Of a stretch of 64,000 nt of DNA, positions 1-64,000 are shown piece after piece (position 1 is the stretch's first letter; every line of letters begins with the position of its first letter). The stretch covers positions 3,101,306-3,165,305 of the forward strand of contig CP036352.1 in assembly GCA_007753915.1 (NCBI GenBank), given 5' to 3'. Position numbers and translations under genes: made by a program. A model generated the notes under the pieces. That model made no database searches. It had not been told where the DNA came from and worked only from the letters and a program-made list of their open reading frames with translations. The DNA is from Phycisphaerae bacterium RAS2. Its GTDB lineage: Bacteria > Planctomycetota > Phycisphaerae > UBA1845 > UTPLA1.

Positions 1-450
1 ATCAAATCCGCATTGCGTGCAAACGACCGCGCCGGTCGCCATGACGCCGCCGCAGCCGAGACACGGGCCTCCGACAGTTGGCAATGCTTCCATTGGTTCG
101 GCCGACGACGACGCTTCGTGCCCGGCAAGACCGCTTAAGAAATCGTCGCCATCATCCAGGGCGGTGGGCGAAGCCACGCTCGCTGCCTTCGATTTCGGGC
201 TTGCGCCGGCCGGCTTTCCCCGAAGCGAACCAAGAGGGGCCAACGCCTCCGCAGGGGTACGATGGCCGACTTGCTTCTGGCTTGATGACGCATCGACCGA
301 AGTGCTCACGCCCGGCCTTTGACCCGGCACATGAATCGGAGAGGTGCACTTGGGGCACTTCACGCGCTTGCCGGCCAGCGTCGTCGGTGCGCGGAGCTTC
401 GCCCCACAAGTACAAACCACGACCACGCGATCCGAATCCGACGTCGCCAT
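1..450 (-). CDS. Zinc-ribbon protein, N-terminal part (cut by left window edge)
   Basis: Reading leftward from an ATG at 450, 150 codons stay open to base 1, so the gene continues outside the window. Two cysteine clusters are visible. The first is near the N terminus (CTCGAKL at residues 13-19, then KCPKC at 31-35), the form seen in planctomycete zinc ribbons that read CxCG..L..P....GK..KCPKC. The second, CLGCGG at 130-135 with CTQCGFD at 144-150, looks like a C-x2-C...C-x2-C zinc knuckle. The linker between them (about 40-128) is Ser/Ala/Pro-rich and probably disordered. Similar proteins often carry membrane segments further on, but that part is not visible. The function is unknown. Confidence 0.75.
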   Translation of the reverse strand, partial: MATSDSDRVVVVCTCGAKLRAPTTLAGKRVKCPKCTSPIHVPGQRPGVSTSVDASSSQKQVGHRTPAEALAPLGSLRGKPAGASPKSKAASVASPTALDDGDDFLSGLAGHEASSSAEPMEALPTVGGPCLGCGGVMATGAVVCTQCGFD

Positions 451-582
451 TTACACGGCCCCAGCAGCAATGCAATTTGTCCGGCCCGATCTGGAGAATT
501 GCCGTCCAGCTTCATCGTACCAGATTCGGATAGCCGGATTCAACTCAATTCGAGGACGTTCGTAGAATTGATCGATGGGCCG

Positions 583-1773
583 CTACATCATCCGCTCAAC
601 CGTCCAAAACAGCCCGGTTGCGGCGATCAGGCAGGATGCGGGAACAACCACGCGGCGGCGGTACCAGTCTGCCCGGCGGCACCACCCCACTGCGACAAAC
701 GCCAAGGCGATGACGGCAAGCTGGCCCATCTCAACCCCGACATTGAAGCTCACCAGGGCCGTGGCAAAGCGCCCGTCAGGCAGCCCCAACTCCGACAACA
801 CACCCGCGAAACCCAGCCCGTGAAGCAAACCGAATCCAAAGACAATCGCCGGCCGCCAGACATGCAGCCGCGTCGTGCAGAGGTTCTCGATGGCCACGTA
901 GGCAATCGAGAGCGCAATGAGCGGTTCCACGATGTCGGATGACAGCCGCACCACGTCGAGCATCGACAGCGCCAGCGTCAGTGTGTGCGCCACGGTGAAC
1001 GCCGAGACCTGCCAGAGCAGCGGCCGCCATCGCGTACTCAACAAGAACAATCCAACGACAAACAGAATGTGATCCAATCCCAGCGGCAGGATGTGCTCAA
1101 ATCCCAGCACAAGATACTGCCACGCGATCGCGCCGCGTGAGGCCGGCGTCGGCGCTGTTCGCAGGTCGATGCGTTTGCTGCCCGCGCCCGGTTCGATGAT
1201 CTCGTGCGACCGGCCCCCCGTCTCGCGCCCCGCCATGAGGACAATCGTGCCGAACGATCGCGACGCCCAATAGTCAAACGTCGCGGCATCCGCTGGAATC
1301 TTGCCGGTCAGTGCAATGATCGTTTCGACGCGCGATGCATGGCCGGCACCGTCCGAAGATCGGCTCGTTTGGGTCGCCGCCTGACTCGTTGGGCGTGCGA
1401 TTGGAAGCCCCGAGGGCACGAACGAGACCTGCGGCTCGACGCGCACGCCGTCGAATCGAATGCGAACGCGCCGGCCCAGCATGTCGCGCAATTCTTTTTC
1501 GCGTTCCGCACGCCTTCCGGGCGTCAGGGCGCGCAGCGCTTTGAGATCCGCCTCGGTGATGTGCTCCGGCCGCACGCCGATGAGGTAGGCATCGACGTCG
1601 TAGCGCATGCGGGCTTCGTACGTTCCGTCATCGCGGAACGTCACTTCGACCTCGGTGAGGTTCACGTCGTGCGCCCGGGCGGATGCTGCCGTGAGCGCGA
1701 TTACCAACGCGGCGGCGGCGATGCAAAGCCGGGACGGAAGGCATCGCGGGGTCTGGAGCCGGTTGAGCACCAT
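583..1773 (-). CDS. HupE/UreJ-family membrane protein with periplasmic N-terminal domain
   Basis: A 396-residue protein with a signal peptide ending ASARA, then a soluble domain of about 190 residues, then a multi-helix membrane part starting near residue 215. The membrane part has the histidine-bearing motifs of the HupE/UreJ_2 family: FEHILPLGLDHILFVVGLF, AFTVAHTLTLAL and FGLLHGLGFAGVL. Members are proposed to handle nickel or other metals in hydrogenase and urease systems, but no such genes are nearby, so the substrate is unknown. The gene ends before a short gap and is preceded on its strand by the tRNA-Arg gene. Family placement is good; function is inference. Confidence 0.85.
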   Translation of the reverse strand: MVLNRLQTPRCLPSRLCIAAAALVIALTAASARAHDVNLTEVEVTFRDDGTYEARMRYDVDAYLIGVRPEHITEADLKALRALTPGRRAEREKELRDMLGRRVRIRFDGVRVEPQVSFVPSGLPIARPTSQAATQTSRSSDGAGHASRVETIIALTGKIPADAATFDYWASRSFGTIVLMAGRETGGRSHEIIEPGAGSKRIDLRTAPTPASRGAIAWQYLVLGFEHILPLGLDHILFVVGLFLLSTRWRPLLWQVSAFTVAHTLTLALSMLDVVRLSSDIVEPLIALSIAYVAIENLCTTRLHVWRPAIVFGFGLLHGLGFAGVLSELGLPDGRFATALVSFNVGVEMGQLAVIALAFVAVGWCRRADWYRRRVVVPASCLIAATGLFWTVERMM

Positions 1774-1804
1774 AGCGAGGACTTCTCAAATGCAGGGGAA
1801 AAAC

Positions 1805-1878
1805 CGCGCCCGGAGGGAGTCGAACCCCCAACCGCCGGATCCGAAGTCCGGTGCTCTATCCAATTGAGCTACAGGCGC
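1805..1878 (-). tRNA. tRNA-Arg (anticodon UCG)
   Basis: The minus strand folds as a complete cloverleaf. The acceptor is GCGCCTG paired with CGGGCGC, the D stem is GCTC/GAGC, the anticodon stem is CCGGA/TCCGG with loop CTTCGGA, and the T arm is GGGGG-TTCGACT-CCCTC. The anticodon at positions 34-36 is TCG, which decodes CGA and, by wobble, CGG. The discriminator base is G, and no CCA follows it in the DNA, so CCA must be added after transcription. Confidence 0.95.
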
Positions 1879-1980
1879 ATGAATGATCGCCGAGCGATGC
1901 GCCTGGAAGTTAAGGGAAATCTACGACCCCGGCAAGGCAGTCGCACCGCCGCGAATTTACCCGCGCCCGGCGGGCACCGC

Positions 1981-2619
1981 CTAATTGCGCTGCGCCGTGG
2001 CGACCGGCTTACCGTCCAGGTAGGCGATCTTGCAGAAAAAGCACGAGTCATCCGCGAGAATCGCCAGTGCACAAGTCTCACACCGACGCGAAGCTTCGTC
2101 GGCCGTGAGCATCAGATCAAATCCGCGCCGCGCTCCGAGAAAATCCGCGCGATTGTCGAACACGGTGTTCCCGACCACGCCGCGCTTGCAGGCATCGCAC
2201 CAATGGGTCGGCTCCGGCGCGGCGCGGCAGGCACCGCACCGATGATCGGCTGCGCTTTCGACGCGACCGCGCGCGAGGTGGTAAGTCAGGCGCGAGAAGT
2301 AGGCCATTCCGCCGACCCAACCAATTCGACACTTGTCGCAGAAACCCCCGACCCGGATGGCCTCGACGCATCCGGTGCAGGTAAATGCCTTGGGGTTCAG
2401 CTCATGGCCGTGGGCGTCGAGGGCGTCAAACAGCAGATGGGACTGAATCGGCACACCGGCGACGAAGCCGACGTTCCTTGCTTCGCACCAGAGATTCCTA
2501 GCCACGGCTTCGGCACAGGCGTCGTGCTCGCGGGGTTCGTGCTCGTCGCAGCCCAGCAGCGACATCGCCGCCGCGAATGCACCAATCAGGGCGGTACGAC
2601 GGCGCCATCCCGGAATCAT
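1981..2619 (-). CDS. Cys-rich lipoprotein with fourfold C-x2-C repeat
   Basis: A 212-residue protein. The N terminus is a lipoprotein signal with lipobox SLLGC (Cys24). The mature part holds three good repeat units of the form C-x2-C-x9-C-x2-C followed by a short [V/L]xG-type turn: C81/C84/C94/C97, C128/C131/C141/C144 and C180/C183/C193/C196. A degenerate fourth copy begins at C35 and C45 and keeps the following GFVAG turn. Units recur every 46-52 residues. This resembles tandem zinc-ribbon or rubredoxin-like knuckles on an envelope lipoprotein. No family was recognised. It may bind metal or be held by disulfides. The gene lies between the tRNA and the dockerin-type gene on the same strand. 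Confidence 0.75.
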   Translation of the reverse strand: MIPGWRRRTALIGAFAAAMSLLGCDEHEPREHDACAEAVARNLWCEARNVGFVAGVPIQSHLLFDALDAHGHELNPKAFTCTGCVEAIRVGGFCDKCRIGWVGGMAYFSRLTYHLARGRVESAADHRCGACRAAPEPTHWCDACKRGVVGNTVFDNRADFLGARRGFDLMLTADEASRRCETCALAILADDSCFFCKIAYLDGKPVATAQRN

Positions 2620-2643
2620 GTGATTGTGTTGTTCCTGTCTAAA

Positions 2644-3327
2644 TCAGAGTAGATCGTTGACAAACGCTGCGATGTCGCCGGCCAGCGTGCCCGTGCAATA
2701 CTCGGCACAGGTAACGTTGTCGCCGCCGATCGGCGTGCCGGTTTTGACGCGGACAAACCCGGCAATGTCGCCGCCGTCCAGGCCGCCGCTGCCGTTCACA
2801 TCGCCCAGCATGGAGCAGCCAAGGTTGATCGAACCGGACGTGCCTGCGTAATTTGTGGGCGTGTTGCAGGCAACCACCAACCCCGCGTTAAGCGAGTGGA
2901 CGCCGTTGGTCGGCACGCCGGCGAACGTCAGCGTGTCATACACGGCATACTTCACGAAATCGCCGCCGGTATTAAAGAACGGCACGCTGCCCGCGGGAAT
3001 GATGTAATTGGGCGTCGGAAAACCCGGCAGGGCCGCGCAATCCGGCGTCGCGATCAGCAGGTGCTTGTTGGCCGTGGTCGGCGGAATGGTGAAGCCCGAG
3101 AAGGTGTACGAGCGTGTGGTGCTGGTCAGCGACTGCCCGTTGACGCCGGTCTCGAAGTTTCCACCGCAACACTCACGCAGCTCGATGAATTGGATGTTGC
3201 CCGCGGCGTTGCTGAAGACTTCGTTGACGCGCCAGGTGTGCGCCCCTGCCAGGACCGGAAGTGTCATCGCCAGCGTCAGCGCAACAACCGCAACCACCAC
3301 GCGTGAATATCGAATCCCGCGACTCAT
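2644..3327 (-). CDS. Secreted protein with C-terminal dockerin-like EF-hand pair
   Basis: A 227-residue protein. The ATG at 3327 is chosen because a perfect GGAGGT lies at 3339-3334, six bases upstream; an in-frame start 18 bases earlier lacks this. A signal peptide ends at VLAGA. The mature domain opens with WRVNEVFSNAAGNIQFIEL, a pattern known from planctomycete secreted proteins that resembles lamin-tail domains. The C terminus, GDVNGSGGLDGGDIAGFV and a second weaker DIAAFVNDLL, is a dockerin type-I-like calcium-binding pair. Such ends are common in planctomycetes and need not imply a cellulosome. The ligand is unknown. Confidence 0.8.
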   Translation of the reverse strand: MSRGIRYSRVVVAVVALTLAMTLPVLAGAHTWRVNEVFSNAAGNIQFIELRECCGGNFETGVNGQSLTSTTRSYTFSGFTIPPTTANKHLLIATPDCAALPGFPTPNYIIPAGSVPFFNTGGDFVKYAVYDTLTFAGVPTNGVHSLNAGLVVACNTPTNYAGTSGSINLGCSMLGDVNGSGGLDGGDIAGFVRVKTGTPIGGDNVTCAEYCTGTLAGDIAAFVNDLL

Positions 3328-3339
3328 GCCTGCACCTCC

Positions 3340-3904
3340 GAACAACTAGACGTGCGTCGATAGTTTCGGCATCGAACTTCACCGCCCCCGCCCCTTCACT
3401 GTACCGAAACCAGCGTCGGGGTATCAAGCAGTTGCCTGAAAGTTCGCCCGACAACGTGCGACAAATCGAACGTCTCCCTCGTGCCTCCACCGCGCGCTGC
3501 GTGCCCGCTTGCACACCACACGGGTGACCGGACACATTCAATTCAGACATGAATTCGGGATTGCAATCTCGAATAGGGAATTCACCCTACTCCGCCAACT
3601 AACGACGCAACGCCCTTGGGGTCTCATTCAGGATTACCATCATCCTTGGCATCCCCGACTTGGGTGAAGCAGCTTGACCTGAAGGCACGTCCCCTTGGAC
3701 AGCGAGCTGTGCTGATAATACTCGGCCCCAGCATGAGTTAGGACCGAAATCAACGGGTCGAAACCACTCATCCTGCCGATTGATCATGGGGAACCCAATG
3801 GGTCCGATGAACGTAACATCGGTGCTTACAATGGGGTAAGATGTGCGGGATAGCGGCCACCTGACCGGCCGTCGAGCCAGCCACGCGTGGGAGCCTGACC
3901 AAAA
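3340..3904. other. Intergenic region upstream of glmS, no gene seen
   Basis: About 560 bases between the divergent dockerin-type gene and glmS. No conserved ORF, tRNA or clear glmS ribozyme core was recognised. The only structure noted is an imperfect palindrome at 3556-3571 centred on GATTGCAATC (14 of 16 positions symmetric), flanked by GAATTC on both sides. No convincing -35/-10 pair was found for glmS. Confidence 0.5.
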
Positions 3905-5731
<1,827 letters not shown>

Positions 5732-5852
5732 CTCACCGCTTTTCGGCGAGGCTCAATCTTCGATTGTCTGCCGCGGCGGATCTGCAACTTGTGCAATCGG
5801 ATTGTTAAGTCGCCTTTCCATCAAGAGCAATCCCGGAGAATTCGAAACCAAC

Positions 5853-6758
5853 ATGTCCCTTCTCGTCACCGGAACCATCGGCATCGACACCGTTGAAACT
5901 CCCCACGGCAAAGCCGCTGACGTGCTCGGCGGGTCAGCCGTTTACTTCTCCTTCGCAGCGAGCCTGCTTTCGCCCGTCCGCCTTGTCGGCGCGGTCGGCG
6001 ATGATTTCCCGGATGCCTTTCGGGCCATGTTCGCGGGCAAGCCGATCGACACGTCGGGACTGGAGACGCGGGCCGGCTCGAAAACGTTTCGCTGGGCCGG
6101 CAAGTATGTCGGCGACATGAACAGCGCCCAGACGCTTCGCACCGACCTGAACATCGTCGCCGAGGCCCCGCCCAAAATCCCCGAGCCATTTCGGGATTCG
6201 AAGTTCGTCTTTCTCGCCAACACGCACCCGGCCGTCCAGCGCGAGTTCGTCTCGCAGCTTCGCAAGCCGGAGCTGATCGTCTGCGACACGATGAACCTGT
6301 GGATCGACACGGCGCGGGATGACCTACTCAAGACCTTCCAATGCGTGCACGGCGTCATCTTCAACGACGGCGAGGCACGACTGCTGACCGGCAAGACAAG
6401 CGTGCTCGATGCCGGGCGCGACGTTCTCGCGATGGGGCCGAAACTGGTGGTGATCAAGAAGGGTGAGCACGGCGCGGTCGCGATGACACGCGACGATTTC
6501 ATCGTTCTGCCGGCCTACCCGACCGACCGCGTGAAGGACCCGACCGGCGCGGGCGACAGTTTCGCCGGCGGACTCATGGGCTACCTCGCCTCGACCGGCC
6601 GCACCGATCACGCCGCATTGAAGGCCGCCATGGCGCATGGCGCCTGCGCGGCGTCGATTACGATTGAGGCCTTTTCGCTTGATGCGATTCGCGCGGCCGC
6701 GCCCGCCGAACTCAAGCAGCGGTTGGAGCGCCTGCGGAAGATGCTCACGATCGAATAG
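5853..6758 (+). CDS. PfkB-family carbohydrate kinase
   Basis: A 301-residue ribokinase-fold enzyme. The ATG at 5853 (MSLLVTGTIGIDTVETP) is preferred over one 51 bases earlier because the family begins here and GGAGA lies upstream. The PfkB signature near the C terminus, DPTGAGDSFAGGLMGYL, supplies the anion hole and catalytic Asp. GGSAVYFSFAASLL and LVGAVGDDFP form the substrate-binding start. This short subgroup, common in planctomycetes and deltaproteobacteria, is usually annotated only as PfkB or sugar kinase. The substrate (sugar or nucleoside) cannot be told. The upstream gap contains CGATTG at 5761 and TGTGCAATCGG ending at 5800. Confidence 0.9.
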   Translation: MSLLVTGTIGIDTVETPHGKAADVLGGSAVYFSFAASLLSPVRLVGAVGDDFPDAFRAMFAGKPIDTSGLETRAGSKTFRWAGKYVGDMNSAQTLRTDLNIVAEAPPKIPEPFRDSKFVFLANTHPAVQREFVSQLRKPELIVCDTMNLWIDTARDDLLKTFQCVHGVIFNDGEARLLTGKTSVLDAGRDVLAMGPKLVVIKKGEHGAVAMTRDDFIVLPAYPTDRVKDPTGAGDSFAGGLMGYLASTGRTDHAALKAAMAHGACAASITIEAFSLDAIRAAAPAELKQRLERLRKMLTIE

Positions 6759-6796
6759 CGCAACGCGCCCCCGTTGCAATGCGCGACGCCAGAACG

Positions 6797-8491
6797 TCAC
6801 TCCTGATCCGATTCGTCCGTCGGCGGCGCCTCGATCGCGGGCGGCGCCGGCTCGATCACCACGGTTCGCGCGAGCAAGTCTCCCACGCGCTGCCGATTGC
6901 GCGAGACAATCACGATCGTCATCAGCGTGATCATCAGCCCCGGCACGCCCATCGCCACCATCAGCGAGCGCACGGCATTGCGAACAACGCACGCCCCGAG
7001 ACTCGGCCGGCCGCCGTCGGCCGCGGCGACGCGACAACCGAAGATCGCCTTGCCCGGCGTGGTCGCGATCGTGGCCTCGAAGATCAGGCACCACAACCCG
7101 TACAGGCCGATCGCTACATATTGCTCGATTCGAATGGCCGCCCACATTTCCGCAAGTTGCTCATTGGTCACATTCGGGTACATCTGGAGCATCTGCGGAT
7201 CCAGTTTTGGATAAATCCACGGCAGCGTGATGAGGTAGGCCGGCAGCAGATCAAACACCGTCGCAAACACGCGCCGCCAGACCGCCGCCAGCACGAAGCC
7301 GGGCGGTAGAATCACCGGAAGCGCCACGTCGGCCCGCCGCCACCACATCACAATCGTCAGAAATGCCAGCAGCCCCGCCATCACCAGCGAATCTCGCCAT
7401 TGCTGCTCCAGCGCCGGATTCCCGCTGACCAGCGCCAGCGGCGCGAAACGCATCAGCGGCGTCTGACCCAGCTCACCCAGCCCGAACTCCACAACACCGT
7501 CCGGCCGAACCCGCGCAACTCCGACCTGCTTCCGCACAATCGCCGCGCTGCATCGCTCGACATCAACGTGCAACACGTCCTCGCCGGCTCGCAGCGGACC
7601 GGCATCCATCCAGTCGGACTCCCGCCGCATGAACAGATTCAGGCTCGCCCGTTCTCCCGAGTCGCCGCGGGCGATGATCAACGCCGGTCCTTCAGCCGTC
7701 GCGCCGCCCCATGCCTGAAGAAAATCACTCGCCTCCACGACGGCGACCGGCTTGCTCCACTGGTTTCGAACCCGCTCGGAATGCAGAAGTTGCTTCCCGT
7801 CGCGCCAATACAGATGTATTCGACCACCGCAGCCCGCGATCCAGACCCGCCGCGCGGCGGCCGCCTCGTCGGGGCCCTGCATTCGGCGCCATCGCCCGCG
7901 CCGCAGTTCCAACACGGCCATTCCATCGACCGCGACCTGCTCCGCCGCAGGGAGCTCTGTCGAAGGTTGCATTTCGTCGTCGTCTTCGGCGTCGCCGGCC
8001 GGCGCCGTGGTCGGTGTCAGCAGGTCTTCACCGCGAATCGCGGCGTAAACAGCCGGCTCCGTCGCGTCGGCGCCCCACGCCAATGGGCTGATCGTCGATT
8101 GCTCTTTCCAGCTTGCTCCGGGGGACCACGCGCGATTGATGTAGTAGTCACCGGTCGTCAGGTCGGAGAACATGACGCGAAGCGCCCGCGCGTCGGCCGA
8201 CGCATGCAGCACGTTGCCCACCACCGGCTGGAGAAACGAGTTCTGGACCGGCCGCGCGTCTGCCGCCGCGGCAGCCCCGGCATGCCACATTTGAATCGTC
8301 GGCAGCTTCTCTCCCTGCACGCGGCCTTCGGCGACGACCCACGCCGACTCGTCACCGCCCGCGACCCAGACGCGCGTGCCCTTCCACGGCTCCTGCGCGA
8401 CCGTCGTGCCAACACCGCACCACGCCGCGCCGCATGCCAATGCGAGGAACAGCGAACAACGTCGGCGAGTCTTGTCGAGAGATCGAGTCAT
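6797..8491 (-). CDS. RDD-domain membrane protein with N-terminal exported region
   Basis: A 564-residue protein starting at ATG 8491, which gives a normal signal peptide (ending TTVAQ) that the longer reading would bury. The first 370 residues are a soluble exported region with repeated short beta-like segments and no recognised domain. A membrane helix (AGLLAFLTIVMWW) precedes a C-terminal RDD domain: WRRVFATVFDLLPAYLI, ATIATTPGKAIFGCRV, then RNAVRSL, closing with RVGDLLARTVVIE. RDD domains occur in transport or stress-related membrane proteins. This is the last gene of the coaD operon, 30 bases after the lipoprotein gene. Confidence 0.85.
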   Translation of the reverse strand: MTRSLDKTRRRCSLFLALACGAAWCGVGTTVAQEPWKGTRVWVAGGDESAWVVAEGRVQGEKLPTIQMWHAGAAAAADARPVQNSFLQPVVGNVLHASADARALRVMFSDLTTGDYYINRAWSPGASWKEQSTISPLAWGADATEPAVYAAIRGEDLLTPTTAPAGDAEDDDEMQPSTELPAAEQVAVDGMAVLELRRGRWRRMQGPDEAAAARRVWIAGCGGRIHLYWRDGKQLLHSERVRNQWSKPVAVVEASDFLQAWGGATAEGPALIIARGDSGERASLNLFMRRESDWMDAGPLRAGEDVLHVDVERCSAAIVRKQVGVARVRPDGVVEFGLGELGQTPLMRFAPLALVSGNPALEQQWRDSLVMAGLLAFLTIVMWWRRADVALPVILPPGFVLAAVWRRVFATVFDLLPAYLITLPWIYPKLDPQMLQMYPNVTNEQLAEMWAAIRIEQYVAIGLYGLWCLIFEATIATTPGKAIFGCRVAAADGGRPSLGACVVRNAVRSLMVAMGVPGLMITLMTIVIVSRNRQRVGDLLARTVVIEPAPPAIEAPPTDESDQE

Positions 8492-8521
8492 AGCGGGATT
8501 ATTGGGGGGATCGGCCATGGG

Positions 8522-9490
8522 TCAATCCGCCGGCCTGGAAGTCGGCGAAGTTGACATGGACTCACACAATGCGTCGATCTGTTCGATGGAGGTCACGCCG
8601 GCCGGAAGCGTTTCGTTCGTGGGTCGCGCAAAGGCACGCGCGTGAACCTTCTCGCCCGCCATCGGTCGCCAACCGTCCGCGTGCAACGTGAAATGCGCAT
8701 TCTCCCGCGGCCAAAGAACGTTGACCTGGTGCGGAAGCAGCGGCCCGCCCTCCCACGCGGCGCGGTAGTCGTCCAGCCGCGCGCTGACGGCGATGCGCCC
8801 CATTGCATCGCGAAAGACCACCTGCCGAACCATGTACGGCTCGACGCGCTCGACCCAGTATTCACGATCCACCAGCCACGGCTCGCCAACCGGGCCGTCT
8901 CCCAGGCCACGCCGAATATATTGCAATTTGTCGTAGTTCGGGCCCCACGTCCGGATCGGGCCGAGCAGCTTCCTGTCATCCGGCAGCCCCGGCCGCAGCA
9001 CCGCCGCCAGCTGGTCAGGCCGCACCGGCAGCTCCCCCGCGCAGGGCATCCCCGCATGGACATGCCGCCCCCAGCGCATTCGATGCAATTCGGGTTCGAT
9101 CCAGAGCCAGTAGTCCTCGGCGTTCGATCCGATGCCCATCACCGGATCGCCCAGCGTCGGACGCAGATCAATGCGCAGGTCGCGCGGCGCACGGAACAGC
9201 AGCGTCCCTTCGAGGTTGTAGCTCCGGCGCGCCGCGCGCTCATCCGGAAACTCTGCGTACACACTGATCGAAGGCGACCACAGCGCCCCATTCAGTTTCG
9301 CCCCGTTCGCGCGAATCACGCGCTCGATCTCCCCGGTCTCGCGCGCGATCGGCTCCGCAGTGGTTCCCGACACGCCCGGCCCGTGCCGCGGCGGGCAGCC
9401 GGCTGTCCCCACTGCAATCAGCAAGATCGCGGCTGTGGCGATCCCACGTCGTATGGACAACACGATCCGCAGGTAGGGAGGCTTGTTCAA
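8522..9490 (-). CDS. Putative envelope lipoprotein
   Basis: A 322-residue protein with a lipoprotein signal (ILLIAVGTAGC, lipid Cys at 32). The mature sequence has alternating beta-like segments (LEGTLLFRAPRDLRIDL, EDYWLWIEPELHRMRWG, YMVRQVVFRDAMGRIAVSARLDDY) that resemble the half-barrel of LolA/LolB-type proteins, but no diagnostic motif was recognised, so this is only a suggestion. It lies 14 bases after the preceding hypothetical gene and 30 before the RDD gene, so it is co-transcribed with coaD. Confidence 0.75.
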   Translation of the reverse strand: MNKPPYLRIVLSIRRGIATAAILLIAVGTAGCPPRHGPGVSGTTAEPIARETGEIERVIRANGAKLNGALWSPSISVYAEFPDERAARRSYNLEGTLLFRAPRDLRIDLRPTLGDPVMGIGSNAEDYWLWIEPELHRMRWGRHVHAGMPCAGELPVRPDQLAAVLRPGLPDDRKLLGPIRTWGPNYDKLQYIRRGLGDGPVGEPWLVDREYWVERVEPYMVRQVVFRDAMGRIAVSARLDDYRAAWEGGPLLPHQVNVLWPRENAHFTLHADGWRPMAGEKVHARAFARPTNETLPAGVTSIEQIDALCESMSTSPTSRPAD

Positions 9491-9504
9491 AGGAGATGCA
9501 CGCG

Positions 9505-10080
9505 TTAGAGGTTGGCCGCGTTGATGGCGCTGGGCTCCGTCGCCTCGCCATTCATCGGCGCATCGCCCGTCGCTTCGTCGCCTGCGAGCGATTCGGCGTT
9601 CCCCGCGAGAATGACGCTTAATTCGGCCGTCAGCTCGGAAATCTGGGCGTCGTCGAGCGCGGGGTTGAGCACGCGGTGCAGCGAGCGATCGCGCATCAGC
9701 CGCATCTCCCAGAACTCGTCGCCGCCTTCGCGAATCGTCCGCTCGTACTTGACCGCGCGCTTGCGCAAGAGCATCAGCGCCAGGACAAACCGGAATCGGC
9801 GGCGCAGGGGGTCTTCCGTACCGGCCAGGCGCTCAAAGAACGTCACGAGCGCCTCGGTGTCAACAAACGTCTTTTTCGGCGCTTCCTTCGATGGCAGCCG
9901 CGTCTTGAAGTGACAGAGCGAGCCTTCCGGGGGGCCGGTCCATGCGTCGGCGGAGAAGTCTCGCCGCTCAAATCCCTGCGCGCCTTCCAGCAGCGCGGAA
10001 TAGAACACCTCGCCCGGCTGAATCTCCCGCCCGGTGACGAAACACCGACCGCCCGCCCTGGCTACGTCAAACTCCGTCAT
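9505..10080 (-). CDS. Conserved hypothetical protein
   Basis: A 191-residue soluble protein whose ATG overlaps the coaD stop by four bases (ATGA), implying translational coupling. The first part, CFVTGREIQPGEVFYSALLEG, looks like a small zinc or treble-clef-like fold with few cysteines. The middle, LRRRFRFVLALMLLRKRAVKYE, is a helical basic stretch. The tail is acidic and Ala/Glu-rich. Proteins of this layout occur beside planctomycete housekeeping operons without known function. No enzymatic motif is visible. Confidence 0.75.
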   Translation of the reverse strand: MTEFDVARAGGRCFVTGREIQPGEVFYSALLEGAQGFERRDFSADAWTGPPEGSLCHFKTRLPSKEAPKKTFVDTEALVTFFERLAGTEDPLRRRFRFVLALMLLRKRAVKYERTIREGGDEFWEMRLMRDRSLHRVLNPALDDAQISELTAELSVILAGNAESLAGDEATGDAPMNGEATEPSAINAANL

Positions 10081-10607
10081 GTGCCCTCGCTCGGCCTGGC
10101 CTTCTGATCCATCAGCTTCTCCTGCATCCGCTTCACGACGGTCGGCGGCACGAGCCGATCCAGGTGGCCGCGATCCAGCCCCCCCATCTCCCAGATCTGC
10201 CGAATCAACGTGCTGCTGATCAGCGCCGTCTGATCCGTGGTAAACAGAAACACCGTCTCCACATCGCCGGCGATCATGTTCACGTTCGCCTGGCGCAACT
10301 CGCTTCGCAGATCGTCACCGTCGCGAATCCCCTTCACGATAAAGTCCGCCCCGCGACGACGGACAAAATCCATCGTCAGCCCCGGATACGACTCGACCTC
10401 CACGTCCTTCCAGTCGGCCAACAACTCGCGGAGCATGTCCACGCGCTCCTGCTCGTTGAACAGCGGCTCCTTCTCCGGGTTGCGCCCCACCATCACGATC
10501 GTCTTCTCAAAAATGCGGCGGCTGCGGCGAATGATGTCCACGTGCCCGTAGGTCGGCGGGTCGAAGGTGCCTGCGAAGACCGCGGTTTTACCTTTTTCCT
10601 GTTTCAT
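10077..10607 (-). CDS. coaD: Pantetheine-phosphate adenylyltransferase
   Basis: A 176-residue enzyme that transfers AMP from ATP to 4'-phosphopantetheine, the penultimate step of coenzyme A synthesis. It has the nucleotidyltransferase signature GTFDPPTYGHVDIIRR (the T-x-G-H form of the motif), VGRNPEKEPLF, the pantetheine-site VKGIRDGDDLRSELRQA, and the C-terminal ISSTLIRQ motif. Length is slightly above the usual 160. It is the first gene of a four-gene minus-strand operon leading into the hypothetical, lipoprotein and RDD genes. Confidence 0.97.
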   Translation of the reverse strand: MKQEKGKTAVFAGTFDPPTYGHVDIIRRSRRIFEKTIVMVGRNPEKEPLFNEQERVDMLRELLADWKDVEVESYPGLTMDFVRRRGADFIVKGIRDGDDLRSELRQANVNMIAGDVETVFLFTTDQTALISSTLIRQIWEMGGLDRGHLDRLVPPTVVKRMQEKLMDQKARPSEGT

Positions 10608-10732
10608 GAAAGAGCCGCTAGCTTTTAGCCTTGAGCCATGTGCCAGAAAGATACCGGTGACATTGCTGTTTCGAGCATCTCAACAAACTGTTCCTCGACT
10701 CGGCCAATTGCCCTTCTACCTACGCAACCCGG

Positions 10733-10800
10733 CATTCTACATTCGCTATTCGCCATTCGCCATTCTCTATTACTATTCGATCTCGCCATTCACTACTCAT
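10733..10800. repeat. Tandem heptanucleotide array (YATTCGC type)
   Basis: About ten consecutive units of seven bases, with three of six: CATTCTA, CATTCGC, TATTCGC, CATTCGC, CATTCTC, TATTAC, TATTCGA, TCTCGC, CATTCAC, TACTCAT. The array lies directly downstream of, and includes, the stop codon (10795-10793) of the minus-strand permease gene. It resembles the short tandemly repeated sequences known from cyanobacteria. Confidence 0.75.
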
Positions 10801-12022
10801 ATCGGAGCGCTTCCACCGGGTCCAGACGCGACGCTTTCCACGCCGGGTATATTCCGCTGATGATCCCCACGACGGTTGCCATGCCCAGCGCCATCAGCAC
10901 CGCCCCGCTCGTCGTGATGGTCTCCATCACGCGCGTGATCTTCTCGATCGTCCTCGCCAGACCCCAGCCGGTCAGCACGCCGGCCGCACCGCCCAGCAAC
11001 GACACAATGCTCGCTTCCACCAGAAACTGGTTCAGCACGTCGCTGCGCTGCGCCCCCATTGCCATGCGCACACCGATCTCGCGCGTGCGCTCCGTCACCG
11101 CCACGAGCATGATGTTCATGATGCCGATGCCGCCCACCACGAGGCTGATCCCCGCGATGGACCACAACACAACGCCGGCGATGATCTGAAACTGTGCGAA
11201 CTGCGTCACGAACTCGCGCTGCGCCTGCACCTGGAAATCGTCCTGCTGGCCCGCGCGAATCTTGTGCCGCTGACGAAGCACTTTCTTGATCTGTTCCTTG
11301 GCCCGCTCGATGTCCTGGTCCGACGGCGACAATGCTTCGGCAAGTATCGCGTGAACCGACTTCAGTCCATACAACCGCTCCATCGCCGCCGTGATCGGCA
11401 CGACCACCTGCTGGTCCACGTCGGTGAACGCGACGTTGCCCTTCTCCTCCATCACGCCGATCACCGTGAAGGTTCGCGTGCCCAGCAGTCCGGAGATTTT
11501 CACCTTCTCATCGATCGCCGGGCGACCGCCGAACAATTCCTGCTTCACTTTCGCCCCGAGCACCACGACGGCCGCGCCGCCCTGCACGTCGGTCCGGGTG
11601 AAAAACGACCCTTCGGACACCTTGTGGTTGTTGATGTCGGGATAAATCTCGCTCGCGCCGAGGACGGACGCGGTCGTGTTCTTCGACAGAAACTTGATCG
11701 TGGAGCTGCTCGTCACCTGCGGCATAACCTTGGCGACGGCGCCGCACTCCTTGTCAATCGCCAGAGCGTCTTCGTACTTGATGGAATCAAACGTGCCGAC
11801 CATGCGACCGGAGCGTCGCTGCACCGCCGCACCGATGAATATCTTGTTCGACCCCATCGAGGCGAAGCCGCTTTCCATCCGCGCGCCCATGCCCTTGAGG
11901 ATCGCCATCGCCGCGACGACCGCAGCCACGCCGATGATGACACCGAGCGTCGCGAGGATGCTGCGCAGGGGATGAATCCACAGGCTGCGCAGCGCCATCA
12001 TCACGATGCGAAAGAAAAACAT
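10793..12022 (-). CDS. MacB-type ABC transporter permease
   Basis: A 409-residue inner-membrane protein with the MacB architecture: helix 1 (LRSILATLGVIIGVAAVVAAMAI), a large periplasmic MacB_PCD domain (about 45-270), then three C-terminal helices forming the FtsX domain (WSIAGISLVVGGIGIMNIMLVAVTERTREIGVRMAMGA, then ASIVSLLGGAAGVLTGW and ALGMATVVGIISGIYPAW) ending DPVEALRYE. This is a mechanotransmission-type permease without its own ATPase. It lies six bases after the ATPase gene and completes a tripartite efflux or lipoprotein-export module. The substrate is unknown. Confidence 0.93.
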   Translation of the reverse strand: MFFFRIVMMALRSLWIHPLRSILATLGVIIGVAAVVAAMAILKGMGARMESGFASMGSNKIFIGAAVQRRSGRMVGTFDSIKYEDALAIDKECGAVAKVMPQVTSSSTIKFLSKNTTASVLGASEIYPDINNHKVSEGSFFTRTDVQGGAAVVVLGAKVKQELFGGRPAIDEKVKISGLLGTRTFTVIGVMEEKGNVAFTDVDQQVVVPITAAMERLYGLKSVHAILAEALSPSDQDIERAKEQIKKVLRQRHKIRAGQQDDFQVQAQREFVTQFAQFQIIAGVVLWSIAGISLVVGGIGIMNIMLVAVTERTREIGVRMAMGAQRSDVLNQFLVEASIVSLLGGAAGVLTGWGLARTIEKITRVMETITTSGAVLMALGMATVVGIISGIYPAWKASRLDPVEALRYE

Positions 12023-12028
12023 CGCCCG

Positions 12029-12793
12029 CTACACTCCAATCGCCCGCGCCGTCGGCGGCGAGCGCTCCGGCTCGCGCGGTTCGGTCGAAAGCAATTCGCT
12101 TCGAAACGTGGAATCGATCGCGCGGTCTTCCAGTTTCTTCCCGTCCTTCATGCGCACGACGCGCTGCGCCTGCACCGCCACCGACATTTCGTGCGTCACA
12201 AGGATGATCGTCACGCCCGAGCGGTTCAGCTCGTGAAAGATTTCCATGATCTGCCGACCGGTGCGGCTGTCGAGATTTCCCGTCGGTTCGTCGGCCAGCA
12301 GAATCTTCGGCTCGTTCACGATCGCCCGCGCAATCGCAACGCGCTGGCGCTCGCCGCCCGACAGTTCCGCCGGCGTGTGAAAGGCCCGCTCTGCCAGCCC
12401 GACACGTTCCAAGGCCTTCAGCGACGGCTCGCGCGTTCGCGTGCGCCGCGCGTAAAACAGCGGCACGGCGACGTTGTCCACCGCACTCGTCCGCTGGATA
12501 AGATTGAACGTCTGAAACACGAAGCCGATCTTGCTGTTGCGCACGATCGCCAGTTGACGGTCGGTCATGTGGCTGACCAGGTCTCCATCGAGCCAGTATT
12601 CTCCCGCGGTCGGCCGGTCGAGGCAGCCCAGCAGATGCATGAGCGTGCTCTTGCCGCTGCCCGAGGCGCCGGTGATGGAGATCATCTCGCCGGAGTATAC
12701 GTCAAGATCGACGCCGTCCAGCGCGCGGACCACCGTCGTGCCCATTTCATAGTGCTTGGCCAGCGAGCGAATCTGAATCAGCGGTTTGCTCAT
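12029..12793 (-). CDS. MacB/LolD-type ABC transporter ATP-binding protein
   Basis: A 254-residue ATPase of the MacB/LolD group. Walker A is GASGSGKSTLMHLLG, the Q loop is QTFNLI, the signature is LSGGERQRVAIARAI, Walker B is ILLADEPTGNLD, and the switch His is in LVTHEM. The C-terminal tail of about 30 residues (DRAIDST...ARAIGV) is unconserved. It is nine bases from the adaptor gene and six from the permease gene, so the three form one operon in the order adaptor, ATPase, permease. Confidence 0.94.
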   Translation of the reverse strand: MSKPLIQIRSLAKHYEMGTTVVRALDGVDLDVYSGEMISITGASGSGKSTLMHLLGCLDRPTAGEYWLDGDLVSHMTDRQLAIVRNSKIGFVFQTFNLIQRTSAVDNVAVPLFYARRTRTREPSLKALERVGLAERAFHTPAELSGGERQRVAIARAIVNEPKILLADEPTGNLDSRTGRQIMEIFHELNRSGVTIILVTHEMSVAVQAQRVVRMKDGKKLEDRAIDSTFRSELLSTEPREPERSPPTARAIGV

Positions 12794-12802
12794 GCCGCGC
12801 CG

Positions 12803-14206
12803 TCACCCCTGTTGCTGGGCTTTTTCGCGCTCCGTCTTCACCGGACGCTTCACCCAGACCGGGTCGCCGGCCTTGATGCCCGAGACAATCTCCGTAAAGG
12901 TTCCATCGGTCTTGCCGATCTTCACGGATACTTTTTTCTCGTCCCACCGGGCGCGCGAGTTCGGCCGCCACGGGATGTACACGTAGCAATCGCGCCCTTC
13001 GCTGACCAGCGCCTCGTTCTTGACCAGCACCACGTCGTCCAGCTTGTCCGTCGTGAAGGACAAGTCCGCCTGCAGACCGTGGAGCTTCTCAAGGTCCTTG
13101 CCGACCAGTCGCACGCGCACGTTGAATGCAAGGGCGTTGTTGATCTTCTGGGTCTCGGGGTCGATCAGCTCGATCACGCCCTGGAAGTCCTCGGATCGAT
13201 ACGCTTCCACCGTCACCGACACGATGCGATTCGTCATCTTGTCGACGACTTCCTGCGCTCGCGCCTCGTACTCCGCGGCCGCCAGCTTGGTCGTCGTGCC
13301 CGGCCGGGCATAGTCGGGCGCGATCTCGCGAATCGCACCGATGTCCGCCTCGTCCACTTGCGCGATGACGAACATGGCGCTCACATCAGCCAGCACCATC
13401 AACGGCGTGCCGCCGGTGAAGCTTTGCGTGCCGCTCTGAATCGCCTCGCCTTCCTTCACCTGGATCGAATAGACCATTCCGGCGGACTTCGCCTTCACGA
13501 CCGTTTCATCCAGCCGCAGCTGCGCTTCGTCGAGCGCCTTTTGTGCGGCGCGAAGCGTCGCCTCGGCCTGTACCACATCCTGTTGAGCGCTGTCGAGAAC
13601 GATTCGCTCGTTGTTCTTCGCCTGTTGCAGGCGCGTCTTGGCCATCTCCAAGGCGGCCTTGGCCTTCTCAAACGACGACTTGGTCTGCACGACTTCGACA
13701 TCGCCGGCGACGTTGTCCTTCTGATAGCCCTGCATCTTGTTCCATTGGAACTCCGCCTGCTCGTACATGGCCTGCGCATCGACAACCTGCGCCTGCGCCA
13801 GCATCGTCTGCAGCGGCAGGTCCAATTTCTGATTCTCAAGGGCGATCTTGGCTTTGTCGTGTGCCGAACGCGCCCGGTCCAGGTCGGCCTGTCGCGATTC
13901 CACGTTGCGCTTCTCGTCAACGGGGTCAAGCTGAATCAGCACGTCGCCCTCTTTGACCATCTGGCCTTCGACGACGGGGATTTCCTGAACGATGCCGCCG
14001 GCCTTGCTCTTGATCGTGATCAATCGCTTGGCCTCAACCGTGCCCGTCGCGGTGACGGGAATCACGAGGCTGCCCTTGGTCGCCGGCTCCTGCAGGCCGT
14101 CGAGCGCGGAGATCGACAGCGACATGTTCGAAATGCTCACCGCGCCGACGATCATCACAATGACCGCGAGGGATATTCCTACAATCGTCCACTTCTTGGC
14201 ATTCAT
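12803..14206 (-). CDS. MacA-type periplasmic adaptor (HlyD/RND family)
   Basis: A 467-residue membrane-fusion protein. ATG 14206 is chosen because it opens directly into the membrane anchor (MNAKKWTIVGISLAVIVMIVG), whereas the upstream extension is translated repeat DNA. Regions in order are a first lipoyl half (VEAKRLITIKSKAGGIVQEIPVVEGQMVKEGDVLI), a long coiled-coil hairpin (about 115-240), the second lipoyl half (KSAGMVYSIQVKEGEAI), and beta-barrel and proximal domains. It bridges the permease below to an outer-membrane channel, which is not encoded here. It is the first gene of the efflux operon. Confidence 0.92.
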   Translation of the reverse strand: MNAKKWTIVGISLAVIVMIVGAVSISNMSLSISALDGLQEPATKGSLVIPVTATGTVEAKRLITIKSKAGGIVQEIPVVEGQMVKEGDVLIQLDPVDEKRNVESRQADLDRARSAHDKAKIALENQKLDLPLQTMLAQAQVVDAQAMYEQAEFQWNKMQGYQKDNVAGDVEVVQTKSSFEKAKAALEMAKTRLQQAKNNERIVLDSAQQDVVQAEATLRAAQKALDEAQLRLDETVVKAKSAGMVYSIQVKEGEAIQSGTQSFTGGTPLMVLADVSAMFVIAQVDEADIGAIREIAPDYARPGTTTKLAAAEYEARAQEVVDKMTNRIVSVTVEAYRSEDFQGVIELIDPETQKINNALAFNVRVRLVGKDLEKLHGLQADLSFTTDKLDDVVLVKNEALVSEGRDCYVYIPWRPNSRARWDEKKVSVKIGKTDGTFTEIVSGIKAGDPVWVKRPVKTEREKAQQQG

Positions 14207-14233
14207 TCTCGTTAAGCCTTGAGCCGCTACCCC

Positions 14234-14260
14234 ATCCGAGCCGCGACCATCAGGGAGCGG
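14234..14260. repeat. Dispersed intergenic repeat, copy 1 (GACGGTCGCGGCTCGGA type)
   Basis: The reverse complement of these bases contains GCTCCCTGATGGTCGCGG then CTCGGATGG. The same element appears at 37821-37847 and 53572-53596, and in degenerate form near 26209-26231. Translated across, it gives the spurious peptide PLPDGRGSD, which recurs in mis-called ORFs of many genomes. It is probably a REP-like element. Confidence 0.65.
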
Positions 14261-14294
14261 GTTCTCTTCAGGTCTCACACCTCGGTTCTCACGC
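14260..14294. repeat. Tandem heptanucleotide array (CTCACAC type)
   Basis: Five units of seven: GGTTCTC, TTCAGGT, CTCACAC, CTCGGTT, CTCACGC. The last contains the stop codon (14291-14289) of the minus-strand alanine dehydrogenase gene. Units resemble those at 40177-40218 (CTCACAC, CCCAGGT, CTCAAGC). Confidence 0.6.
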
Positions 14295-15395
14295 CTTGTA
14301 CGGCCGGTGCTCCATTCCAAAATCCTTCGCCACGGCCGCGTTCGTCACGTAGCCCCGATAGACTTCCATGCCATCCGCCAGTCCCGGATCGGCCGCCAGC
14401 GCAGCTTTATACCCCATGTTAGCCAGCCGAATTGCATACGGCATGGTCGCGTTGGTCAGCGCAATCGTACTGGTCCGCCCCACGGCGCCGGGCATGTTCG
14501 CCACGCCGTAATGAACGACATCTTCGACGATGTAAGTCGGCTCCTGGTGCGTGGTCGGACGAATCGTCTCGCAGCAGCCGCCCTGATCGACGCCGACATC
14601 CACGATCACCGCGCCGGGCTTCATCAGTTTGAGATAATCGCGCGGGATCAACATTGGACACTTCGCGCCGGGGATCAGCACCGCCCCGATCACCAGATCG
14701 GCCTGTGCGATGTGCTCACGAATCCGCGCTGCATCGCTATAGACCAACTGCACATTCGCCGGCATCACATCCGACAGGTAACGCAACCGTTCGAGATTGA
14801 CATCCAGCATTACGACGTGCGCGCCCAGGCCCGCCGCCACCTTCGCCGCGTTGGTGCCAACGATGCCCGCACCAAGGATCAGAACGGTCGCCGGTTCGAC
14901 ACCCGGCACGCCGCCCAGCAGAATGCCGCGGCCCATCATCGGGCGCTCAAGGTACTTCGCACCCTCCTGCACGCTCATCTTCCCGGCAACTTCACTCATC
15001 GGCGTCAGCAGCGGGAGTCGGCCTTGCCGATCGCGCACGGTTTCATACGCGATGGCCACGCACTTGCTTGCGACGATGCCCTCGGTCAGTTTGCGATCCG
15101 CCGCGAAATGGAAATAAGTGAAGCAGACCTGGCCCTCGCGGAGCATCTTGCACTCCACGGGCTGCGGCTCCTTCACTTTCACGATCATGTCGGCCTTGGC
15201 GAACACTTCTTCGGCGGTCTTCACCAGCTTGGCCCCGGCATTGGTGTATTCCAGGTCGGTGAATCCCGAGCCGTTTCCGGCGTCGTGCTCCACCAGCACG
15301 GTATGTCCCGCGCGAACCAATTCCCCCGCCCCGGCCGGAATGATTCCCACGCGATATTCGTCCGGCTTAATCTCCTTCACCGTTCCGACAATCAT
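14289..15395 (-). CDS. ald: Alanine dehydrogenase
   Basis: A 368-residue NAD-dependent enzyme interconverting L-alanine and pyruvate plus ammonia. The start at 15395 (MIVGTVKEIKPDEYRVGI) matches the family N terminus; an ATG 15 bases earlier is possible. Motifs include the substrate-binding region EHDAGNGSGF and VKVKEPQP, the Rossmann motif VLILGAGIVGTNAAKVAAGLGA, and the C-terminal NMPGAVGRTSTIALTNAT with the conserved glycine-rich and Asn/Thr positions. Length is typical (about 370). It lies upstream of the efflux operon on the same strand, separated by repeat DNA, so co-transcription is uncertain. Confidence 0.96.
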   Translation of the reverse strand: MIVGTVKEIKPDEYRVGIIPAGAGELVRAGHTVLVEHDAGNGSGFTDLEYTNAGAKLVKTAEEVFAKADMIVKVKEPQPVECKMLREGQVCFTYFHFAADRKLTEGIVASKCVAIAYETVRDRQGRLPLLTPMSEVAGKMSVQEGAKYLERPMMGRGILLGGVPGVEPATVLILGAGIVGTNAAKVAAGLGAHVVMLDVNLERLRYLSDVMPANVQLVYSDAARIREHIAQADLVIGAVLIPGAKCPMLIPRDYLKLMKPGAVIVDVGVDQGGCCETIRPTTHQEPTYIVEDVVHYGVANMPGAVGRTSTIALTNATMPYAIRLANMGYKAALAADPGLADGMEVYRGYVTNAAVAKDFGMEHRPYKA

Positions 15396-15783
15396 TTGTG
15401 AAAGCTCCATCAGAGACAGACGCTGCCCCAGCCGGACACCTTGCCCGGTCCGGGTGCTCCCAGCCCGTCTGACGCCGTTTTTGGGCGTTTTCCGAATGCC
15501 ATGCTAGGGCCGGCACGCCTGCCCCGCAACGCGAGCAGATGCACGGGATCATACCACAACGTCCGATATCTGCGCCACCAACTGCTAACGTTGCCAAAAC
15601 TCAACGCGTCTCCTGAAGCCAACTCACACCATGCCGATACTCAAATGGCCGCTGATGCGCATCCCGCGAGGGCTTTCCGAATCGCGGTTCTGTTGCATGC
15701 AAGCAACATCCAGCATGGCCGCAAGCCGGGGACAGGCGGAACCGATGCCGCGAACGCCAACCAACACGATCGCCAGCCCGTCG
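15396..15783. other. Divergent intergenic region, little structure seen
   Basis: About 390 bases between the alanine dehydrogenase and histidine kinase genes if the kinase starts at 15784; 235 bases if it starts at 15631. A G/C-rich hairpin is possible near 15445-15470. No clear promoter hexamers or operator palindromes were found. Confidence 0.4.
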
Positions 15784-16905
15784 ATGACCGATCAGACGGC
15801 ACTGCTCGCCATGGATGCCCTTTCGGCCGGCGTGATCGTCTTTGACCGATCGCTGCAAGTCGTGCATCGAAACGACACGGCGCGCCGGCTTCTGCCCGAC
15901 CTGCCCGATGTTCCCGATCTGCTCGCACGTCTTGCGAGTCAGAGCAACTACGAAGAATGGCGGACCGAACTGCGCCGCGTCGTCGATCAACGACGGCCCC
16001 GGCGGCTGGACATCTCAGTCGCCCGCGAAGACGGCTCTCAATCCGTCTATCAAATTGACTTGCTGGCGCTTCGGCCGCTCGACCGTGCCGGGGTGGGAGC
16101 GGGCGGCGTGTTGTGTGTGGAGGATGTCACCTCGCGCGCGACGCTGGAGCGGCGGCTCGCGGTGTCGGAGCGCCTCGCCGCGGTCGGCAAACTGGCGGCA
16201 CGGGTCGCGCACGAACTGAACAATCCGCTCGATGGCGTGATGCGCTACATCAATCTGGCGATTCGCCGATTGGAGCAAATGGCGCCGGCGCGCGGACAGC
16301 CGCTGGATGCTTCGCTCCTGCGCTACCTGGAGAACGCGAAGACAGGCGCAACGCGCATGAGCGAGATCATCGTCGGCCTACTGGAGTTCTACCGCAGCGC
16401 CCCGCCCGCCTTTGAGCAGGCAACCGTCAACAAGATCGTCGAGGACGCTGTCACCGCCATGGAGGCGCGGGCCCACGACTGCAAAGTGACCGTCGTCTGT
16501 CACTTCCACCAGACTGATACGCCCGTCGTCCGCGGCAGCAGCATCTTTCAGGTGTTCTGCAATCTCATCAAGAACGCCATCGACGCCATGCCGGACGGCG
16601 GTACGCTCTCCATCACGACGCGCCTCGACGGCCGGGAGGATTCCGCCCGATGCATCGTCACGTTCTGCGATACCGGTTCGGGACTGCCTGACGACGTGCA
16701 AAAGATTTTCGAGCCGTTCTTCACCACGAAAGCACCGGGCAAGGGCACAGGGCTGGGGCTAGCCGTCTGCCGCGAATTGATCGAAAAATGCGGTGGGTCG
16801 ATCGAAGCGCGGCGCGGCAATCCACGCGGCGCGGAGATGGTTGTATCAATCCCGGTTCACGATCCACGACTGCCTAACCGAGGCCCGCTGCCCCGGTCGA
16901 CTTAG
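15784..16905 (+). CDS. Soluble PAS-type sensor histidine kinase
   Basis: A 373-residue kinase from ATG 15784 ([21 protein letters not shown]), chosen because the PAS-like sensor begins there; 15631 and 15745 are in-frame alternatives and no start has a strong ribosome site. The PAS-like region spans about 1-130. The HisKA H box is [16 protein letters not shown]. The ATPase boxes are N ([16 protein letters not shown]), G1 (CDTGSGLPD), F ([17 protein letters not shown]) and a closing GGSIEA. No membrane segment is present, so it senses a cytoplasmic signal. The NtrC-type regulator follows 127 bases downstream and is almost certainly its partner. Confidence 0.9.
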
Positions 16906-16950
16906 TTTTTTTCCCGGCTGCTCGCGCGGTCGGTTGACGAGACACGGCTT

Positions 16951-17005
16951 CGATTGCCTGTGCAATCGGCGCAAGGATAAATGCACTCGATTGCTCGCGC
17001 AATCG
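16951..17005. promoter_or_regulatory. Two perfect inverted repeats upstream of the NtrC-type gene
   Basis: CGATTGC-CTGT-GCAATCG at 16951-16968 and CGATTGC-TCGC-GCAATCG at 16988-17005. Both have perfect 7-base arms, 4-base centres, and centres 37 bases apart. They could be operator sites for the regulator or another factor, or twin RNA hairpins in the leader. The second ends 28 bases before the ATG. Confidence 0.6.
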
Positions 17006-17032
17006 GCTCTTTGAGGCACGGAGAACCACGCC

Positions 17033-18553
17033 ATGACCAAGGCACCGGCAACCACGAAGCCCCGGACGAACGCCACGTCGGACCCGCAATCGGCTGCGCC
17101 AAACACGGGGGACCGCGTGCTCATCGTCGATGACGACCGGCTGATCGGCGAGTCGTTGAGCGATTTTCTCCAGCTTGAGTCCTACAAGGTGGACGCGGTC
17201 GAGTCGGTGGATGCCGCCGTGCTCAAGCTTGCCGCGCAACCCTACAGCGTCGTCATCACCGATGTGAACATGCCCAAGGCCGACGGTTTCGAGTTACTGC
17301 GCATCATTCGTGACCGGCATCCCGACATCGTGACGATCGTCATCACGGGCTACGGCACGATCGAATCGGCCGTCGAGGCGATCAAGATGGGCGCGTACGA
17401 CTATCTCACCAAGCCGCTCTCCGATGACGAGATTCGCCTCGTTGTGCAACGAGCCGTGCGGCAGCAGTCGCTTCTGCGCGAGAATCGCACGCTGAAGCAG
17501 CAACTCGAACTGCGTTACGGTTTGGAAAACGTCGTCGGCCACGACTACAAAATGCTCAAGCTGTTCGACCTCATCGAGAGCGTCGCCGAGAGCCGCACAA
17601 CCGTTCTCATCTCCGGCGAATCGGGCACGGGCAAGAGCCTGATCGCGCGAGCGGTTCATCACCGATCCGATCGGCGCGACAAGCCGTTCATCGAGGTTTC
17701 GTGCGGCGCGATCCCCGAAGGCCTCCTTGAATCAGAGCTGTTTGGCCATGCCAAGGGCGCGTTCACCGGTGCGGTGGCGGATAAAGAGGGCAAGTTCAAG
17801 GCGGCTGAAGGCGGAACGATTTTTCTAGATGAAATCAATTCGGCGTCGCCGGCGCTTCAGGTGAAACTGCTTCGCGTCCTGCAGGAGCGGCGCTACGAGC
17901 CGGTCGGGTCGAACAAAACGATCAACGCCGACGTGCGCGTCATCCTGGCGTCCAACGTCGATCTCAAGCGCGAAGTCGAAGCCGGGCGGTTCCGCCAGGA
18001 TCTGTACTATCGCGTTAACGTTCTGTCACTGCACGTCCCGCCGCTCGTGGAGCGGCTGGGCGACATCGAACTGCTCGCGCAGCACTTTCTCGCCAAGCAT
18101 CGCGCAGAATTGAAAAAAGAGATCGTCGGCCTGTCGCCCGAAACGCTCACGACGCTTCAGCGCTACCACTGGCCCGGCAACGTACGCGAGCTGGAAAACG
18201 CCCTGGAGCGGGCCGTCGTCCTCTGCCGCGGCAAATTCATCCAGCCCGAGGACTTGCCGCCGGCGATCGTCGAAGAGGCCTCACTGAAGGCATCGGCCGC
18301 CGCGGAGGGAAGCCCCGTCGGCACGACGGCGCCGGCCGCGCCATCCGGCAAGTGGTTCACGATCCACCAGTTCGCGGCGATGTCGCTCAAGGACGCGATG
18401 GAAGAGCCGGAGCGGCAGATTCTTGAAGCCGCGCTCAAGCTCAACCGCTGGAACCGGCAGACGACCGCCGAGATGCTCCAGATCAATCGCACGACGCTGT
18501 ACAAGAAAATGAAGCACTACGGCCTGGAGTACGACCCGGATCAGCACAGCTAG
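17033..18553 (+). CDS. Sigma-54-dependent response regulator (NtrC family)
   Basis: A 506-residue three-domain regulator. The receiver domain (about 20-135) has the acidic pair VDDD and phospho-acceptor Asp in VVITDVNMPKADG, with conserved Thr and Lys later (VITGYG, LTKPL). The AAA+ domain has Walker A GESGTGKS, the sigma-54 contact loop GAFTGA, Walker B GTIFLDEINSA, and the sensor region RFRQDLYYRVNV. The C terminus is a Fis-type helix-turn-helix (RQTTAEMLQINRTTLYKKMKHYG). Before the receiver there is a Thr/Ala/Pro-rich lead of about 25 residues. It activates sigma-54 promoters when phosphorylated by the upstream kinase. Targets are not evident in the window. Confidence 0.96.
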   Translation: MTKAPATTKPRTNATSDPQSAAPNTGDRVLIVDDDRLIGESLSDFLQLESYKVDAVESVDAAVLKLAAQPYSVVITDVNMPKADGFELLRIIRDRHPDIVTIVITGYGTIESAVEAIKMGAYDYLTKPLSDDEIRLVVQRAVRQQSLLRENRTLKQQLELRYGLENVVGHDYKMLKLFDLIESVAESRTTVLISGESGTGKSLIARAVHHRSDRRDKPFIEVSCGAIPEGLLESELFGHAKGAFTGAVADKEGKFKAAEGGTIFLDEINSASPALQVKLLRVLQERRYEPVGSNKTINADVRVILASNVDLKREVEAGRFRQDLYYRVNVLSLHVPPLVERLGDIELLAQHFLAKHRAELKKEIVGLSPETLTTLQRYHWPGNVRELENALERAVVLCRGKFIQPEDLPPAIVEEASLKASAAAEGSPVGTTAPAAPSGKWFTIHQFAAMSLKDAMEEPERQILEAALKLNRWNRQTTAEMLQINRTTLYKKMKHYGLEYDPDQHS

Positions 18554-18617
18554 TGAGCCTTGTCGCGCAATTCCCGCATGGAGTGGTCGCGGGCAGGCGA
18601 TCAGGCCGCGCGTACCG

Positions 18618-18645
18618 TCAAGTCGGCGCAATGCGGGGTCGATAA
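18618..18645 (+). promoter_or_regulatory. Possible sigma-28 (FliA)-type promoter before the FliN-like gene
   Basis: A -10 like GTCGATAA at 18638-18645 matches seven of eight bases of the flagellar sigma-28 box GCCGATAA. Upstream TCAAGTCG at 18618-18625 is a weak -35, with a 12-base spacer instead of 11. It lies about 95 bases before the ATG of the FliN-like gene, which makes the match biologically sensible but unproven. Confidence 0.3.
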
Positions 18646-18740
18646 TTCCTGATGCCGCGCGTGGGCGGGGCGTCAGGACAAGTCGGCGAAAACTGCGCTC
18701 GCGCGTCCCGAAAGCGATTACCCGGGCCGTTACAGGATTC

Positions 18741-19304
18741 ATGCTGAGTCAAACCGAACTGGATACGGCCTTGAACGACGCACAGGCGGCGGTGGAAACC
18801 CTCGCCAACGATGTGTCGTCGACGCTTGAGCCGGCGCTGAAGGAACAATCCGCCGCGCTAGGTGAAGCGGAGCCTTCCGCGTCGGCACCGACATCCGCGC
18901 CGCATTCAGCCGTTCGGGAGGACGCCGCAAGGGACAAGACTCCGGCAGTTCGTCCCGCCGGCGAGGCTGTGTCCAACCATTCGTCTTCTGCGAATGCCGC
19001 GGCACCGCCGCCATCCACACCTCCCGCCGTCGTTCTTTCACCCAAGCTCAAGCGTGTCTTGAAGCTCCGCGTCCCGGTCGTTGTCCGGCTGGCCCAGCGG
19101 CCGATACGCATGGTCGAGATTCTGAAACTGACGCCGGGCAATATCCTGGAATTCGAACGGACGGTTGACAGCGACCTGGACCTGATGGTGAACAATCAGG
19201 CGATCGGCTCAGGGAAGGCCGTGAAGGTCAACGAGCGATTCGGTCTGCGCATCGAGTCAATTGGAGACGCGCGGCAGCGGTTGCAGCAGATGACCGGCGG
19301 TTAG
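18741..19304 (+). CDS. FliN-like SPOA-domain protein
   Basis: A 187-residue protein. The first 100 residues are an acidic, Ser/Ala/Pro-rich low-complexity region. The last 80 form a SPOA (FliN/YscQ C-terminal) domain: LRVPVVVRLAQRPIRMVEIL, LTPGNILEFER, DLDLMVNNQAIGSGKAVKVNERFGLRI. FliN is part of the flagellar motor-switch C ring or of type III secretion sorting platforms. No other flagellar gene is in the window, so this copy is an orphan lying between a two-component system and a nucleotide-sugar gene. Whether it serves the flagellum or another machine is unclear. Confidence 0.85.
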   Translation: MLSQTELDTALNDAQAAVETLANDVSSTLEPALKEQSAALGEAEPSASAPTSAPHSAVREDAARDKTPAVRPAGEAVSNHSSSANAAAPPPSTPPAVVLSPKLKRVLKLRVPVVVRLAQRPIRMVEILKLTPGNILEFERTVDSDLDLMVNNQAIGSGKAVKVNERFGLRIESIGDARQRLQQMTGG

Positions 19305-19367
19305 AATCGCGCGAATCGCATCCCAAGGCACACGGCGGCAAACTCCGCTGAAACGTGAGCTCAAATC

Positions 19368-20318
19368 ATGAACATCCTGGTCACCGGTGCAGCCGGATTC
19401 ATTGGCTATCACCTGTCGCGGCGCTTCGCGCTAGCGGGCCATCGCGTCATCGGAATGGACAACATGGTGACCGGAAGCGACGCAAACGTGCGAGCGCTCC
19501 AGGCCCTGCCCGGGTTTGAGTTCATTCGGCACGACATTGAACAACCGTTGGCGCTGCCCGGCCCCATCGATCGCATTTTCAACTTCGCCTGCCCAGCCAG
19601 TCCAGCGGATTTCGACACCAAGGCCGTTGAGATCATGCTCACCTGCAGCATCGGCGTGAAGAATCTCCTCGATCTCGCCCGCGCCAAGAACGCGCTCTTT
19701 CTCCAGGCATCGACCAGCGAGTGCTACGGCGACCCGCCCCCGGAGCACCATCCACAAAAGGAAACCTATCGCGGCAACGTCAACACGCTCGGGCCGCGCG
19801 CGCCCTACGACGAAGGCAAGCGCTTCGCCGAAGCCATGACCATGACGTATCACCGGATGCACGGTCTTCACACGCGGATCGTGCGAATCTTCAATACCTA
19901 CGGGCCGCACATGCGCGCTGACGACGGCCGCGCCCTGCCGAACTTCATTTCGCAGGCTCTATCCGGCAAACCACTGACGATCCACGGCGACGGCTCGCAG
20001 ACGCGTTCTTTCTGTTACGTCGATGACCTCGTGGAAGCGATCTGCCGCACGGCGGACAGTGATGTAGTCGATCCGATCAACATCGGGAACGATTCAGAGA
20101 TCACCATCAAAGAGGTGGCGCAGGCCGTGATCGAGTCTTGCGGCAGCAAAAGCCCGCTGATCTTCACAGATCGGCCCATGAACGATCCCGAACGACGCCG
20201 GCCCGACTTGAGCCGAGCCAGGGAGGCGCTGGGCTGGCAGCCCTCAATGCCATGGCGCGAGGGTTTCAAACGGACGATTGCCTATTTTCGCGCGAACCTC
20301 GCAGGCATGCGGCCATAA
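19368..20318 (+). CDS. UDP-glucuronate decarboxylase-like SDR epimerase/dehydratase
   Basis: A 316-residue extended SDR enzyme. The Rossmann motif is TGAAGFIGYHL, with Asp in GMDNMVTG contacting NAD. The catalytic Ser is in LQASTSECYGDP, and Tyr and Lys are in YDEGKRFAE. The segments FNFACPASPADF, RIFNTYGPHM and GDGSQTRSFCYVDDLV are typical of UDP-glucuronate decarboxylase (UXS), which makes UDP-xylose, and the length fits UXS. A related 4,6-dehydratase cannot be excluded. It probably feeds surface polysaccharide synthesis with the glycosyltransferases at the right edge. The gap to the FliN-like gene is 63 bases. Confidence 0.9.
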   Translation: MNILVTGAAGFIGYHLSRRFALAGHRVIGMDNMVTGSDANVRALQALPGFEFIRHDIEQPLALPGPIDRIFNFACPASPADFDTKAVEIMLTCSIGVKNLLDLARAKNALFLQASTSECYGDPPPEHHPQKETYRGNVNTLGPRAPYDEGKRFAEAMTMTYHRMHGLHTRIVRIFNTYGPHMRADDGRALPNFISQALSGKPLTIHGDGSQTRSFCYVDDLVEAICRTADSDVVDPINIGNDSEITIKEVAQAVIESCGSKSPLIFTDRPMNDPERRRPDLSRAREALGWQPSMPWREGFKRTIAYFRANLAGMRP

Positions 20319-20441
20319 GGCAAATCCAAAGCGCATCACCGGCAACCTTGCCCCATCGACACCAGCACAAGCTTGGACGCATCGGGTGCTCGCTCGTCGG
20401 CGCTCGCGCCTGGGATAGACGGCTGACGCGACGCGAGAAGC

Positions 20442-23426
20442 TCAAGAAACAACATTTCCGGCACGAAGAACCTCCGCGACCACTTCGATGAGGTGCGCCG
20501 GTCGCTCCGCTGTGTGGTGCGCAATTTGTTCACGACAAGAGAAGCCCGAGACCGCGACCCGCGCTCCATCGCGCGCCCGCACAGCGGGAAACAATCGCTG
20601 CTCGCCGATCGCGCGAGCCACGTCGTAGTGCTCAACCTCGTGGCCGAACGAGCCGGCCATGCCGCAGCAGCCGCTGGGAATCTCCGTTGCATCGCAGACC
20701 GCGCCGAGCGCCGCCATCGCATCGGCCGAGCCGGGCATCGCCTTCTGGTGGCAGTGCGCGTGATACACCACGCGCGAGCGCCCGGGCAGCGCGAGCCGGC
20801 GCAAAGCGTCCGTGTGCGCTGCCAGTAACGACTCGATCATCATGGCCTGCCGCGCAACCTGCCGCGCTTCGTTCGAGCGCACGAACTGCGGCACTTCGTC
20901 ACTGAAAGTGAGAATGCAACTCGGCTCCGTGCCGACGATCGGCACGCCCGCTTCGGCAAATGGCGCGAGCAGAGCGATGTTGCGCTCGGCCAGCCGCGCC
21001 GAATCGTGCAAAAGTCCCTTGCTGATCGCCGGTCGCCCGCAGCAGACGTTGTCAACGATCCGGACGCGAAAATCGAGCGATTCCAGCACGCGCACCGCTG
21101 CGATGCCGACCTGCGGCGCATAGTAGTTCGTCCATGTATCGACGAAATAGACAACTTCGCCGCTTGCTGCCGCCTTGCCCCGGCGCGAGATGTTTCGTGA
21201 CGCCCGGCGCCACCACCCGCGAAACGTCTGGTTCGCCAGCCTCGGCGGCGCGATGCGACGGTCCAGCCCGATCAATCGCTCCATTGCCGCACGCGTCCAT
21301 CGCGACTGCATCACGGCGTTGGCAACACCCGGCGCGAGGCTCACCCACTTCGCAAGCCCCGGCATCGCCGCCACGGCCCGGCTGCGCCACGGCACGCCGG
21401 CATGCTCATTTCGCCGGCACAGCCACTCCGCCTTCAGCTTCGCCATGTCGACGCCCGTCGGACACTCGGTCTTGCACGCCTTGCACGAAAGGCACAGGTC
21501 CATCACCTCGTCCAGCGCGGGATCGTCCAGCCCGTGCAGCAATCCATGATCGCCCAGCGCCAGCCGCAGCGCATTGGCCCGGCCTCGCGTCGTGTCGCGT
21601 TCGTCGCCGGTCGCCATGTAGGACGGGCACATGGTTCCAACGAGGCGCGAGCGGCACTGACCGACACCGCTGCACATTTCGGCAAGGCCCGCCATGCCAC
21701 CTTGCGCCGAAAAGTCCAGCACCGTCAATTCAACCGGCGAGTGCGCAGCGGACTCGCGCCCGGGTTGACCCGCGCTGCATCGGGGAAGCTCGTCCTCAAC
21801 CGGCCGCCAGCGAAGGTTGTCAGCCATTCCCCGCGGCGAGACAATCTTCCCGGGATTGAGAATGTTGCCGGGATCGAACGCCGCCTTCACCCGTGCGAAC
21901 GCGCCCACCAGTGCCGGCCCGAACATCCGCTCCAGCCAGCAACTTCGCACCAGCCCGTCGCCGTGCTCCCCCGTTAGAGCGCCGCCGAACTCCAGCGTCA
22001 GCGCGCTGATCCGATCAGCCACGCGAAGCATGCGACGCACGTCGGACAATCGCCGCAGGTTGAGCACAGGTTTGACGTGCAGACAGCCGACGCTTGCATG
22101 AGCGTAGTAGCTGCATTCCTCGACGCCCTCTTCTCGCAACACGGCCATGAATCGCGCGATGAAGTCCCGCAGCCGTGCCGGATCCACGGCACAGTCGTCC
22201 ACAAAGTCGTATGGTTGCCGCTCGCCGGGGCGGGACATCAACAGACCCAGACCGGCCTTGCGCAGGTTCCACACGCCCGCCTGCTCCGCCGCGTCCGTCA
22301 CCACGGGCCACGCATAGCCCATGCCGCGCTGACGAAGATCGGCCGCGACGGCATGAAGCCGCTCGCTCAACTGCGACGGCGAGTCGTCATAAAGTTCTAC
22401 CACGAGGATCCCGCGCGGATCGCCCTCAATCAGCCGATCGCGCGCCGCGCCGTGCTTGCTTTCTCTCGCGGCGTCGAGGATCAGCTTGTCGATCAACTCG
22501 ACCGCTGCGGGGCCGTGTTCAAGGCAGACCGGCGTTGCCGCGAGCGCATCCAGCAACTCCGTGAAATGCGCGACGACCAACCCCCGGCACGTGGGCAGCG
22601 GCATCAGCTTCACCACCGCGGCCGTCACAATCGCCAGCGTCCCCTCGCTGCCGCAGAGGACCGTCTCGACGTTGATGCGCCCGCCTTCGCTTCGCAGCCG
22701 GTCCAGCGCGTAGCCGCCGTTGCGACGCATCACTTTCGGGTAGCGCGCGGCGATCTCCGATGTGAACTCGGTTGCAATTCCTGCCAGCGTCCGCTCCGCA
22801 TCGACCGCCAGCCGGGACGGCCGAATCGGCCCGCGCGTTCGCTCCAGCTCCGCCAGCGCCGCGCCTTCGCCCCACCGCGCCACCGATCCATCCGACAGGA
22901 CAGCTTCCAGCGCGAGCACATGATCCACCGTGCGGCCGACCAGTACCGAGTGCGCCCCGCAGGAATTGTTCGCGATCATGCCCCCGAGCGTCGCCCTGCT
23001 GCTCGTCGCCACGTCCGGCGCGAAGTGCAGCCCCATCGGCGCCAGCGACGCATTCAGCTCATCGAGCACCACGCCCGGTTCGACGACGGCCATCCGTCGC
23101 GCAGCGTCCACCGCGATGATCCGATTCAAGTACCGCGAGCAATCAAGTTGGACGCCAATGTTCACCGCCCCGCCGGCAAGACCCGTCCCCGCGCCGCGCG
23201 CGGTGATCGGCGCGCCGTGCCGCGCGCAGGCTCGAACGGTCTCGCAGACATCTTCGACGGTTCGGGGCAGTACGACGCCGGATGGCGTCATCTGATAGAT
23301 GCTGGCATCGGTTGAGTACAACGCCCGCGAGAGCCGATCGGCCCGCACCTCGCCCCGAATGCGCCCGCGCAACTCATCCAACGCGCCGAGCGATCGTTGA
23401 AGCACGTCGTCGACCGCGTCGCTCAT
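20442..23426 (-). CDS. FAD/Fe-S D-2-hydroxyacid dehydrogenase fusion (GlcD-GlpC/CCG, YdiJ-like)
   Basis: A 994-residue fusion. The N-terminal FAD-binding PCMH domain has RGAGTGLAGGAVN and IANNSCGAHS. The FAD-oxidase C domain carries EHGDGLVRSCWLERMFG. The Fe-S region has MCSGVGQC...GTMCPSYM and CLSCKACKTECPTGVDMAKLK. Two CCG domains end it: NVCCGRPAISKG and IPSGCCGMAGSFGHE. The layout matches YdiJ-type D-2-hydroxyglutarate or D-lactate dehydrogenases that pass electrons to a membrane acceptor. The substrate is not certain. The start overlaps the methyltransferase stop by four bases (ATGA), so the two are coupled. Confidence 0.93.
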   Translation of the reverse strand: MSDAVDDVLQRSLGALDELRGRIRGEVRADRLSRALYSTDASIYQMTPSGVVLPRTVEDVCETVRACARHGAPITARGAGTGLAGGAVNIGVQLDCSRYLNRIIAVDAARRMAVVEPGVVLDELNASLAPMGLHFAPDVATSSRATLGGMIANNSCGAHSVLVGRTVDHVLALEAVLSDGSVARWGEGAALAELERTRGPIRPSRLAVDAERTLAGIATEFTSEIAARYPKVMRRNGGYALDRLRSEGGRINVETVLCGSEGTLAIVTAAVVKLMPLPTCRGLVVAHFTELLDALAATPVCLEHGPAAVELIDKLILDAARESKHGAARDRLIEGDPRGILVVELYDDSPSQLSERLHAVAADLRQRGMGYAWPVVTDAAEQAGVWNLRKAGLGLLMSRPGERQPYDFVDDCAVDPARLRDFIARFMAVLREEGVEECSYYAHASVGCLHVKPVLNLRRLSDVRRMLRVADRISALTLEFGGALTGEHGDGLVRSCWLERMFGPALVGAFARVKAAFDPGNILNPGKIVSPRGMADNLRWRPVEDELPRCSAGQPGRESAAHSPVELTVLDFSAQGGMAGLAEMCSGVGQCRSRLVGTMCPSYMATGDERDTTRGRANALRLALGDHGLLHGLDDPALDEVMDLCLSCKACKTECPTGVDMAKLKAEWLCRRNEHAGVPWRSRAVAAMPGLAKWVSLAPGVANAVMQSRWTRAAMERLIGLDRRIAPPRLANQTFRGWWRRASRNISRRGKAAASGEVVYFVDTWTNYYAPQVGIAAVRVLESLDFRVRIVDNVCCGRPAISKGLLHDSARLAERNIALLAPFAEAGVPIVGTEPSCILTFSDEVPQFVRSNEARQVARQAMMIESLLAAHTDALRRLALPGRSRVVYHAHCHQKAMPGSADAMAALGAVCDATEIPSGCCGMAGSFGHEVEHYDVARAIGEQRLFPAVRARDGARVAVSGFSCREQIAHHTAERPAHLIEVVAEVLRAGNVVS

Positions 23427-24304
23427 CGGACGGCCTCGGCAATGATCTCATCCGAGCGCGACCCTCGACCATGAACCGCCGACATCCAACTCGCCACAAG
23501 GCGCGAGCGAGCCGTCCATTCCATCAGCCGGCTTCCCCGTTGCTCGCGAAGCAGGGCGCGCGCCGAATGCCGCCAGCGCGACGAACGCCGCCGCCACGAG
23601 AGCCGGATGCGCTCAAACCCGGCGCGCTCCAGCATCATTCGCATCGTGACCGGCGTAAAATGCGAGTAGTGACGAGGCATGTCCCACCCCTGCCAGTACG
23701 GACCGAATCGCTCCGCCGCTGCCGACGCCGCATTGTGTACTGACACGATGAACTGCCCCCCGGGCACGAGCAATTCTCGAATGGCGCGAAGCGTCGCAAG
23801 TGGATCGGGTACACAACCCACGACGCCGAGCATCACGGCGACTTCAAACGGACCAGTGACCTGCCCCCCCGGCAGCACTCCCTGCACGACATCCAATCCG
23901 GCCGCCCGCGCCGCCGCCACCGCCGCTGCGGACGGTTCGATGCCGACGCATCGCCAGCCGCGATCGCGCATCCGCGCCAGATAACCACCGCTACCGCACC
24001 CGACGTCGAGCAGTCGGGCCTCGCCCCAGGAAACCAACCGGTCCCACGGATCACGCCGCCTTCGCCTGCCGTCCGCGCCGGCTGCCGCATGCGCCGCATA
24101 GGAACTGGGGTAGTACCGCCCCATCTCGTCCGCAGGCACGGCCGGATCAACGAACATCATTCCGCACGCCGTGCAGCGGACCACGCTCCACCGGCCCCCG
24201 GTTTGGTAGACCGTATCCCCCCCTGCAAACAGCTGCGCCGCCCCTTCGGCACCGCAAAGCGGACACGGGCGCACTGCGTCGGCCGAATTAACTTCCGTTG
24301 TCAT
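23423..24304 (-). CDS. Class I SAM-dependent methyltransferase with N-terminal zinc ribbon
   Basis: A 293-residue protein from ATG 24304. The N terminus is a zinc ribbon (CPLCG at residues 13-17, CTACG about 30 residues later) followed by FVDPAVP and a short helical link. The methyltransferase core has LLDVGCGSGGYLARM (motif I), CVGIEPSAAAVAAA (motif II), EVAVMLGVVGCVPDP and LVPGGQFIVSVHN. Zinc-ribbon methyltransferases of this type often modify sugars or lipids in polysaccharide pathways, which the divergent deacetylase gene would suit. The substrate is unknown. It is coupled by a four-base overlap to the dehydrogenase gene. Confidence 0.9.
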   Translation of the reverse strand: MTTEVNSADAVRPCPLCGAEGAAQLFAGGDTVYQTGGRWSVVRCTACGMMFVDPAVPADEMGRYYPSSYAAHAAAGADGRRRRRDPWDRLVSWGEARLLDVGCGSGGYLARMRDRGWRCVGIEPSAAAVAAARAAGLDVVQGVLPGGQVTGPFEVAVMLGVVGCVPDPLATLRAIRELLVPGGQFIVSVHNAASAAAERFGPYWQGWDMPRHYSHFTPVTMRMMLERAGFERIRLSWRRRSSRWRHSARALLREQRGSRLMEWTARSRLVASWMSAVHGRGSRSDEIIAEAVR

Positions 24305-24408
24305 GGATTCGCCGTCTGTCGATCCGGGCGCGCTTTTCAACATAACTCTCTATTGTGTCGCCCGCGGTCGACGCGGTCTACAATTCCAACGCGGAGCTAC
24401 TTCGCGCG

Positions 24409-25254
24409 ATGCCGCGACTGCCGCGCCACGCGCCTTTGGAGCCTCTCTTGGGTGCCCTGTCTCGCTGGATTGAGAAACGCCGACGACGCATGACGGTTTA
24501 TGCCAGGTCGCGGCTGCACAGCCTGCCCGCGCCGGCCGAACCGACTTGTTGCCTGTTCTGTGATTTCGAGGGGCATTTCGCCGGCGAGACGGGAGCAGCT
24601 TTCGCCGATCCTGGGACGGACCGCCTGCTGTCGCTGCTGGACGCGCACGGGCTGCGGATCACGTTCAACGTCGTCGCCGACCTCTGCCGATCGCACCCGC
24701 AGCGTATCGCGCGAATTCGCGATGCCGGCCACGAGATCGCCTGTCACGGCTATCGCCACGAACGTCCGCGCGATCTGTCTCGCGCCAACCTCGACAACAT
24801 GCTTCAGGGCGCGCTTGCTTGCTTCGCTGAACTTGGCGTTCGGCCGATCGGCTTCCGCTCGCCCGAATCCGCGTGGAGCGTGCCGCTGCTGCCGGCACTG
24901 GCGCGACACGGCTTTCGCTGGAACGCCGAGCGCGACCCGGCGGCTGGGCCCTATCGGATTTCGCGCGAGCTGATTCGTTTTCCCGTGCGAACCGATGACT
25001 GGGACCTCACGGATCGCGCTGCATCAGACGACCCTGCGAGCGCAATCCGCCTTCTGCTGGACAAATGGACAACCCACGCACAGGCGAGCACGCACAGGAG
25101 CGGCCTGCTGCTCATCGGGGTGCACGAATGGGTTTTCGGATTGCGCTCCGGCTTTGACGACGCGCTCGGAACTTGGCTCGCGCGGTGCAAGCGCGATGGT
25201 TGGCAGCTTCGCACGATCAGCGATGTGGCCGACGGATTAACTCGTACCTCGTAA
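24409..25254 (+). CDS. Polysaccharide deacetylase (NodB homology domain)
   Basis: A 281-residue protein. ATG 24409 is preferred: GGAG lies 12 bases upstream, and a TTGTGT-N19-TACAAT promoter at 24354-24384 would overlap the GTG alternative at 24355. The NodB domain begins at CLFCDFEGHFA with the motif-1 Asp, followed by ITFNVVADL and the metal-binding HGYRHERPRD (His...His). GFRSPESAWS is motif 3. Such enzymes remove N- or O-acetyl groups from extracellular glycans. No signal peptide is obvious, so it may act in the cytoplasm or at the membrane. It is divergent from the methyltransferase gene. Confidence 0.87.
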   Translation: MPRLPRHAPLEPLLGALSRWIEKRRRRMTVYARSRLHSLPAPAEPTCCLFCDFEGHFAGETGAAFADPGTDRLLSLLDAHGLRITFNVVADLCRSHPQRIARIRDAGHEIACHGYRHERPRDLSRANLDNMLQGALACFAELGVRPIGFRSPESAWSVPLLPALARHGFRWNAERDPAAGPYRISRELIRFPVRTDDWDLTDRAASDDPASAIRLLLDKWTTHAQASTHRSGLLLIGVHEWVFGLRSGFDDALGTWLARCKRDGWQLRTISDVADGLTRTS

Positions 25255-25259
25255 AAAGA

Positions 25260-25289
25260 AAACCGGCCCCCAAAATCGGGAGCCGGTTT
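25260..25289 (-). terminator. Rho-independent terminator of the first PEP-CTERM gene
   Basis: On the minus strand AAACCGGC-TCCC pairs with GGGG-GCCGGTTT around the loop GATTTT (12 pairs including one G-U), followed by a T-rich run (complement of 25252-25260). It lies 30 bases after the minus-strand stop and five bases after the plus-strand deacetylase stop, so it may serve both. Confidence 0.85.
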
Positions 25290-25318
25290 GATTGTTCTCT
25301 TCAACTATGCAGCAAGTC

Positions 25319-26023
25319 TTACTTGCGGCGGCGGGCGATCAGGCCCATCGCGCCCAAGCCGAGCAGCGCCAGCGACGACGGCTCGGGAACCGCTATTAGT
25401 TGAAAGGCAAGATTGGCCGAACCGGAACGTCGCCAATCGGTAAAGGGGTTTGTAAACGCATAAGGCGATCCATTTCCTAGGGCGACCTCCCAGCGGAAAC
25501 GGCTTTCTTCTACACCGATTTGGGTGATACCAAGCCAGTATTGCGTACCCGGTGCAAGACTCCAAGGAACAGTCAGGTCAACATCGTAACGAAACTCCCT
25601 TGGATGAGCGCCCAGCGAAATAAATAAACCTGTCTCGATCCGGGGAGGATCAACAAACGATTCTTCGTATAACACGTTTCCGGGCATCCCATCGACGGGG
25701 CGAGGCTCCAGAATCTGCAATCGGATCGTCTGGCTGGCAGGCGGCATTTCCTCCCACTTGTCGAAATTGCTGCCGTAGAAGCCCCAGAAGGTGCAACGGC
25801 TGATCGTCGCGGCCTGATTCAGCATGAAGTCGTCCGCAGCCAACTGCCAGGCGGGCGAGCCGAAATCAAGGAACGCGGTATCGGAGACAGCGCCGTTTAT
25901 TCGTGTCGGCAACTGGCTGACGACGATGTCGCCGAAGCTCACGAGCGGTCGCGCAACCATGGACGTGAACACGGCGCCCGAGCACGCTAGAAACGCAATT
26001 TGCAGAGGTTGTTTCTTGTGCAT
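25319..26023 (-). CDS. PEP-CTERM sorting-domain protein
   Basis: A 234-residue secreted protein. It has an N-terminal signal (QPLQIAFLACSGAVFTSMVA), then a single extracellular domain of beta-rich character (FGSPAWQLAADDFMLNQAATISRCTFWGFYGS and others), as in many planctomycete proteins ending in this anchor. The C terminus VPEPSSLALLGLGAMG plus RRRK is the PEP-CTERM signal recognised by exosortase. The processing enzyme is not in the window. The last 70 bases of DNA are identical to those of the neighbouring PEP-CTERM gene. A TTGACA-N18-TACTAT promoter lies upstream and a hairpin terminator downstream. Confidence 0.9.
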   Translation of the reverse strand: MHKKQPLQIAFLACSGAVFTSMVARPLVSFGDIVVSQLPTRINGAVSDTAFLDFGSPAWQLAADDFMLNQAATISRCTFWGFYGSNFDKWEEMPPASQTIRLQILEPRPVDGMPGNVLYEESFVDPPRIETGLFISLGAHPREFRYDVDLTVPWSLAPGTQYWLGITQIGVEESRFRWEVALGNGSPYAFTNPFTDWRRSGSANLAFQLIAVPEPSSLALLGLGAMGLIARRRK

Positions 26024-26077
26024 TCAAAGGCGCTCCATGCCAGGCGAGCCCAACAACCGCCAAGTCAACCCGACATA

Positions 26078-26107
26078 ATAGTAAATACGTTGCCTTGTTC
26101 GTGTCAA
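26078..26107 (-). promoter_or_regulatory. Sigma-70-type promoter of the first PEP-CTERM gene
   Basis: On the minus strand a perfect -35 TTGACA (26107-26102), an 18-base spacer and -10 TACTAT (26083-26078). The expected transcript start near 26071 gives a leader of about 48 bases. Confidence 0.65.
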
Positions 26108-26130
26108 GGAAAAATTGATACTGGTAGCGT

Positions 26131-26355
26131 TTGAACCGAGCCGCGCGCGTAAGCAAGTCGCAGATTCGCCGTGGCGGGCGGGTTGGCATTACCTGATGCC
26201 AGGAACCCGCCCTGACGGTCGCGACTTGGATCGACGGGCAAGCACCAGAAGCCATCCCAATACCCGTGTAGCGATGCTTTGTCATTCCCGCGCAAGCGGG
26301 GAATCCAGAGATTTTCCAATCACTCTGGACCCTCGCCTTCGCGGGGGTGACGGTT
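26131..26355. repeat. Intergenic repeat island between the PEP-CTERM genes
   Basis: This gap of about 475 bases (26108-26582) has no gene. It contains: (a) GAACCGAGCCGCGCGCGTAA near 26133, known in translated form as LAYARGS; (b) a two-part hairpin at 26177-26211, GGCGGGT-TGGCAT pairing with ATGCCA-GGA-ACCCGCC; (c) a degenerate copy of the GACGGTCGCG element at 26209-26231; (d) an imperfect inverted repeat at 26281-26355 with arms CATTCCCGCGCAAGCGGGG and CCTCGCCTTCGCGGGGGTG, the widespread 'DPRLRGGD' REP type. Bases 26360-26582 show nothing else. Confidence 0.65.
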
Positions 26356-26582
26356 CTGGGGCAGCTTCCGCCAGTATCTTGAAATGCAGGGACCGCAATT
26401 CAGGAATACGACCTATCCGCAAGAATACGACTTATCCGGTCGAGAACAACGGAATAGCCCAGTTCTGCGCTCTCTTCCCAACCGCGAACAGGATGCCGCC
26501 TTTCCCCTGATGATTGCTTTAACCGATCCGTCTCTTTCGAATTGCGCTCGATAGGAACTCAACCGCCCTACAAAATAAAAAA

Positions 26583-26605
26583 AGCCCCCAGAAACTCTGG
26601 GGGCT
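26583..26605 (-). terminator. Rho-independent terminator of the second PEP-CTERM gene
   Basis: On the minus strand AGCCCCCAGA pairs with the complementary TCTGGGGGCT around GTT, followed by seven T (complement of 26576-26582). It sits 35 bases beyond the stop codon. Confidence 0.93.
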
Positions 26606-26639
26606 AGGGTGAGATGTCCTATTCAAAGGCCGGTCTGAA

Positions 26640-27428
26640 TTACTTGCGGCGGCGGGCGATCAGGCCCATCGCGCCCAAGCCGAGCAGCGCCAGCGACGAC
26701 GGCTCGGGAGCTTTCTGCAGAGTGACCGTCAGTTCAATCATGTCCTGGACGCCGGTCCCGGTGGCACCGTTACCCAGCGCAACACCCAGCACACCGTTCC
26801 AGCCAGCCGCGCCGCCGAAGAATGTCGCGGGGGCAAGTGCAACCGGAGCGCCGAACACGCCGGCCGTCGCGATGCGAATGCTGCCAGCAGAGACGATGGC
26901 AGGGCCAGGGGTCCACGTCAGCGGGTCAGCGCCACCCAATGCAGCGGGCAGACCGATACCAATGCCAAACGCTCCGCCAGTCGCCGGCTGTCCACCGACC
27001 GTGTACCCGGCCGGCCACAGGTCGCCAGCCCCACCCAACGGCGACGTGCCGGTAACGGTGATCACAAGCGTGCAACTGACCAGACAATTGCCAGCGATGG
27101 TCTCATTGACCGATCGCAGCACGCCGTTGGCGGGTGCCGTCGCAACGTAGTCGTTGATCTGTTCGCTCACGCCGTCAAAGCTCACGATGTCATCGCGAAT
27201 TGCCGGCGCCGTCGGCTCAATCAAGCCAAGCTGGTTCGCAGCATTCGCAACACCTGTGTACGCGCCATAGGTCGTGCCGCTCGGATCTTCGGCGGGGCTT
27301 GTCGCCGGGTGGAAGTTACCGCTCATGTCCCAAAAGCCGCTCATGTCGACCGGCTCCGGAACGATGTCAGCCACTGCCGGCGAAACCATCATGCCGACCA
27401 ACGCCAAGCCAAGAATGAAATTCTTCAC
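26640..27428 (-). CDS. PEP-CTERM sorting-domain protein
   Basis: A 262-residue secreted protein. GTG 27428 is preferred: GGAGG lies eight bases upstream, and it yields a clean signal peptide MKNFILGLALVGMMVSPAVA. ATG 27443 is the alternative. The mature region is Gly/Ala/Thr-rich and beta-like with one Cys pair in GNCLVSCTLVITVTG. The C terminus APEPSSLALLGLGAMG plus RRRK is a PEP-CTERM exosortase signal. Its last 70 bases match the neighbour's exactly although the rest of the two proteins is unrelated. It has its own promoter and terminator. Confidence 0.9.
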   Translation of the reverse strand: MKNFILGLALVGMMVSPAVADIVPEPVDMSGFWDMSGNFHPATSPAEDPSGTTYGAYTGVANAANQLGLIEPTAPAIRDDIVSFDGVSEQINDYVATAPANGVLRSVNETIAGNCLVSCTLVITVTGTSPLGGAGDLWPAGYTVGGQPATGGAFGIGIGLPAALGGADPLTWTPGPAIVSAGSIRIATAGVFGAPVALAPATFFGGAAGWNGVLGVALGNGATGTGVQDMIELTVTLQKAPEPSSLALLGLGAMGLIARRRK

Positions 27429-27837
27429 AGCTCCATCCTCCATTTATTCGGCGGTCGTTTTCGACCGACGTCTCTTTCCCGAGCGGCCCTCGCCGTCGCG
27501 TCGCCACCGGGCGCGCATACGGCACCGCCTGATTACCACCAACCAACCCCGATTATGGCCAAAACGGACACTCTTTGTCAAGAGAATTGGGCATCTTTCG
27601 CATTCCCCACTTTTGTATTTTGTAAGCCGTGGTCCTGAAAGGACGCGCCCGGTAAAGCTCACCCAGGGAAGGCATTTCAATTGTTGGATCCCGCCCGATT
27701 TCACAAGTGACGCTATAACTTGTTATTTCCAGACAAGTTAGGACTGCCCGGTGATCCGCTCATTCCCAGGCCGCACGCCCCCCTTATGATCGAGCGGTCC
27801 TGAAACGTGCTTTCTTTTGTGCCAACGGTCACGGCCC
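27429..27837. other. Divergent intergenic region between PEP-CTERM gene and uvrB
   Basis: About 400 bases without a gene. The minus-strand PEP-CTERM promoter lies at 27552-27581. On the plus side no clear promoter or SOS box was identified for uvrB. AT-rich TAACTTGTTATTTCCAGACA near 27717-27736 contains the imperfect palindrome TAACTTGTTA. Confidence 0.45.
27552..27581 (-). promoter_or_regulatory. Sigma-70-type promoter of the second PEP-CTERM gene
   Basis: On the minus strand a perfect -35 TTGACA (27581-27576), an 18-base spacer and -10 CATAAT (27557-27552). The predicted start near 27545 leaves a leader of about 115 bases before GTG 27428. Confidence 0.7.
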
Positions 27838-29841
<2,004 letters not shown>

Positions 29842-29940
29842 GACTGCTGAAGCTCACAACGCCACGGAATGGCCATAACTCAATTATTTGCATGTACTTC
29901 CGGCTACTCTGCGTCCTGCGTGAATTCCACAATCGCCCCC

Positions 29941-29968
29941 TTGCAGTGACGGCGCCGGGACTTAGAAT
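29941..29968 (+). promoter_or_regulatory. Promoter of the small membrane protein/heme oxygenase operon
   Basis: -35 TTGCAG at 29941-29946, a 16-base spacer and -10 TAGAAT at 29963-29968. The expected start near 29975 falls at the edge of the Fur-like palindrome centred at 29987. Confidence 0.6.
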
Positions 29969-29976
29969 GGCTATCC

Positions 29977-29997
29977 AATTGAGAATGAGTCTCAATT
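29977..29997 (+). promoter_or_regulatory. Fur-box-like operator
   Basis: TGAGAAT-G-AGTCTCA (29980-29994) is a 7-1-7 palindrome with six of seven pairs matching, and AAT/ATT flanks extend the symmetry. It closely resembles bacterial Fur boxes of the TGAGAATnATTCTCA form. Its position over the predicted transcript start suits repression by iron-loaded Fur, and the downstream heme oxygenase is a logical iron-acquisition target. Confidence 0.65.
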
Positions 29998-30029
29998 TCG
30001 TTTGGCACAACGCCATGGGAGCCTCTACC

Positions 30030-30230
30030 ATGCCTTCGATCATGTCGCACCCCGTTGCTCAACCTTCGACCGAACCGGCCGCCGCGCCGAACAACCAGAC
30101 AGGATTCTGGATTCGCGCGCGACGCTGGACCGCGCGGCTGGGCATGGCGGGGTTCCTGTTCTTTCTCGTCAAGGGTCTGCTCTGGCTGGCCATTCCGGCC
30201 ATCCTTGCGAAGAAGGCCCTGGAGAATTGA
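30030..30230 (+). CDS. Small single-span membrane protein
   Basis: A 66-residue protein from ATG 30030, with GGGAG eight bases upstream; an ATG at 30015 is possible. The first 25 residues are polar and Pro/Gln-rich, followed by a basic stretch (FWIRARRWTARL) and one hydrophobic span (GMAGFLFFLVKGLLWLAIPAILA) ending in a short basic tail. The order suggests N-terminus in. It is the first gene after the Fur-like operator and 65 bases ahead of the heme oxygenase, so it may act in heme or iron handling. No family was recognised. Confidence 0.7.
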   Translation: MPSIMSHPVAQPSTEPAAAPNNQTGFWIRARRWTARLGMAGFLFFLVKGLLWLAIPAILAKKALEN

Positions 30231-30238
30231 ATCGCCCT

Positions 30239-30256
30239 CGCCGGCCTTCGCGGCCG
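30239..30256 (+). other. Hairpin between the small membrane protein and heme oxygenase genes
   Basis: CCGGCC-TTCGC-GGCCGG forms a strong stem just after the small gene. The nearest T run (CTTTTT) is about 15 bases further on, so it is a poor terminator and more likely an attenuating or RNA-stabilising element before the second gene's ribosome site. Confidence 0.45.
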
Positions 30257-30295
30257 GTTGTGCCATCTGTCTTTTTATGAGAGGACCGAACGATC

Positions 30296-30994
30296 ATGCA
30301 GCTTGAAGAATCGACCGTCGCCACGCCAGCCGACATCATGGACGCCCTGCGCACCGGCACCCAAAAGCTTCACGATCAGACTGAATCCGGCGCGTTCAAT
30401 GATGCGCTGCTCAAAGGAAAGCTGCCGCTCGACTCGTACGTGGACATGCTCGGCCAGCTTCTGCTGGTGCATCGCGCGCTGGAGCGCCGACTGCGCGACC
30501 ATCGCGCCGCGCACCCCGCGATCGACCGCGTCGTGCGCGAGCACTATCTGCAGGAGCCTTATCTGCTGGATGATCTCGCCTACTTCGGTCGCAACCCGGA
30601 GCAGGTTGAACCGTTGCCGTCGGTTCAGGCGTTTGAGACGCAGATGGATGCCACGGCGAAGCAGAACCCTGCATCGTTGCTCGGCTACCTGTATGTTCTG
30701 GAAGGCAGCAACAACGGCGGGCGGTTCATCGCGCGGGCCGTTCGCCGCGTGTACAACCTCCCCGACACGCACGGCACGCGCTACCTCGATCCTTACGGCG
30801 AGCAGCAGAAGGAGTATTGGCAGGAATTCAAGGCGGACATGCGATCCGTGGAGTTCTCCGACGCCGACCGCGCCGCGATCCTTGAGGCCGCGAACCAGAT
30901 GTTCATCGCCGTGATGCGGCTGCATGTCGAGATGTATGCCCCGATCGCCGCGACGAAGCCCTCCGGCGGCAAATGCCCGTTTCACCATGGATGA
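30296..30994 (+). CDS. Biliverdin-producing heme oxygenase
   Basis: A 232-residue all-helical protein of the heme oxygenase family, which opens heme to biliverdin, CO and Fe(II). The proximal histidine is in GTQKLHDQTESG. The glycine-rich distal helix over the heme is GYLYVLEGSNNGGRFIAR. The tail ends GGKCPFHHG. Its Cys-Pro dipeptide resembles a heme-regulatory motif and may give a second heme or metal contact, but this is inference. The Fur-like operator upstream supports a role in recovering iron from heme. Electron donor genes are not adjacent. Confidence 0.9.
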   Translation: MQLEESTVATPADIMDALRTGTQKLHDQTESGAFNDALLKGKLPLDSYVDMLGQLLLVHRALERRLRDHRAAHPAIDRVVREHYLQEPYLLDDLAYFGRNPEQVEPLPSVQAFETQMDATAKQNPASLLGYLYVLEGSNNGGRFIARAVRRVYNLPDTHGTRYLDPYGEQQKEYWQEFKADMRSVEFSDADRAAILEAANQMFIAVMRLHVEMYAPIAATKPSGGKCPFHHG

Positions 30995-31127
30995 GGCGGG
31001 AGGCTCGGGGTTTGAGTCCGTCGAATTAAGACAGGACGATGCACGGTTGAAATCGTGGAGATTTCTCTCGCGCGCCTGCTCCGTTTACAGACTGCCCGGT
31101 GCATGCTCGCGCTCGGGGCTGCGTCGC

Positions 31128-31973
31128 TCAACCCCCCGCCAGCGTCCCCAATTCCCGGCTTCGCTGATACGCCGCAAGGACCGCCTGCGTGACGTGCTCG
31201 GCGACGTTGCAATCCGTCAATTTGTTCATCGCCGCCTGGGTCGTGCCGCCGGGGCTGGTCACGGCGTCACGCAATTCACTCGGCGAGGCATCGGCCTGTA
31301 ACAACATGGCGCCCGCGCCGACGCAGGCATGCGCGGCGAGCACCTGGGCCGCCTCGGGCTTCAGCCCTGCCGCGACGCCGCCCTTCATCATCATCTCGAC
31401 AAAATAATAAAAATACGCCGGTCCGCTGCCCGCGACAGCCGTGACGGCGTTCATCAGGTCCTCGCGCTCGACCTCCACACACACGCCGCCGGCATTAAAA
31501 AAGTGCCTCGCTTCTTCCATGTCGTCGTCGGTCGCCGCTTCGCCGCGGAACAGGCCCGTCACCCCGCGGCCCAGCCCGAACGGCAGGTTCGGCATGGCGC
31601 GAACGACGCGCACGTGCGGCCCGCCCAGCGCCGCCGCGATCCGTGCCGTCGATTGCCCCGCCATCACGCTGATGAACAACTGGTCAGCCGACGCGACCGG
31701 CCGAATCAATCCCGCCGCCTCGGCGAATCGCTGCGGCGTGACGCTCAACATAACCAACCGCGAATCTTTCACGACGGCGGAATGGTCAGCGGCAACGACG
31801 ACGCTGTGCGGCAACGGATGCGCCGCGAGATTCTTCGACGGTGTCACGATGATGCGATCGGGTTGAAGGTAGCCCGACTCCAGCAGGCGGCGCACGATGA
31901 CACCGGCGATGTGGCCGGTTCCGACGACGCCCAATGCAAACTTGTGAGACGTGCCCGACACAGCTATCTCCAC
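31128..31973 (-). CDS. proC: Pyrroline-5-carboxylate reductase
   Basis: A 281-residue NAD(P)H enzyme that makes L-proline from pyrroline-5-carboxylate. The Rossmann motif is LGVVGTGHIAGVIVRRL. ISVMAGQSTARI and VVRAMPNLPFGLGRGVTGL form the substrate cleft. The C-terminal signature is AVTAVAGSGPAYFYYFVEMM with later LRDAVTSPGGTTQAAM. The start is a GTG, either at 31973 (overlapping the lon stop by ten bases) or 31961, just after that stop. Either way the gene is tightly coupled to lon. Confidence 0.95.
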   Translation of the reverse strand: MEIAVSGTSHKFALGVVGTGHIAGVIVRRLLESGYLQPDRIIVTPSKNLAAHPLPHSVVVAADHSAVVKDSRLVMLSVTPQRFAEAAGLIRPVASADQLFISVMAGQSTARIAAALGGPHVRVVRAMPNLPFGLGRGVTGLFRGEAATDDDMEEARHFFNAGGVCVEVEREDLMNAVTAVAGSGPAYFYYFVEMMMKGGVAAGLKPEAAQVLAAHACVGAGAMLLQADASPSELRDAVTSPGGTTQAAMNKLTDCNVAEHVTQAVLAAYQRSRELGTLAGG

Positions 31974-34669
31974 GCTCGCGCCGTGCCGGGGCGACCGGCG
32001 CGACCGCCGCCGCGTGTGGGCACGCGCCCGCGCACCGGACCGGAAGACGCCGGCGTCGCACGGCTGCGCCTGGAAGGCGAGGCGTCCGATTTGGCGGCTC
32101 GCTTCGATGGAACTTCGACACGCTTGGATCGAGCTGGTTTGCGCCGGCGCGCGGCAGACTTGGCAGGTTTTTTCTTTTGGGCAGCTTTCTCGCCTGATCC
32201 CGCCTCCGCCGCGCCCGCGGGCCGGATTGGTTTGTCCAGGGCCGCGCGAAGCACCTCATCCACGGATTTCACCGCGACGAAGCGAACCTGCTTGCGAATC
32301 TCGGCGGGAATCTCCACGAGATCGCGCTTGTTGCGCTCGGGAATGATGATTGTCTTGATGCCGGCCTGATGCGCCGCGAGAGCCTTCTCTTTCAACCCGC
32401 CGATCGGAAGCACCAGCCCGCGCAGCGTCACCTCGCCCGTCATGGCGACGTCACTCCTGCACGGACGCTGCGTCAGCAGAGACACCAGCGCCGTGAACAT
32501 CGCCACGCCCGCCGATGGGCCGTCCTTCGGAATCGCTCCGGCCGGCACGTGCACATGCAGGTCGATCTTGGTGAGTTGTTCCGGTGAAATGCCGTACTTC
32601 CTGGCGCTCGCGCGGACGATGCTGTAGGCAGCCTGCACGCTTTCCTTCATCACATCGCCGATCTGCCCGGTCAACTGAAAAGCGCCTTTGCCGGGCATGG
32701 CGGTGGCTTCGACAAAAAGAATCTCGCCGCCCAGCGGGGTCCACGCCAGGCCGGTCACAACGCCGGGCGTACTGGTGCGCAGTGCGACATCGCGCTCGAA
32801 CTTGATCGGCCCGAGGTACTCCTCCAGCGCCTTGGGTGTGATGGAGAACGGTCCGCGCGACTTGCGCGCGATCTTGGCCGCAACACCCCGGCAGACCGTG
32901 CCGATCTCGCGCTCGAGGTTCCGCACGCCGGCCTCGGCCGTGTACGACTCGATGATGGTGCGCAGGCTGTCGGCGCTGAAGCGAATCTGCTTCGTGGTCA
33001 GGCCGTTCTCATCGCGTCGTCTTGGGACGAGGTACTTCTTCGCGATGTGCAGCTTGTCGAGTTGCGTGTAGCCGGGGATCGCGATGACTTCCATGCGGTC
33101 GCGCAGCGGCGGCGGCACGGCGTCCATGTAGTTCGCAGTGCAGATGAACATCACGCGCGACAGGTCGAACGGCACCGCGAGGTAGTGATCCTGAAATGTC
33201 GAGTTCTGTGCCGGGTCGAGCACCTCCAGCAGGGCCGACGACGGATCGCCGCGAAAATCGCTGCCGATCTTGTCCACCTCGTCAATCATGAAGACGGGGT
33301 TGTTCGCACCGGCCTTGCGTATCTCCTGCACGATGCGCCCGGGGACCGAGCCGATGTAGGTGCGCCGGTGGCCGCGGATGTCGGCTTCGTCGCGCACGCC
33401 GCCGACCGACATTCGGATGAACTTGCGGTCGATCGCGCGAGCGATGGACTGGCCGAGCGATGTCTTGCCGACGCCGGGCGGCCCGATGAAACAGAGGATC
33501 GGCCCGCGACCCTCGGGCTTGAGCTTGCGCACCGCGAGAAACTCAAGAATGCGTCGTTTGACCTTCTGCAAACCGTAGTGATCCTCGTTCAACACGCGCT
33601 CGGCCTTGGCGATGTCGAGGCGGTCCGACGTCGAAACGGCCCACGGCATTTCGCACAACCAGTGCAGGTAATCCACGCCGCCGCTGTACTCGGGCGAGCC
33701 TTGCGGCATGCGCTCGAGGCGCGCCATTTCCCGCTGGGCTTCCTTCTCGACCTCGGGCGGCATTTTTGCTTCGCTGATCGCCTTACGCAGCTCAACCAGT
33801 TCGGCTTCGCGCCCGTCGGACTCGCCCAGTTCCTTGCGAATCGCGCGAAGTTGCTCCTGCAAGAAGTACTCGCGCTGCGTCTTGTCGATCTCGCTCTTGA
33901 CCTGCGTCTGGATCTTCGCGGACAGCTCGAGGATTTCGAGCTGATTGGCCAGCGCCTGGTTGATCTTGCGCAGGCGCAGGCGCACGTCGAACGTCTCGAG
34001 CAGCTCCTGTTTCTCGACCAACCCCAGCGACAGATTCGCCGCGAGGAAATCCGCCAGCGAGCTGGGCTTCTCGATGTTGTTGAGAATCGCGATCGCGTCA
34101 TCCGGCACGCCGGGTGTCATCTCGATGACCCGAGCCGCCTGCTTGCGAGCGGTCTCGATCAGGGCGCCCAACTCGGTGGACTGCGCGAACGTGTCTTCCC
34201 GCGTGTGCGTGACGGCCTTCAGATACGGCTCGGTCTGCACCATCCGCTCGATGCCGAAGCGCATCAAAGCGTGGACGATGATGGATTGATTTCCCTCGCT
34301 AAGGTTAAGCACCTTGAGAATCGAGACGACCGTGCCGACGCGGTAAAGATCGTCAAGGCCCGGGTCCTCCACCGACGCATCCCGCTGAGCCACCACTCCG
34401 AGCACTTTCCCGGCTTCCAGCACGTCGGCCACGAGTTTCTTTGACTTTGGACGGCCGATCGTCAATGGGGCAATCGTGCCGGGAAAGACGACGGTATCGC
34501 GGATCGGCAAGATCGGAATCGTATCAGGGATGACAATTTCCGCGTCCGCCGCGAGGCTGTCTGATGCGGTTGTGGGTGCCATGATCGCGGGGGGCGCGCC
34601 CAACGGCGATGGCGGCGATGTGGGATCTTCGCCGAGGTCTGCGTCGTCGATGGCGTCGTCGGGGTTCAC
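31964..34669 (-). CDS. lon: ATP-dependent Lon protease
   Basis: A 901-residue cytosolic protease that degrades misfolded and regulatory proteins. GTG 34669 has GAGGA seven bases upstream. The N-terminal substrate domain begins at IPDTIPILPIRDTVVFPG. The AAA+ part has GPPGVGKTSLGQSIARAI and FMIDEVDKIG. The protease domain has the Ser of KDGPSAGVAMF and Lys of GGLKEKALAAHQAG. Unlike most Lon, the C terminus carries about 70 extra Lys/Arg/Pro-rich residues (PAKSAARRRKPARSKR onward), probably a nucleic-acid-binding or disordered tail. It overlaps or abuts proC. Confidence 0.97.
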   Translation of the reverse strand: MNPDDAIDDADLGEDPTSPPSPLGAPPAIMAPTTASDSLAADAEIVIPDTIPILPIRDTVVFPGTIAPLTIGRPKSKKLVADVLEAGKVLGVVAQRDASVEDPGLDDLYRVGTVVSILKVLNLSEGNQSIIVHALMRFGIERMVQTEPYLKAVTHTREDTFAQSTELGALIETARKQAARVIEMTPGVPDDAIAILNNIEKPSSLADFLAANLSLGLVEKQELLETFDVRLRLRKINQALANQLEILELSAKIQTQVKSEIDKTQREYFLQEQLRAIRKELGESDGREAELVELRKAISEAKMPPEVEKEAQREMARLERMPQGSPEYSGGVDYLHWLCEMPWAVSTSDRLDIAKAERVLNEDHYGLQKVKRRILEFLAVRKLKPEGRGPILCFIGPPGVGKTSLGQSIARAIDRKFIRMSVGGVRDEADIRGHRRTYIGSVPGRIVQEIRKAGANNPVFMIDEVDKIGSDFRGDPSSALLEVLDPAQNSTFQDHYLAVPFDLSRVMFICTANYMDAVPPPLRDRMEVIAIPGYTQLDKLHIAKKYLVPRRRDENGLTTKQIRFSADSLRTIIESYTAEAGVRNLEREIGTVCRGVAAKIARKSRGPFSITPKALEEYLGPIKFERDVALRTSTPGVVTGLAWTPLGGEILFVEATAMPGKGAFQLTGQIGDVMKESVQAAYSIVRASARKYGISPEQLTKIDLHVHVPAGAIPKDGPSAGVAMFTALVSLLTQRPCRSDVAMTGEVTLRGLVLPIGGLKEKALAAHQAGIKTIIIPERNKRDLVEIPAEIRKQVRFVAVKSVDEVLRAALDKPIRPAGAAEAGSGEKAAQKKKPAKSAARRRKPARSKRVEVPSKRAAKSDASPSRRSRATPASSGPVRGRVPTRGGGRAGRPGTARAWR

Positions 34670-34778
34670 GATGGAATCCTCGCGATTGACCGGCCCGCAG
34701 CGCGATCCATCCGAACAGCAAGCGCTGTGCGTCCCCCATATCGGTTATTCCCGAGTCTAGTCCCCTCAAAATGGAGGG

Positions 34779-35573
34779 TCAAATAACATGCGCGAAATGG
34801 AAGTCCCACTCGGCTCGAGCCGGCGGACTTGCGGTCGATCGAACGAGCAGCGTCCCATCAAAGCGCGCGTCCGTCATTGTCTTGAGAAGTGGACGGACTG
34901 CGCCCGTGATTGCCGTCCCGCGCCAAATCGCAGACCGCACACGATGTGCCAGGGCGCTAAGTCGCCCGGCCGCCCACGCAACCGTCGCGTCGTCCGCTTC
35001 AATGCCCGCACCGATCCAAGGCGAGTTCACCTGATCAAAGAACCAACGGGCTTCGGTCGGCGAATGAAAGATTCCATTTGGTGATACCATCACAACAATC
35101 TCTATGGCCCGGCGCTGGGCCTCAAACCGCACGATCGCGAGAGCCTCCAATGCGGCTCGAATCGCATCGTCATGGGGCGAATCACACGTTCCCCCGCCTG
35201 TTAACTCGATGGCTGGCAGGACGATCTGCCTCGCTCCCAGCCACGCAGCACGATCCAGCACCGCCGATAGACGCGCAAACGAGCGCCCCACCTGATGCGC
35301 CGGGCCACCTGGCTCCGCGGGCTGCGGAATCAGCCATTCGAGCGCGGTCGCTCCCGGCAGAATCAATGCCGCGATTTGAACGCCTTTCACCTGCGCCGAC
35401 TTCGCAAGTTGAACGCAATCCGATTCGCTGGAATCAACTGAAAGAACCGCGCCGGCGGACGCACTGTGATTCAAATGCATCGCTACAGACTCGTAGCCAA
35501 GCTGCGCAGCCAGATCGACCGCTTGGTCGAATGGCTCAGCCGGTAAATCAAGCGAAATGACGGGTGGCACCAC
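34779..35573 (-). CDS. Xylose-isomerase-like TIM-barrel protein (sugar phosphate isomerase/epimerase family)
   Basis: A 264-residue protein from GTG 35573, with GAGGA nine bases upstream; a TTG 18 bases earlier is less likely. Alternating strand and helix segments fit an AP-endonuclease-2/xylose-isomerase TIM barrel: VISLDLPAEPFDQAVDLAAQLGYESVAMHL, KGVQIAALILPG, GARQIVLPAIEL, EIVVMVSPNG and WIGAGIEADDATVA. Several usual metal-ligand residues cannot be picked out with confidence, so activity is uncertain. Related planctomycete proteins are annotated only as isomerase/epimerase-like. It is separated from lon by about 110 bases. Confidence 0.7.
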   Translation of the reverse strand: MVPPVISLDLPAEPFDQAVDLAAQLGYESVAMHLNHSASAGAVLSVDSSESDCVQLAKSAQVKGVQIAALILPGATALEWLIPQPAEPGGPAHQVGRSFARLSAVLDRAAWLGARQIVLPAIELTGGGTCDSPHDDAIRAALEALAIVRFEAQRRAIEIVVMVSPNGIFHSPTEARWFFDQVNSPWIGAGIEADDATVAWAAGRLSALAHRVRSAIWRGTAITGAVRPLLKTMTDARFDGTLLVRSTASPPARAEWDFHFAHVI

Positions 35574-35661
35574 GGCGTTCGTTCCTCGCAACGCCGGCTA
35601 CCGTATCGACGGCCTTGCGCGGAAGCAACGGCAGAACGCAGTAGCGACCGAAGACAGACGA

Positions 35662-35892
35662 TCAGGCAGGTTTTCGGAGATTCGCCGGCTCGCCGGCGCT
35701 CTGTGCTGACGGCTCATGGTGCTGATGCGATGGGTCGGCCTCGTAAACGGCCGCGCACTGGCGGCAGCGATAGCGACGGCCTTTCATCGAGCGCGGCAAC
35801 ACGGCGGGGTGATTGCATTGCGGACAGGTCACGTAGAGCGGCACAGCTCGATCTCCCTTTGGCTCGACAGAAGTGACGGCAGATTCTTCCAC
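35662..35892 (-). CDS. Small zinc-ribbon protein
   Basis: A 76-residue protein from GTG 35892; no strong ribosome site, so the start is uncertain. The core VTCPQCNHPAVLPRSMKGRRYRCRQCAAVYE is a four-Cys zinc ribbon like the one at the left edge of the window (CP.C...L......G...RC..C). The tail is His/Ser/Pro-rich and disordered. Such single-ribbon proteins are frequent in planctomycetes and have no known function. Confidence 0.65.
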   Translation of the reverse strand: MEESAVTSVEPKGDRAVPLYVTCPQCNHPAVLPRSMKGRRYRCRQCAAVYEADPSHQHHEPSAQSAGEPANLRKPA

Positions 35893-36081
35893 GGCAGCGG
35901 CATCCGCGCGTCCGGCCGCCTCGCCTCGACCGGGCGTAATTCACAACAGATAAGACCCTCCAGACCACCCCGACCCTGTCAGAATGGTTAACGTTGACAT
36001 ACAAGGAATAGTTCGCCATTTCGGGCGGAATATTTTGAATCCACGTTTCGCGTGGCGCGATTCTCGGACGCCGGATATCGC

Positions 36082-36110
36082 TATGGTTTCAAGACGCACG
36101 CCCCTATAAT
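36082..36110 (+). promoter_or_regulatory. Promoter of the SRP RNA gene
   Basis: A consensus -10 TATAAT at 36105-36110 with a weak -35 TATGGT at 36082-36087 (17-base spacer). Transcription would start near 36117, about 23 bases before the RNA's closing stem. An upstream hairpin CCACG-TTTCG-CGTGG lies near 36041-36055. Confidence 0.55.
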
Positions 36111-36139
36111 CCGCCCTGCCTCCGACCGCGCCGGGCGAT

Positions 36140-36253
36140 TTCAGGTGCGGCCTGGTCTCATGCAATGAGATGTCGTGGACAACGGGTCAGGCTGGAAACA
36201 GAGCAGCCCATCTGCTGCAGCCATGTGCCGTGAGTCGCTGGGCCGCACCTGAA
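36140..36253 (+). ncRNA. ffs: Signal recognition particle RNA (4.5S type)
   Basis: About 114 bases that close with the stem TTCAGGTGCGGCC (36140-36152) and GGCCGCACCTGAA (36241-36253). The apical domain-IV core reads GGTCAGGCTGGAAACAGAGC then AGCC, matching the conserved GUCAGG..GGAA...AGCAGCC region that binds Ffh. The RNA scaffolds Ffh for co-translational membrane targeting. Its place just before dnaX, ybaB and recR is the arrangement seen in many bacteria. Confidence 0.93.
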
Positions 36254-36312
36254 GCCGCTCGCATCGCGCGGGGGAACGCGTACGAATCGCAACGGAATCC
36301 AGGGAAGGACGC

Positions 36313-37812
36313 ATGTCTTACACGGTGCTGGCGAGAAAGTTTCGCAGCCAGACCTTTGACGAGGTCGTCGGGCAGGAGTCCGTCGTTCAGACGCTCCGAA
36401 ATGCGATCTCGCAGGGGCGCGTCCACCATGGGTACCTCTTCACCGGCACGCGCGGCGTCGGCAAGACGTCGATGGCGCGCATCCTCGCCAAGAGCCTGAA
36501 CTGCCTCGCGGCCGACGGGCCGACCGTGTCGCCGTGCGGCGCGTGCGACTCGTGCCTGAACGTGGCGCGCGGGGAAGACGTGGACGTGGTGGAGATCGAC
36601 GCGGCGAGCAATACGGGCGTCGATAACATCCGTGAGCTGCGGTCCAATGCGGTCTATCGCCCGGCGCGCAGCCGATTCAAAATCTACATCATCGACGAGG
36701 TTCACATGCTTAGCACGGGCGCGTTCAACGCCCTTCTCAAGACGCTCGAGGAGCCGCCCAGCCATGTGAAGTTCATCCTCGCCACGACGGAAGTTCAGAA
36801 AGTCCCGGCGACGATTCTTAGCCGCGTGCAACGATTCGATTTCCGCCCGATCGCGCCGGCCGAAATCGCGGGGCAGTTGAAACACATCTGCGACGCCGAG
36901 GGCGTAACGGTTGAAGACACGGCGCTTCGCCGCCTCGCGCGACTGGCCAACGGCTCGATGCGCGATGCCTTGTCGCTGCTCGATCAGGCGCTGTCGATGA
37001 CGACCGGCTCGCTGACGGCCGACGGACTGGCTGAACTGTTCCCCGCGGCGCACGACGAACTGGCGGCGGAGCTGATCGACAAGCTGGCCGATGGCGACGC
37101 GGCGGGCGCGCTGAACGTGCTGGACCGCTCGCTAAGCGGCGGGCAGGCGCTGGATACGTGGTGCTCGATGCTGATCGGGCAAATGCGCGACCTGATGGTT
37201 GTGCGCGTCTGCGGTTCGGAGACCGATCTCGCCGACGTGCCGCAAGTCTTGAGCGAGCGGATCGCGAAACAATCTGCGCGGTTCGACGCCGGGGCATTCG
37301 TGTACATGATCACCGTGCTCGAGGAGCTTCGCCGCAGCGTGAAGTCCAGCGGCAGCGGCCGGGCGCTGGTTGAGGCCGCGGTCGTTCGGCTCTGTGACGC
37401 GGCGAAGTTCTCGTCCATCGAGTCGCTGCTCGAGCGCGCTGAAGCGGCCGCAGGGGGCCATGCTCCTTCATCCGCGGCGTCGACCGCATCGCCATCGCAA
37501 ACAAAGATGAGCGCGCCGACTCCGCCGCGCCCTGGTCCAACTGCACCGAGCGCCGGGCCTTCCGCAGTCGCCCCACGCACGACTCCGTCAGCCCGACCCG
37601 CTCCGGCGGGCAAGCCCGCGCCGAAGCCGTCCGCCGCAGCGCCACAGACCGCGCCGCCGCGCCGGCTGACGCAGGCCGAGCTTCGCGCGGCGCAGTCTGA
37701 CCCGACGGTCCGCAACGCCCTGGAACTGTTTGGCGGACAGGTCGTGGATGTGAAGCAAGGACCGGTGGCGGAGGCCGCCAATGGGGAAGATGCCGCGCAG
37801 GAGCCGTCATGA
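36313..37812 (+). CDS. dnaX: DNA polymerase III subunits gamma/tau
   Basis: A 499-residue clamp-loader ATPase. Walker A is GTRGVGKTSMAR. The zinc motif has CGACDSC with C in LNC ahead. The DEVHMLS Walker B and SRVQRFDFRP sensor region follow. Domain III extends to about 370. A Pro/Ala/Ser-rich linker (about 385-460) precedes a short conserved end. No programmed frameshift heptamer was identified. It lies 60 bases after ffs and 155 bases before ybaB. Confidence 0.97.
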   Translation: MSYTVLARKFRSQTFDEVVGQESVVQTLRNAISQGRVHHGYLFTGTRGVGKTSMARILAKSLNCLAADGPTVSPCGACDSCLNVARGEDVDVVEIDAASNTGVDNIRELRSNAVYRPARSRFKIYIIDEVHMLSTGAFNALLKTLEEPPSHVKFILATTEVQKVPATILSRVQRFDFRPIAPAEIAGQLKHICDAEGVTVEDTALRRLARLANGSMRDALSLLDQALSMTTGSLTADGLAELFPAAHDELAAELIDKLADGDAAGALNVLDRSLSGGQALDTWCSMLIGQMRDLMVVRVCGSETDLADVPQVLSERIAKQSARFDAGAFVYMITVLEELRRSVKSSGSGRALVEAAVVRLCDAAKFSSIESLLERAEAAAGGHAPSSAASTASPSQTKMSAPTPPRPGPTAPSAGPSAVAPRTTPSARPAPAGKPAPKPSAAAPQTAPPRRLTQAELRAAQSDPTVRNALELFGGQVVDVKQGPVAEAANGEDAAQEPS

Positions 37813-37820
37813 ACGACTCG

Positions 37821-37847
37821 ATCCGAGCCGCGACCGTCAGGGAGCGC
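37821..37847. repeat. Dispersed intergenic repeat, copy 2
   Basis: ATCCGAGCCGCGACCGTCAG then GGAGCG, matching the element at 14234-14260 (one mismatch, GACCGT for GACCAT) and, reversed, 53572-53596. It begins nine bases after the dnaX stop. The 37850-37967 stretch has no other feature. Confidence 0.65.
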
Positions 37848-37967
37848 CGCGCGATGTCCGCAACCCGGCGGTGTTCGGGATGCGAAGCGAAGCAAACGCG
37901 CTGTCGGAGTTGAACAAATGAATTCGGCACGCACGAAGAAGCCGTAATTGCACAAGAGGGAGATCGA

Positions 37968-38309
37968 ATGTTCGGACAACTCGGCAACATCGCCGGCATG
38001 ATGAAGCAGGCGAAGGAACTTCAAGGCAAGATGAAGGAGATGCAGGAGTCCATCGCCGCGTCGCGCTACACGGCCGACAGCGGCGCGGGCGCGGTCACGG
38101 CGACCGTGACCGGCAAGCTGGAACTGGTCGATGTGAAGATCAACCCCGAGACGGCCAAATCGGGCGATGTCGAAATGCTTGAGGACCTGGTGAAGTCCGC
38201 CGTCTCCGCGGCGCAGCGCAAAGCGGCCGAAGGCGTCCGCGCGGAGATGGCGAAAATCACCGGCGGGCTAAACCTGCCGGGGCTGGATGGACTACTTGGC
38301 GGGGCCTAA
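37968..38309 (+). CDS. YbaB/EbfC family nucleoid-associated protein
   Basis: A 113-residue dimeric DNA-binding protein. It has the family's helical N terminus (GMMKQAKELQGKMKEMQES), the central beta-turn with GAGAVTATVTGKLELVDVKINPE, and the helical end (DLVKSAVSAAQRKAAEGVRAEMAKITGGL). The position between dnaX and recR is the classic one. Its job is nucleoid association, possibly linked to recombination. Only 20 bases separate it from recR. Confidence 0.96.
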   Translation: MFGQLGNIAGMMKQAKELQGKMKEMQESIAASRYTADSGAGAVTATVTGKLELVDVKINPETAKSGDVEMLEDLVKSAVSAAQRKAAEGVRAEMAKITGGLNLPGLDGLLGGA

Positions 38310-38329
38310 TCCGAGGAATCTGATCCACC

Positions 38330-38932
38330 GTGCCCGATCCGCTACCATCCTCCCTTGCCCGCCTGATGGCCGAGTTTGAAAAGCTCCCCGGCATCGGGCC
38401 GCGCAGCGCCGAGCGGCTGGCGTTTCATATTCTCAAATCGGAGAAGGACACCGCCCTGGGTCTCGCGTCGGCCATCCGCGAGGTGAAGGAAAACGTCCGC
38501 CACTGCCGCATCTGCTACAACCTCACCGAGGCCGACCCCTGCCCGATCTGCACCGATGCGAAGCGCGATGCATCGGTGGTGTTTGTCGTCGAGCAGCCCA
38601 AGGACGTGCTGCTGCTGGAGGCGACGGGACTGGTGCGCGGCGTGTATCACGTGCTGCTGGGGCATATCTCGGCGCTGGACGGCATCGAGCCGGGCGATCT
38701 GACAATTGACGCATTGGTGGCACGCGTGAAAAAAGGCGGCGTGAAAGAGATCGTGCTGGCGACGAATCCGACTATGGAGGGCGAAGGAACCGGACTGCAC
38801 ATCAAGAGCGTGCTCGCTGCGACGGGCGTACCCATCACGCGCCTTGCCCGCGGCCTGCCCCGCGGCTCGCAAATTGAATATGCCAATCGTGCGATTCTTC
38901 AGGACGCGATCGAGGGGCGCAGCGCATTTTGA
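38330..38932 (+). CDS. recR: Recombination protein RecR
   Basis: A 200-residue RecFOR-pathway protein that helps load RecA at gaps. It starts with GTG 38330 (MPDPLPSSLARLMAEFEKLPGIGPRSAERLAFHIL), where the helix-hairpin-helix is visible. The zinc finger is CRICYNLTEADPCPIC. The Toprim domain follows (VVFVVEQPKDVLLLEATG, then YHVLLGHISALDGIEPGDL), and the C terminus is the TLLTRLARGLP-type Walker-like end (ITRLARGLPRGSQIEYAN). It is full length. Confidence 0.97.
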   Translation: MPDPLPSSLARLMAEFEKLPGIGPRSAERLAFHILKSEKDTALGLASAIREVKENVRHCRICYNLTEADPCPICTDAKRDASVVFVVEQPKDVLLLEATGLVRGVYHVLLGHISALDGIEPGDLTIDALVARVKKGGVKEIVLATNPTMEGEGTGLHIKSVLAATGVPITRLARGLPRGSQIEYANRAILQDAIEGRSAF

Positions 38933-39033
38933 AGCGGCCTAATCGGCATTCCGATTCATCGTGGTTGAATGTCGTGATTCAGACCGGTACGATCCAAATT
39001 CAATCGACGTATGTACTTCTGTAGGATTGGTTG

Positions 39034-39354
39034 ATGGCTTTCTCGATTGAAGCCCTGCGTGCAAAGCTTGCGGTGGGCGAAGTCGATTTCACCATCCATG
39101 CCTTGTTTGAGGCAGCATCCGATTTGATTTTTGTAGATGAAATCGAGCAAGCATTGCCCGCCGGCGAGATCATTGAATACGTAACCGATCGAAATCGGTG
39201 CGTGATTCTTTGTCACATTTCCCGAAACGAACCCATACATGTCGTAATCGAATTCGAAGACTGGGCAATGAATCACTCAAATTCGGTTGTTGTCATCACG
39301 GTTTACCGCCCTGATCCGGATAAGTGGATTGACTCCCGTATGCGCCGCGAATAG
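39034..39354 (+). CDS. DUF4258 domain protein (toxin-like partner of a YgiT zinc finger)
   Basis: A 106-residue protein from ATG 39034. The core VDFTIHALFEAASDLIFVDEIEQALPAGEIIEYV, then CVILCHI and PIHVVIEF, ending VVITVYRPDPDKWID, matches the DUF4258 fold, distantly related to RelE/mRNA-interferase-like proteins and found in toxin-antitoxin-like pairs. The gene is followed after nine bases by a YgiT-type zinc finger gene, the usual partner. The local base composition is lower in GC than the surrounding core genes, which suggests transfer. Confidence 0.82.
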   Translation: MAFSIEALRAKLAVGEVDFTIHALFEAASDLIFVDEIEQALPAGEIIEYVTDRNRCVILCHISRNEPIHVVIEFEDWAMNHSNSVVVITVYRPDPDKWIDSRMRRE

Positions 39355-39363
39355 AATGAAAGC

Positions 39364-39624
39364 GTGACCAAGCACTGCACTAAATGCAGCCAGCCGATGA
39401 CACTGGGTGTTGCCGACCTGGATGAAACGATCCGCGGCATTCACATCCGGATGGTTAACGTTTCAGCATGGGTATGCTCTAACTGTGGTGAGAAGCAAGT
39501 CAGCCTCCCGGTCGCGCGATATCTTTCGGAGTATCTCAAACGCCTCTTGACCGACCTGCCTATGCCGCCAGACGGCGTTCAACGACCGCTGACACCTACA
39601 GAAATCGTCTTTTCCGCAGCCTGA
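39364..39624 (+). CDS. YgiT-type zinc finger protein (antitoxin-like)
   Basis: An 86-residue protein starting GTG 39364. The N-terminal CTKCSQPM and later CSNCGEKQVSLP form a YgiT/MqsA-like zinc knuckle with the VNVSAWVCSNCGE arrangement, followed by a helical end. Many members pair with DUF4258 proteins. The DNA-binding helix-turn-helix of full-length MqsA is absent, so regulation of the operon by this copy is not assured. Confidence 0.82.
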   Translation: MTKHCTKCSQPMTLGVADLDETIRGIHIRMVNVSAWVCSNCGEKQVSLPVARYLSEYLKRLLTDLPMPPDGVQRPLTPTEIVFSAA

Positions 39625-39640
39625 CCGATTGAGAATTCGG

Positions 39641-40168
39641 ATGCCTGCCCTGCCACGCGGCTACTGGTTTGATTCATTCATCCTGCATGGATGGAACACG
39701 GTTAAGGGTTACCTCTTCCTTCGTAATCAGAAGGGAAAACCGATTGACTCAATCAGGATCAATTCATCCGATGACGCCCCGCTCATCATCCCCACTCCAA
39801 ATGGAATGTTGGTCCTGTGTGACCTGATGGCGGCGATTGATCGCGATCCGGATCTGCGCAACGCCACAATCTGCGCCGAAGAACTGAATACTCTGGTTTC
39901 CGAGCGGACACAATCCACGATCATGCAAGATCCGCTTGAAGTCGTAAATGAGTTCGTGGTTGCTCGCTGCGATTATCACTCCGCCGGCGCATTCGAAATC
40001 GTAATCAAAGGGATCCTCAATCGATTGCCCACGGCCGTCATCATCACAAGCCAGGGCCCCGGTCGCGCTCCCATACGCATCCGCGTGATGTCACCACTGC
40101 GATATCAGTTTCGTCAGCTGCTTCGAGCACTACCCCTGCGGCCTTCAGCAGGCCGCCATATCCATTAG
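39641..40168 (+). CDS. Hypothetical protein in the DUF4258/YgiT patch
   Basis: A 175-residue protein from ATG 39641, 16 bases after the YgiT gene and probably in its operon. It begins with aromatic-rich GYWFDSFILHGW, continues with mixed alpha/beta sequence (RINSSDDAPLIIPTPNGMLVLCDLMAAIDR), and has a hydrophobic strand TAVIITSQGPG near the end. The ending ALPLRPSAGRHIH is atypical and may reflect a shifted or worn end. No family was recognised. Codon use is less GC-rich than in neighbouring genes. Confidence 0.5.
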   Translation: MPALPRGYWFDSFILHGWNTVKGYLFLRNQKGKPIDSIRINSSDDAPLIIPTPNGMLVLCDLMAAIDRDPDLRNATICAEELNTLVSERTQSTIMQDPLEVVNEFVVARCDYHSAGAFEIVIKGILNRLPTAVIITSQGPGRAPIRIRVMSPLRYQFRQLLRALPLRPSAGRHIH

Positions 40169-40176
40169 CAGTAGGA

Positions 40177-40218
40177 CTCACACCCCAGGTCCCAGGTCTC
40201 AAGCCCCAGCCCCCCTCA
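40177..40218. repeat. Tandem heptanucleotide array (CCCAGGT type)
   Basis: Six units: CTCACAC, CCCAGGT, CCCAGGT, CTCAAGC, CCCAGCC, CCCCTCA. The last contains the stop codon (40218-40216) of the minus-strand BatA-like gene. The units belong to the same family as those at 14260-14294. Confidence 0.65.
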
Positions 40219-42246
40219 CACCATCACCCGTCGGTTGTAGATCCACCACTCCAACAGCAGGAACGCGATCGCGGCGGCGATGGCGTACGGCCAGAGCGGC
40301 TGATTGATGCGAATCTCGCCGCTGATCGAGGCGACTTTCTGGCTGCCCACTTCGAATGATTCGTTCGGAGCGATGTGCGACTCCACGGCATCGAGCAGGT
40401 TCACCGCGAACGGTTCGACCGTCCGGGCGGAGTCATCGTACGTCACGCGATACAGACCCGTGTCGCTGGTTCTCGCGTAACTGGCCGTGCCGCGGTCGGC
40501 GACGGGCACTTCGTCGATCTGACCATCGGGCCGTCGCACGCGCGCGGTGGTGGCGCCGGGCGGCACGGTGAGCGTAATCGTCGCACCGGGCTGGATCATG
40601 CGGTTGGTTTCGATCGTGCCGCCGCCGGCGAGGTAACCCAGCGAGTTGAAAACAAATACCGGGAAGGCGTACGAAATGAGCAGGTCCGACTCCAACACGT
40701 CGAACGTCGTGATGACGTAGCGGTGGCCCGGATCAGTGAGCATGACCATGATCGGTGACGACTCGCCCTCGATCAGCGATTGGGCATGGCCGGGCAGCTT
40801 CAGCTTGTGCCATTTCGAGACGAACATCGCTTCGTAGTTGACGCTGCGAATCAGTGGGTGCGCTTCGTTAGCATAGACAATCGGCGTGCCGGTGACTTCA
40901 TCGCCGCGCGCGACACCGTCGACCTTCGGCAATCCGCCCAGAAAGAGATAATTGCCGGGCGGCAAGCGGTCGGTGTCGTGACGGTCGAGGATCACGAGAT
41001 CGTACGCGGATCGGCCCTCGGCGGTCAGCTTCGCTTCTTCGATCGCCTCGTACCGCGCCGGCGTCAACGTGTCGACCTGCTGGACGTCGAAGCTGCGCAC
41101 GGCGCGCGTGACGTAATACTCGACCGGTGCGCGATCGGTCACGAGGAGCACGCGCAGCTCGCGCGGCGGATCAATCGGCGCCGCCACGCGATTGTCCACC
41201 ATCATCGCGTCCTCGCGATGGAGCTTTACTTCGATCGTACCGGCCTGTTCGTGCCCCAACTCAAAGAGCACGTTTCGCGCATCGGGCAATTGCTCTTCGC
41301 GCGGCGCCGCGGGGTCCGCCGTGCCGCCGCCCGCGCCGGCCGAACCCTCCCGGCCCGACTCGGCCGGCCCCAACGCCACTTCCTGCACCGTGCCCGACCC
41401 GGTCAGCAGCTTGCCGTCGAGGCTTAATGAGACATCCGTCGTCACTGGCGATGGGCCAAAATTCTGAACCCGCGCGAAGACCGTCAGCACGCCCGGCCGG
41501 TCGATCTCCCGGCGAATGTCGAACGCGACGATTCCCACGTTGTCGGCCGCTTCGCCGATTCGATAGAACCGCATGTTTCCCTTCGTCACGGACTGCTCCT
41601 CCGCGTCGGCAATGCGCCCATCGCTGAACAGCTCCAGGTCAGCCGCCCCTTGCTGCGCGGCATCGGTCGCCGCCGCGCCCGACCCGTCGTTCAAGTTGCT
41701 CGAATAGGCGACGGCCAATTGCAGCGCCTCGCCGATGCGGCTCGGACCGTCGACCGGCTCGATGCGCTCAATCGCCTGCTCAAGGCGGCGCTTGTCATGG
41801 GTGAAGCTGCACGCGATTTCAGGCTTGTCGGAAAAGGCGATGACCATCGCGCGCGATTCGCCGGGCAGGCTCCGAATGAAATCCAGCGCCGCCTCTCGCG
41901 CAGCATCCATGCGCGTCGCATCGGCCGATTCCCGCGTCTTCATGCTCGCCGAACGATCAAGCAGCAACACGATGTTCTTCTCCGGCCTGCGCATGAATCG
42001 CGCAACCGGGTCCGCAATCGCAAACAGCAGCGCCGCCAACACAATCATCTGCAACAGCAGAAGCAGGTTGCGACGGAGTTTCTGAAACGGCGAATTGACC
42101 TGGAGGTCCTGCACGGCCTTCTTCCACAGCAAAGTGGACGAGACTTTACGCTCCTGCCGGCGAAGCTTGAGGAAGTACAGCAGCAACAGCAGCGGCACCG
42201 CGATGCCGCCGACGATGGCCGCCGTCGTCCACGAAAGCAGGCTCAC
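40216..42246 (-). CDS. BatA/von Willebrand factor A membrane protein
   Basis: A 676-residue membrane protein. Helix 1 is TTAAIVGGIAVPLLLLLYFL (BatA motif), helix 2 is LLLLQMIVLAALLFAIAD, then a VWA domain with the MIDAS-type DRSASM at NIVLLLDRSASM. A long extracytoplasmic region of beta-like and Gly/Asp-rich sequence follows, then a last helix (ALWPYAIAAAIAFLLLEWWIYN type). In BatA/B and MoxR-associated systems such proteins support stress tolerance or metal insertion, but no function is established here. It overlaps the upstream DUF58 gene by four bases. Confidence 0.88.
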   Translation of the reverse strand: MSLLSWTTAAIVGGIAVPLLLLLYFLKLRRQERKVSSTLLWKKAVQDLQVNSPFQKLRRNLLLLLQMIVLAALLFAIADPVARFMRRPEKNIVLLLDRSASMKTRESADATRMDAAREAALDFIRSLPGESRAMVIAFSDKPEIACSFTHDKRRLEQAIERIEPVDGPSRIGEALQLAVAYSSNLNDGSGAAATDAAQQGAADLELFSDGRIADAEEQSVTKGNMRFYRIGEAADNVGIVAFDIRREIDRPGVLTVFARVQNFGPSPVTTDVSLSLDGKLLTGSGTVQEVALGPAESGREGSAGAGGGTADPAAPREEQLPDARNVLFELGHEQAGTIEVKLHREDAMMVDNRVAAPIDPPRELRVLLVTDRAPVEYYVTRAVRSFDVQQVDTLTPARYEAIEEAKLTAEGRSAYDLVILDRHDTDRLPPGNYLFLGGLPKVDGVARGDEVTGTPIVYANEAHPLIRSVNYEAMFVSKWHKLKLPGHAQSLIEGESSPIMVMLTDPGHRYVITTFDVLESDLLISYAFPVFVFNSLGYLAGGGTIETNRMIQPGATITLTVPPGATTARVRRPDGQIDEVPVADRGTASYARTSDTGLYRVTYDDSARTVEPFAVNLLDAVESHIAPNESFEVGSQKVASISGEIRINQPLWPYAIAAAIAFLLLEWWIYNRRVMV

Positions 42247-43163
42247 TTGACCAGCCCCCGATGCCGCAGATAGGTGAGCACGAGCGATTCGAACGAACTA
42301 TCGGATCGCGCGAGGTAATAGACCGCGCCGCGCTGGCTGCAATAGGAACGAATCGCCTCGCAGTAGGACTGAAGATTGGACTTGTAGCGATCCAACAGCG
42401 GCCTGCTGACGGTGATTTCCGCCATGTCGTCGTCTTCGCAATCGACGAGCTTGAGATCGCCCGCGAGGTCCGGTTCCACCTCCTGCGGGCTAAGCACTTG
42501 CAAGGCATAGATGTCCAACTGCCGGCCGACGAGGTACCGCAGCGCCTCCTGAAACCCGCCTTTGTCGAGGAAATCGGAGATCAGAAGGCAAACGCCCTTG
42601 GTCGTGTGCCGCAGGGCAAACTGCTTTGCCGCGGCCGCCATGTGGCTCTTGCCGCCCACCGGCGCGTCCTCCAGAAAACGCACCATCTGCCCGACCATCC
42701 GCCGACCACGCAGGCCCGCCAGCCGCCCAAAGACCGATTCGTTGTACAAGTAGAGGTTGACGCGGTTGTAGTTGCAGAGGCCGATGTAAGCGAGCGCAGC
42801 GGCGACGCGCTTGGCGTAGCGCGACTTGGCCGGCTCGCCGGTTTCCATCGAGCCGGACAGGTCCAGCAAGACCGAGACGGACAATTCCTCCTCTTCAAGA
42901 AAGAGCTTGAGAAACAGCCGGTCGAGCCGCGCGTAAATGTTCCAATCGATGTGGCGGATGTCGTCGCCGATGACGTAATTGCGGTAGTCTGCGAATTCGG
43001 CGGATTCGCCCTTGCGTTTGCTGCGGCGTTCACCCTTCATGCGGCTGGCGTGGATTCGGCGCGAGACGATCTCCAGCTGTTCGAGCCGGGCCATGAAGTC
43101 CGGCGAGAGCAGTTGACGGTCGTTTGAAGCGTCTTGCGATGCCGATTTGCGGGAAACTGCCAT
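42243..43163 (-). CDS. DUF58-domain protein (MoxR-system VWA-like)
   Basis: A 306-residue protein. The N terminus is basic (KGERRSKRKGESAEFADYRNYVIGDDIRHIDWNIYARLDRLFLKLFLEEEE), which is the DUF58 signature. A VWA-like segment follows (VSVLLDLSGSMETGEPAKSRYAKRVAAAL), then further beta-alpha units. DUF58 and VWA genes normally follow a MoxR AAA+ ATPase gene. Upstream here there is only clpS divergently, so the ATPase lies elsewhere or is absent. It is coupled to the BatA-like gene by a four-base overlap. Confidence 0.9.
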   Translation of the reverse strand: MAVSRKSASQDASNDRQLLSPDFMARLEQLEIVSRRIHASRMKGERRSKRKGESAEFADYRNYVIGDDIRHIDWNIYARLDRLFLKLFLEEEELSVSVLLDLSGSMETGEPAKSRYAKRVAAALAYIGLCNYNRVNLYLYNESVFGRLAGLRGRRMVGQMVRFLEDAPVGGKSHMAAAAKQFALRHTTKGVCLLISDFLDKGGFQEALRYLVGRQLDIYALQVLSPQEVEPDLAGDLKLVDCEDDDMAEITVSRPLLDRYKSNLQSYCEAIRSYCSQRGAVYYLARSDSSFESLVLTYLRHRGLVK

Positions 43164-43302
43164 GGGGGTGTTTACCCTATGCGAGCGATCCGACGCACAC
43201 GCGACGCATCATACGGTCGGACTCGACGCGTACCAACGAGCGGCCCTGACAACGACGCAAGGCCTCGCTATCGCGCGCCGGCGCAGGGACCCTTCAAAAT
43301 GC

Positions 43303-43332
43303 TTGCGGAGAATGCCTGTTTTCCGATATAAT
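43303..43332 (+). promoter_or_regulatory. Promoter of clpS
   Basis: -35 TTGCGG at 43303-43308, an 18-base spacer and a consensus -10 TATAAT at 43327-43332. Transcription would start near 43339, leaving a leader of about 33 bases with AAGGAG before the ATG at 43372. Confidence 0.65.
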
Positions 43333-43371
43333 CCAAGTGGTTCTGTGGTCGCATGTGAAGGAGCACAGCGT

Positions 43372-43701
43372 ATGTCGCAGAAAGACTCTTTTGCGGATGA
43401 CACGATGAATCAGGGAACCGTCGCCACCGCGCCGGCCAAAGCGCCCGCCAAGCCGGTCGCCAAACTGCTGCCGCCCTACCGGGTGCTGCTGCACAATGAC
43501 GACGAGAACACCATCGAGGATGTCGTCCAGACGATCCTCATGCTGACTCCGCTGCGCCATGCCGATGCCGTAATCAAGACACTCGAGGCCCACGAGACCG
43601 GCGTGGCCCTGCTCCTCGTGACCCATCGCGAGCGCGCCGAGTTGTACGTCGAGCAGTTTCACTCGCGGCAGCTGTCGGTCAGCATCGAGCCGGCGGAGTA
43701 G
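43372..43701 (+). CDS. clpS: ATP-dependent Clp protease adapter ClpS
   Basis: A 109-residue adapter that delivers N-degron substrates to ClpAP. ATG 43372 has AAGGAG about eight bases upstream. The N-terminal 30 residues are a disordered Ala/Lys/Pro-rich stretch. The ClpS fold is PPYRVLLHNDDENTIEDVVQTIL, followed by ADAVIKTLEAHETGVALLLVTHRERAELYVEQFHSRQL, with the conserved HNDD and H of HETG. It is divergent from the DUF58 gene. Confidence 0.96.
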   Translation: MSQKDSFADDTMNQGTVATAPAKAPAKPVAKLLPPYRVLLHNDDENTIEDVVQTILMLTPLRHADAVIKTLEAHETGVALLLVTHRERAELYVEQFHSRQLSVSIEPAE

Positions 43702-43711
43702 AGTGCTCCCC

Positions 43712-45169
43712 TTATTTTTCCGCGATGCAGTACAGGTGCGACCGGCCGCGCAGGAACAGTTCGTTCCCAACGGCCACGGGCGAGGCGTCGAAGCCTTCGT
43801 CGAGCTTGTTTGTCGCCAGCACGTTCATCTCCGGGCCGTCCTTGAGCACGATCGTCGTGCCGTTGCGACCTGCTACGTACACGCGACCATCGGCCGCCAG
43901 CAGCGACGCGTAGACCCCATCAATGCCGGTGAGCCGTTGCTTTTCATAAACCGGTTCGCCCGACTTCTTGTCGATGCAAGAAATCAGCGGGCGGTTGTTG
44001 TCGATGAAATACAGATTCTTCCCGCAGATAACCGCCGAGGGGACATACGGCGTGTCGCGCTCGTACTTCCACGCGATGGTGGGTGAATCAGTGATGTCGC
44101 CCTTGGCGCTGGCGTAGCGAATGGCCAGGGCGGCTGCCCCGCGAAAGCCGCTGATGCAGTAAAGCAGGTCGCCATCGATCATCGGCGAGGGGATGGTGTT
44201 GGCAGTCATGCCGCCGCAACGCCAGATTTCCTTGCCAGTCTTAAGGTCGTAGGCACAGATTTGATTCTGCGCTACGGCAACGACCTGCGCCTTGCCGCCG
44301 GCCTCGATCACGAGCGGGGTGCACCACGACGTGTGCTCATCGCGCGCGACGCGCCAGATCTCGTCGCCCGTCTTCTTGTTGTACGCCGCGATGAAATCGT
44401 CGCCCTCGTGGTCCCACTGCACCACGATCGTGTCGCCATGCAGCGCCGGCGAGCTGCCCTCGCCGAACTGGTTGCGCGTCTGCATCTTGCCTAGGTCCTT
44501 GCTCCATTTCAGCTTGCCGTCCATCGTCAGGCAGTGCAGGCCGCGCGACCCGAAGAATGCGTAAAGGTGCTCCCCGTCGGTCACCGGCGAGCTGGACGCC
44601 TGCGTCGAATCCGTGTGGCCGGCCTCGTGCGGCTTCTCTTCCTTCACGGTCGTCGTCCAGATCGTCTTGCCGGTCTTGCGATCCAGCGCGATTACGCCGA
44701 ATCGATAGGGGTTTTTCGGTGCCTCCTGACCCCGACCGCCGCCGCGCCGCCCCCCCGGCCGCCGTGGCCGCGGTCCTTCGGGCTGGGCATCCCGAATCTC
44801 CATCGACGATTCATGCCGTGGCGCGGGCATCGGCGACATGCCGCCTTCGGCCTCCCCACCATCCGAGCCGCCGCCTGCGCCGTCCGTTATCTCAATCGCG
44901 GTCTGCACATAGACACGATCACCCCAGACAATCGGCGTCGCGTGGCCCTTGCCGGGAATCTCCACCTTCCACTTGATGTTCTTCTCTTCGCTCCACTCCA
45001 CCGGAGGTTTCGCCTTCGGAGCGACGCCGCTGTTCAGAGGCCCGCGCCAGGTCGGCCAGTTCTTTTCCGCTTCGGCCGACGGCCCTGCACCCCAGGCCGG
45101 CATCGCGACCGCAAACAGCACCAGCCCCACGACCGACGTCTTCACCAGATCGAAACGGATGAATTGCAT
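43712..45169 (-). CDS. PQQ-like beta-propeller exported protein
   Basis: A 485-residue exported protein. ATG 45169 has GGAGGTG upstream and a signal peptide ending VAMPAWGA. After a W-rich lead (NWPTWRGPLNSGV), blades carry PQQ-repeat features: GDRVYVQTAIEIT, FGVIALDRKTGKTIWT, YAFFGSRGLHCLTMDGKLKWSKD, YNKKTGDEIWRV, CAYDLKTGKEIWRCGG and SCIDKKSGEPVYE. A Pro/Arg/Gly-rich insertion (GPRRPGGRRGGGRGQEA) interrupts the second blade. The PQQ-ligand residues of true dehydrogenases were not checked. It may be a structural or scaffold propeller like BamB. Function unknown. Confidence 0.88.
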   Translation of the reverse strand: MQFIRFDLVKTSVVGLVLFAVAMPAWGAGPSAEAEKNWPTWRGPLNSGVAPKAKPPVEWSEEKNIKWKVEIPGKGHATPIVWGDRVYVQTAIEITDGAGGGSDGGEAEGGMSPMPAPRHESSMEIRDAQPEGPRPRRPGGRRGGGRGQEAPKNPYRFGVIALDRKTGKTIWTTTVKEEKPHEAGHTDSTQASSSPVTDGEHLYAFFGSRGLHCLTMDGKLKWSKDLGKMQTRNQFGEGSSPALHGDTIVVQWDHEGDDFIAAYNKKTGDEIWRVARDEHTSWCTPLVIEAGGKAQVVAVAQNQICAYDLKTGKEIWRCGGMTANTIPSPMIDGDLLYCISGFRGAAALAIRYASAKGDITDSPTIAWKYERDTPYVPSAVICGKNLYFIDNNRPLISCIDKKSGEPVYEKQRLTGIDGVYASLLAADGRVYVAGRNGTTIVLKDGPEMNVLATNKLDEGFDASPVAVGNELFLRGRSHLYCIAEK

Positions 45170-45274
45170 GGCACACCTCCGACGCGGAATGTACCCGCAT
45201 TTTCCGGCCCTCGCCAGCGGGACTAGAATGCGACTCGATCCGCATCCAAGCTCGAATCGAGTCGACGAGGCGTC

Positions 45275-45649
45275 ATGCAAGTTAACCCAGTCGCAACAAG
45301 CACAAAGCAGGACTCACGAACGGGCCGGCTGGCACTCCTTCTCGGCGCGGCGGCGCTGATTGGATGCGCGGGCGTCTTGTATTGTCACATGACGCCGCGG
45401 AAGCAGCCTTCGCCGGATGGCAAGTACGTCCTGACCACGTTCGTCGAGCGCGACCCGGCCCGCGCGCTGCATTATCTTTGTGTCGGGTTGCGCGTAAACG
45501 ACTCAAACGGCGATGTCGTATGGGAGCATCGCACGCGCACGCCGGCGCGAGAGAAGTATGAGACCGGTTGGGATGCGTCTTCGCGCCGAGTGTGGCTGGC
45601 AAGTGGGGATTCGCGCGAGGAGTTTATTCTGTTCAGCGAAGCGCGATGA
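45275..45649 (+). CDS. Small putative lipoprotein
   Basis: A 124-residue protein starting ATG 45275, divergent from the PQQ gene across 105 bases. The N terminus RLALLLGAAALIGCAG is a possible lipoprotein signal (LIGC, Cys at about 31) although the leading segment is long and polar. The rest is beta-like (GKYVLTTFVERDPARAL, WEHRTRTPAREKYETGW, RRVWLASGDSREEFILF). No family was recognised. A bidirectional terminator follows. Confidence 0.65.
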   Translation: MQVNPVATSTKQDSRTGRLALLLGAAALIGCAGVLYCHMTPRKQPSPDGKYVLTTFVERDPARALHYLCVGLRVNDSNGDVVWEHRTRTPAREKYETGWDASSRRVWLASGDSREEFILFSEAR

Positions 45650-45684
45650 GCGGGGAATCGCACTCATTGCAATGCTCAAATCAG

Positions 45685-45714
45685 AAAGCCCCCGGCAGGC
45701 TTGCCGAGGGCTTT
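45685..45714. terminator. Bidirectional rho-independent terminator
   Basis: AAAGCCC-CCGGCA pairs with TGCCG-AGGGCTTT around GGCT, with one unpaired C. It sits between convergent genes: the lipoprotein (stop 45649) and the Ser/Asn-rich secreted protein (stop 45799). Both orientations end in AAA/TTT runs. Confidence 0.75.
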
Positions 45715-45730
45715 AGGGGGCGATTTTGTT

Positions 45731-45757
45731 TGTTCGCTATTCGGCGATTCGGAATTT
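45731..45757. repeat. Short heptanucleotide run (YATTCGC family)
   Basis: TGTTCGC, TATTCGG, CGATTCG, GAATTTC in line. It is a weaker member of the heptad class seen at 10733-10800 and 53647-53674. Unlike those it does not contain the gene stop, which lies 42 bases further on at 45799. Confidence 0.4.
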
Positions 45758-45798
45758 CTTCACGCTAAGAAGCATCCGATTGTTTGCGCCGCGAATCG

Positions 45799-46371
45799 TC
45801 ACCGTCTCCAGCGGAGCGGCGTGATGGGCAATCGCGCCGGCGTGCTGCGCGAGAACGTGTTCGCCCGAACCGTGCCGAACCGATCTGTGCTCCCGCCGGC
45901 CGTCGAACCGGCTGTCGCGTTGAACCGATTATTCGAGGCGAACCCGCCGGCCGACGCGGTCCGCTGGAACGGTCCCTGCGCCACGCTGATGCCGCCGCTG
46001 CTGGCGACCTGGCCGTTGAAGCCGATCGTGATGTTCAGGTTGCTGGCGACGGCTGCGGGCAGGAATCGCGACGCCACGGCGTTGCTGGCCGAGAACGTGA
46101 TGCCGTTCTGATCGACGCCGACCGCCACACCGCGGGCCACGTTCACGTTTCCGGTGCGCGTCTGCGTCTGAACGTAGCCGCGACCGTCGCCGTTGTAGCC
46201 CGCTGTCGCCGCGGCGGTGCCGAGGTTGGAGGCCGTCGCGCTGGAGGAGGCCTCGCCGGCGCGAGCCGTCGAAGCGAGCAGCATCAGACTCATCGCCGAA
46301 GCCGCGCCCAGGACGACCAACTTGTGAAGTCGGGTGGTTTCGAGTTTCGAGGTGGCGGTTGCAGAAGTCAT
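45799..46371 (-). CDS. Secreted Ser/Ala/Asn-rich repetitive protein
   Basis: A 190-residue exported protein from ATG 46371 (MTSATATSK). The signal peptide ends STARA, then GEASSSATASNLGTAAATAGYNGDGRG, NVARGVAVGVDQNGITFSASNAVA, and further Gly/Ser/Asn-rich runs to a basic C terminus. Composition and the GE..ATxSN start are shared with the next gene, and the two probably arose by duplication. Such composition suggests a beta-solenoid or a matrix-type extracellular protein. No domain was recognised. Confidence 0.7.
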   Translation of the reverse strand: MTSATATSKLETTRLHKLVVLGAASAMSLMLLASTARAGEASSSATASNLGTAAATAGYNGDGRGYVQTQTRTGNVNVARGVAVGVDQNGITFSASNAVASRFLPAAVASNLNITIGFNGQVASSGGISVAQGPFQRTASAGGFASNNRFNATAGSTAGGSTDRFGTVRANTFSRSTPARLPITPLRWRR

Positions 46372-46479
46372 GGCACATTTTCCTTTCAGGGTCGGCCCAA
46401 TGGCACTCATCGGGCGTCATCTGTTAGATGTCTAAACTACGTCATGGTTAGTGAGAACTCCTCGGTTTCGTTCGTTTGA

Positions 46480-46565
46480 CACGGGCGAGATGCCCGTACC
46501 ACGATCTTGAGCCTTGTCCCGGCCGGCCGCCGTCGCAACACCCCCGCGGCGACGACCGGCCCGGA
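46480..46565. repeat. REP-like palindromes downstream of the repetitive-protein gene
   Basis: ACGGGC-GAGAT-GCCCGT at 46482-46498 is a hairpin with 6-base arms, followed by a long imperfect stem at 46519-46564 whose arms are CGGCCGGCCGCCGTCGC and GCGGCGACGACCGGCCCG. The first is of the widespread 'GGGCGAGATGCCCGT' type. Either could end transcription of the 46580-47302 gene or be a REP element. Confidence 0.5.
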
Positions 46566-46579
46566 ATCATTTCTCGCTG

Positions 46580-47302
46580 TCATCGGCCGCGTGCGTCAAC
46601 CTTGACCGCTTCCGACATGCTGCGGCCGAAGTTGGTCGCCCGGCTAATCGCCGTCACGTTCGCCCGGCTTGCCCGACCACGGCCGCTCATGCTGACGCCG
46701 AGGCTGTTGGACTGCGCCGAGCTGAAGAACCGCGAGCCGGCCACGGCGCGAACGTTGCTGTCGGCCCGTCCGCCGAATGTATCGGCGACTGAATCGCTGA
46801 CCGCCGTCGCCCGACCGCCAAAGGCACCGTCGCTTTCAGCATGGCTGTCGCTCGTGGCGACGCCGAATCGGCTAAGCGAAAGGGAACTGGATCGACTGTC
46901 GGCGAGCGCGTTGAACCGCGAGTCGGCATCGGCGCGACTGTTGCTGATCGACACGCCACGAATCGCGGCCGCGTTCGAATCGCTGTAGGCCACGGCGCGA
47001 CCGCCGAAGACGCCCCGCGCATTCGCCACGGAGTTCGACACCGCCAGGCCGCCGTCGGCAATCGCATTGGCATTGCTGACCGCCAGTCCCCGGCCGATTC
47101 CAACAGCCCGCGAGTCGGCGATGGCGCGGCCTCCGTTGGTAGCCGCGGCAGTGGCGTAAGCATTGCCGTTTCCGACGCCGACGGCGGTCGCGCTGGCGGA
47201 CCCGCCGTTGGAGGAGATGCTGGTGGCGACAACCTCGCCGGCACGTGCCATGGAGACCATCGCGAGACAGGTGACGATTGAGAGCAGCTTCGTTCGCATC
47301 AT
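46580..47302 (-). CDS. Secreted Ser/Ala/Asn/Gly-rich repeat protein
   Basis: A 240-residue exported protein starting ATG 47302 (GGAG eight bases upstream); ATG 47299 is nearly equivalent. The signal peptide ends MARA, then GEVVATSISSNGGSASATAVG. The mature part repeats a GGRAxAxSDSxA motif: NGGRAIADSRA, FGGRAVAYSDSNA, FGGRATAVSDSVA, FGGRADSNVRAVA, with spacers ending VSNSxA. This regular Ser/Asn ladder fits a beta-solenoid fibre, but function is unknown. It lies 208 bases upstream of a similar shorter gene and divergent from the S9 peptidase gene. Confidence 0.72.
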   Translation of the reverse strand: MMRTKLLSIVTCLAMVSMARAGEVVATSISSNGGSASATAVGVGNGNAYATAAATNGGRAIADSRAVGIGRGLAVSNANAIADGGLAVSNSVANARGVFGGRAVAYSDSNAAAIRGVSISNSRADADSRFNALADSRSSSLSLSRFGVATSDSHAESDGAFGGRATAVSDSVADTFGGRADSNVRAVAGSRFFSSAQSNSLGVSMSGRGRASRANVTAISRATNFGRSMSEAVKVDARGR

Positions 47303-47490
47303 GGGACTCGCTCCTTTCATGTCAGAGCCTTGTGAAGACACCGTGTTCGGACCCGCTCGATCGAAGCTTCGTGTGGGTTCAATCGCTAGACACCTGTCAG
47401 GCCGCCGGGTTGGCGCAGTTGCCGGGAAACCGGCGTGCGGCGACAATGCGCCGTCGAGCCAATCAGAAACTTGTTACGAGGAAATTCACC

Positions 47491-49479
47491 ATGCGTACCT
47501 ATCGTTTGGGATTGAGCGGTGTCGTCGCGGCTTGGGTCATCTACAACAGCCTGGTCGGCGCGGGATTATCGGTGCGGGCCGAAGACCGCGCGGGCAAGTC
47601 GGACGTTGCCCGGCGCGAGGTCGGCGAAGTCATTCTCGAAAACGTGCCCGAGATTCCGGCCGCCCTGCGCGATCGCATGAATCAGTATCTGAACATGCGC
47701 GCCGCGGGAATTCTCGATTTCGAGGAATCGACCGGCGCAATTCTCATCTCCACGCGCTTCGGCAACACCGACCAACTGCACATCGTCGATGCGCCGATGG
47801 GCGCGCGGCGGCAGATCACCTTTTTCGATGAGCCGGTGCGAAGCGGCGCCTTCGTGCCGGGCAGCAAGGGCCGCAAGCTGTTCTACATGATGGACAAAGG
47901 CGGCTCGGAATATAACCAGATCTACCTGCTCAACCTCGACGACGGCACCAGCCGCATGCTGACCGACGGCAAGAGCCGCAACGAAGCGCTCACCGTCTCG
48001 CACGACGGCTCGCGCATCGCCTTCGCCAGCTCCCTCCGAAACGGAAAAGATACGGACATCTATCTCGCCGACGGCCCCGACTACAAACCGCGGCTGGCGA
48101 TCGAAGCCACCGGCGCGTACTACCCCATCACGTTCAGCCCCGACGCCAAGCAGATCTCCTTCATCGAATACATCTCCGAGAAGGTCGCCTACATCCACGT
48201 CATGGACACGGCCACCGGCAAGGCAAGGACGATCAGCAGCCGGGATGAGAAGTTCGCCTATGGCGGCGGCGCGTTCTCGGCCGATGGCAAGCATCTGTAT
48301 TTCACGTCCGATCGCGGCGGGCAGTTCCACGTTCTTTATCGCCGCGACCTCGCATCGGGCGCCGACACCGCCATCACGACGAATCTGCCCTGGGATGTTG
48401 AGGGAATCGAAGTCTCTCCGGCCGGTGATTACGTCGCCTTTTCCGCCAACGAGGACGGCCAGTCGCGGCTTTACCTGATGCGTCCGGATTCGGCGGGCTA
48501 TGAGCCGGTCTCGGCGCTGCCGATGGGCGTGCTGGGCGGACTGAAGTTTTCCAATGACGGCAAACGGCTGGGTTTGAGCCTTCAAACGCCGACTGGGCCG
48601 TCGGATGTTCACGTCTATACGCCGGCCGACGGAAAGCTGACCCGCTGGACGCAGAGCGAGTTGGGCGGGCTGAACACCGACCGCTTTGTCACGCCGCAAC
48701 GCATCGCGTTTCCCACGTTCGACCAGGTCGACGGCAAGCAGCGGATGATTCCCGCGTATTACTACCGCCCGCGCGGCAAAGGACCGTTCCCGGTCATCAT
48801 CAACATTCACGGCGGACCGGAGGCGCAGGAGCGCGCGACGTTCAAGGGCATCGCGCAGTATTGGGCCAGCGAGTCGAACATCGCCGTGATTGTGCCGAAT
48901 GTTCGCGGCTCGACAGGCTACGGGCGCGACTACCACATGCTGGATGACGGTTTCAACCGGGAAGACAGCGTGAAGGACATCGGCTCGCTGCTTGACTGGA
49001 TCGGTAAGCAGGGCGAGTTGGACGCGAAGCGCGTGGCGGTTTACGGCGGCTCATACGGCGGGTACATGGTGCTGGCATGCCTGACGCACTACGCCGATCG
49101 AATCAAGGCCGGCGTCGATATCGTCGGCATCGCTAACTTCGTGACATTCCTCGAGAAGACGGCCCCCTATCGGCGCGACCTGCGCCGCGTGGAATACGGC
49201 GACGAAAGCGACCCGAAGATGCGTGAGTTTCTGACCAAGATCAGCCCGCTCAACAGCGCCGACAAGATCACCAGCGCGCTGTATGTGCAGCACGGGGCCA
49301 ACGACCCGCGCGTGCCGGCCTACGAGGCCGAGCAGATCGTCAAGACCATGCGCGACAAGGGCCGCACCGTGTGGTACATGCTGGCGAAGGACGAGGGGCA
49401 CGGTTTCGCCAAGAAGGCCAATCGCGATCTGGCGTTGCTCTCGGCGGTGATGTTTCTGGATGACCAGTTGAAAAAGTAA
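47491..49479 (+). CDS. S9-family prolyl oligopeptidase, exported
   Basis: A 662-residue exported serine peptidase from ATG 47491 (GAGG ten bases upstream). The signal peptide ends at LSVRA. The N-terminal beta-propeller of WD40-like/TolB-like repeats (about 70-390) is followed by an alpha/beta hydrolase domain. The nucleophile Ser is in VYGGSYGGYMVLA, the Asp in QHGANDPRVP, the His in KDEGHGFAKK. Substrates are probably oligopeptides in the periplasm or outside. It is divergent from the repetitive secreted protein. Confidence 0.93.
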   Translation: MRTYRLGLSGVVAAWVIYNSLVGAGLSVRAEDRAGKSDVARREVGEVILENVPEIPAALRDRMNQYLNMRAAGILDFEESTGAILISTRFGNTDQLHIVDAPMGARRQITFFDEPVRSGAFVPGSKGRKLFYMMDKGGSEYNQIYLLNLDDGTSRMLTDGKSRNEALTVSHDGSRIAFASSLRNGKDTDIYLADGPDYKPRLAIEATGAYYPITFSPDAKQISFIEYISEKVAYIHVMDTATGKARTISSRDEKFAYGGGAFSADGKHLYFTSDRGGQFHVLYRRDLASGADTAITTNLPWDVEGIEVSPAGDYVAFSANEDGQSRLYLMRPDSAGYEPVSALPMGVLGGLKFSNDGKRLGLSLQTPTGPSDVHVYTPADGKLTRWTQSELGGLNTDRFVTPQRIAFPTFDQVDGKQRMIPAYYYRPRGKGPFPVIINIHGGPEAQERATFKGIAQYWASESNIAVIVPNVRGSTGYGRDYHMLDDGFNREDSVKDIGSLLDWIGKQGELDAKRVAVYGGSYGGYMVLACLTHYADRIKAGVDIVGIANFVTFLEKTAPYRRDLRRVEYGDESDPKMREFLTKISPLNSADKITSALYVQHGANDPRVPAYEAEQIVKTMRDKGRTVWYMLAKDEGHGFAKKANRDLALLSAVMFLDDQLKK

Positions 49480-49530
49480 GAAACGGCGTTCACGAGCGAG
49501 CGAGGCGGCATCAGATCGATCAGGATCAAG

Positions 49531-49619
49531 GAGCCGCGAGCTTCAGCTCGCGCGGTGATGACGAGCGTTTGAGCGTTCATGCACGGTCGATTTGCCGCGC
49601 GGGCTGAAGCCCGCGGCTC
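49531..49619. repeat. Long inverted repeat (REP-like) downstream of the S9 peptidase
   Basis: Left arm 49531-49555 (GAGCCGCGAGCTTCAGCTCG onward) and right arm 49595-49619 match as inverted repeats at 23 of 25 bases, with a 39-base loop. Each arm is itself nearly palindromic. In RNA this forms one long stem. It lies 50 bases after the peptidase stop and 60 before the next gene. Confidence 0.75.
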
Positions 49620-49681
49620 GTTGTGTCGGCAATTTGACGTCGTTCGTCATGGCCATTTGTCGTAACCCAGGAGCCGGTTTC

Positions 49682-50239
49682 ATGCAGAGCAAAGCAAAGA
49701 CCGCCAAGGAGTATCTCGCGGAGCTTCCCCCTGATCGCCGAGCGGCCATCGAGGCGGTGCGCCAGGTCATTCTTAAGAACCTCAAGGGCGGCTACGAAGA
49801 GGGTATGACTTACGGCATGATCGGCTACTACGTGCCGCACAGCCTCTACCCCGCGGGGTACCACTGCAATCCGAAGCTGCCGCTGCCCTTTGCCGGCCTG
49901 GCATCGCAGAAGCAGCATATGTCGTTGTACCTGATGTCGATGTACGACGAAGGGGATGGGATCGGCGAATTTCGAAAGGCGTGGGCCAAGACGGGCAAAA
50001 AGCTGGACATGGGCAAGTGCTGCATTCGCTTCAAGAAGCTCGACGATCTCGCGCTCGATCTGATCGCCAAGTCCATCGCCAACATGCCGGTCAAAAAGTG
50101 GATCGAATACTACGAAACGTCGCTGCGCGATCATCGCAAGAAGAAGGCGACCAAGAAGAAGTCCGCCAAAACCTCACCCGCGGCCAAGCGCAAAGCGGCG
50201 ACCACGCCATCGAAACGAAGTCGAACGAAAGCGTCGTAG
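49682..50239 (+). CDS. DUF1801-type (YdhG-like) protein with basic C-terminal tail
   Basis: A 185-residue cytoplasmic protein from ATG 49682 (AGGAG eight bases upstream). The core KTAKEYLAELPPDRRAAIEAVRQVILKNL, YGMIGYYVPHSLYPAGYHCN and CCIRFKKLDDLALDLIAKSI is a DUF1801/YdhG fold, which has an iron-chaperone-like shape of unknown function. The last 35 residues are Lys/Ala/Ser-rich (KKKATKKKSAKTSPAAKRKA), like histone-type tails, so nucleic acid contact is possible. Confidence 0.88.
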   Translation: MQSKAKTAKEYLAELPPDRRAAIEAVRQVILKNLKGGYEEGMTYGMIGYYVPHSLYPAGYHCNPKLPLPFAGLASQKQHMSLYLMSMYDEGDGIGEFRKAWAKTGKKLDMGKCCIRFKKLDDLALDLIAKSIANMPVKKWIEYYETSLRDHRKKKATKKKSAKTSPAAKRKAATTPSKRSRTKAS

Positions 50240-50383
50240 GACTCACTCAATCGCGTTCTTTGCGCGGCTTTCAGAGCCAGTTTGAATCGGGCCGGAGGTT
50301 TGGCGCTTCGCGCCCATTCGCCGGGATTATACGCCCCCGCACCGAAGAAACGCGAAGCACAAGGCGAATGAGTCTTCGGTCGC

Positions 50384-51700
50384 TCAAGATGCGTCGTAGC
50401 GACCAAGCAACTCGTCCGCCACGCGGCGCGTTTCATCGGGCGCAGCGCTGCCGGCGGTTTGATACATTCCAACCGCAGTGAGCGGGTCGAATTGTGCCGC
50501 GCCGCCGGATGCCTGCCGCGCCCCGCTTCGCACCTGCGCCGCCACGGTGTGATGCGCCTCCCGCAGCGGCACGCCCTCGCACACAAGCTGCTCCATGCGG
50601 AGCGTTGCAAAGATGTCGCCCTCCTGCATCGACGCTGCCAGCCGTTTCGCGTCGAAGTCCAATTCCATAATAAACGCGTGGAGCAATTCACACAGAAACA
50701 GCGCTGTGCCCGTCGCATCTCGCACAATCGGCTTGATGCATTGCAGATCCCGGTTGTAGCCCGAGGGCAATCCCTTCAGCAGCAGCATCGTGTGATGGTG
50801 CGCCGCGGGCAGCGCCGCCGCCTCGCCGCGAAGCAATTCCATCGCATCGGGATTGAGCTTGTTCGGCATCATCGAGGAGCCGGTCGCGAAGGCCGCCGGA
50901 TAGCGCGTCCACCGCAGCGGCGACTGCGAAAACAGAATGATGTCCGTCGCGAAGGATTGAAAGTGCAGCGCGCTCTGCGCCGCCAGCGCCAGCCACTCCA
51001 CGCACTCATCGCGCGTCGACGTATCGTACAGGGCGTTGAGCGATGGTTGCTCGAAGCCTAGTTCGCGCGCGAGGATCGACCGGTCGATGCCGATGGACGA
51101 CCCGGCCACAGCCCCCGCTCCCAGAGGGCAGTGCCGCCGCCATTGCGATACGTGAATCGCCGCCGCCGCAGCGAGCCGGTCCAGCGCCACCGCGAATCGC
51201 AGCGCCCAGAACCCCACGCTGCCCGGCGCGGCGAACTGCGTGTGCGTCATCATCGGCATCGGCAGATCGGCCCAATCCTTCGCCCGCCGCGCCAGGAGCG
51301 CGACCAGCGCGCCGAGCTTCGCGCCGAAACGCTCGCCTGCGTCGATCACAAACATCCGAAGCAGTGTCGCCACCTGGTCGTTGCGCGACCGGGCGGTGTG
51401 AATCTTCCGCCCCGCCTCGCCGGCTGCTTCGGTCAGCTTCGCTTCGATCCACGTGTGCAAGTCTTCGACCGGCGAGTCCGGACACGGCGTTCCTACGAAT
51501 TGCTTTTCAAAGGCATCCAGCGCGCGGAGCAGCCCTGCCGATTCATCGGCGGACAGAACCGACGCCGCGGCCAGGGCCTTCACGCTGGCCCGCTGCAGGC
51601 GAATCTCAAACGGCAGCAGGAACCAGTCGTCGCGCAGGCTGGTGTTCACCCGTGCGAAGGTCGGATGCAGCGGTGTGTCTTGTTTCCAAAGAGTCGACAT
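50384..51700 (-). CDS. argH: Argininosuccinate lyase
   Basis: A 438-residue enzyme splitting argininosuccinate into arginine and fumarate, the last step of arginine synthesis. The start at 51700 (MSTLWKQDTPLHPTF) is the family's MSTLW opening. TARSRNDQVAT is the fumarase-superfamily substrate loop, and GSSMMPNKLNPDAMELLRG is the signature lyase loop with catalytic Ser. It begins inside argG: the argG stop at 51606 leaves a 95-base overlap. A 162-residue repressor gene heads the operon. Confidence 0.96.
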   Translation of the reverse strand: MSTLWKQDTPLHPTFARVNTSLRDDWFLLPFEIRLQRASVKALAAASVLSADESAGLLRALDAFEKQFVGTPCPDSPVEDLHTWIEAKLTEAAGEAGRKIHTARSRNDQVATLLRMFVIDAGERFGAKLGALVALLARRAKDWADLPMPMMTHTQFAAPGSVGFWALRFAVALDRLAAAAAIHVSQWRRHCPLGAGAVAGSSIGIDRSILARELGFEQPSLNALYDTSTRDECVEWLALAAQSALHFQSFATDIILFSQSPLRWTRYPAAFATGSSMMPNKLNPDAMELLRGEAAALPAAHHHTMLLLKGLPSGYNRDLQCIKPIVRDATGTALFLCELLHAFIMELDFDAKRLAASMQEGDIFATLRMEQLVCEGVPLREAHHTVAAQVRSGARQASGGAAQFDPLTAVGMYQTAGSAAPDETRRVADELLGRYDAS

Positions 51701-52919
51701 TCCCCGCCTCCGGTGCGGACCGCCCGACGGCCGTGAGCCAAGCCAGCCGGATGAATCCGTCGGCATCTTTATGGGAAAAGGTGCTTTCTTCAAACGTGGC
51801 GAGGCGCTGGCTGAAGATGGCCTGCGGCGCGTCGATCTTCGCGACGTAGGGCGAGTGCAACAGATCAACGGTGACCGCGCCGGTCAGATGCGCCAGGACG
51901 GCATCGGCCGCTCGCTCCAGCACAACGCGCTGGTCGGAGAAATACTCCCCGCGATAGATCGTCGCGCCGTAGTCGCGCCCCAGCGAAGCGTAATGATCGT
52001 ACAGCGGCTTGTTCAGGCAAGTCCGCGCGAGGGCATCGGCGGCGGTGTGCAGCAGCTTGGCCGCTGGATTGATGTACAGCCCGCGCGACTTGATGCCCGT
52101 AAAGCGGTTCTCGATCACAAGGTCCCACGCCCACGACGCCGCGCGATGCCGGTGATTCAGCGTCGTGACCAGCTCACCCAATTCCATCGCCGCGCCGTCC
52201 AGCGCAACGGGTACACCCTTTTGAAACGCAATGGTCGTCTTCTTCCCCGCGTGCGGCACCGAGCAGGCGGTCGAAACGCCGCCGGCGAAGCGTGTCGCCA
52301 CCGCCGCCAGCACTTCGTTCACGTCCACGTCGGCTGCCGGGTCCTCCAGCGCGCCGCCCTCGACCGACAGGTGCCAGAGGTTTTCGTCCATGCTGTAGGT
52401 CTTGGTCAGTTCGAAGTCGTCCTCGATACCGTGCGCGCGGATGTAGTCGATCAGGTCTTTGCGGCCGGACAGGTTCCAAATCTTCCACGGGGCCACGACG
52501 GGCATCTCGGGCGCGAGCGAGCGATAGGCAAACTCGAAGCGAATTTGATCGTTGCCCTTTCCGGTCGCGCCGTGAGCCAGCGTCGCGCCGCCCAGCTCAC
52601 GGGCCCGGCGGACCTGCTCCAGCGCGATGAACGGCCGCGCCAGCGCCGTGCCGAGTCGGTAGGTGCCCTCATACGTCGCCGCCAATCCGGCCGCGTACGG
52701 CAGGATCGCGTTGCACATCAGCGGTCGGGCGTCGCGCGCGACGGCGGTCTTCGCGCCGAGGCGAAGTGCCTTTTCGCATAAGGCGGTGACGTCTTCCTCC
52801 TGGCCGACATCGACCAGCACGGCATGGACGTCGTAGCCCTGCTCGCGCAGCCAGGCGACGATGGCGGTGGTGTCCAGACCGCCGGAGTAAGCAAGGACGC
52901 AGTTCTTACGTTCGCTCAT
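51606..52919 (-). CDS. argG: Argininosuccinate synthase
   Basis: A 437-residue enzyme that joins citrulline and aspartate with ATP hydrolysis to AMP. The start at 52919 (MSERKNCVLAYSGGLDTTAIVAWL) holds the PP-motif AYSGGLDT. GATGKGNDQIRFE binds ATP and aspartate, and ENLWHLSVEGG and GGVSTACSVPHAG continue the active site. The family's conserved part ends near GFIRLAWL; the last about 35 residues overlap argH in another frame and look unconserved. It overlaps the argR stop by 14 bases. Confidence 0.95.
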   Translation of the reverse strand: MSERKNCVLAYSGGLDTTAIVAWLREQGYDVHAVLVDVGQEEDVTALCEKALRLGAKTAVARDARPLMCNAILPYAAGLAATYEGTYRLGTALARPFIALEQVRRARELGGATLAHGATGKGNDQIRFEFAYRSLAPEMPVVAPWKIWNLSGRKDLIDYIRAHGIEDDFELTKTYSMDENLWHLSVEGGALEDPAADVDVNEVLAAVATRFAGGVSTACSVPHAGKKTTIAFQKGVPVALDGAAMELGELVTTLNHRHRAASWAWDLVIENRFTGIKSRGLYINPAAKLLHTAADALARTCLNKPLYDHYASLGRDYGATIYRGEYFSDQRVVLERAADAVLAHLTGAVTVDLLHSPYVAKIDAPQAIFSQRLATFEESTFSHKDADGFIRLAWLTAVGRSAPEAGNVDSLETRHTAASDLRTGEHQPARRLVPAAV

Positions 52920-53394
52920 TCTTGTCTCCAAACCACTTTTCCAAACGGCGCAAGGCGACGGTCTGCGACCGCCGATTCGCCGTGGCAAGAAAAATCGTGT
53001 CATCCCCCGCGACGCTTGCGACGATCGCCGATTCGCGGGCCTGGTCAATCGCGACGCCGATGGCCTGGGCCATGCCCGTCGTCGTGCGCAGGATGATCAA
53101 GTGCGGCCCGCAGATGGTGAACCGCTGCACCGCGGCTGCCATGGTCGGCGGGTTCCCGCGCGTCGGCTCCAGCATCGGCCGGCGATGCGCGGCGACGGTT
53201 TCGGGAAGCGGAAGCTCGTACCGCCCGGCCACTTTTCGCACGCCCAACTCGCGCAAGTCGCGGCTCAAGGTCGATTGGTCGACAGCCAGTCCGCGGCCTC
53301 GAAGGGCCTTGCGCAGGTCGGCCTGGGTCCGGGCCTGTCCGGCTCGCACAAGCCGCCGCAAATCCGCATGCCGCCTCGCCTTGGTCGCGTCCAT
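52906..53394 (-). CDS. argR: Arginine repressor
   Basis: A 162-residue transcription factor. ATG 53394 is six bases downstream of the -10 hexamer, so the transcript is probably leaderless. The winged helix-turn-helix is RTQADLRKALRGRGLAVDQSTLSRDLRELGVRKV with the SRDL recognition helix. The C-terminal arginine-binding oligomerisation domain has DQARESAIVASVAGDDTIFLAT, with the GDD/T residues that contact arginine. It leads argG and argH in a co-regulated operon and very likely binds the twin palindromes in its own promoter. Confidence 0.94.
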   Translation of the reverse strand: MDATKARRHADLRRLVRAGQARTQADLRKALRGRGLAVDQSTLSRDLRELGVRKVAGRYELPLPETVAAHRRPMLEPTRGNPPTMAAAVQRFTICGPHLIILRTTTGMAQAIGVAIDQARESAIVASVAGDDTIFLATANRRSQTVALRRLEKWFGDKNERT

Positions 53395-53400
53395 GGCGGG

Positions 53401-53439
53401 ATTATACATAGTATGGCATAGTTTGCAACATAATATGTA
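53401..53439 (-). promoter_or_regulatory. argR promoter with twin palindromic operators
   Basis: Minus-strand -35 TTGCAA (53428-53423), a 16-base spacer, -10 TATAAT (53406-53401). The palindromes CATAGTATG (53407-53415, plus reading) and CATAATATG (53429-53437) are centred 22 bases apart, and the two 11-base halves TACATAGTATG/CATAATATGTA mirror each other at ten positions. ARG boxes in other bacteria are paired palindromes with centres about 21 bases apart. Confidence 0.6.
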
Positions 53440-53571
53440 GGACGATTTCTTGGACCACGGCTGACCGAAGCTGCCGGCGACGGCCGGTTACGTCAGGACA
53501 ATCCAAACAGCTCATCGTGACATGAGCCGGCTGGTAGGCACACAATCGCACGGTAAGTAAAGAGGACCCGG

Positions 53572-53596
53572 CGCTCCCTGACGGTCGCGGCTCGGA
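53572..53596. repeat. Dispersed intergenic repeat, copy 3
   Basis: CGCTCCCTGACGGTCGCGG then CTCGGAT, the reverse complement of the element at 14234-14260 and 37821-37847. It lies in the gap between argR and the metallo-hydrolase gene, where no ORF is credible. Confidence 0.65.
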
Positions 53597-53646
53597 TTAC
53601 TCCGCGGCTGGGTGGCTCGACCTGCTTGCAGGCAGCAAACTTTTGC

Positions 53647-53674
53647 TGTTCGCAATTCGCCCTTCACTAATCAA
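53647..53674. repeat. Heptanucleotide run (YATTCGC family) at a gene end
   Basis: TGTTCGC, AATTCGC, CCTTCAC, TAATCAA. The stop codon (53669-53667) of the minus-strand metallo-hydrolase gene is included, as at 10793-10795, and both stops read TAGTGAA on the coding strand. Confidence 0.5.
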
Positions 53675-54446
53675 CCTCGACCACCTGCCCGTCGTACGCC
53701 AGTGCCATGCCGGCCGGGAGCGCGCGATTGGTTTCTTCGTGACCCAATTCGTGGGCGATGTGCGTGAAGTACGTCTGCCGCGCGCCGATCCTCCGCGCGT
53801 GATCCACGGCCTGCTCCAGATTGAAGTGCGTCGGGTGCGGTCGATGCCGCAGCGCGTCGAGAATCAGCACGTCCAGCCCCTTCAGCAGCGGCCAGGATGC
53901 CGCCGGAATCTCGCTCACGTCCGTGCAGTAGGCGAAGTCCCCAACGCGAAACCCCAGTACCGGCAGCTTCCCGTGCAGAAGTGGAATCGGCGTTACCGTC
54001 ACGCCGGCCGCCTCAAACGGCCCGTCGATCGCGTGCAGCGTCAGCCGCGGCTTGGCGCTGGGGTAGTCCGGCTCCTCCTCAAAGACGTACGCGAACATGG
54101 CGCGAAGCCGTTCGAGCGTGGCTGGCTGGCCGAAGCACGGCAATTCGGCCTGCTGGAGCCAGTTAAATCTACGGATGTCGTCAAGCCCGGCGATGTGATC
54201 GATGTGATGATGCGTGAACAACACGGCATCCACGCGCCGAATGTCGTTCGCCAGGCATTGCAGGCGCAGCTCCGGCGACGTGTCGATCAGCAGATGGGTA
54301 TCGCCGCGTCGAATCAGGACGCTCGGTCGCGTTCGCTTGTCGCGCGGGTCGGCCGAGGTGCAGACAGCGCAGTCGCAGGCGATCATCGGAACGCCGTGCG
54401 ACGTGCCCGAACCAAGCACGCAGACCGTAAGGGCGGGTTGGCTCAT
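53667..54446 (-). CDS. MBL-fold metallo-hydrolase (PhnP-like)
   Basis: A 259-residue protein. ATG 54446 (MSQPALTVCVLGSGTSHGVPM) is the family start. The metal motif is FTHHHIDHIAGLDD (HxHxDH), later DTSPELRLQC, FAYCTDVSEIP and a C-terminal HIAHELGHEE. The opening GSGTSHGVP with CDCAVCTS is typical of the PhnP/lactamase-B_2 group of phosphodiesterases. The true substrate is unknown. It is divergent from the L,D-transpeptidase gene. Confidence 0.92.
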   Translation of the reverse strand: MSQPALTVCVLGSGTSHGVPMIACDCAVCTSADPRDKRTRPSVLIRRGDTHLLIDTSPELRLQCLANDIRRVDAVLFTHHHIDHIAGLDDIRRFNWLQQAELPCFGQPATLERLRAMFAYVFEEEPDYPSAKPRLTLHAIDGPFEAAGVTVTPIPLLHGKLPVLGFRVGDFAYCTDVSEIPAASWPLLKGLDVLILDALRHRPHPTHFNLEQAVDHARRIGARQTYFTHIAHELGHEETNRALPAGMALAYDGQVVEVD

Positions 54447-54536
54447 TTCGGGGCGATTATAGCGGGCCTTCGCGGTCCGACAGGCCGACGCCGCAGGTCG
54501 CAAGAGGCCGCCGCGCCGGACTGCCGATAGACCATC

Positions 54537-55586
54537 ATGCGCGGAATGCCTTTCAAACTGACGCTTTGCTGTCTGCTCACGATTGCGATTGCGATTGCGA
54601 TTGCAGAGTCGCCCGCGCTGGCATCGCAAAAGGCGAAACGCGGCCGGCCCGCTCAACCTTCTCGCGTGACTGTGCCTGAACGCAAGGTGCCAACCGGCGC
54701 GAAAGTCGCGGCGAGCGAAGACGCTGTGCTGGCGCTTCAGGTCGCGCTGGACCGCTCCGGGTTTTCACCCGGGGTCATCGACGGTTCGCTTGGCGGCAAA
54801 ACAAGAATCGCACTCGATGCGTTTCAGCGGTTCGCCGGACTGACCCCGACCGGATCGCCCGACGCGGCGACGCTTGCCAAGCTCCGCGTTGTGGATCGTG
54901 AGGCATTGCAATCGTACGAAGTGACGTCGTGGGACATGGCGCAGATCAAGCCCCCGCCCCGCCGCTGGGAGGACAAGGCCAAAGCCGCCCTGCTCGGCTA
55001 TGCGTCGGCACTGGAAATGCTCGCCGAGCGCGGCCACTGCACGCAGGCGCTGGTCCGGCGACTGAATCCCAGCGTGCAATTCGAGCGGCTCGCGCCCGGG
55101 GCGCGCGTCGTGCTGCCGAACGTCATTGAGCCGGCGGAGGTGCGACATGCCGCTTCCGTCGAGATTGACCTCGCGCGCAAGATCGTCTTCACACTCGATG
55201 CCCGAGGCAATGTCTTGGGCCTGTTTCATTGTTCCATCGCCAAGGACAAGGCCAAGCGCCCGCGCGGCCAAGCCAGAATTGTCACGGTCAATCGAAATCC
55301 GGAGTACCTGTTCGACCCCGCGATGTGGCCCGAAGTTAAAGACGTGAAACGCAAGCTGCTCATCCCCGCCGGGCCGAACAACCCCGTCGGCCTTTGCTGG
55401 ATCGGCCTGTCACTCCGCGGATACGGCATGCACGGCACGCCCGAGCCGGAGCTGATCGGCAAGACCGGCTCGCACGGCTGCTTCCGCCTCGCAAACTGGG
55501 ACGCGATTCGGCTTGGGAAGATGGTGCGAGTCGGTGCGCCGGTTCGGTTCACGACGAAGTCCGACTTACTGACCGCATCACGTTAG
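54537..55586 (+). CDS. L,D-transpeptidase with peptidoglycan-binding domain, exported
   Basis: A 349-residue exported wall enzyme. A signal peptide (LTLCCLLTIAIAIAIAESPALA) is followed by a PG_binding_1 domain (VLALQVALDRSGFSPGVIDGSLGGKTRIALDAFQRF) and a LysM-like stretch (YASALEMLAERGHCTQALVRRLNPS...VVLPNV). The YkuD domain (about 200-340) has the catalytic HGTPEPELIGKTGSHGCFRL, with Cys as nucleophile. The signal peptide is built on four copies of GATTGC (54581-54604), so its hydrophobic AI run can vary in length by slippage. It forms 3-3 cross-links or anchors proteins. Confidence 0.93.
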   Translation: MRGMPFKLTLCCLLTIAIAIAIAESPALASQKAKRGRPAQPSRVTVPERKVPTGAKVAASEDAVLALQVALDRSGFSPGVIDGSLGGKTRIALDAFQRFAGLTPTGSPDAATLAKLRVVDREALQSYEVTSWDMAQIKPPPRRWEDKAKAALLGYASALEMLAERGHCTQALVRRLNPSVQFERLAPGARVVLPNVIEPAEVRHAASVEIDLARKIVFTLDARGNVLGLFHCSIAKDKAKRPRGQARIVTVNRNPEYLFDPAMWPEVKDVKRKLLIPAGPNNPVGLCWIGLSLRGYGMHGTPEPELIGKTGSHGCFRLANWDAIRLGKMVRVGAPVRFTTKSDLLTASR

Positions 55587-55598
55587 AATCCCAAGCCG

Positions 55599-57221
55599 GT
55601 GGTACGCTCCGAATCACAACTCAATCGCGACAGAGGCCGCTGGACGTACCTCGTCGTACTAGCCTGCGCGCTCTGGCACATCTGGGCCGCCGGGCATTAC
55701 ACCGTCTTCGATGACGAGGCTTTCAGTTGCCGGCGATACACGCTGCCGATGCGCGAGATGATCGTCGCGCTGTGGCACGGAGCCGAGCCCGACCCGCCGT
55801 TGTATTACGTGGCGCAGAACTTGTGCGTTCGGCTGCTGGGTGTCGGACCGCTCGAGCTTCGCGCCCTGTCAATCGCGCTCTTCGCGGCGGGCCTGTTGAT
55901 GATCCGCGCGGCGGCGGCGGCGTGGTTTGATCGAACTACCGCACACGTGGCCATGGTGATTTGCGCGCTGCACCCGGCGCACCTCATGCTGGGCTTCGCG
56001 GCGAGGTGGTACAGCGCGATGTTTCTGGCGGTCGCGTGGCTGATGTGGGCGACGGCGAAGCTACGGTCCAGCATCGCCGATGCAAACCAGGCAAACTGGC
56101 CGCACGCACAGCGTCGGCTTGTCGCGTGGCGAGTTATGCTTTGGGGGCTGGCGGCGACGGCGGTCTGCCATGTCAACTATTTCGGACCTGTTCTGGTCGG
56201 CCTGTTCTGGCTGGTCGGCCTCGCCGCGAATCCTCGGAAATGGATTCACTGGTTCATCGCAATCCTCATGACTGGGTTGTTGTACGCACCGTGGGCGCCG
56301 GCCTTCTGGCGGCAACTTACAAGTTTCCCCGACATCTCCGGCGGATGGCGCAGCGCCGCCGCGACGGCCGCCCGCACCGGAATGGCCCTGTCGACCGGAA
56401 GCGTCGCCTCGGTGCAAGCCTGGTGGGTCTGGGGGCCGATGGCGATGTTCGCCGCGTGCGCGGCCGCCCTGCTCGTGCGTTACCGGCGTCCGGTCGGCGG
56501 AATCGCGCTGGTAGTCCTCGGTTGCATCGCAGCCGGCGCCGCCTCGCGCACCATGCTGGACAAGTACGTCCTGTCCTTCAGCGGGATCGCGTGTGTCCTG
56601 ATTGCGGCACTACTCCGCCGGGGCCTCGCCGAATCGGCTCGCGACCGGCGGCTTGCGGCGATGGTCGCAACCGTTGCATTGACCATTGCGTGGATCGGCT
56701 GCGGCATCAACCTCGCGCGAGGGCAATCGCTCGCCAGCCTGCGCTGGCACGATCCCTATCCAAGAGTCATGCAGGACCTGCTCAACGACCGGGCCGCGCC
56801 GCCCGCCGACCAGTGGGTCGTGGGTCACCCGTCGGCGTGGTATTACTTCGGCCTCGAATCGTTGCGATCGCGCGCCGAGACGGGTGGTGCACTTCGTATT
56901 GACCCGGTGGCCTGGCGGCGGCTCGCGGTCCCCGGCGAGAATACCGGCAAGGCACGCGTGCCGCTGACAGCCGAGGCCATGCTACCGCGGCTGGCACTGG
57001 ACTCGCCCGATCGTATCCTCACCGTAGAGTCGTCCGATTTCGCGGATTCACCGGCGTGGAAGGGCCTCATCAAGAAACTGGAAGCCGGCTACTTCGTCGA
57101 GCAGGAACGGACCTGGCTCGAAGACCCTGACAGCGCACTCAAAGACCGGATCGACCCCCGTTTTCACCATCCCCGGTGGCGGATTACGGTTCGATTCTGG
57201 CGACGGATTCCCTCCAGTTGA
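55599..57221 (+). CDS. GT-C-like membrane glycosyltransferase
   Basis: A 540-residue membrane protein starting at a GTG near 55599. The first extracytoplasmic loop holds an acidic pair in YTVFDDEAFSCRRYTLPMREMI, as in GT39/GT83-type polyprenyl-phosphate-sugar transferases. About ten hydrophobic spans follow (for example LRALSIALFAAGLLMIRAAA, FGPVLVGLFWLVGLA, AMFAACAAALLV, LAAMVATVALTIAWIGCGI). The last 170 residues are a soluble periplasmic domain. It probably transfers a sugar to lipid or protein. The specific substrate is unknown. It follows the L,D-transpeptidase gene after about 12 bases. Confidence 0.8.
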   Translation: MVRSESQLNRDRGRWTYLVVLACALWHIWAAGHYTVFDDEAFSCRRYTLPMREMIVALWHGAEPDPPLYYVAQNLCVRLLGVGPLELRALSIALFAAGLLMIRAAAAAWFDRTTAHVAMVICALHPAHLMLGFAARWYSAMFLAVAWLMWATAKLRSSIADANQANWPHAQRRLVAWRVMLWGLAATAVCHVNYFGPVLVGLFWLVGLAANPRKWIHWFIAILMTGLLYAPWAPAFWRQLTSFPDISGGWRSAAATAARTGMALSTGSVASVQAWWVWGPMAMFAACAAALLVRYRRPVGGIALVVLGCIAAGAASRTMLDKYVLSFSGIACVLIAALLRRGLAESARDRRLAAMVATVALTIAWIGCGINLARGQSLASLRWHDPYPRVMQDLLNDRAAPPADQWVVGHPSAWYYFGLESLRSRAETGGALRIDPVAWRRLAVPGENTGKARVPLTAEAMLPRLALDSPDRILTVESSDFADSPAWKGLIKKLEAGYFVEQERTWLEDPDSALKDRIDPRFHHPRWRITVRFWRRIPSS

Positions 57222-57354
57222 CCCTTTGTCCAAGTGCCTCGACGTCCGAATGTTGGGATTGAGTTCATCGGGGGGGCCCTGTTATAATCAGGGCTCCGAC
57301 GGATCGAACATACCTGCCCACCGGTCAACCCGGAATGGCAAGAGGGGAAATCGC

Positions 57355-59073
57355 GTGAACATGTTTCGAATTGTTGCTTCTTTGACGGTTGCATTCTGCG
57401 CGCTGACGTTTGCCCCGCCAGCATCGGCACAGATGTTTGTCGAGTCCAGCACGACGCGCTTCCCACAACCTGACCCGAATGAGTACACCAACCAGTGTAC
57501 GCTTGGCGACATCGACGGCGACACCGACCTGGACATCATCTGGGCCAACGGCGGCAACTTCACCTCCGCCGGCACGAACCAGCTCGCGCGAATCTACATC
57601 AACGACGGAACCGGCGTATTCACCGACCAGAGCGTCGCCCGCGGCGCTGTGAGCGGCCTCTTTCGCGGGGTCGAACTGGGCGACGTCGACAATGACGGCG
57701 ACCTGGACATGGTCCTCGCCGAGGACTTCAACCGACAGCCGAACCTGCTCATTAACAACGGCAGCGGCTTCTTCACCGACGAATCCGCCACGCGATTGCC
57801 CGCCACGACGCTCGGCAGCAGCCGGGCGCAGTTCGCCGACATCGACAACGACGGCGATCTCGATCTGTACTTCACCAACGGCGGGGCCAGCCGCTGGGGC
57901 TCGGGTCAGAATCGCATTTATGTCAACAATGGCGCAGGCGTCTTCACCGACGAAACCGCGACACGCCATCCCGTGGCTGTGCTCTCCGAGCCGCAGGACG
58001 CCATCTTCGCGGATATCGATGGCGACTATGACCTGGATGTACGTACCGCCAGCACCGGCAGCGGCGTCAGCCGCCTCTATCGCAACGACGGCACAGGCGT
58101 CTACAGCACCGTCGCGGGCGTACCGACAGATGCGAACTGCTATTCCTACGACTTCGGCGACATCGATGGTGACGGCGATCTCGACCTGCTCGGGGCGAAC
58201 GCTTCCGGCTCCGGCAATAACTCTGAACTGATGCTTCGCAACGACTCCGCCGGCACGGTCTTCACCAACGTCAGCGCGAACATCTCCCCCAATCCCGCGG
58301 TCGACGACAACGACAGCAAGTTCTTCGACTATGACAACGACGGCGATCTCGATCTGATCGTCGCGCGACTGGGTGGCACGGCCGAGCGAATCTACAATAA
58401 CAACGGCAGCGGCGTCTTCACCGAAGTCACCGGGCTCATCACCGCCATCAGCGACGCAACGCTTGACATCAAGGTTGGCGACGTGAACGGCGACGGTCGA
58501 TTGGACATCGTCACGGCCCAAGGCGAATCAGGTAGCTTCCGCAATCGCCTGTACATCAACACGACCGGCGCGGTCGATACCCGCGCGCCGCGCATCGTCG
58601 CCACCGAGCCCATTGCCAACAACAACAACGTCTCGTCGCCGTTCGTGGTGCGCGCCGCGATCCTCGACGACATGTCATCGGATCGGAATTTCTTCGACCG
58701 GGGCATCACGCTGAACTACACCATCGACGCCGGGCCGGTCCAGCAAGTCGCGGCGCGGCACAGCGGCGGCCAGATCTATCGCGCGGTGATTCCGCCGGTC
58801 GGCTGCGGCGGCGTGGTCTCGTACTTCTTCACGGCGCGCGACTTCGCCAACAATCTCGGCACGGGCCCCACACAAATGTTCACGGTGACCCCCACCCTGA
58901 TGCCCGGCGATCTCGACGCCGATGGCGACGTCGATCATGTCGACGGCCAGATTCTCGCCAACGTGCTGATCGGGTCCGACACCGACCCCGGGCACATTTG
59001 CCGGGCCGATCTCAATGGCGACACCCTGCGCGACGGGCAGGACGTGATCTCATTCGTCGCGCTGATCCCCTGA
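57355..59073 (+). CDS. FG-GAP/VCBS-repeat secreted protein with dockerin-like end
   Basis: A 572-residue secreted protein. GTG 57355 is favoured by GAGGGGAA six bases upstream; ATG 57361 is close. The signal peptide ends PPASAQ. Repeats of the GDIDGDTDLDIIWANGG/GDVDNDGDLDMVLAED/ADIDNDGDLDLYFTNGG type (about seven) make a beta-propeller with calcium-binding DxDxDGxxD loops. A globular domain with a beta-sandwich feel follows (about 420-510). The C terminus GDLDADGDVDHVDGQILANVL...CRADLNGDTLRDGQDVISFVALIP is a dockerin-like EF pair. Its stop overlaps the convergent peptidase gene by 24 bases. Confidence 0.92.
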   Translation: MNMFRIVASLTVAFCALTFAPPASAQMFVESSTTRFPQPDPNEYTNQCTLGDIDGDTDLDIIWANGGNFTSAGTNQLARIYINDGTGVFTDQSVARGAVSGLFRGVELGDVDNDGDLDMVLAEDFNRQPNLLINNGSGFFTDESATRLPATTLGSSRAQFADIDNDGDLDLYFTNGGASRWGSGQNRIYVNNGAGVFTDETATRHPVAVLSEPQDAIFADIDGDYDLDVRTASTGSGVSRLYRNDGTGVYSTVAGVPTDANCYSYDFGDIDGDGDLDLLGANASGSGNNSELMLRNDSAGTVFTNVSANISPNPAVDDNDSKFFDYDNDGDLDLIVARLGGTAERIYNNNGSGVFTEVTGLITAISDATLDIKVGDVNGDGRLDIVTAQGESGSFRNRLYINTTGAVDTRAPRIVATEPIANNNNVSSPFVVRAAILDDMSSDRNFFDRGITLNYTIDAGPVQQVAARHSGGQIYRAVIPPVGCGGVVSYFFTARDFANNLGTGPTQMFTVTPTLMPGDLDADGDVDHVDGQILANVLIGSDTDPGHICRADLNGDTLRDGQDVISFVALIP

Positions 59074-60222
59074 CGGCTGGGTGGTGGCGGGCTGGCTTGC
59101 GGCCCTGATTTCGATGCGCTGGTCAGCCGTGTCGGCAATCAGCGGTTGGATTGACTTGATCCCTTCAATCAACGCGGAACGCATCGGCGGGGCCGAGCCG
59201 CTGTGGCCGGCAGCCTCGACGAGCACCAGCCGCGCGCCCGGAATTGCTTTCATCACTCGCCACGCTGCGATGGGCGGGCAGATCACGTCGTAACGCCCAT
59301 GGCAGATGACCGTCGGGATGCCGGACAGCTTCGGCGCATCCGCGAGCAGTTGCCCTTCCTTGAGGAAGCAATTATTCGCCATGTAGTGATTCTCGATGAG
59401 CGAGAAGGCGTACACGTCCTCGGCGTCGAGAATCTCCTGCACTTCCGCATCGCTCGTGACCAGTGCCGCGAGCTTGGTCTCATAGGCCGCCCAGGCGCGG
59501 GCGATTTTATCGCGTGTCGATTTGTCCTTGCTCTGGAGCAATTCGAGGAACTGGGCCGGGTAGTTCTTCTCTTCCGGCTTGGGGACGATCGACTTGAGCT
59601 GATCAAACACTTCGGGGTAGTACTGCGCGACGCCACCGTGATAGAAGTGGTCGATCTCCTCGCGCGTGGCGGTGAAGATGCCGCGCAACACGAGGGAGCT
59701 GACGTGCCGCGGATACTTCTCGGCGTAGGCCAGCGCGAGCGTCGAGCCCCACGAGCCGCCAAAAAGCTGTACCTTCGGCAATCGCAGCGCGATGCGCAGT
59801 CGCTCGATGTCATCAACAAGCGCCTGCGTGTTGTTATCGCGCAACTCGGCGTGGGGCTTGCTTTTCCCCGCGCCGCGCTGGTCGTGCAGGATGATGAAGT
59901 ACCGCTTCGGGTCGTGGAAGCGTCGCATGTTCGGCCCGCAGCCACCGCCCGGCCCACCGTGCAGAACCATGACGGGGATGCCTCGCGGATTGCCGCACAA
60001 CTCGTAATAGATTTCGTGAATGTCCGAGACTTTCAGGTATCCCGTCTGAAACGGCTCAATCGGCGGGTAGTAATCCTGCAGATTCTCGCCGGGCACCTGG
60101 GCAAATGCCGGCGCACACGGCAAGAGGGAGCCGAGACTTGCAAAGGCCACCAGGCACGCAACGACATGTAGCCTGTAACGAAACCGTGGATCGAAACCGC
60201 TGGATGAATTCATGCGCGGCAT
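59050..60222 (-). CDS. Exported prolyl aminopeptidase
   Basis: A 390-residue alpha/beta hydrolase of the S33 family that cleaves N-terminal proline. ATG 60222 gives a signal peptide (MPRMNSSSGFDP...PAFAQ); an ATG nine bases later is also possible. GGPGGGCGP is the oxyanion region, FGGSWGSTLALAYA holds the nucleophile Ser, and the end has CHGRYDVICPP (Asp) and EAAGHSGS (His). Most Pip enzymes are cytosolic, so export is unusual. The C-terminal tail is Thr/Gln/Pro-rich. Convergent with the VCBS gene, sharing 24 bases. Confidence 0.9.
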   Translation of the reverse strand: MPRMNSSSGFDPRFRYRLHVVACLVAFASLGSLLPCAPAFAQVPGENLQDYYPPIEPFQTGYLKVSDIHEIYYELCGNPRGIPVMVLHGGPGGGCGPNMRRFHDPKRYFIILHDQRGAGKSKPHAELRDNNTQALVDDIERLRIALRLPKVQLFGGSWGSTLALAYAEKYPRHVSSLVLRGIFTATREEIDHFYHGGVAQYYPEVFDQLKSIVPKPEEKNYPAQFLELLQSKDKSTRDKIARAWAAYETKLAALVTSDAEVQEILDAEDVYAFSLIENHYMANNCFLKEGQLLADAPKLSGIPTVICHGRYDVICPPIAAWRVMKAIPGARLVLVEAAGHSGSAPPMRSALIEGIKSIQPLIADTADQRIEIRAASQPATTQPSGDQRDE

Positions 60223-60292
60223 GATGCGCGGAGTGCCGCGATCTCGCAATGGAGTAGGCAAGGTTCGGCGGCTTGGGTGAATCGATGCCTGG

Positions 60293-61003
60293 TCAATACG
60301 CCCCGCGACCGCTCAACACGGCGGGCAGCGTTTTGAAGAGGATTTGCAGGTCCAGCGCCAGCGAGCGATTGCGGATATACCAAACATCCAGCGCCAGCCA
60401 CTCCTCGTAGGGGATTTCCGTCCGCCCGCTGACCTGCCACAGACACGTGATGCCCGGTTTGATGCTTAATCGCAGCCGCTGGTCGGCGGTATCGGTGCGA
60501 ACCTCGTCGAGCGGCAGGGGCCGCGGGCCGACGAGGCTCATGTCGCCCCGCAAGACGTTGAGAAACTGCGGAAGCTCATCGATGCTTGTCCGACGGAGCC
60601 ATCGGCCGACGGTTGTCACGCGCGGGTCGTTCCTCATTTTGAAGCACGGCCCGGTCGGGAGGCTGTTCAAGCGGCGAAACAGTTCTTTGTCGTCGTCCGC
60701 GCCGTTGTACATGGTGCGGAGCTTGAACATGGTGAAGGGCTCGTGGCCCCGGCCCGCGCGCGGCTGCTTGAAGAAGACCGGCCCGCGCGAGGTGAGCTTG
60801 ATTGCAACAGCCGACGCGAGAATGATCGGCGCCGCCAGCACCAGGGCGATGCACGATATCGCCACGTCGAGCACGCGCGAAACGACGGCATACCCGCGAC
60901 GCTCGCGCGACGCGGAGGGAGCCAGCATTGTCGGCAGCACCGCGCGCCCGTCGGCTCGTTCGAGCACGGAAATCGCGACGGCGGTAGACTTGATCGCGGA
61001 CAT
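60293..61003 (-). CDS. Undecaprenyl-phosphate sugar transferase (WbaP/ExoY type)
   Basis: A 236-residue bacterial sugar transferase that starts a lipid-linked repeat unit by moving a sugar-phosphate to undecaprenyl phosphate. One helix near residues 40-66 (RVLDVAISCIALVLAAPIILASAVAIKL) anchors it. The conserved catalytic region has GPVFFKQPRAGRGHEPFTMFKLRTM, RTSIDELPQFLNVLRGDMSLVGPRPL and GITCLWQVSGR. The N-terminal four-helix domain of WbaP is absent, so this is the minimal ExoY-type. It lies with WecG/TagA and GT4 genes in a surface polysaccharide operon. Confidence 0.94.
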   Translation of the reverse strand: MSAIKSTAVAISVLERADGRAVLPTMLAPSASRERRGYAVVSRVLDVAISCIALVLAAPIILASAVAIKLTSRGPVFFKQPRAGRGHEPFTMFKLRTMYNGADDDKELFRRLNSLPTGPCFKMRNDPRVTTVGRWLRRTSIDELPQFLNVLRGDMSLVGPRPLPLDEVRTDTADQRLRLSIKPGITCLWQVSGRTEIPYEEWLALDVWYIRNRSLALDLQILFKTLPAVLSGRGAY

Positions 61004-61113
61004 GCTTCCCCTTCCCCGGACCGGGTCGACGCTGGGTCAACGCGATCTTGCAGTGCGATCGAAAATCATTTGCGGCATTCGCCCGCCGCCCCCGCGGCGC
61101 GCGTCTTCCATTA

Positions 61114-61926
61114 TCATACCATTTGACCCGTTCGGATTCCTACCCCCCCGTCCTTAACCGACCGCCGGCCAAAGGCCCATTTCAACGTCCGAAACACAAA
61201 AACGGGGTTCCCCACGAGGTAACGCCGCCACTTCCCGACCGGGTCCATCAGGAGTCGATACAGCCACTCGCACCCCATTCGACACATCCAGACCGGCCCG
61301 CGCCGCTCCACCCCTGCGTAGTAGTCGAACAACGCTCCCACGCACCACTTCACCGGGGCTGTCAGCTTGTGTCCGTGTTCAGCCAACCACATCTCCTGCC
61401 GCGGGCTGGACATCCCTACGAACACAATATCGGGCCTTGTCGAATTGATGTGCTCGATGATCCTGTCGGATTGGGCCAGGTCGAAATGCCCGTGGTGCTT
61501 CCCCGTGATTCGCAACGTCGGAAAGTCCCGGGTCAGCACTTCGGCCGCTTTATCCACCACTCCGGGTTGGTTGCCGAGGAGAAAAATTGACACGCCTGCT
61601 TCCGCGCACGCCGCAGCCATCAGGGGAAAATAATCCGCCGCAGTCATCCGCTCTGGCAGTCGCGCACGGCTCCAACGACTCGCCCAGACGAGCGAGGCCC
61701 CGTCGGCATACAGCAGGTCACTATCGGTGAGTACGCGGCGGAATTGGTCGTCGCGCCACGCGAGGTTCATGGTGTGCGCGTTCGCATAACAAGCCGTAGT
61801 CGGCACGCCGGCCTTGGCGCGCGCGACAGCGGTCGCCGCGAGCGATGCCTTGTCCAGCGGAGCCAGCGGCATGTCCAGCACGTCCACTGGCGGCGGAAGC
61901 TCAATGTACCGCGACCAATCGGTCAC
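61114..61926 (-). CDS. WecG/TagA/CpsF-family glycosyltransferase
   Basis: A 270-residue GT26 enzyme that adds N-acetylmannosamine (or a related sugar) to a lipid-linked intermediate. Features include CYANAHTMNLAWRDDQFRRVLTDSDLLYADGASLVWASRW, RMTAADYFPLM, VSIFLLGNQPGVVDKAAEVL, then DIVFVGMSSPRQEMWLAEHG and VGALFDYYAGVERRGPVWM. The start is a GTG at 61926, overlapping the upstream GT4 stop by 26 bases. It belongs to the polysaccharide operon. Confidence 0.93.
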   Translation of the reverse strand: MTDWSRYIELPPPVDVLDMPLAPLDKASLAATAVARAKAGVPTTACYANAHTMNLAWRDDQFRRVLTDSDLLYADGASLVWASRWSRARLPERMTAADYFPLMAAACAEAGVSIFLLGNQPGVVDKAAEVLTRDFPTLRITGKHHGHFDLAQSDRIIEHINSTRPDIVFVGMSSPRQEMWLAEHGHKLTAPVKWCVGALFDYYAGVERRGPVWMCRMGCEWLYRLLMDPVGKWRRYLVGNPVFVFRTLKWAFGRRSVKDGGVGIRTGQMV

Positions 61927-63142
61927 TCGCTTTCCTCCACGGCTTCAGAAGCCGTGTGTACAGCGCTTCGTAACGCCCCACGACATCCCGCGCGTGAAAG
62001 CGCCGCTGCATTGTCGCCTGCGCCGCGCGACCCAGCCGTGCCGCGAACGTTGTATCGTGCAGCACCCGGCCCAGCGCGTGGGCCAGCAGGTGCGGACGAT
62101 TCGGCTCGACCAGCAAGCCGTCGTGCTCGTCGGTCAGGGCCTCGGGAATGCCGCCGACGCGCGTCGCAACGATGGGGCGCGCCATGGCCATCGCCTCCAG
62201 CAACACGTTCGGCAAGCCCTCGGACTTGCTCGGCAGGCAAACCACGTCGGCCGCGGCAATCGCCGACCACACATCGCGCGTGAACCCGGCCAGCTTTACA
62301 ACGTCTTCAACCTGGCGTTCGAGAATACGGCTTTGCAGCGCCTCGTGATCGGGGCCTTCGCCCAGCACGATGACGCGCACTTCGGGATGCGTATCGCGCA
62401 GGACCGATGCCGCGTCGATCAGGGTGTCGATGCCCTTCTCATAGCTAAGCCGCGCGAGCGTGAGGATAACCTTCTCCTCGCCGCAGCAGCCCCAGCTCGC
62501 CCGGGCGATCCCCGCCGCACGAACATCGACGGTCGCAGGCGGTTCCACGCCCGTGTGAATCACCGTGATGCGATCGGGGTTCATGCCGTGCCGCGCCACG
62601 CAATCGCTCTTGACGGCCTCCGACACGGCAATGGCATGCGTGGGAAGTCGCGCGCACGCCGCATCGATCAGCCAGTCACTGCTGCGCCGCTTCTCACGGC
62701 GGTAATCCCCCATCGCATAGACCGTGGACAGCACGACCGGAACGCCTGCAAGCCGCGCGCCCACCGCACCGTAAATGTCGGCGCGAAGCAGATGGGTATG
62801 AACGATGTCCGGCTGGAGGCGGGCGATCAGCCGCTGGGCGCGAAACATGGCGCGGGGGTCCAGCTCTCTTGGAACTCCAAGGTCGAACGTCTGTACGCCC
62901 AGCGCCTCAAGCTGTGCCCGCACCGGGCCGCCGCCGTAGAAGCATGCGGCCGACATGTGATACTTGCGACGATCCAGGTGCCGCGCAATTTGAAGCAGCC
63001 ATTTCGTGTCGGTCTTGATGGCGAACGTCGAGACGAGATGGAGCAGGCGGCACGGTTCGTCGGCCGAAGCCAGCGCGGTCGCGGAATATGCGTTTGTATG
63101 CATTCCAAGCATGGGAAGACCATTCAAACCGCGAGGCTGCAT
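61901..63142 (-). CDS. Family 4 glycosyltransferase
   Basis: A 413-residue GT-B enzyme. The start at 63142 could instead be ATG 63112. The N-terminal acceptor half opens HLVSTFAIKTDTKWLLQIARHL and DIVHTHLLRADIYGAVGARLAGVPVVLSTVY. The C-terminal nucleotide-sugar half has VILTLARLSYEKGIDTLIDAASVL, VIVLGEGPDHEAL and the E-x7-E motif in SKSEGLPNVLLEAMAMARPIVATRVGGIPE. The sugar donor is unknown. It overlaps WecG/TagA by 26 bases. Confidence 0.93.
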   Translation of the reverse strand: MQPRGLNGLPMLGMHTNAYSATALASADEPCRLLHLVSTFAIKTDTKWLLQIARHLDRRKYHMSAACFYGGGPVRAQLEALGVQTFDLGVPRELDPRAMFRAQRLIARLQPDIVHTHLLRADIYGAVGARLAGVPVVLSTVYAMGDYRREKRRSSDWLIDAACARLPTHAIAVSEAVKSDCVARHGMNPDRITVIHTGVEPPATVDVRAAGIARASWGCCGEEKVILTLARLSYEKGIDTLIDAASVLRDTHPEVRVIVLGEGPDHEALQSRILERQVEDVVKLAGFTRDVWSAIAAADVVCLPSKSEGLPNVLLEAMAMARPIVATRVGGIPEALTDEHDGLLVEPNRPHLLAHALGRVLHDTTFAARLGRAAQATMQRRFHARDVVGRYEALYTRLLKPWRKASDRLVAVH

Positions 63143-63299
63143 GATGCGAGGCGGACTCTCGGCGCACTGTGCGCCGCATCCGCTCGATTCAGCCTACGAT
63201 ACAACGCTTCACCGTGCGCGCATCCGTCCGCACAACGGCTATACAGATGGGATTATCGTAACCTGTGATCGGACGTCGGCCCATGACGCAATTCGCGGG

Positions 63300-64000
63300 T
63301 CATCCGGCGGTCGCCGCGACCTGGTTTGGCCGAATTGCCGCTGATCGCTTCCGCGGCCCACGCGCCACAACAACGGCGAACAAGTCCGAAAAGGCCCCCG
63401 CCATGTGTTCGACGCCGAACTCATGGATCGCCCTTCGCCGCGCCGCTTCGACGATCCGATGGCGAAGCGCAGCGTCGGTCGCCAATCGCTCAACCGACAT
63501 CGCCAGACCTTCCGAGTCGGCCGGGCGCGTCAAGAGCCCCGTCTGCTCGTGAACCAGAAACTCGCCGAGGCAGCCCACGTCCGGCGCGACAAAGGGCACG
63601 CCGCACACGGCCGCCTCCAGCATGCTCACGCTGAAGCACTCAACCTCGCTGCACAGACACGCCACGTCCAGCCCAAGCAGCAGGTCCGGCACGTCGTGTC
63701 GCGCGCCAAGCAACCGCAGGCGCTCGTGATCTAGGCCCGACGCCTCGGCGGCCGCCTGCACCGCGTCGCGGTTCGGCCCGTCGCCGATGATCAGGAATCG
63801 TATGTTTGGAAACCGCCCGGCCAGGGTGCGCGCCGCGCGAATGAAGACGTCGTGCCGCTTCTCTTCGCGCAGGTTCGCAACGATCCCCACGGCAAATTGA
63901 TCGTCGGCGAGCCGCAGCGCGCGCCGCGCTGCGCCGCGCGATCGGCCAATGAAGGCGTCCAGCTCGATGGCGTTGCGAATGACTGCGATGCGCCCGGCCG
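63300..64000 (-). CDS. Family 4 glycosyltransferase, C-terminal part (cut by right window edge)
   Basis: Open from base 64000, so the start lies outside the window; at least 233 residues are visible. RIAVIRNAIELDAF is the typical end of the N-terminal half. GIVANLREEKRHDVFIRAARTL and IRFLIIGDGPNRDAV are the donor half, and LCSEVECFSVSMLEAAVCGVPFVAPDVGCLGEF is a variant of the E-x7-E motif with SE.ECF in place of the usual SEGFG-like text. It ends about 160 bases before the other GT4 gene and continues the polysaccharide locus. Confidence 0.9.
   Translation of the reverse strand, partial: AGRIAVIRNAIELDAFIGRSRGAARRALRLADDQFAVGIVANLREEKRHDVFIRAARTLAGRFPNIRFLIIGDGPNRDAVQAAAEASGLDHERLRLLGARHDVPDLLLGLDVACLCSEVECFSVSMLEAAVCGVPFVAPDVGCLGEFLVHEQTGLLTRPADSEGLAMSVERLATDAALRHRIVEAARRRAIHEFGVEHMAGAFSDLFAVVVARGPRKRSAAIRPNQVAATAG

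Follow-up and report, generated by a model that had tools for sequence, protein, structure and literature searches.

A putative Fur-controlled heme oxygenase operon with a conserved membrane microprotein in Phycisphaerae bacterium RAS2

The locus and its heme oxygenase

The stretch of DNA analysed here (the window) comprises 64,000 nucleotides of the genome of Phycisphaerae bacterium RAS2 (assembly GCA_007753915.1, contig CP036352.1, positions 3,101,306 to 3,165,305 of the forward strand). Within it, a promoter-like pair of hexamers and an inverted repeat precede two genes that encode a short membrane protein and a heme oxygenase (HO) (Table 1).

Table 1. Features of the locus in window coordinates; the last row gives positions in related loci
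Feature	Position	Strand	Basis or remarks
-35 box TTGCAG	29941..29946	+	sequence; TTGC kept in G108 and G098
-10 box TAGAAT	29963..29968	+	sequence; identical in G108 (congener) and G098 (another genus)
Candidate Fur-type operator AATTGAGA-ATGAG-TCTCAATT	29977..29997	.	over the expected transcript start
Shine-Dalgarno-like GGGAG, microprotein	30017..30021	+	read from sequence
Single-span membrane microprotein, 66 aa, unnamed family, core WTARLGMAGFLFFLVKGLLWLAIP	30030..30230	+	homologues, hydrophobicity
Predicted membrane helix	30141..30209	+	F44, F45, K48 and G49 family-invariant; F42 and W52 nearly invariant
Shine-Dalgarno-like AGAGGA, HO	30280..30285	+	read from sequence
Heme oxygenase, 232 aa	30296..30994	+	PF01126, E 4e-32; proximal His26 (KLHDQTE), distal EGSNNGG
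CPFHHG C-terminal tail of HO, heme-regulatory-motif-like	30974..30991	+	CP tails in other HOs
TGATTGATATATCAATCA-like palindrome, HO operons of family f3	L191 3844-3861; L190 3800; L029 2379; L034 2372; L192 4282

An earlier note made from the letters of this DNA had read the downstream gene as a heme oxygenase, and the assignment holds: the PF01126 match scores 112 bits against a cut-off of 23, the closest solved heme oxygenases (HO-2 and HO-1 in the PDB) are matched with E 8e-14, and KLHDQTE aligns with EAHDRAE of HO-2 at the proximal heme histidine. Heme-degrading activity is predicted from the family. The protein resembles other bacterial enzymes of PF01126 (the HmuO, PigA/HemO and BphO types) in its family profile, its proximal histidine and the iron-type operator of its gene, but differs from them in sharing an operon with a membrane microprotein and in its C-terminal tail. 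The window HO ends KCPFHHG. C-terminal tails of the CPFH-like or CP kind are found in about ten more HOs of the order (L012, L013, L014, L015, L016, L018, L022, L036 and L037), while two HOs of genus g85 carry CPFAHG or CPFSGG near the N-terminus (L030 and L031). Mammalian HO-2 likewise has Cys-Pro heme regulatory motifs near its C-terminus, which, according to an excerpt of PMC11900463, affect its interaction with the reductase. The bacterial tails are reminiscent of these motifs, and heme binding by them is putative. A hairpin between the two genes was also considered as an attenuator and rejected: its fold z-scores were only -1.0 and -1.2, and it had no Rfam match.

Promoter and operator

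The earlier note described a well-formed promoter. TTGCAG and TAGAAT lie where it placed them, separated by 16 nt; taken alone the pair is unremarkable and weak, with mismatches at 4 of 12 positions (shuffle P 0.055). A stock promoter scanner picks another pair, at 30002-30031, which we set aside in view of the conservation of TAGAAT and TTGC in related genomes. The palindrome of the same note, TGAGAAT-G-AGTCTCA, is present at 29980-29994 (centre 29987), and it does cover the expected transcript start, in a position that overlaps the promoter. Read in the proposed 7-1-7 form it contains one mispaired position; it is better described as a perfect 8-5-8 inverted repeat.

Searching with a 17-bp pattern of the repeat, allowing at most one mismatch, detected it in 39 of the 114 genomes of the order, against a single genome for the reversed-pattern control. 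The operator consensus is CTAATTGAGACTSAGTCTCAATTAG, and 34 sites give (C)TAATTGAGACTSAGTCTCAATTA(G); a literature search for the consensus letters found no paper with them. The repeat lies upstream of HO in 15 of the 39 HO loci of the order, where well under one would be expected, and in 11 of the 13 HO loci of the family to which this genome belongs. Three genomes that have no microprotein (G102, G113 and G103) carry the repeat directly before HO; in three others (G099, G101 and G089) the Fur orthologue is present and HO has no repeat upstream. At most of the 34 sites the repeat is preceded, at a distance of 3-12 bp, by a -35/-10-like pair, and these pairs show a mean of 3.41 mismatches in 12 positions, compared with 5.91 +/- 0.17 in shuffled upstream sequences. 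The inverted repeat is conserved far beyond chance.

The genes that adjoin the sites are the HO operon in at least 14 genomes and feoA or feoB in at least 11 genomes other than RAS2. Further genes, checked with Pfam, encode a CbiX-like lipoprotein, a DtxR-type regulator, superoxide dismutase and pyruvate:ferredoxin oxidoreductase. The operator was also seen before prepilin-like (FTLIELLV) genes in several relatives (L164, L175, L177 and L180).

A genome-wide motif scan, suggested in the earlier note, was run on the RAS2 genome. An extended 23-bp form of the operator occurs exactly three times in the 4.32 Mb, and the control not at all; the three sites precede feoAB (feoA PF04023, feoB PF02421), the gene for the CbiX-like lipoprotein (PF01903) and the HO operon. 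At the second of these sites a Kelch/galactose-oxidase-like gene lies on the other side. The lipoprotein (L186 3043-4011; G000:C1 near 1153025) contains a His-rich stretch, and its gene has the operator in at least five genomes; it may serve the iron response as an extracytoplasmic metal chelatase.

The probable regulator

Fur-type control of the operon, as the earlier note had proposed, is well supported because the operator is shared with feoAB, a single Fur orthologue co-occurs with it and its position overlaps the promoter. On these grounds we consider Fur-type iron control very probable. The genome encodes one FUR-family protein (G000:C1:2621904); among solved structures it is closest to Fur (E 8e-28), followed by Zur (2e-16) and PerR (4e-14). 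Of 65 near-complete genomes, 14 have no Fur-family gene, and the site is absent from every one of these (P 1.6e-4, uncorrected for relatedness); the 29 genomes that carry the site and are at least 90% complete each have such a gene. A tree was built of 41 FUR-family proteins, and the site-bearing genomes placed there form one clade, whose members are 51-99% identical to the Fur of the window genome.

The box itself is Fur-like in geometry and divergent in sequence, and it is not a classical Fur box. Like the classical box, it spans 15 bp as a 7-1-7 inverted repeat, ends in TGA...TCA, is flanked by A/T and lies over a promoter, but its half-sites read GAGACT where the classical ones read GATAAT, the differences being G at the third place and C at the fifth. 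TGAGACT-S-AGTCTCA has 10 of 14 half-site positions in common with TGATAAT/ATTATCA, and the window site has one GAGAAT half. In Aliivibrio, an excerpt of PMC7536154 describes weaker Fur binding when the A that corresponds to this C was changed to C. Fur is the likely rather than the demonstrated regulator. As in known Fur regulons, the operator precedes feoAB and tracks the Fur orthologue; unlike them, the extended site is limited to its three copies in the genome. A search of the literature for a Fur regulon in planctomycetes found none. The HO operon, feoAB and the CbiX-like gene would together make up a planctomycete Fur regulon whose box is divergent and whose targets are very few.

Absence of the palindrome from relatives that keep the gene pair, which the earlier note had named as evidence against its reading, was found in two other lineages. 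Several HO operons of family f3 carry another promoter palindrome (Table 1), and the HO promoters of genus g85 (L030, L031, L032 and L038) contain a conserved direct repeat, AACTTTC...AACTTTC, and no Fur-type palindrome. Sampled HO genomes of f3 and g85 that have no site encode other FUR paralogues only; one of them (G023) has a single divergent sister sequence. Because the relatives placed in the tree do not have this Fur orthologue and carry other promoter repeats, we read the absence as replacement of the regulator and not as refutation: in both groups, it looks as if the regulator was exchanged around a conserved gene pair.

The microprotein family

The 66-residue one-span protein described in the earlier note is present as an open reading frame with a single hydrophobic stretch (mean Kyte-Doolittle value 2.26 over its best 17 residues). 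Its family comprises 107 distinct sequences from Planctomycetota, Bacteroidota, Acidobacteriota, Ignavibacteria, Gammaproteobacteria and others, with the core WxKRxGxxGFLFFLxKGLxWL, in which FF, K and G are invariant and W is present in all but one sequence. The invariance of FF..KG arises partly by construction, as sequences were anchored on the motif, yet it was present in all 122 sequences. One face of the helix is the most conserved (100 degrees, permutation P 0.025). Between RAS2 and its congener G108, the codons of the core show three synonymous changes and no nonsynonymous change. Conservation in several phyla together with these synonymous changes led us to reject a spurious reading frame, and by the same marks the gene is genuine. 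Ten microproteins of other phyla have Cys-Pro before the helix (for example ECPVPHKH); an eleventh CP match (L290) was left out of the count for its badly called start.

The window protein and five relatives gave no Pfam or NCBIfam match above the cut-off, only sub-threshold ones. HemP/HmuP, small regulators of heme uptake, are likewise small proteins encoded near heme genes, but the microprotein is a hydrophobic one-span protein, and identity with them was rejected in the absence of a Pfam hemP match at E <= 1. A literature search for a small membrane protein associated with heme oxygenase or HemS found nothing relevant.

The earlier note had suggested looking for the reading frame beside HO in relatives. 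In the order, 23 of 24 genomes with a microprotein match (E <= 1e-4) have it there, the exception being G026, in which it adjoins MddA; 14 of the 39 HO genomes of the order have no microprotein. At the level of the phylum it lies beside HO in 19 of 20 matches, including a lineage whose HO has the HO-1 motif GDLSGG.

A wider survey covered the best 80 of at least 422 loci, 72 of them from other phyla, with genes in relatives called by a simple ORF script that leaves some start codons uncertain. At seven non-planctomycete loci the gene directly upstream encodes a PF03992 monooxygenase (ABM) closest to the heme-degrading enzymes HmuQ, IsdG and MhuD; this IsdG/MhuD-like subfamily occurs in 8 of 40 sampled genomes and adjoins the microprotein in seven of the eight. 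Two Flavobacteriales have upstream a two-domain HemS (E 1e-76), and the start of the microprotein gene overlaps the HemS stop codon; in one Phycisphaeraceae genome ChuX/HutX is the next gene. HemS breaks down heme, as stated in an excerpt of PMC11773379. The microprotein is therefore shared by three to four classes of protein, unrelated to one another, that degrade or handle heme. Outside Planctomycetota, about 0.1 such neighbours would be expected by chance, a rough figure based on two heme-degrading genes in every 4000, with relatedness left out of account, against nine loci observed, perhaps 3-4 independent groups.

The microprotein also occurs away from heme genes. Among the 80 best loci, most Bacteroidota and Acidobacteriota copies have varied neighbours, most carriers outside Planctomycetota have no heme gene beside it, and the methanethiol S-methyltransferase MddA (NF045656) adjoins it at four loci (L053, L243, L268 and L302). 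Neither a PF01126 HO nor the linked ABM subfamily is encoded in 24 of the 40 sampled genomes, an upper bound for genomes that have no heme-degrading enzyme, as the search covered those two families.

Model of the operon

Taken together, these observations suggest a two-gene iron-starvation operon for heme breakdown, repressed by Fur and encoding a membrane partner for HO, a reading to which we assign a probability of roughly 0.6. When iron is plentiful, metal-loaded Fur, the single Fur-family protein of the genome, would sit on the repeat and block RNA polymerase. As iron falls, Fur would leave, and the operon would be expressed together with feoAB and the CbiX-like lipoprotein. Release of iron from heme is the known activity of the heme oxygenase family, and HO would open heme and free its iron. 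The microprotein is predicted by the positive-inside rule to be a one-span inner-membrane protein with a cytoplasmic N-terminus, and its conserved helix face, FxFF..KG..W, may bind a partner. Most likely it would dock the soluble enzyme that degrades heme at the membrane, at the point where heme comes in or electrons are delivered.

We tentatively prefer this docking role, at somewhat less than even odds, because the neighbouring enzymes differ in fold but share a substrate, because one helix face is conserved, and because mammalian HO-1 offers a parallel: its hydrophobic C-terminus holds the enzyme at the membrane and helps it to meet its reductase (an excerpt of PMC3335857). The resemblance is functional only, with no homology shown, and it differs in that the membrane helix here would be a separate protein. 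With the same reserve, the unnamed family could be a shared membrane platform for unrelated enzymes, namely HO, the IsdG/MhuD-like monooxygenase and HemS/ChuX. The partnership in heme breakdown proposed in the earlier note finds good if indirect support in neighbours of these classes, tempered by MddA and the non-heme neighbours; the alternative role it offered, iron export, gained no support.

The microprotein could instead be a single-span membrane protein of a general kind, without a specific role in heme metabolism, its adjacency to HO being a habit of the planctomycete lineage. This explanation deserves serious consideration, if somewhat less credence than docking: it accommodates the varied neighbours of most Bacteroidota and Acidobacteriota carriers, the 24 sampled genomes that encode neither a PF01126 HO nor the linked ABM, and the recurrence of MddA, whereas tight pairing with HO, IsdG-like ABM, HemS and ChuX in distant phyla would not be expected from one inherited neighbourhood. 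Movement of heme, iron or biliverdin across the membrane, by the microprotein as a small transporter or a subunit of one, seems unlikely to us; a single span with an invariant lysine and the iron-type operator would suit such a function, but one short helix alone is rarely a transporter, the operon contains no transporter gene, and the Pfam and NCBIfam searches matched no transport family.

Other readings concern the enzyme and the regulator. HO might produce biliverdin as a phytochrome chromophore rather than release iron, and its distal motif, EGSNNGG in place of GDLSGG, is what we take to be the phytochrome type. The operator shared with feoAB argues against this purpose, as does the reading of the ORFs at the loci, where no phytochrome gene lies beside HO, and we regard it as improbable. 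That the repeat is bound by a metal regulator of the DtxR/MntR type, which would leave the operon metal-controlled, has a small but slightly better chance. The half-sites depart from the classical Fur hexamer (as given in the excerpt of PMC7536154), in G076 and G089 the gene behind the repeat is of the DtxR type, and RAS2 itself has one DtxR-like gene; yet two site-bearing genomes (G036 and G041) have no PF01325 match, and the 15-bp geometry with TGA...TCA ends, the superoxide dismutase gene among the sites, the Fur-family gene in every site-bearing genome of at least 90% completeness and the single clade of those in the tree also argue against such a regulator.

If the microprotein is a partner common to unrelated heme-degrading enzymes, it would be an overlooked, missing component of bacterial heme iron recovery, encoded by a gene too short to have been named, and functionally akin to the anchor that holds mammalian heme oxygenase at the membrane. 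Its occurrence beside several unrelated heme-degrading enzymes in other phyla makes it a promising candidate for a component of bacterial heme breakdown not yet recognised. Two further observations were made at loci of the family. In Ignavibacteria, the promoter ahead of the ABM gene in operons of the IsdG-like enzyme and the microprotein (L227, L252 and L253) contains an inverted repeat of the GGACTTGATTAGTCC type. At L268, a bacterial globin gene (PF01152) follows those for the microprotein and MddA.
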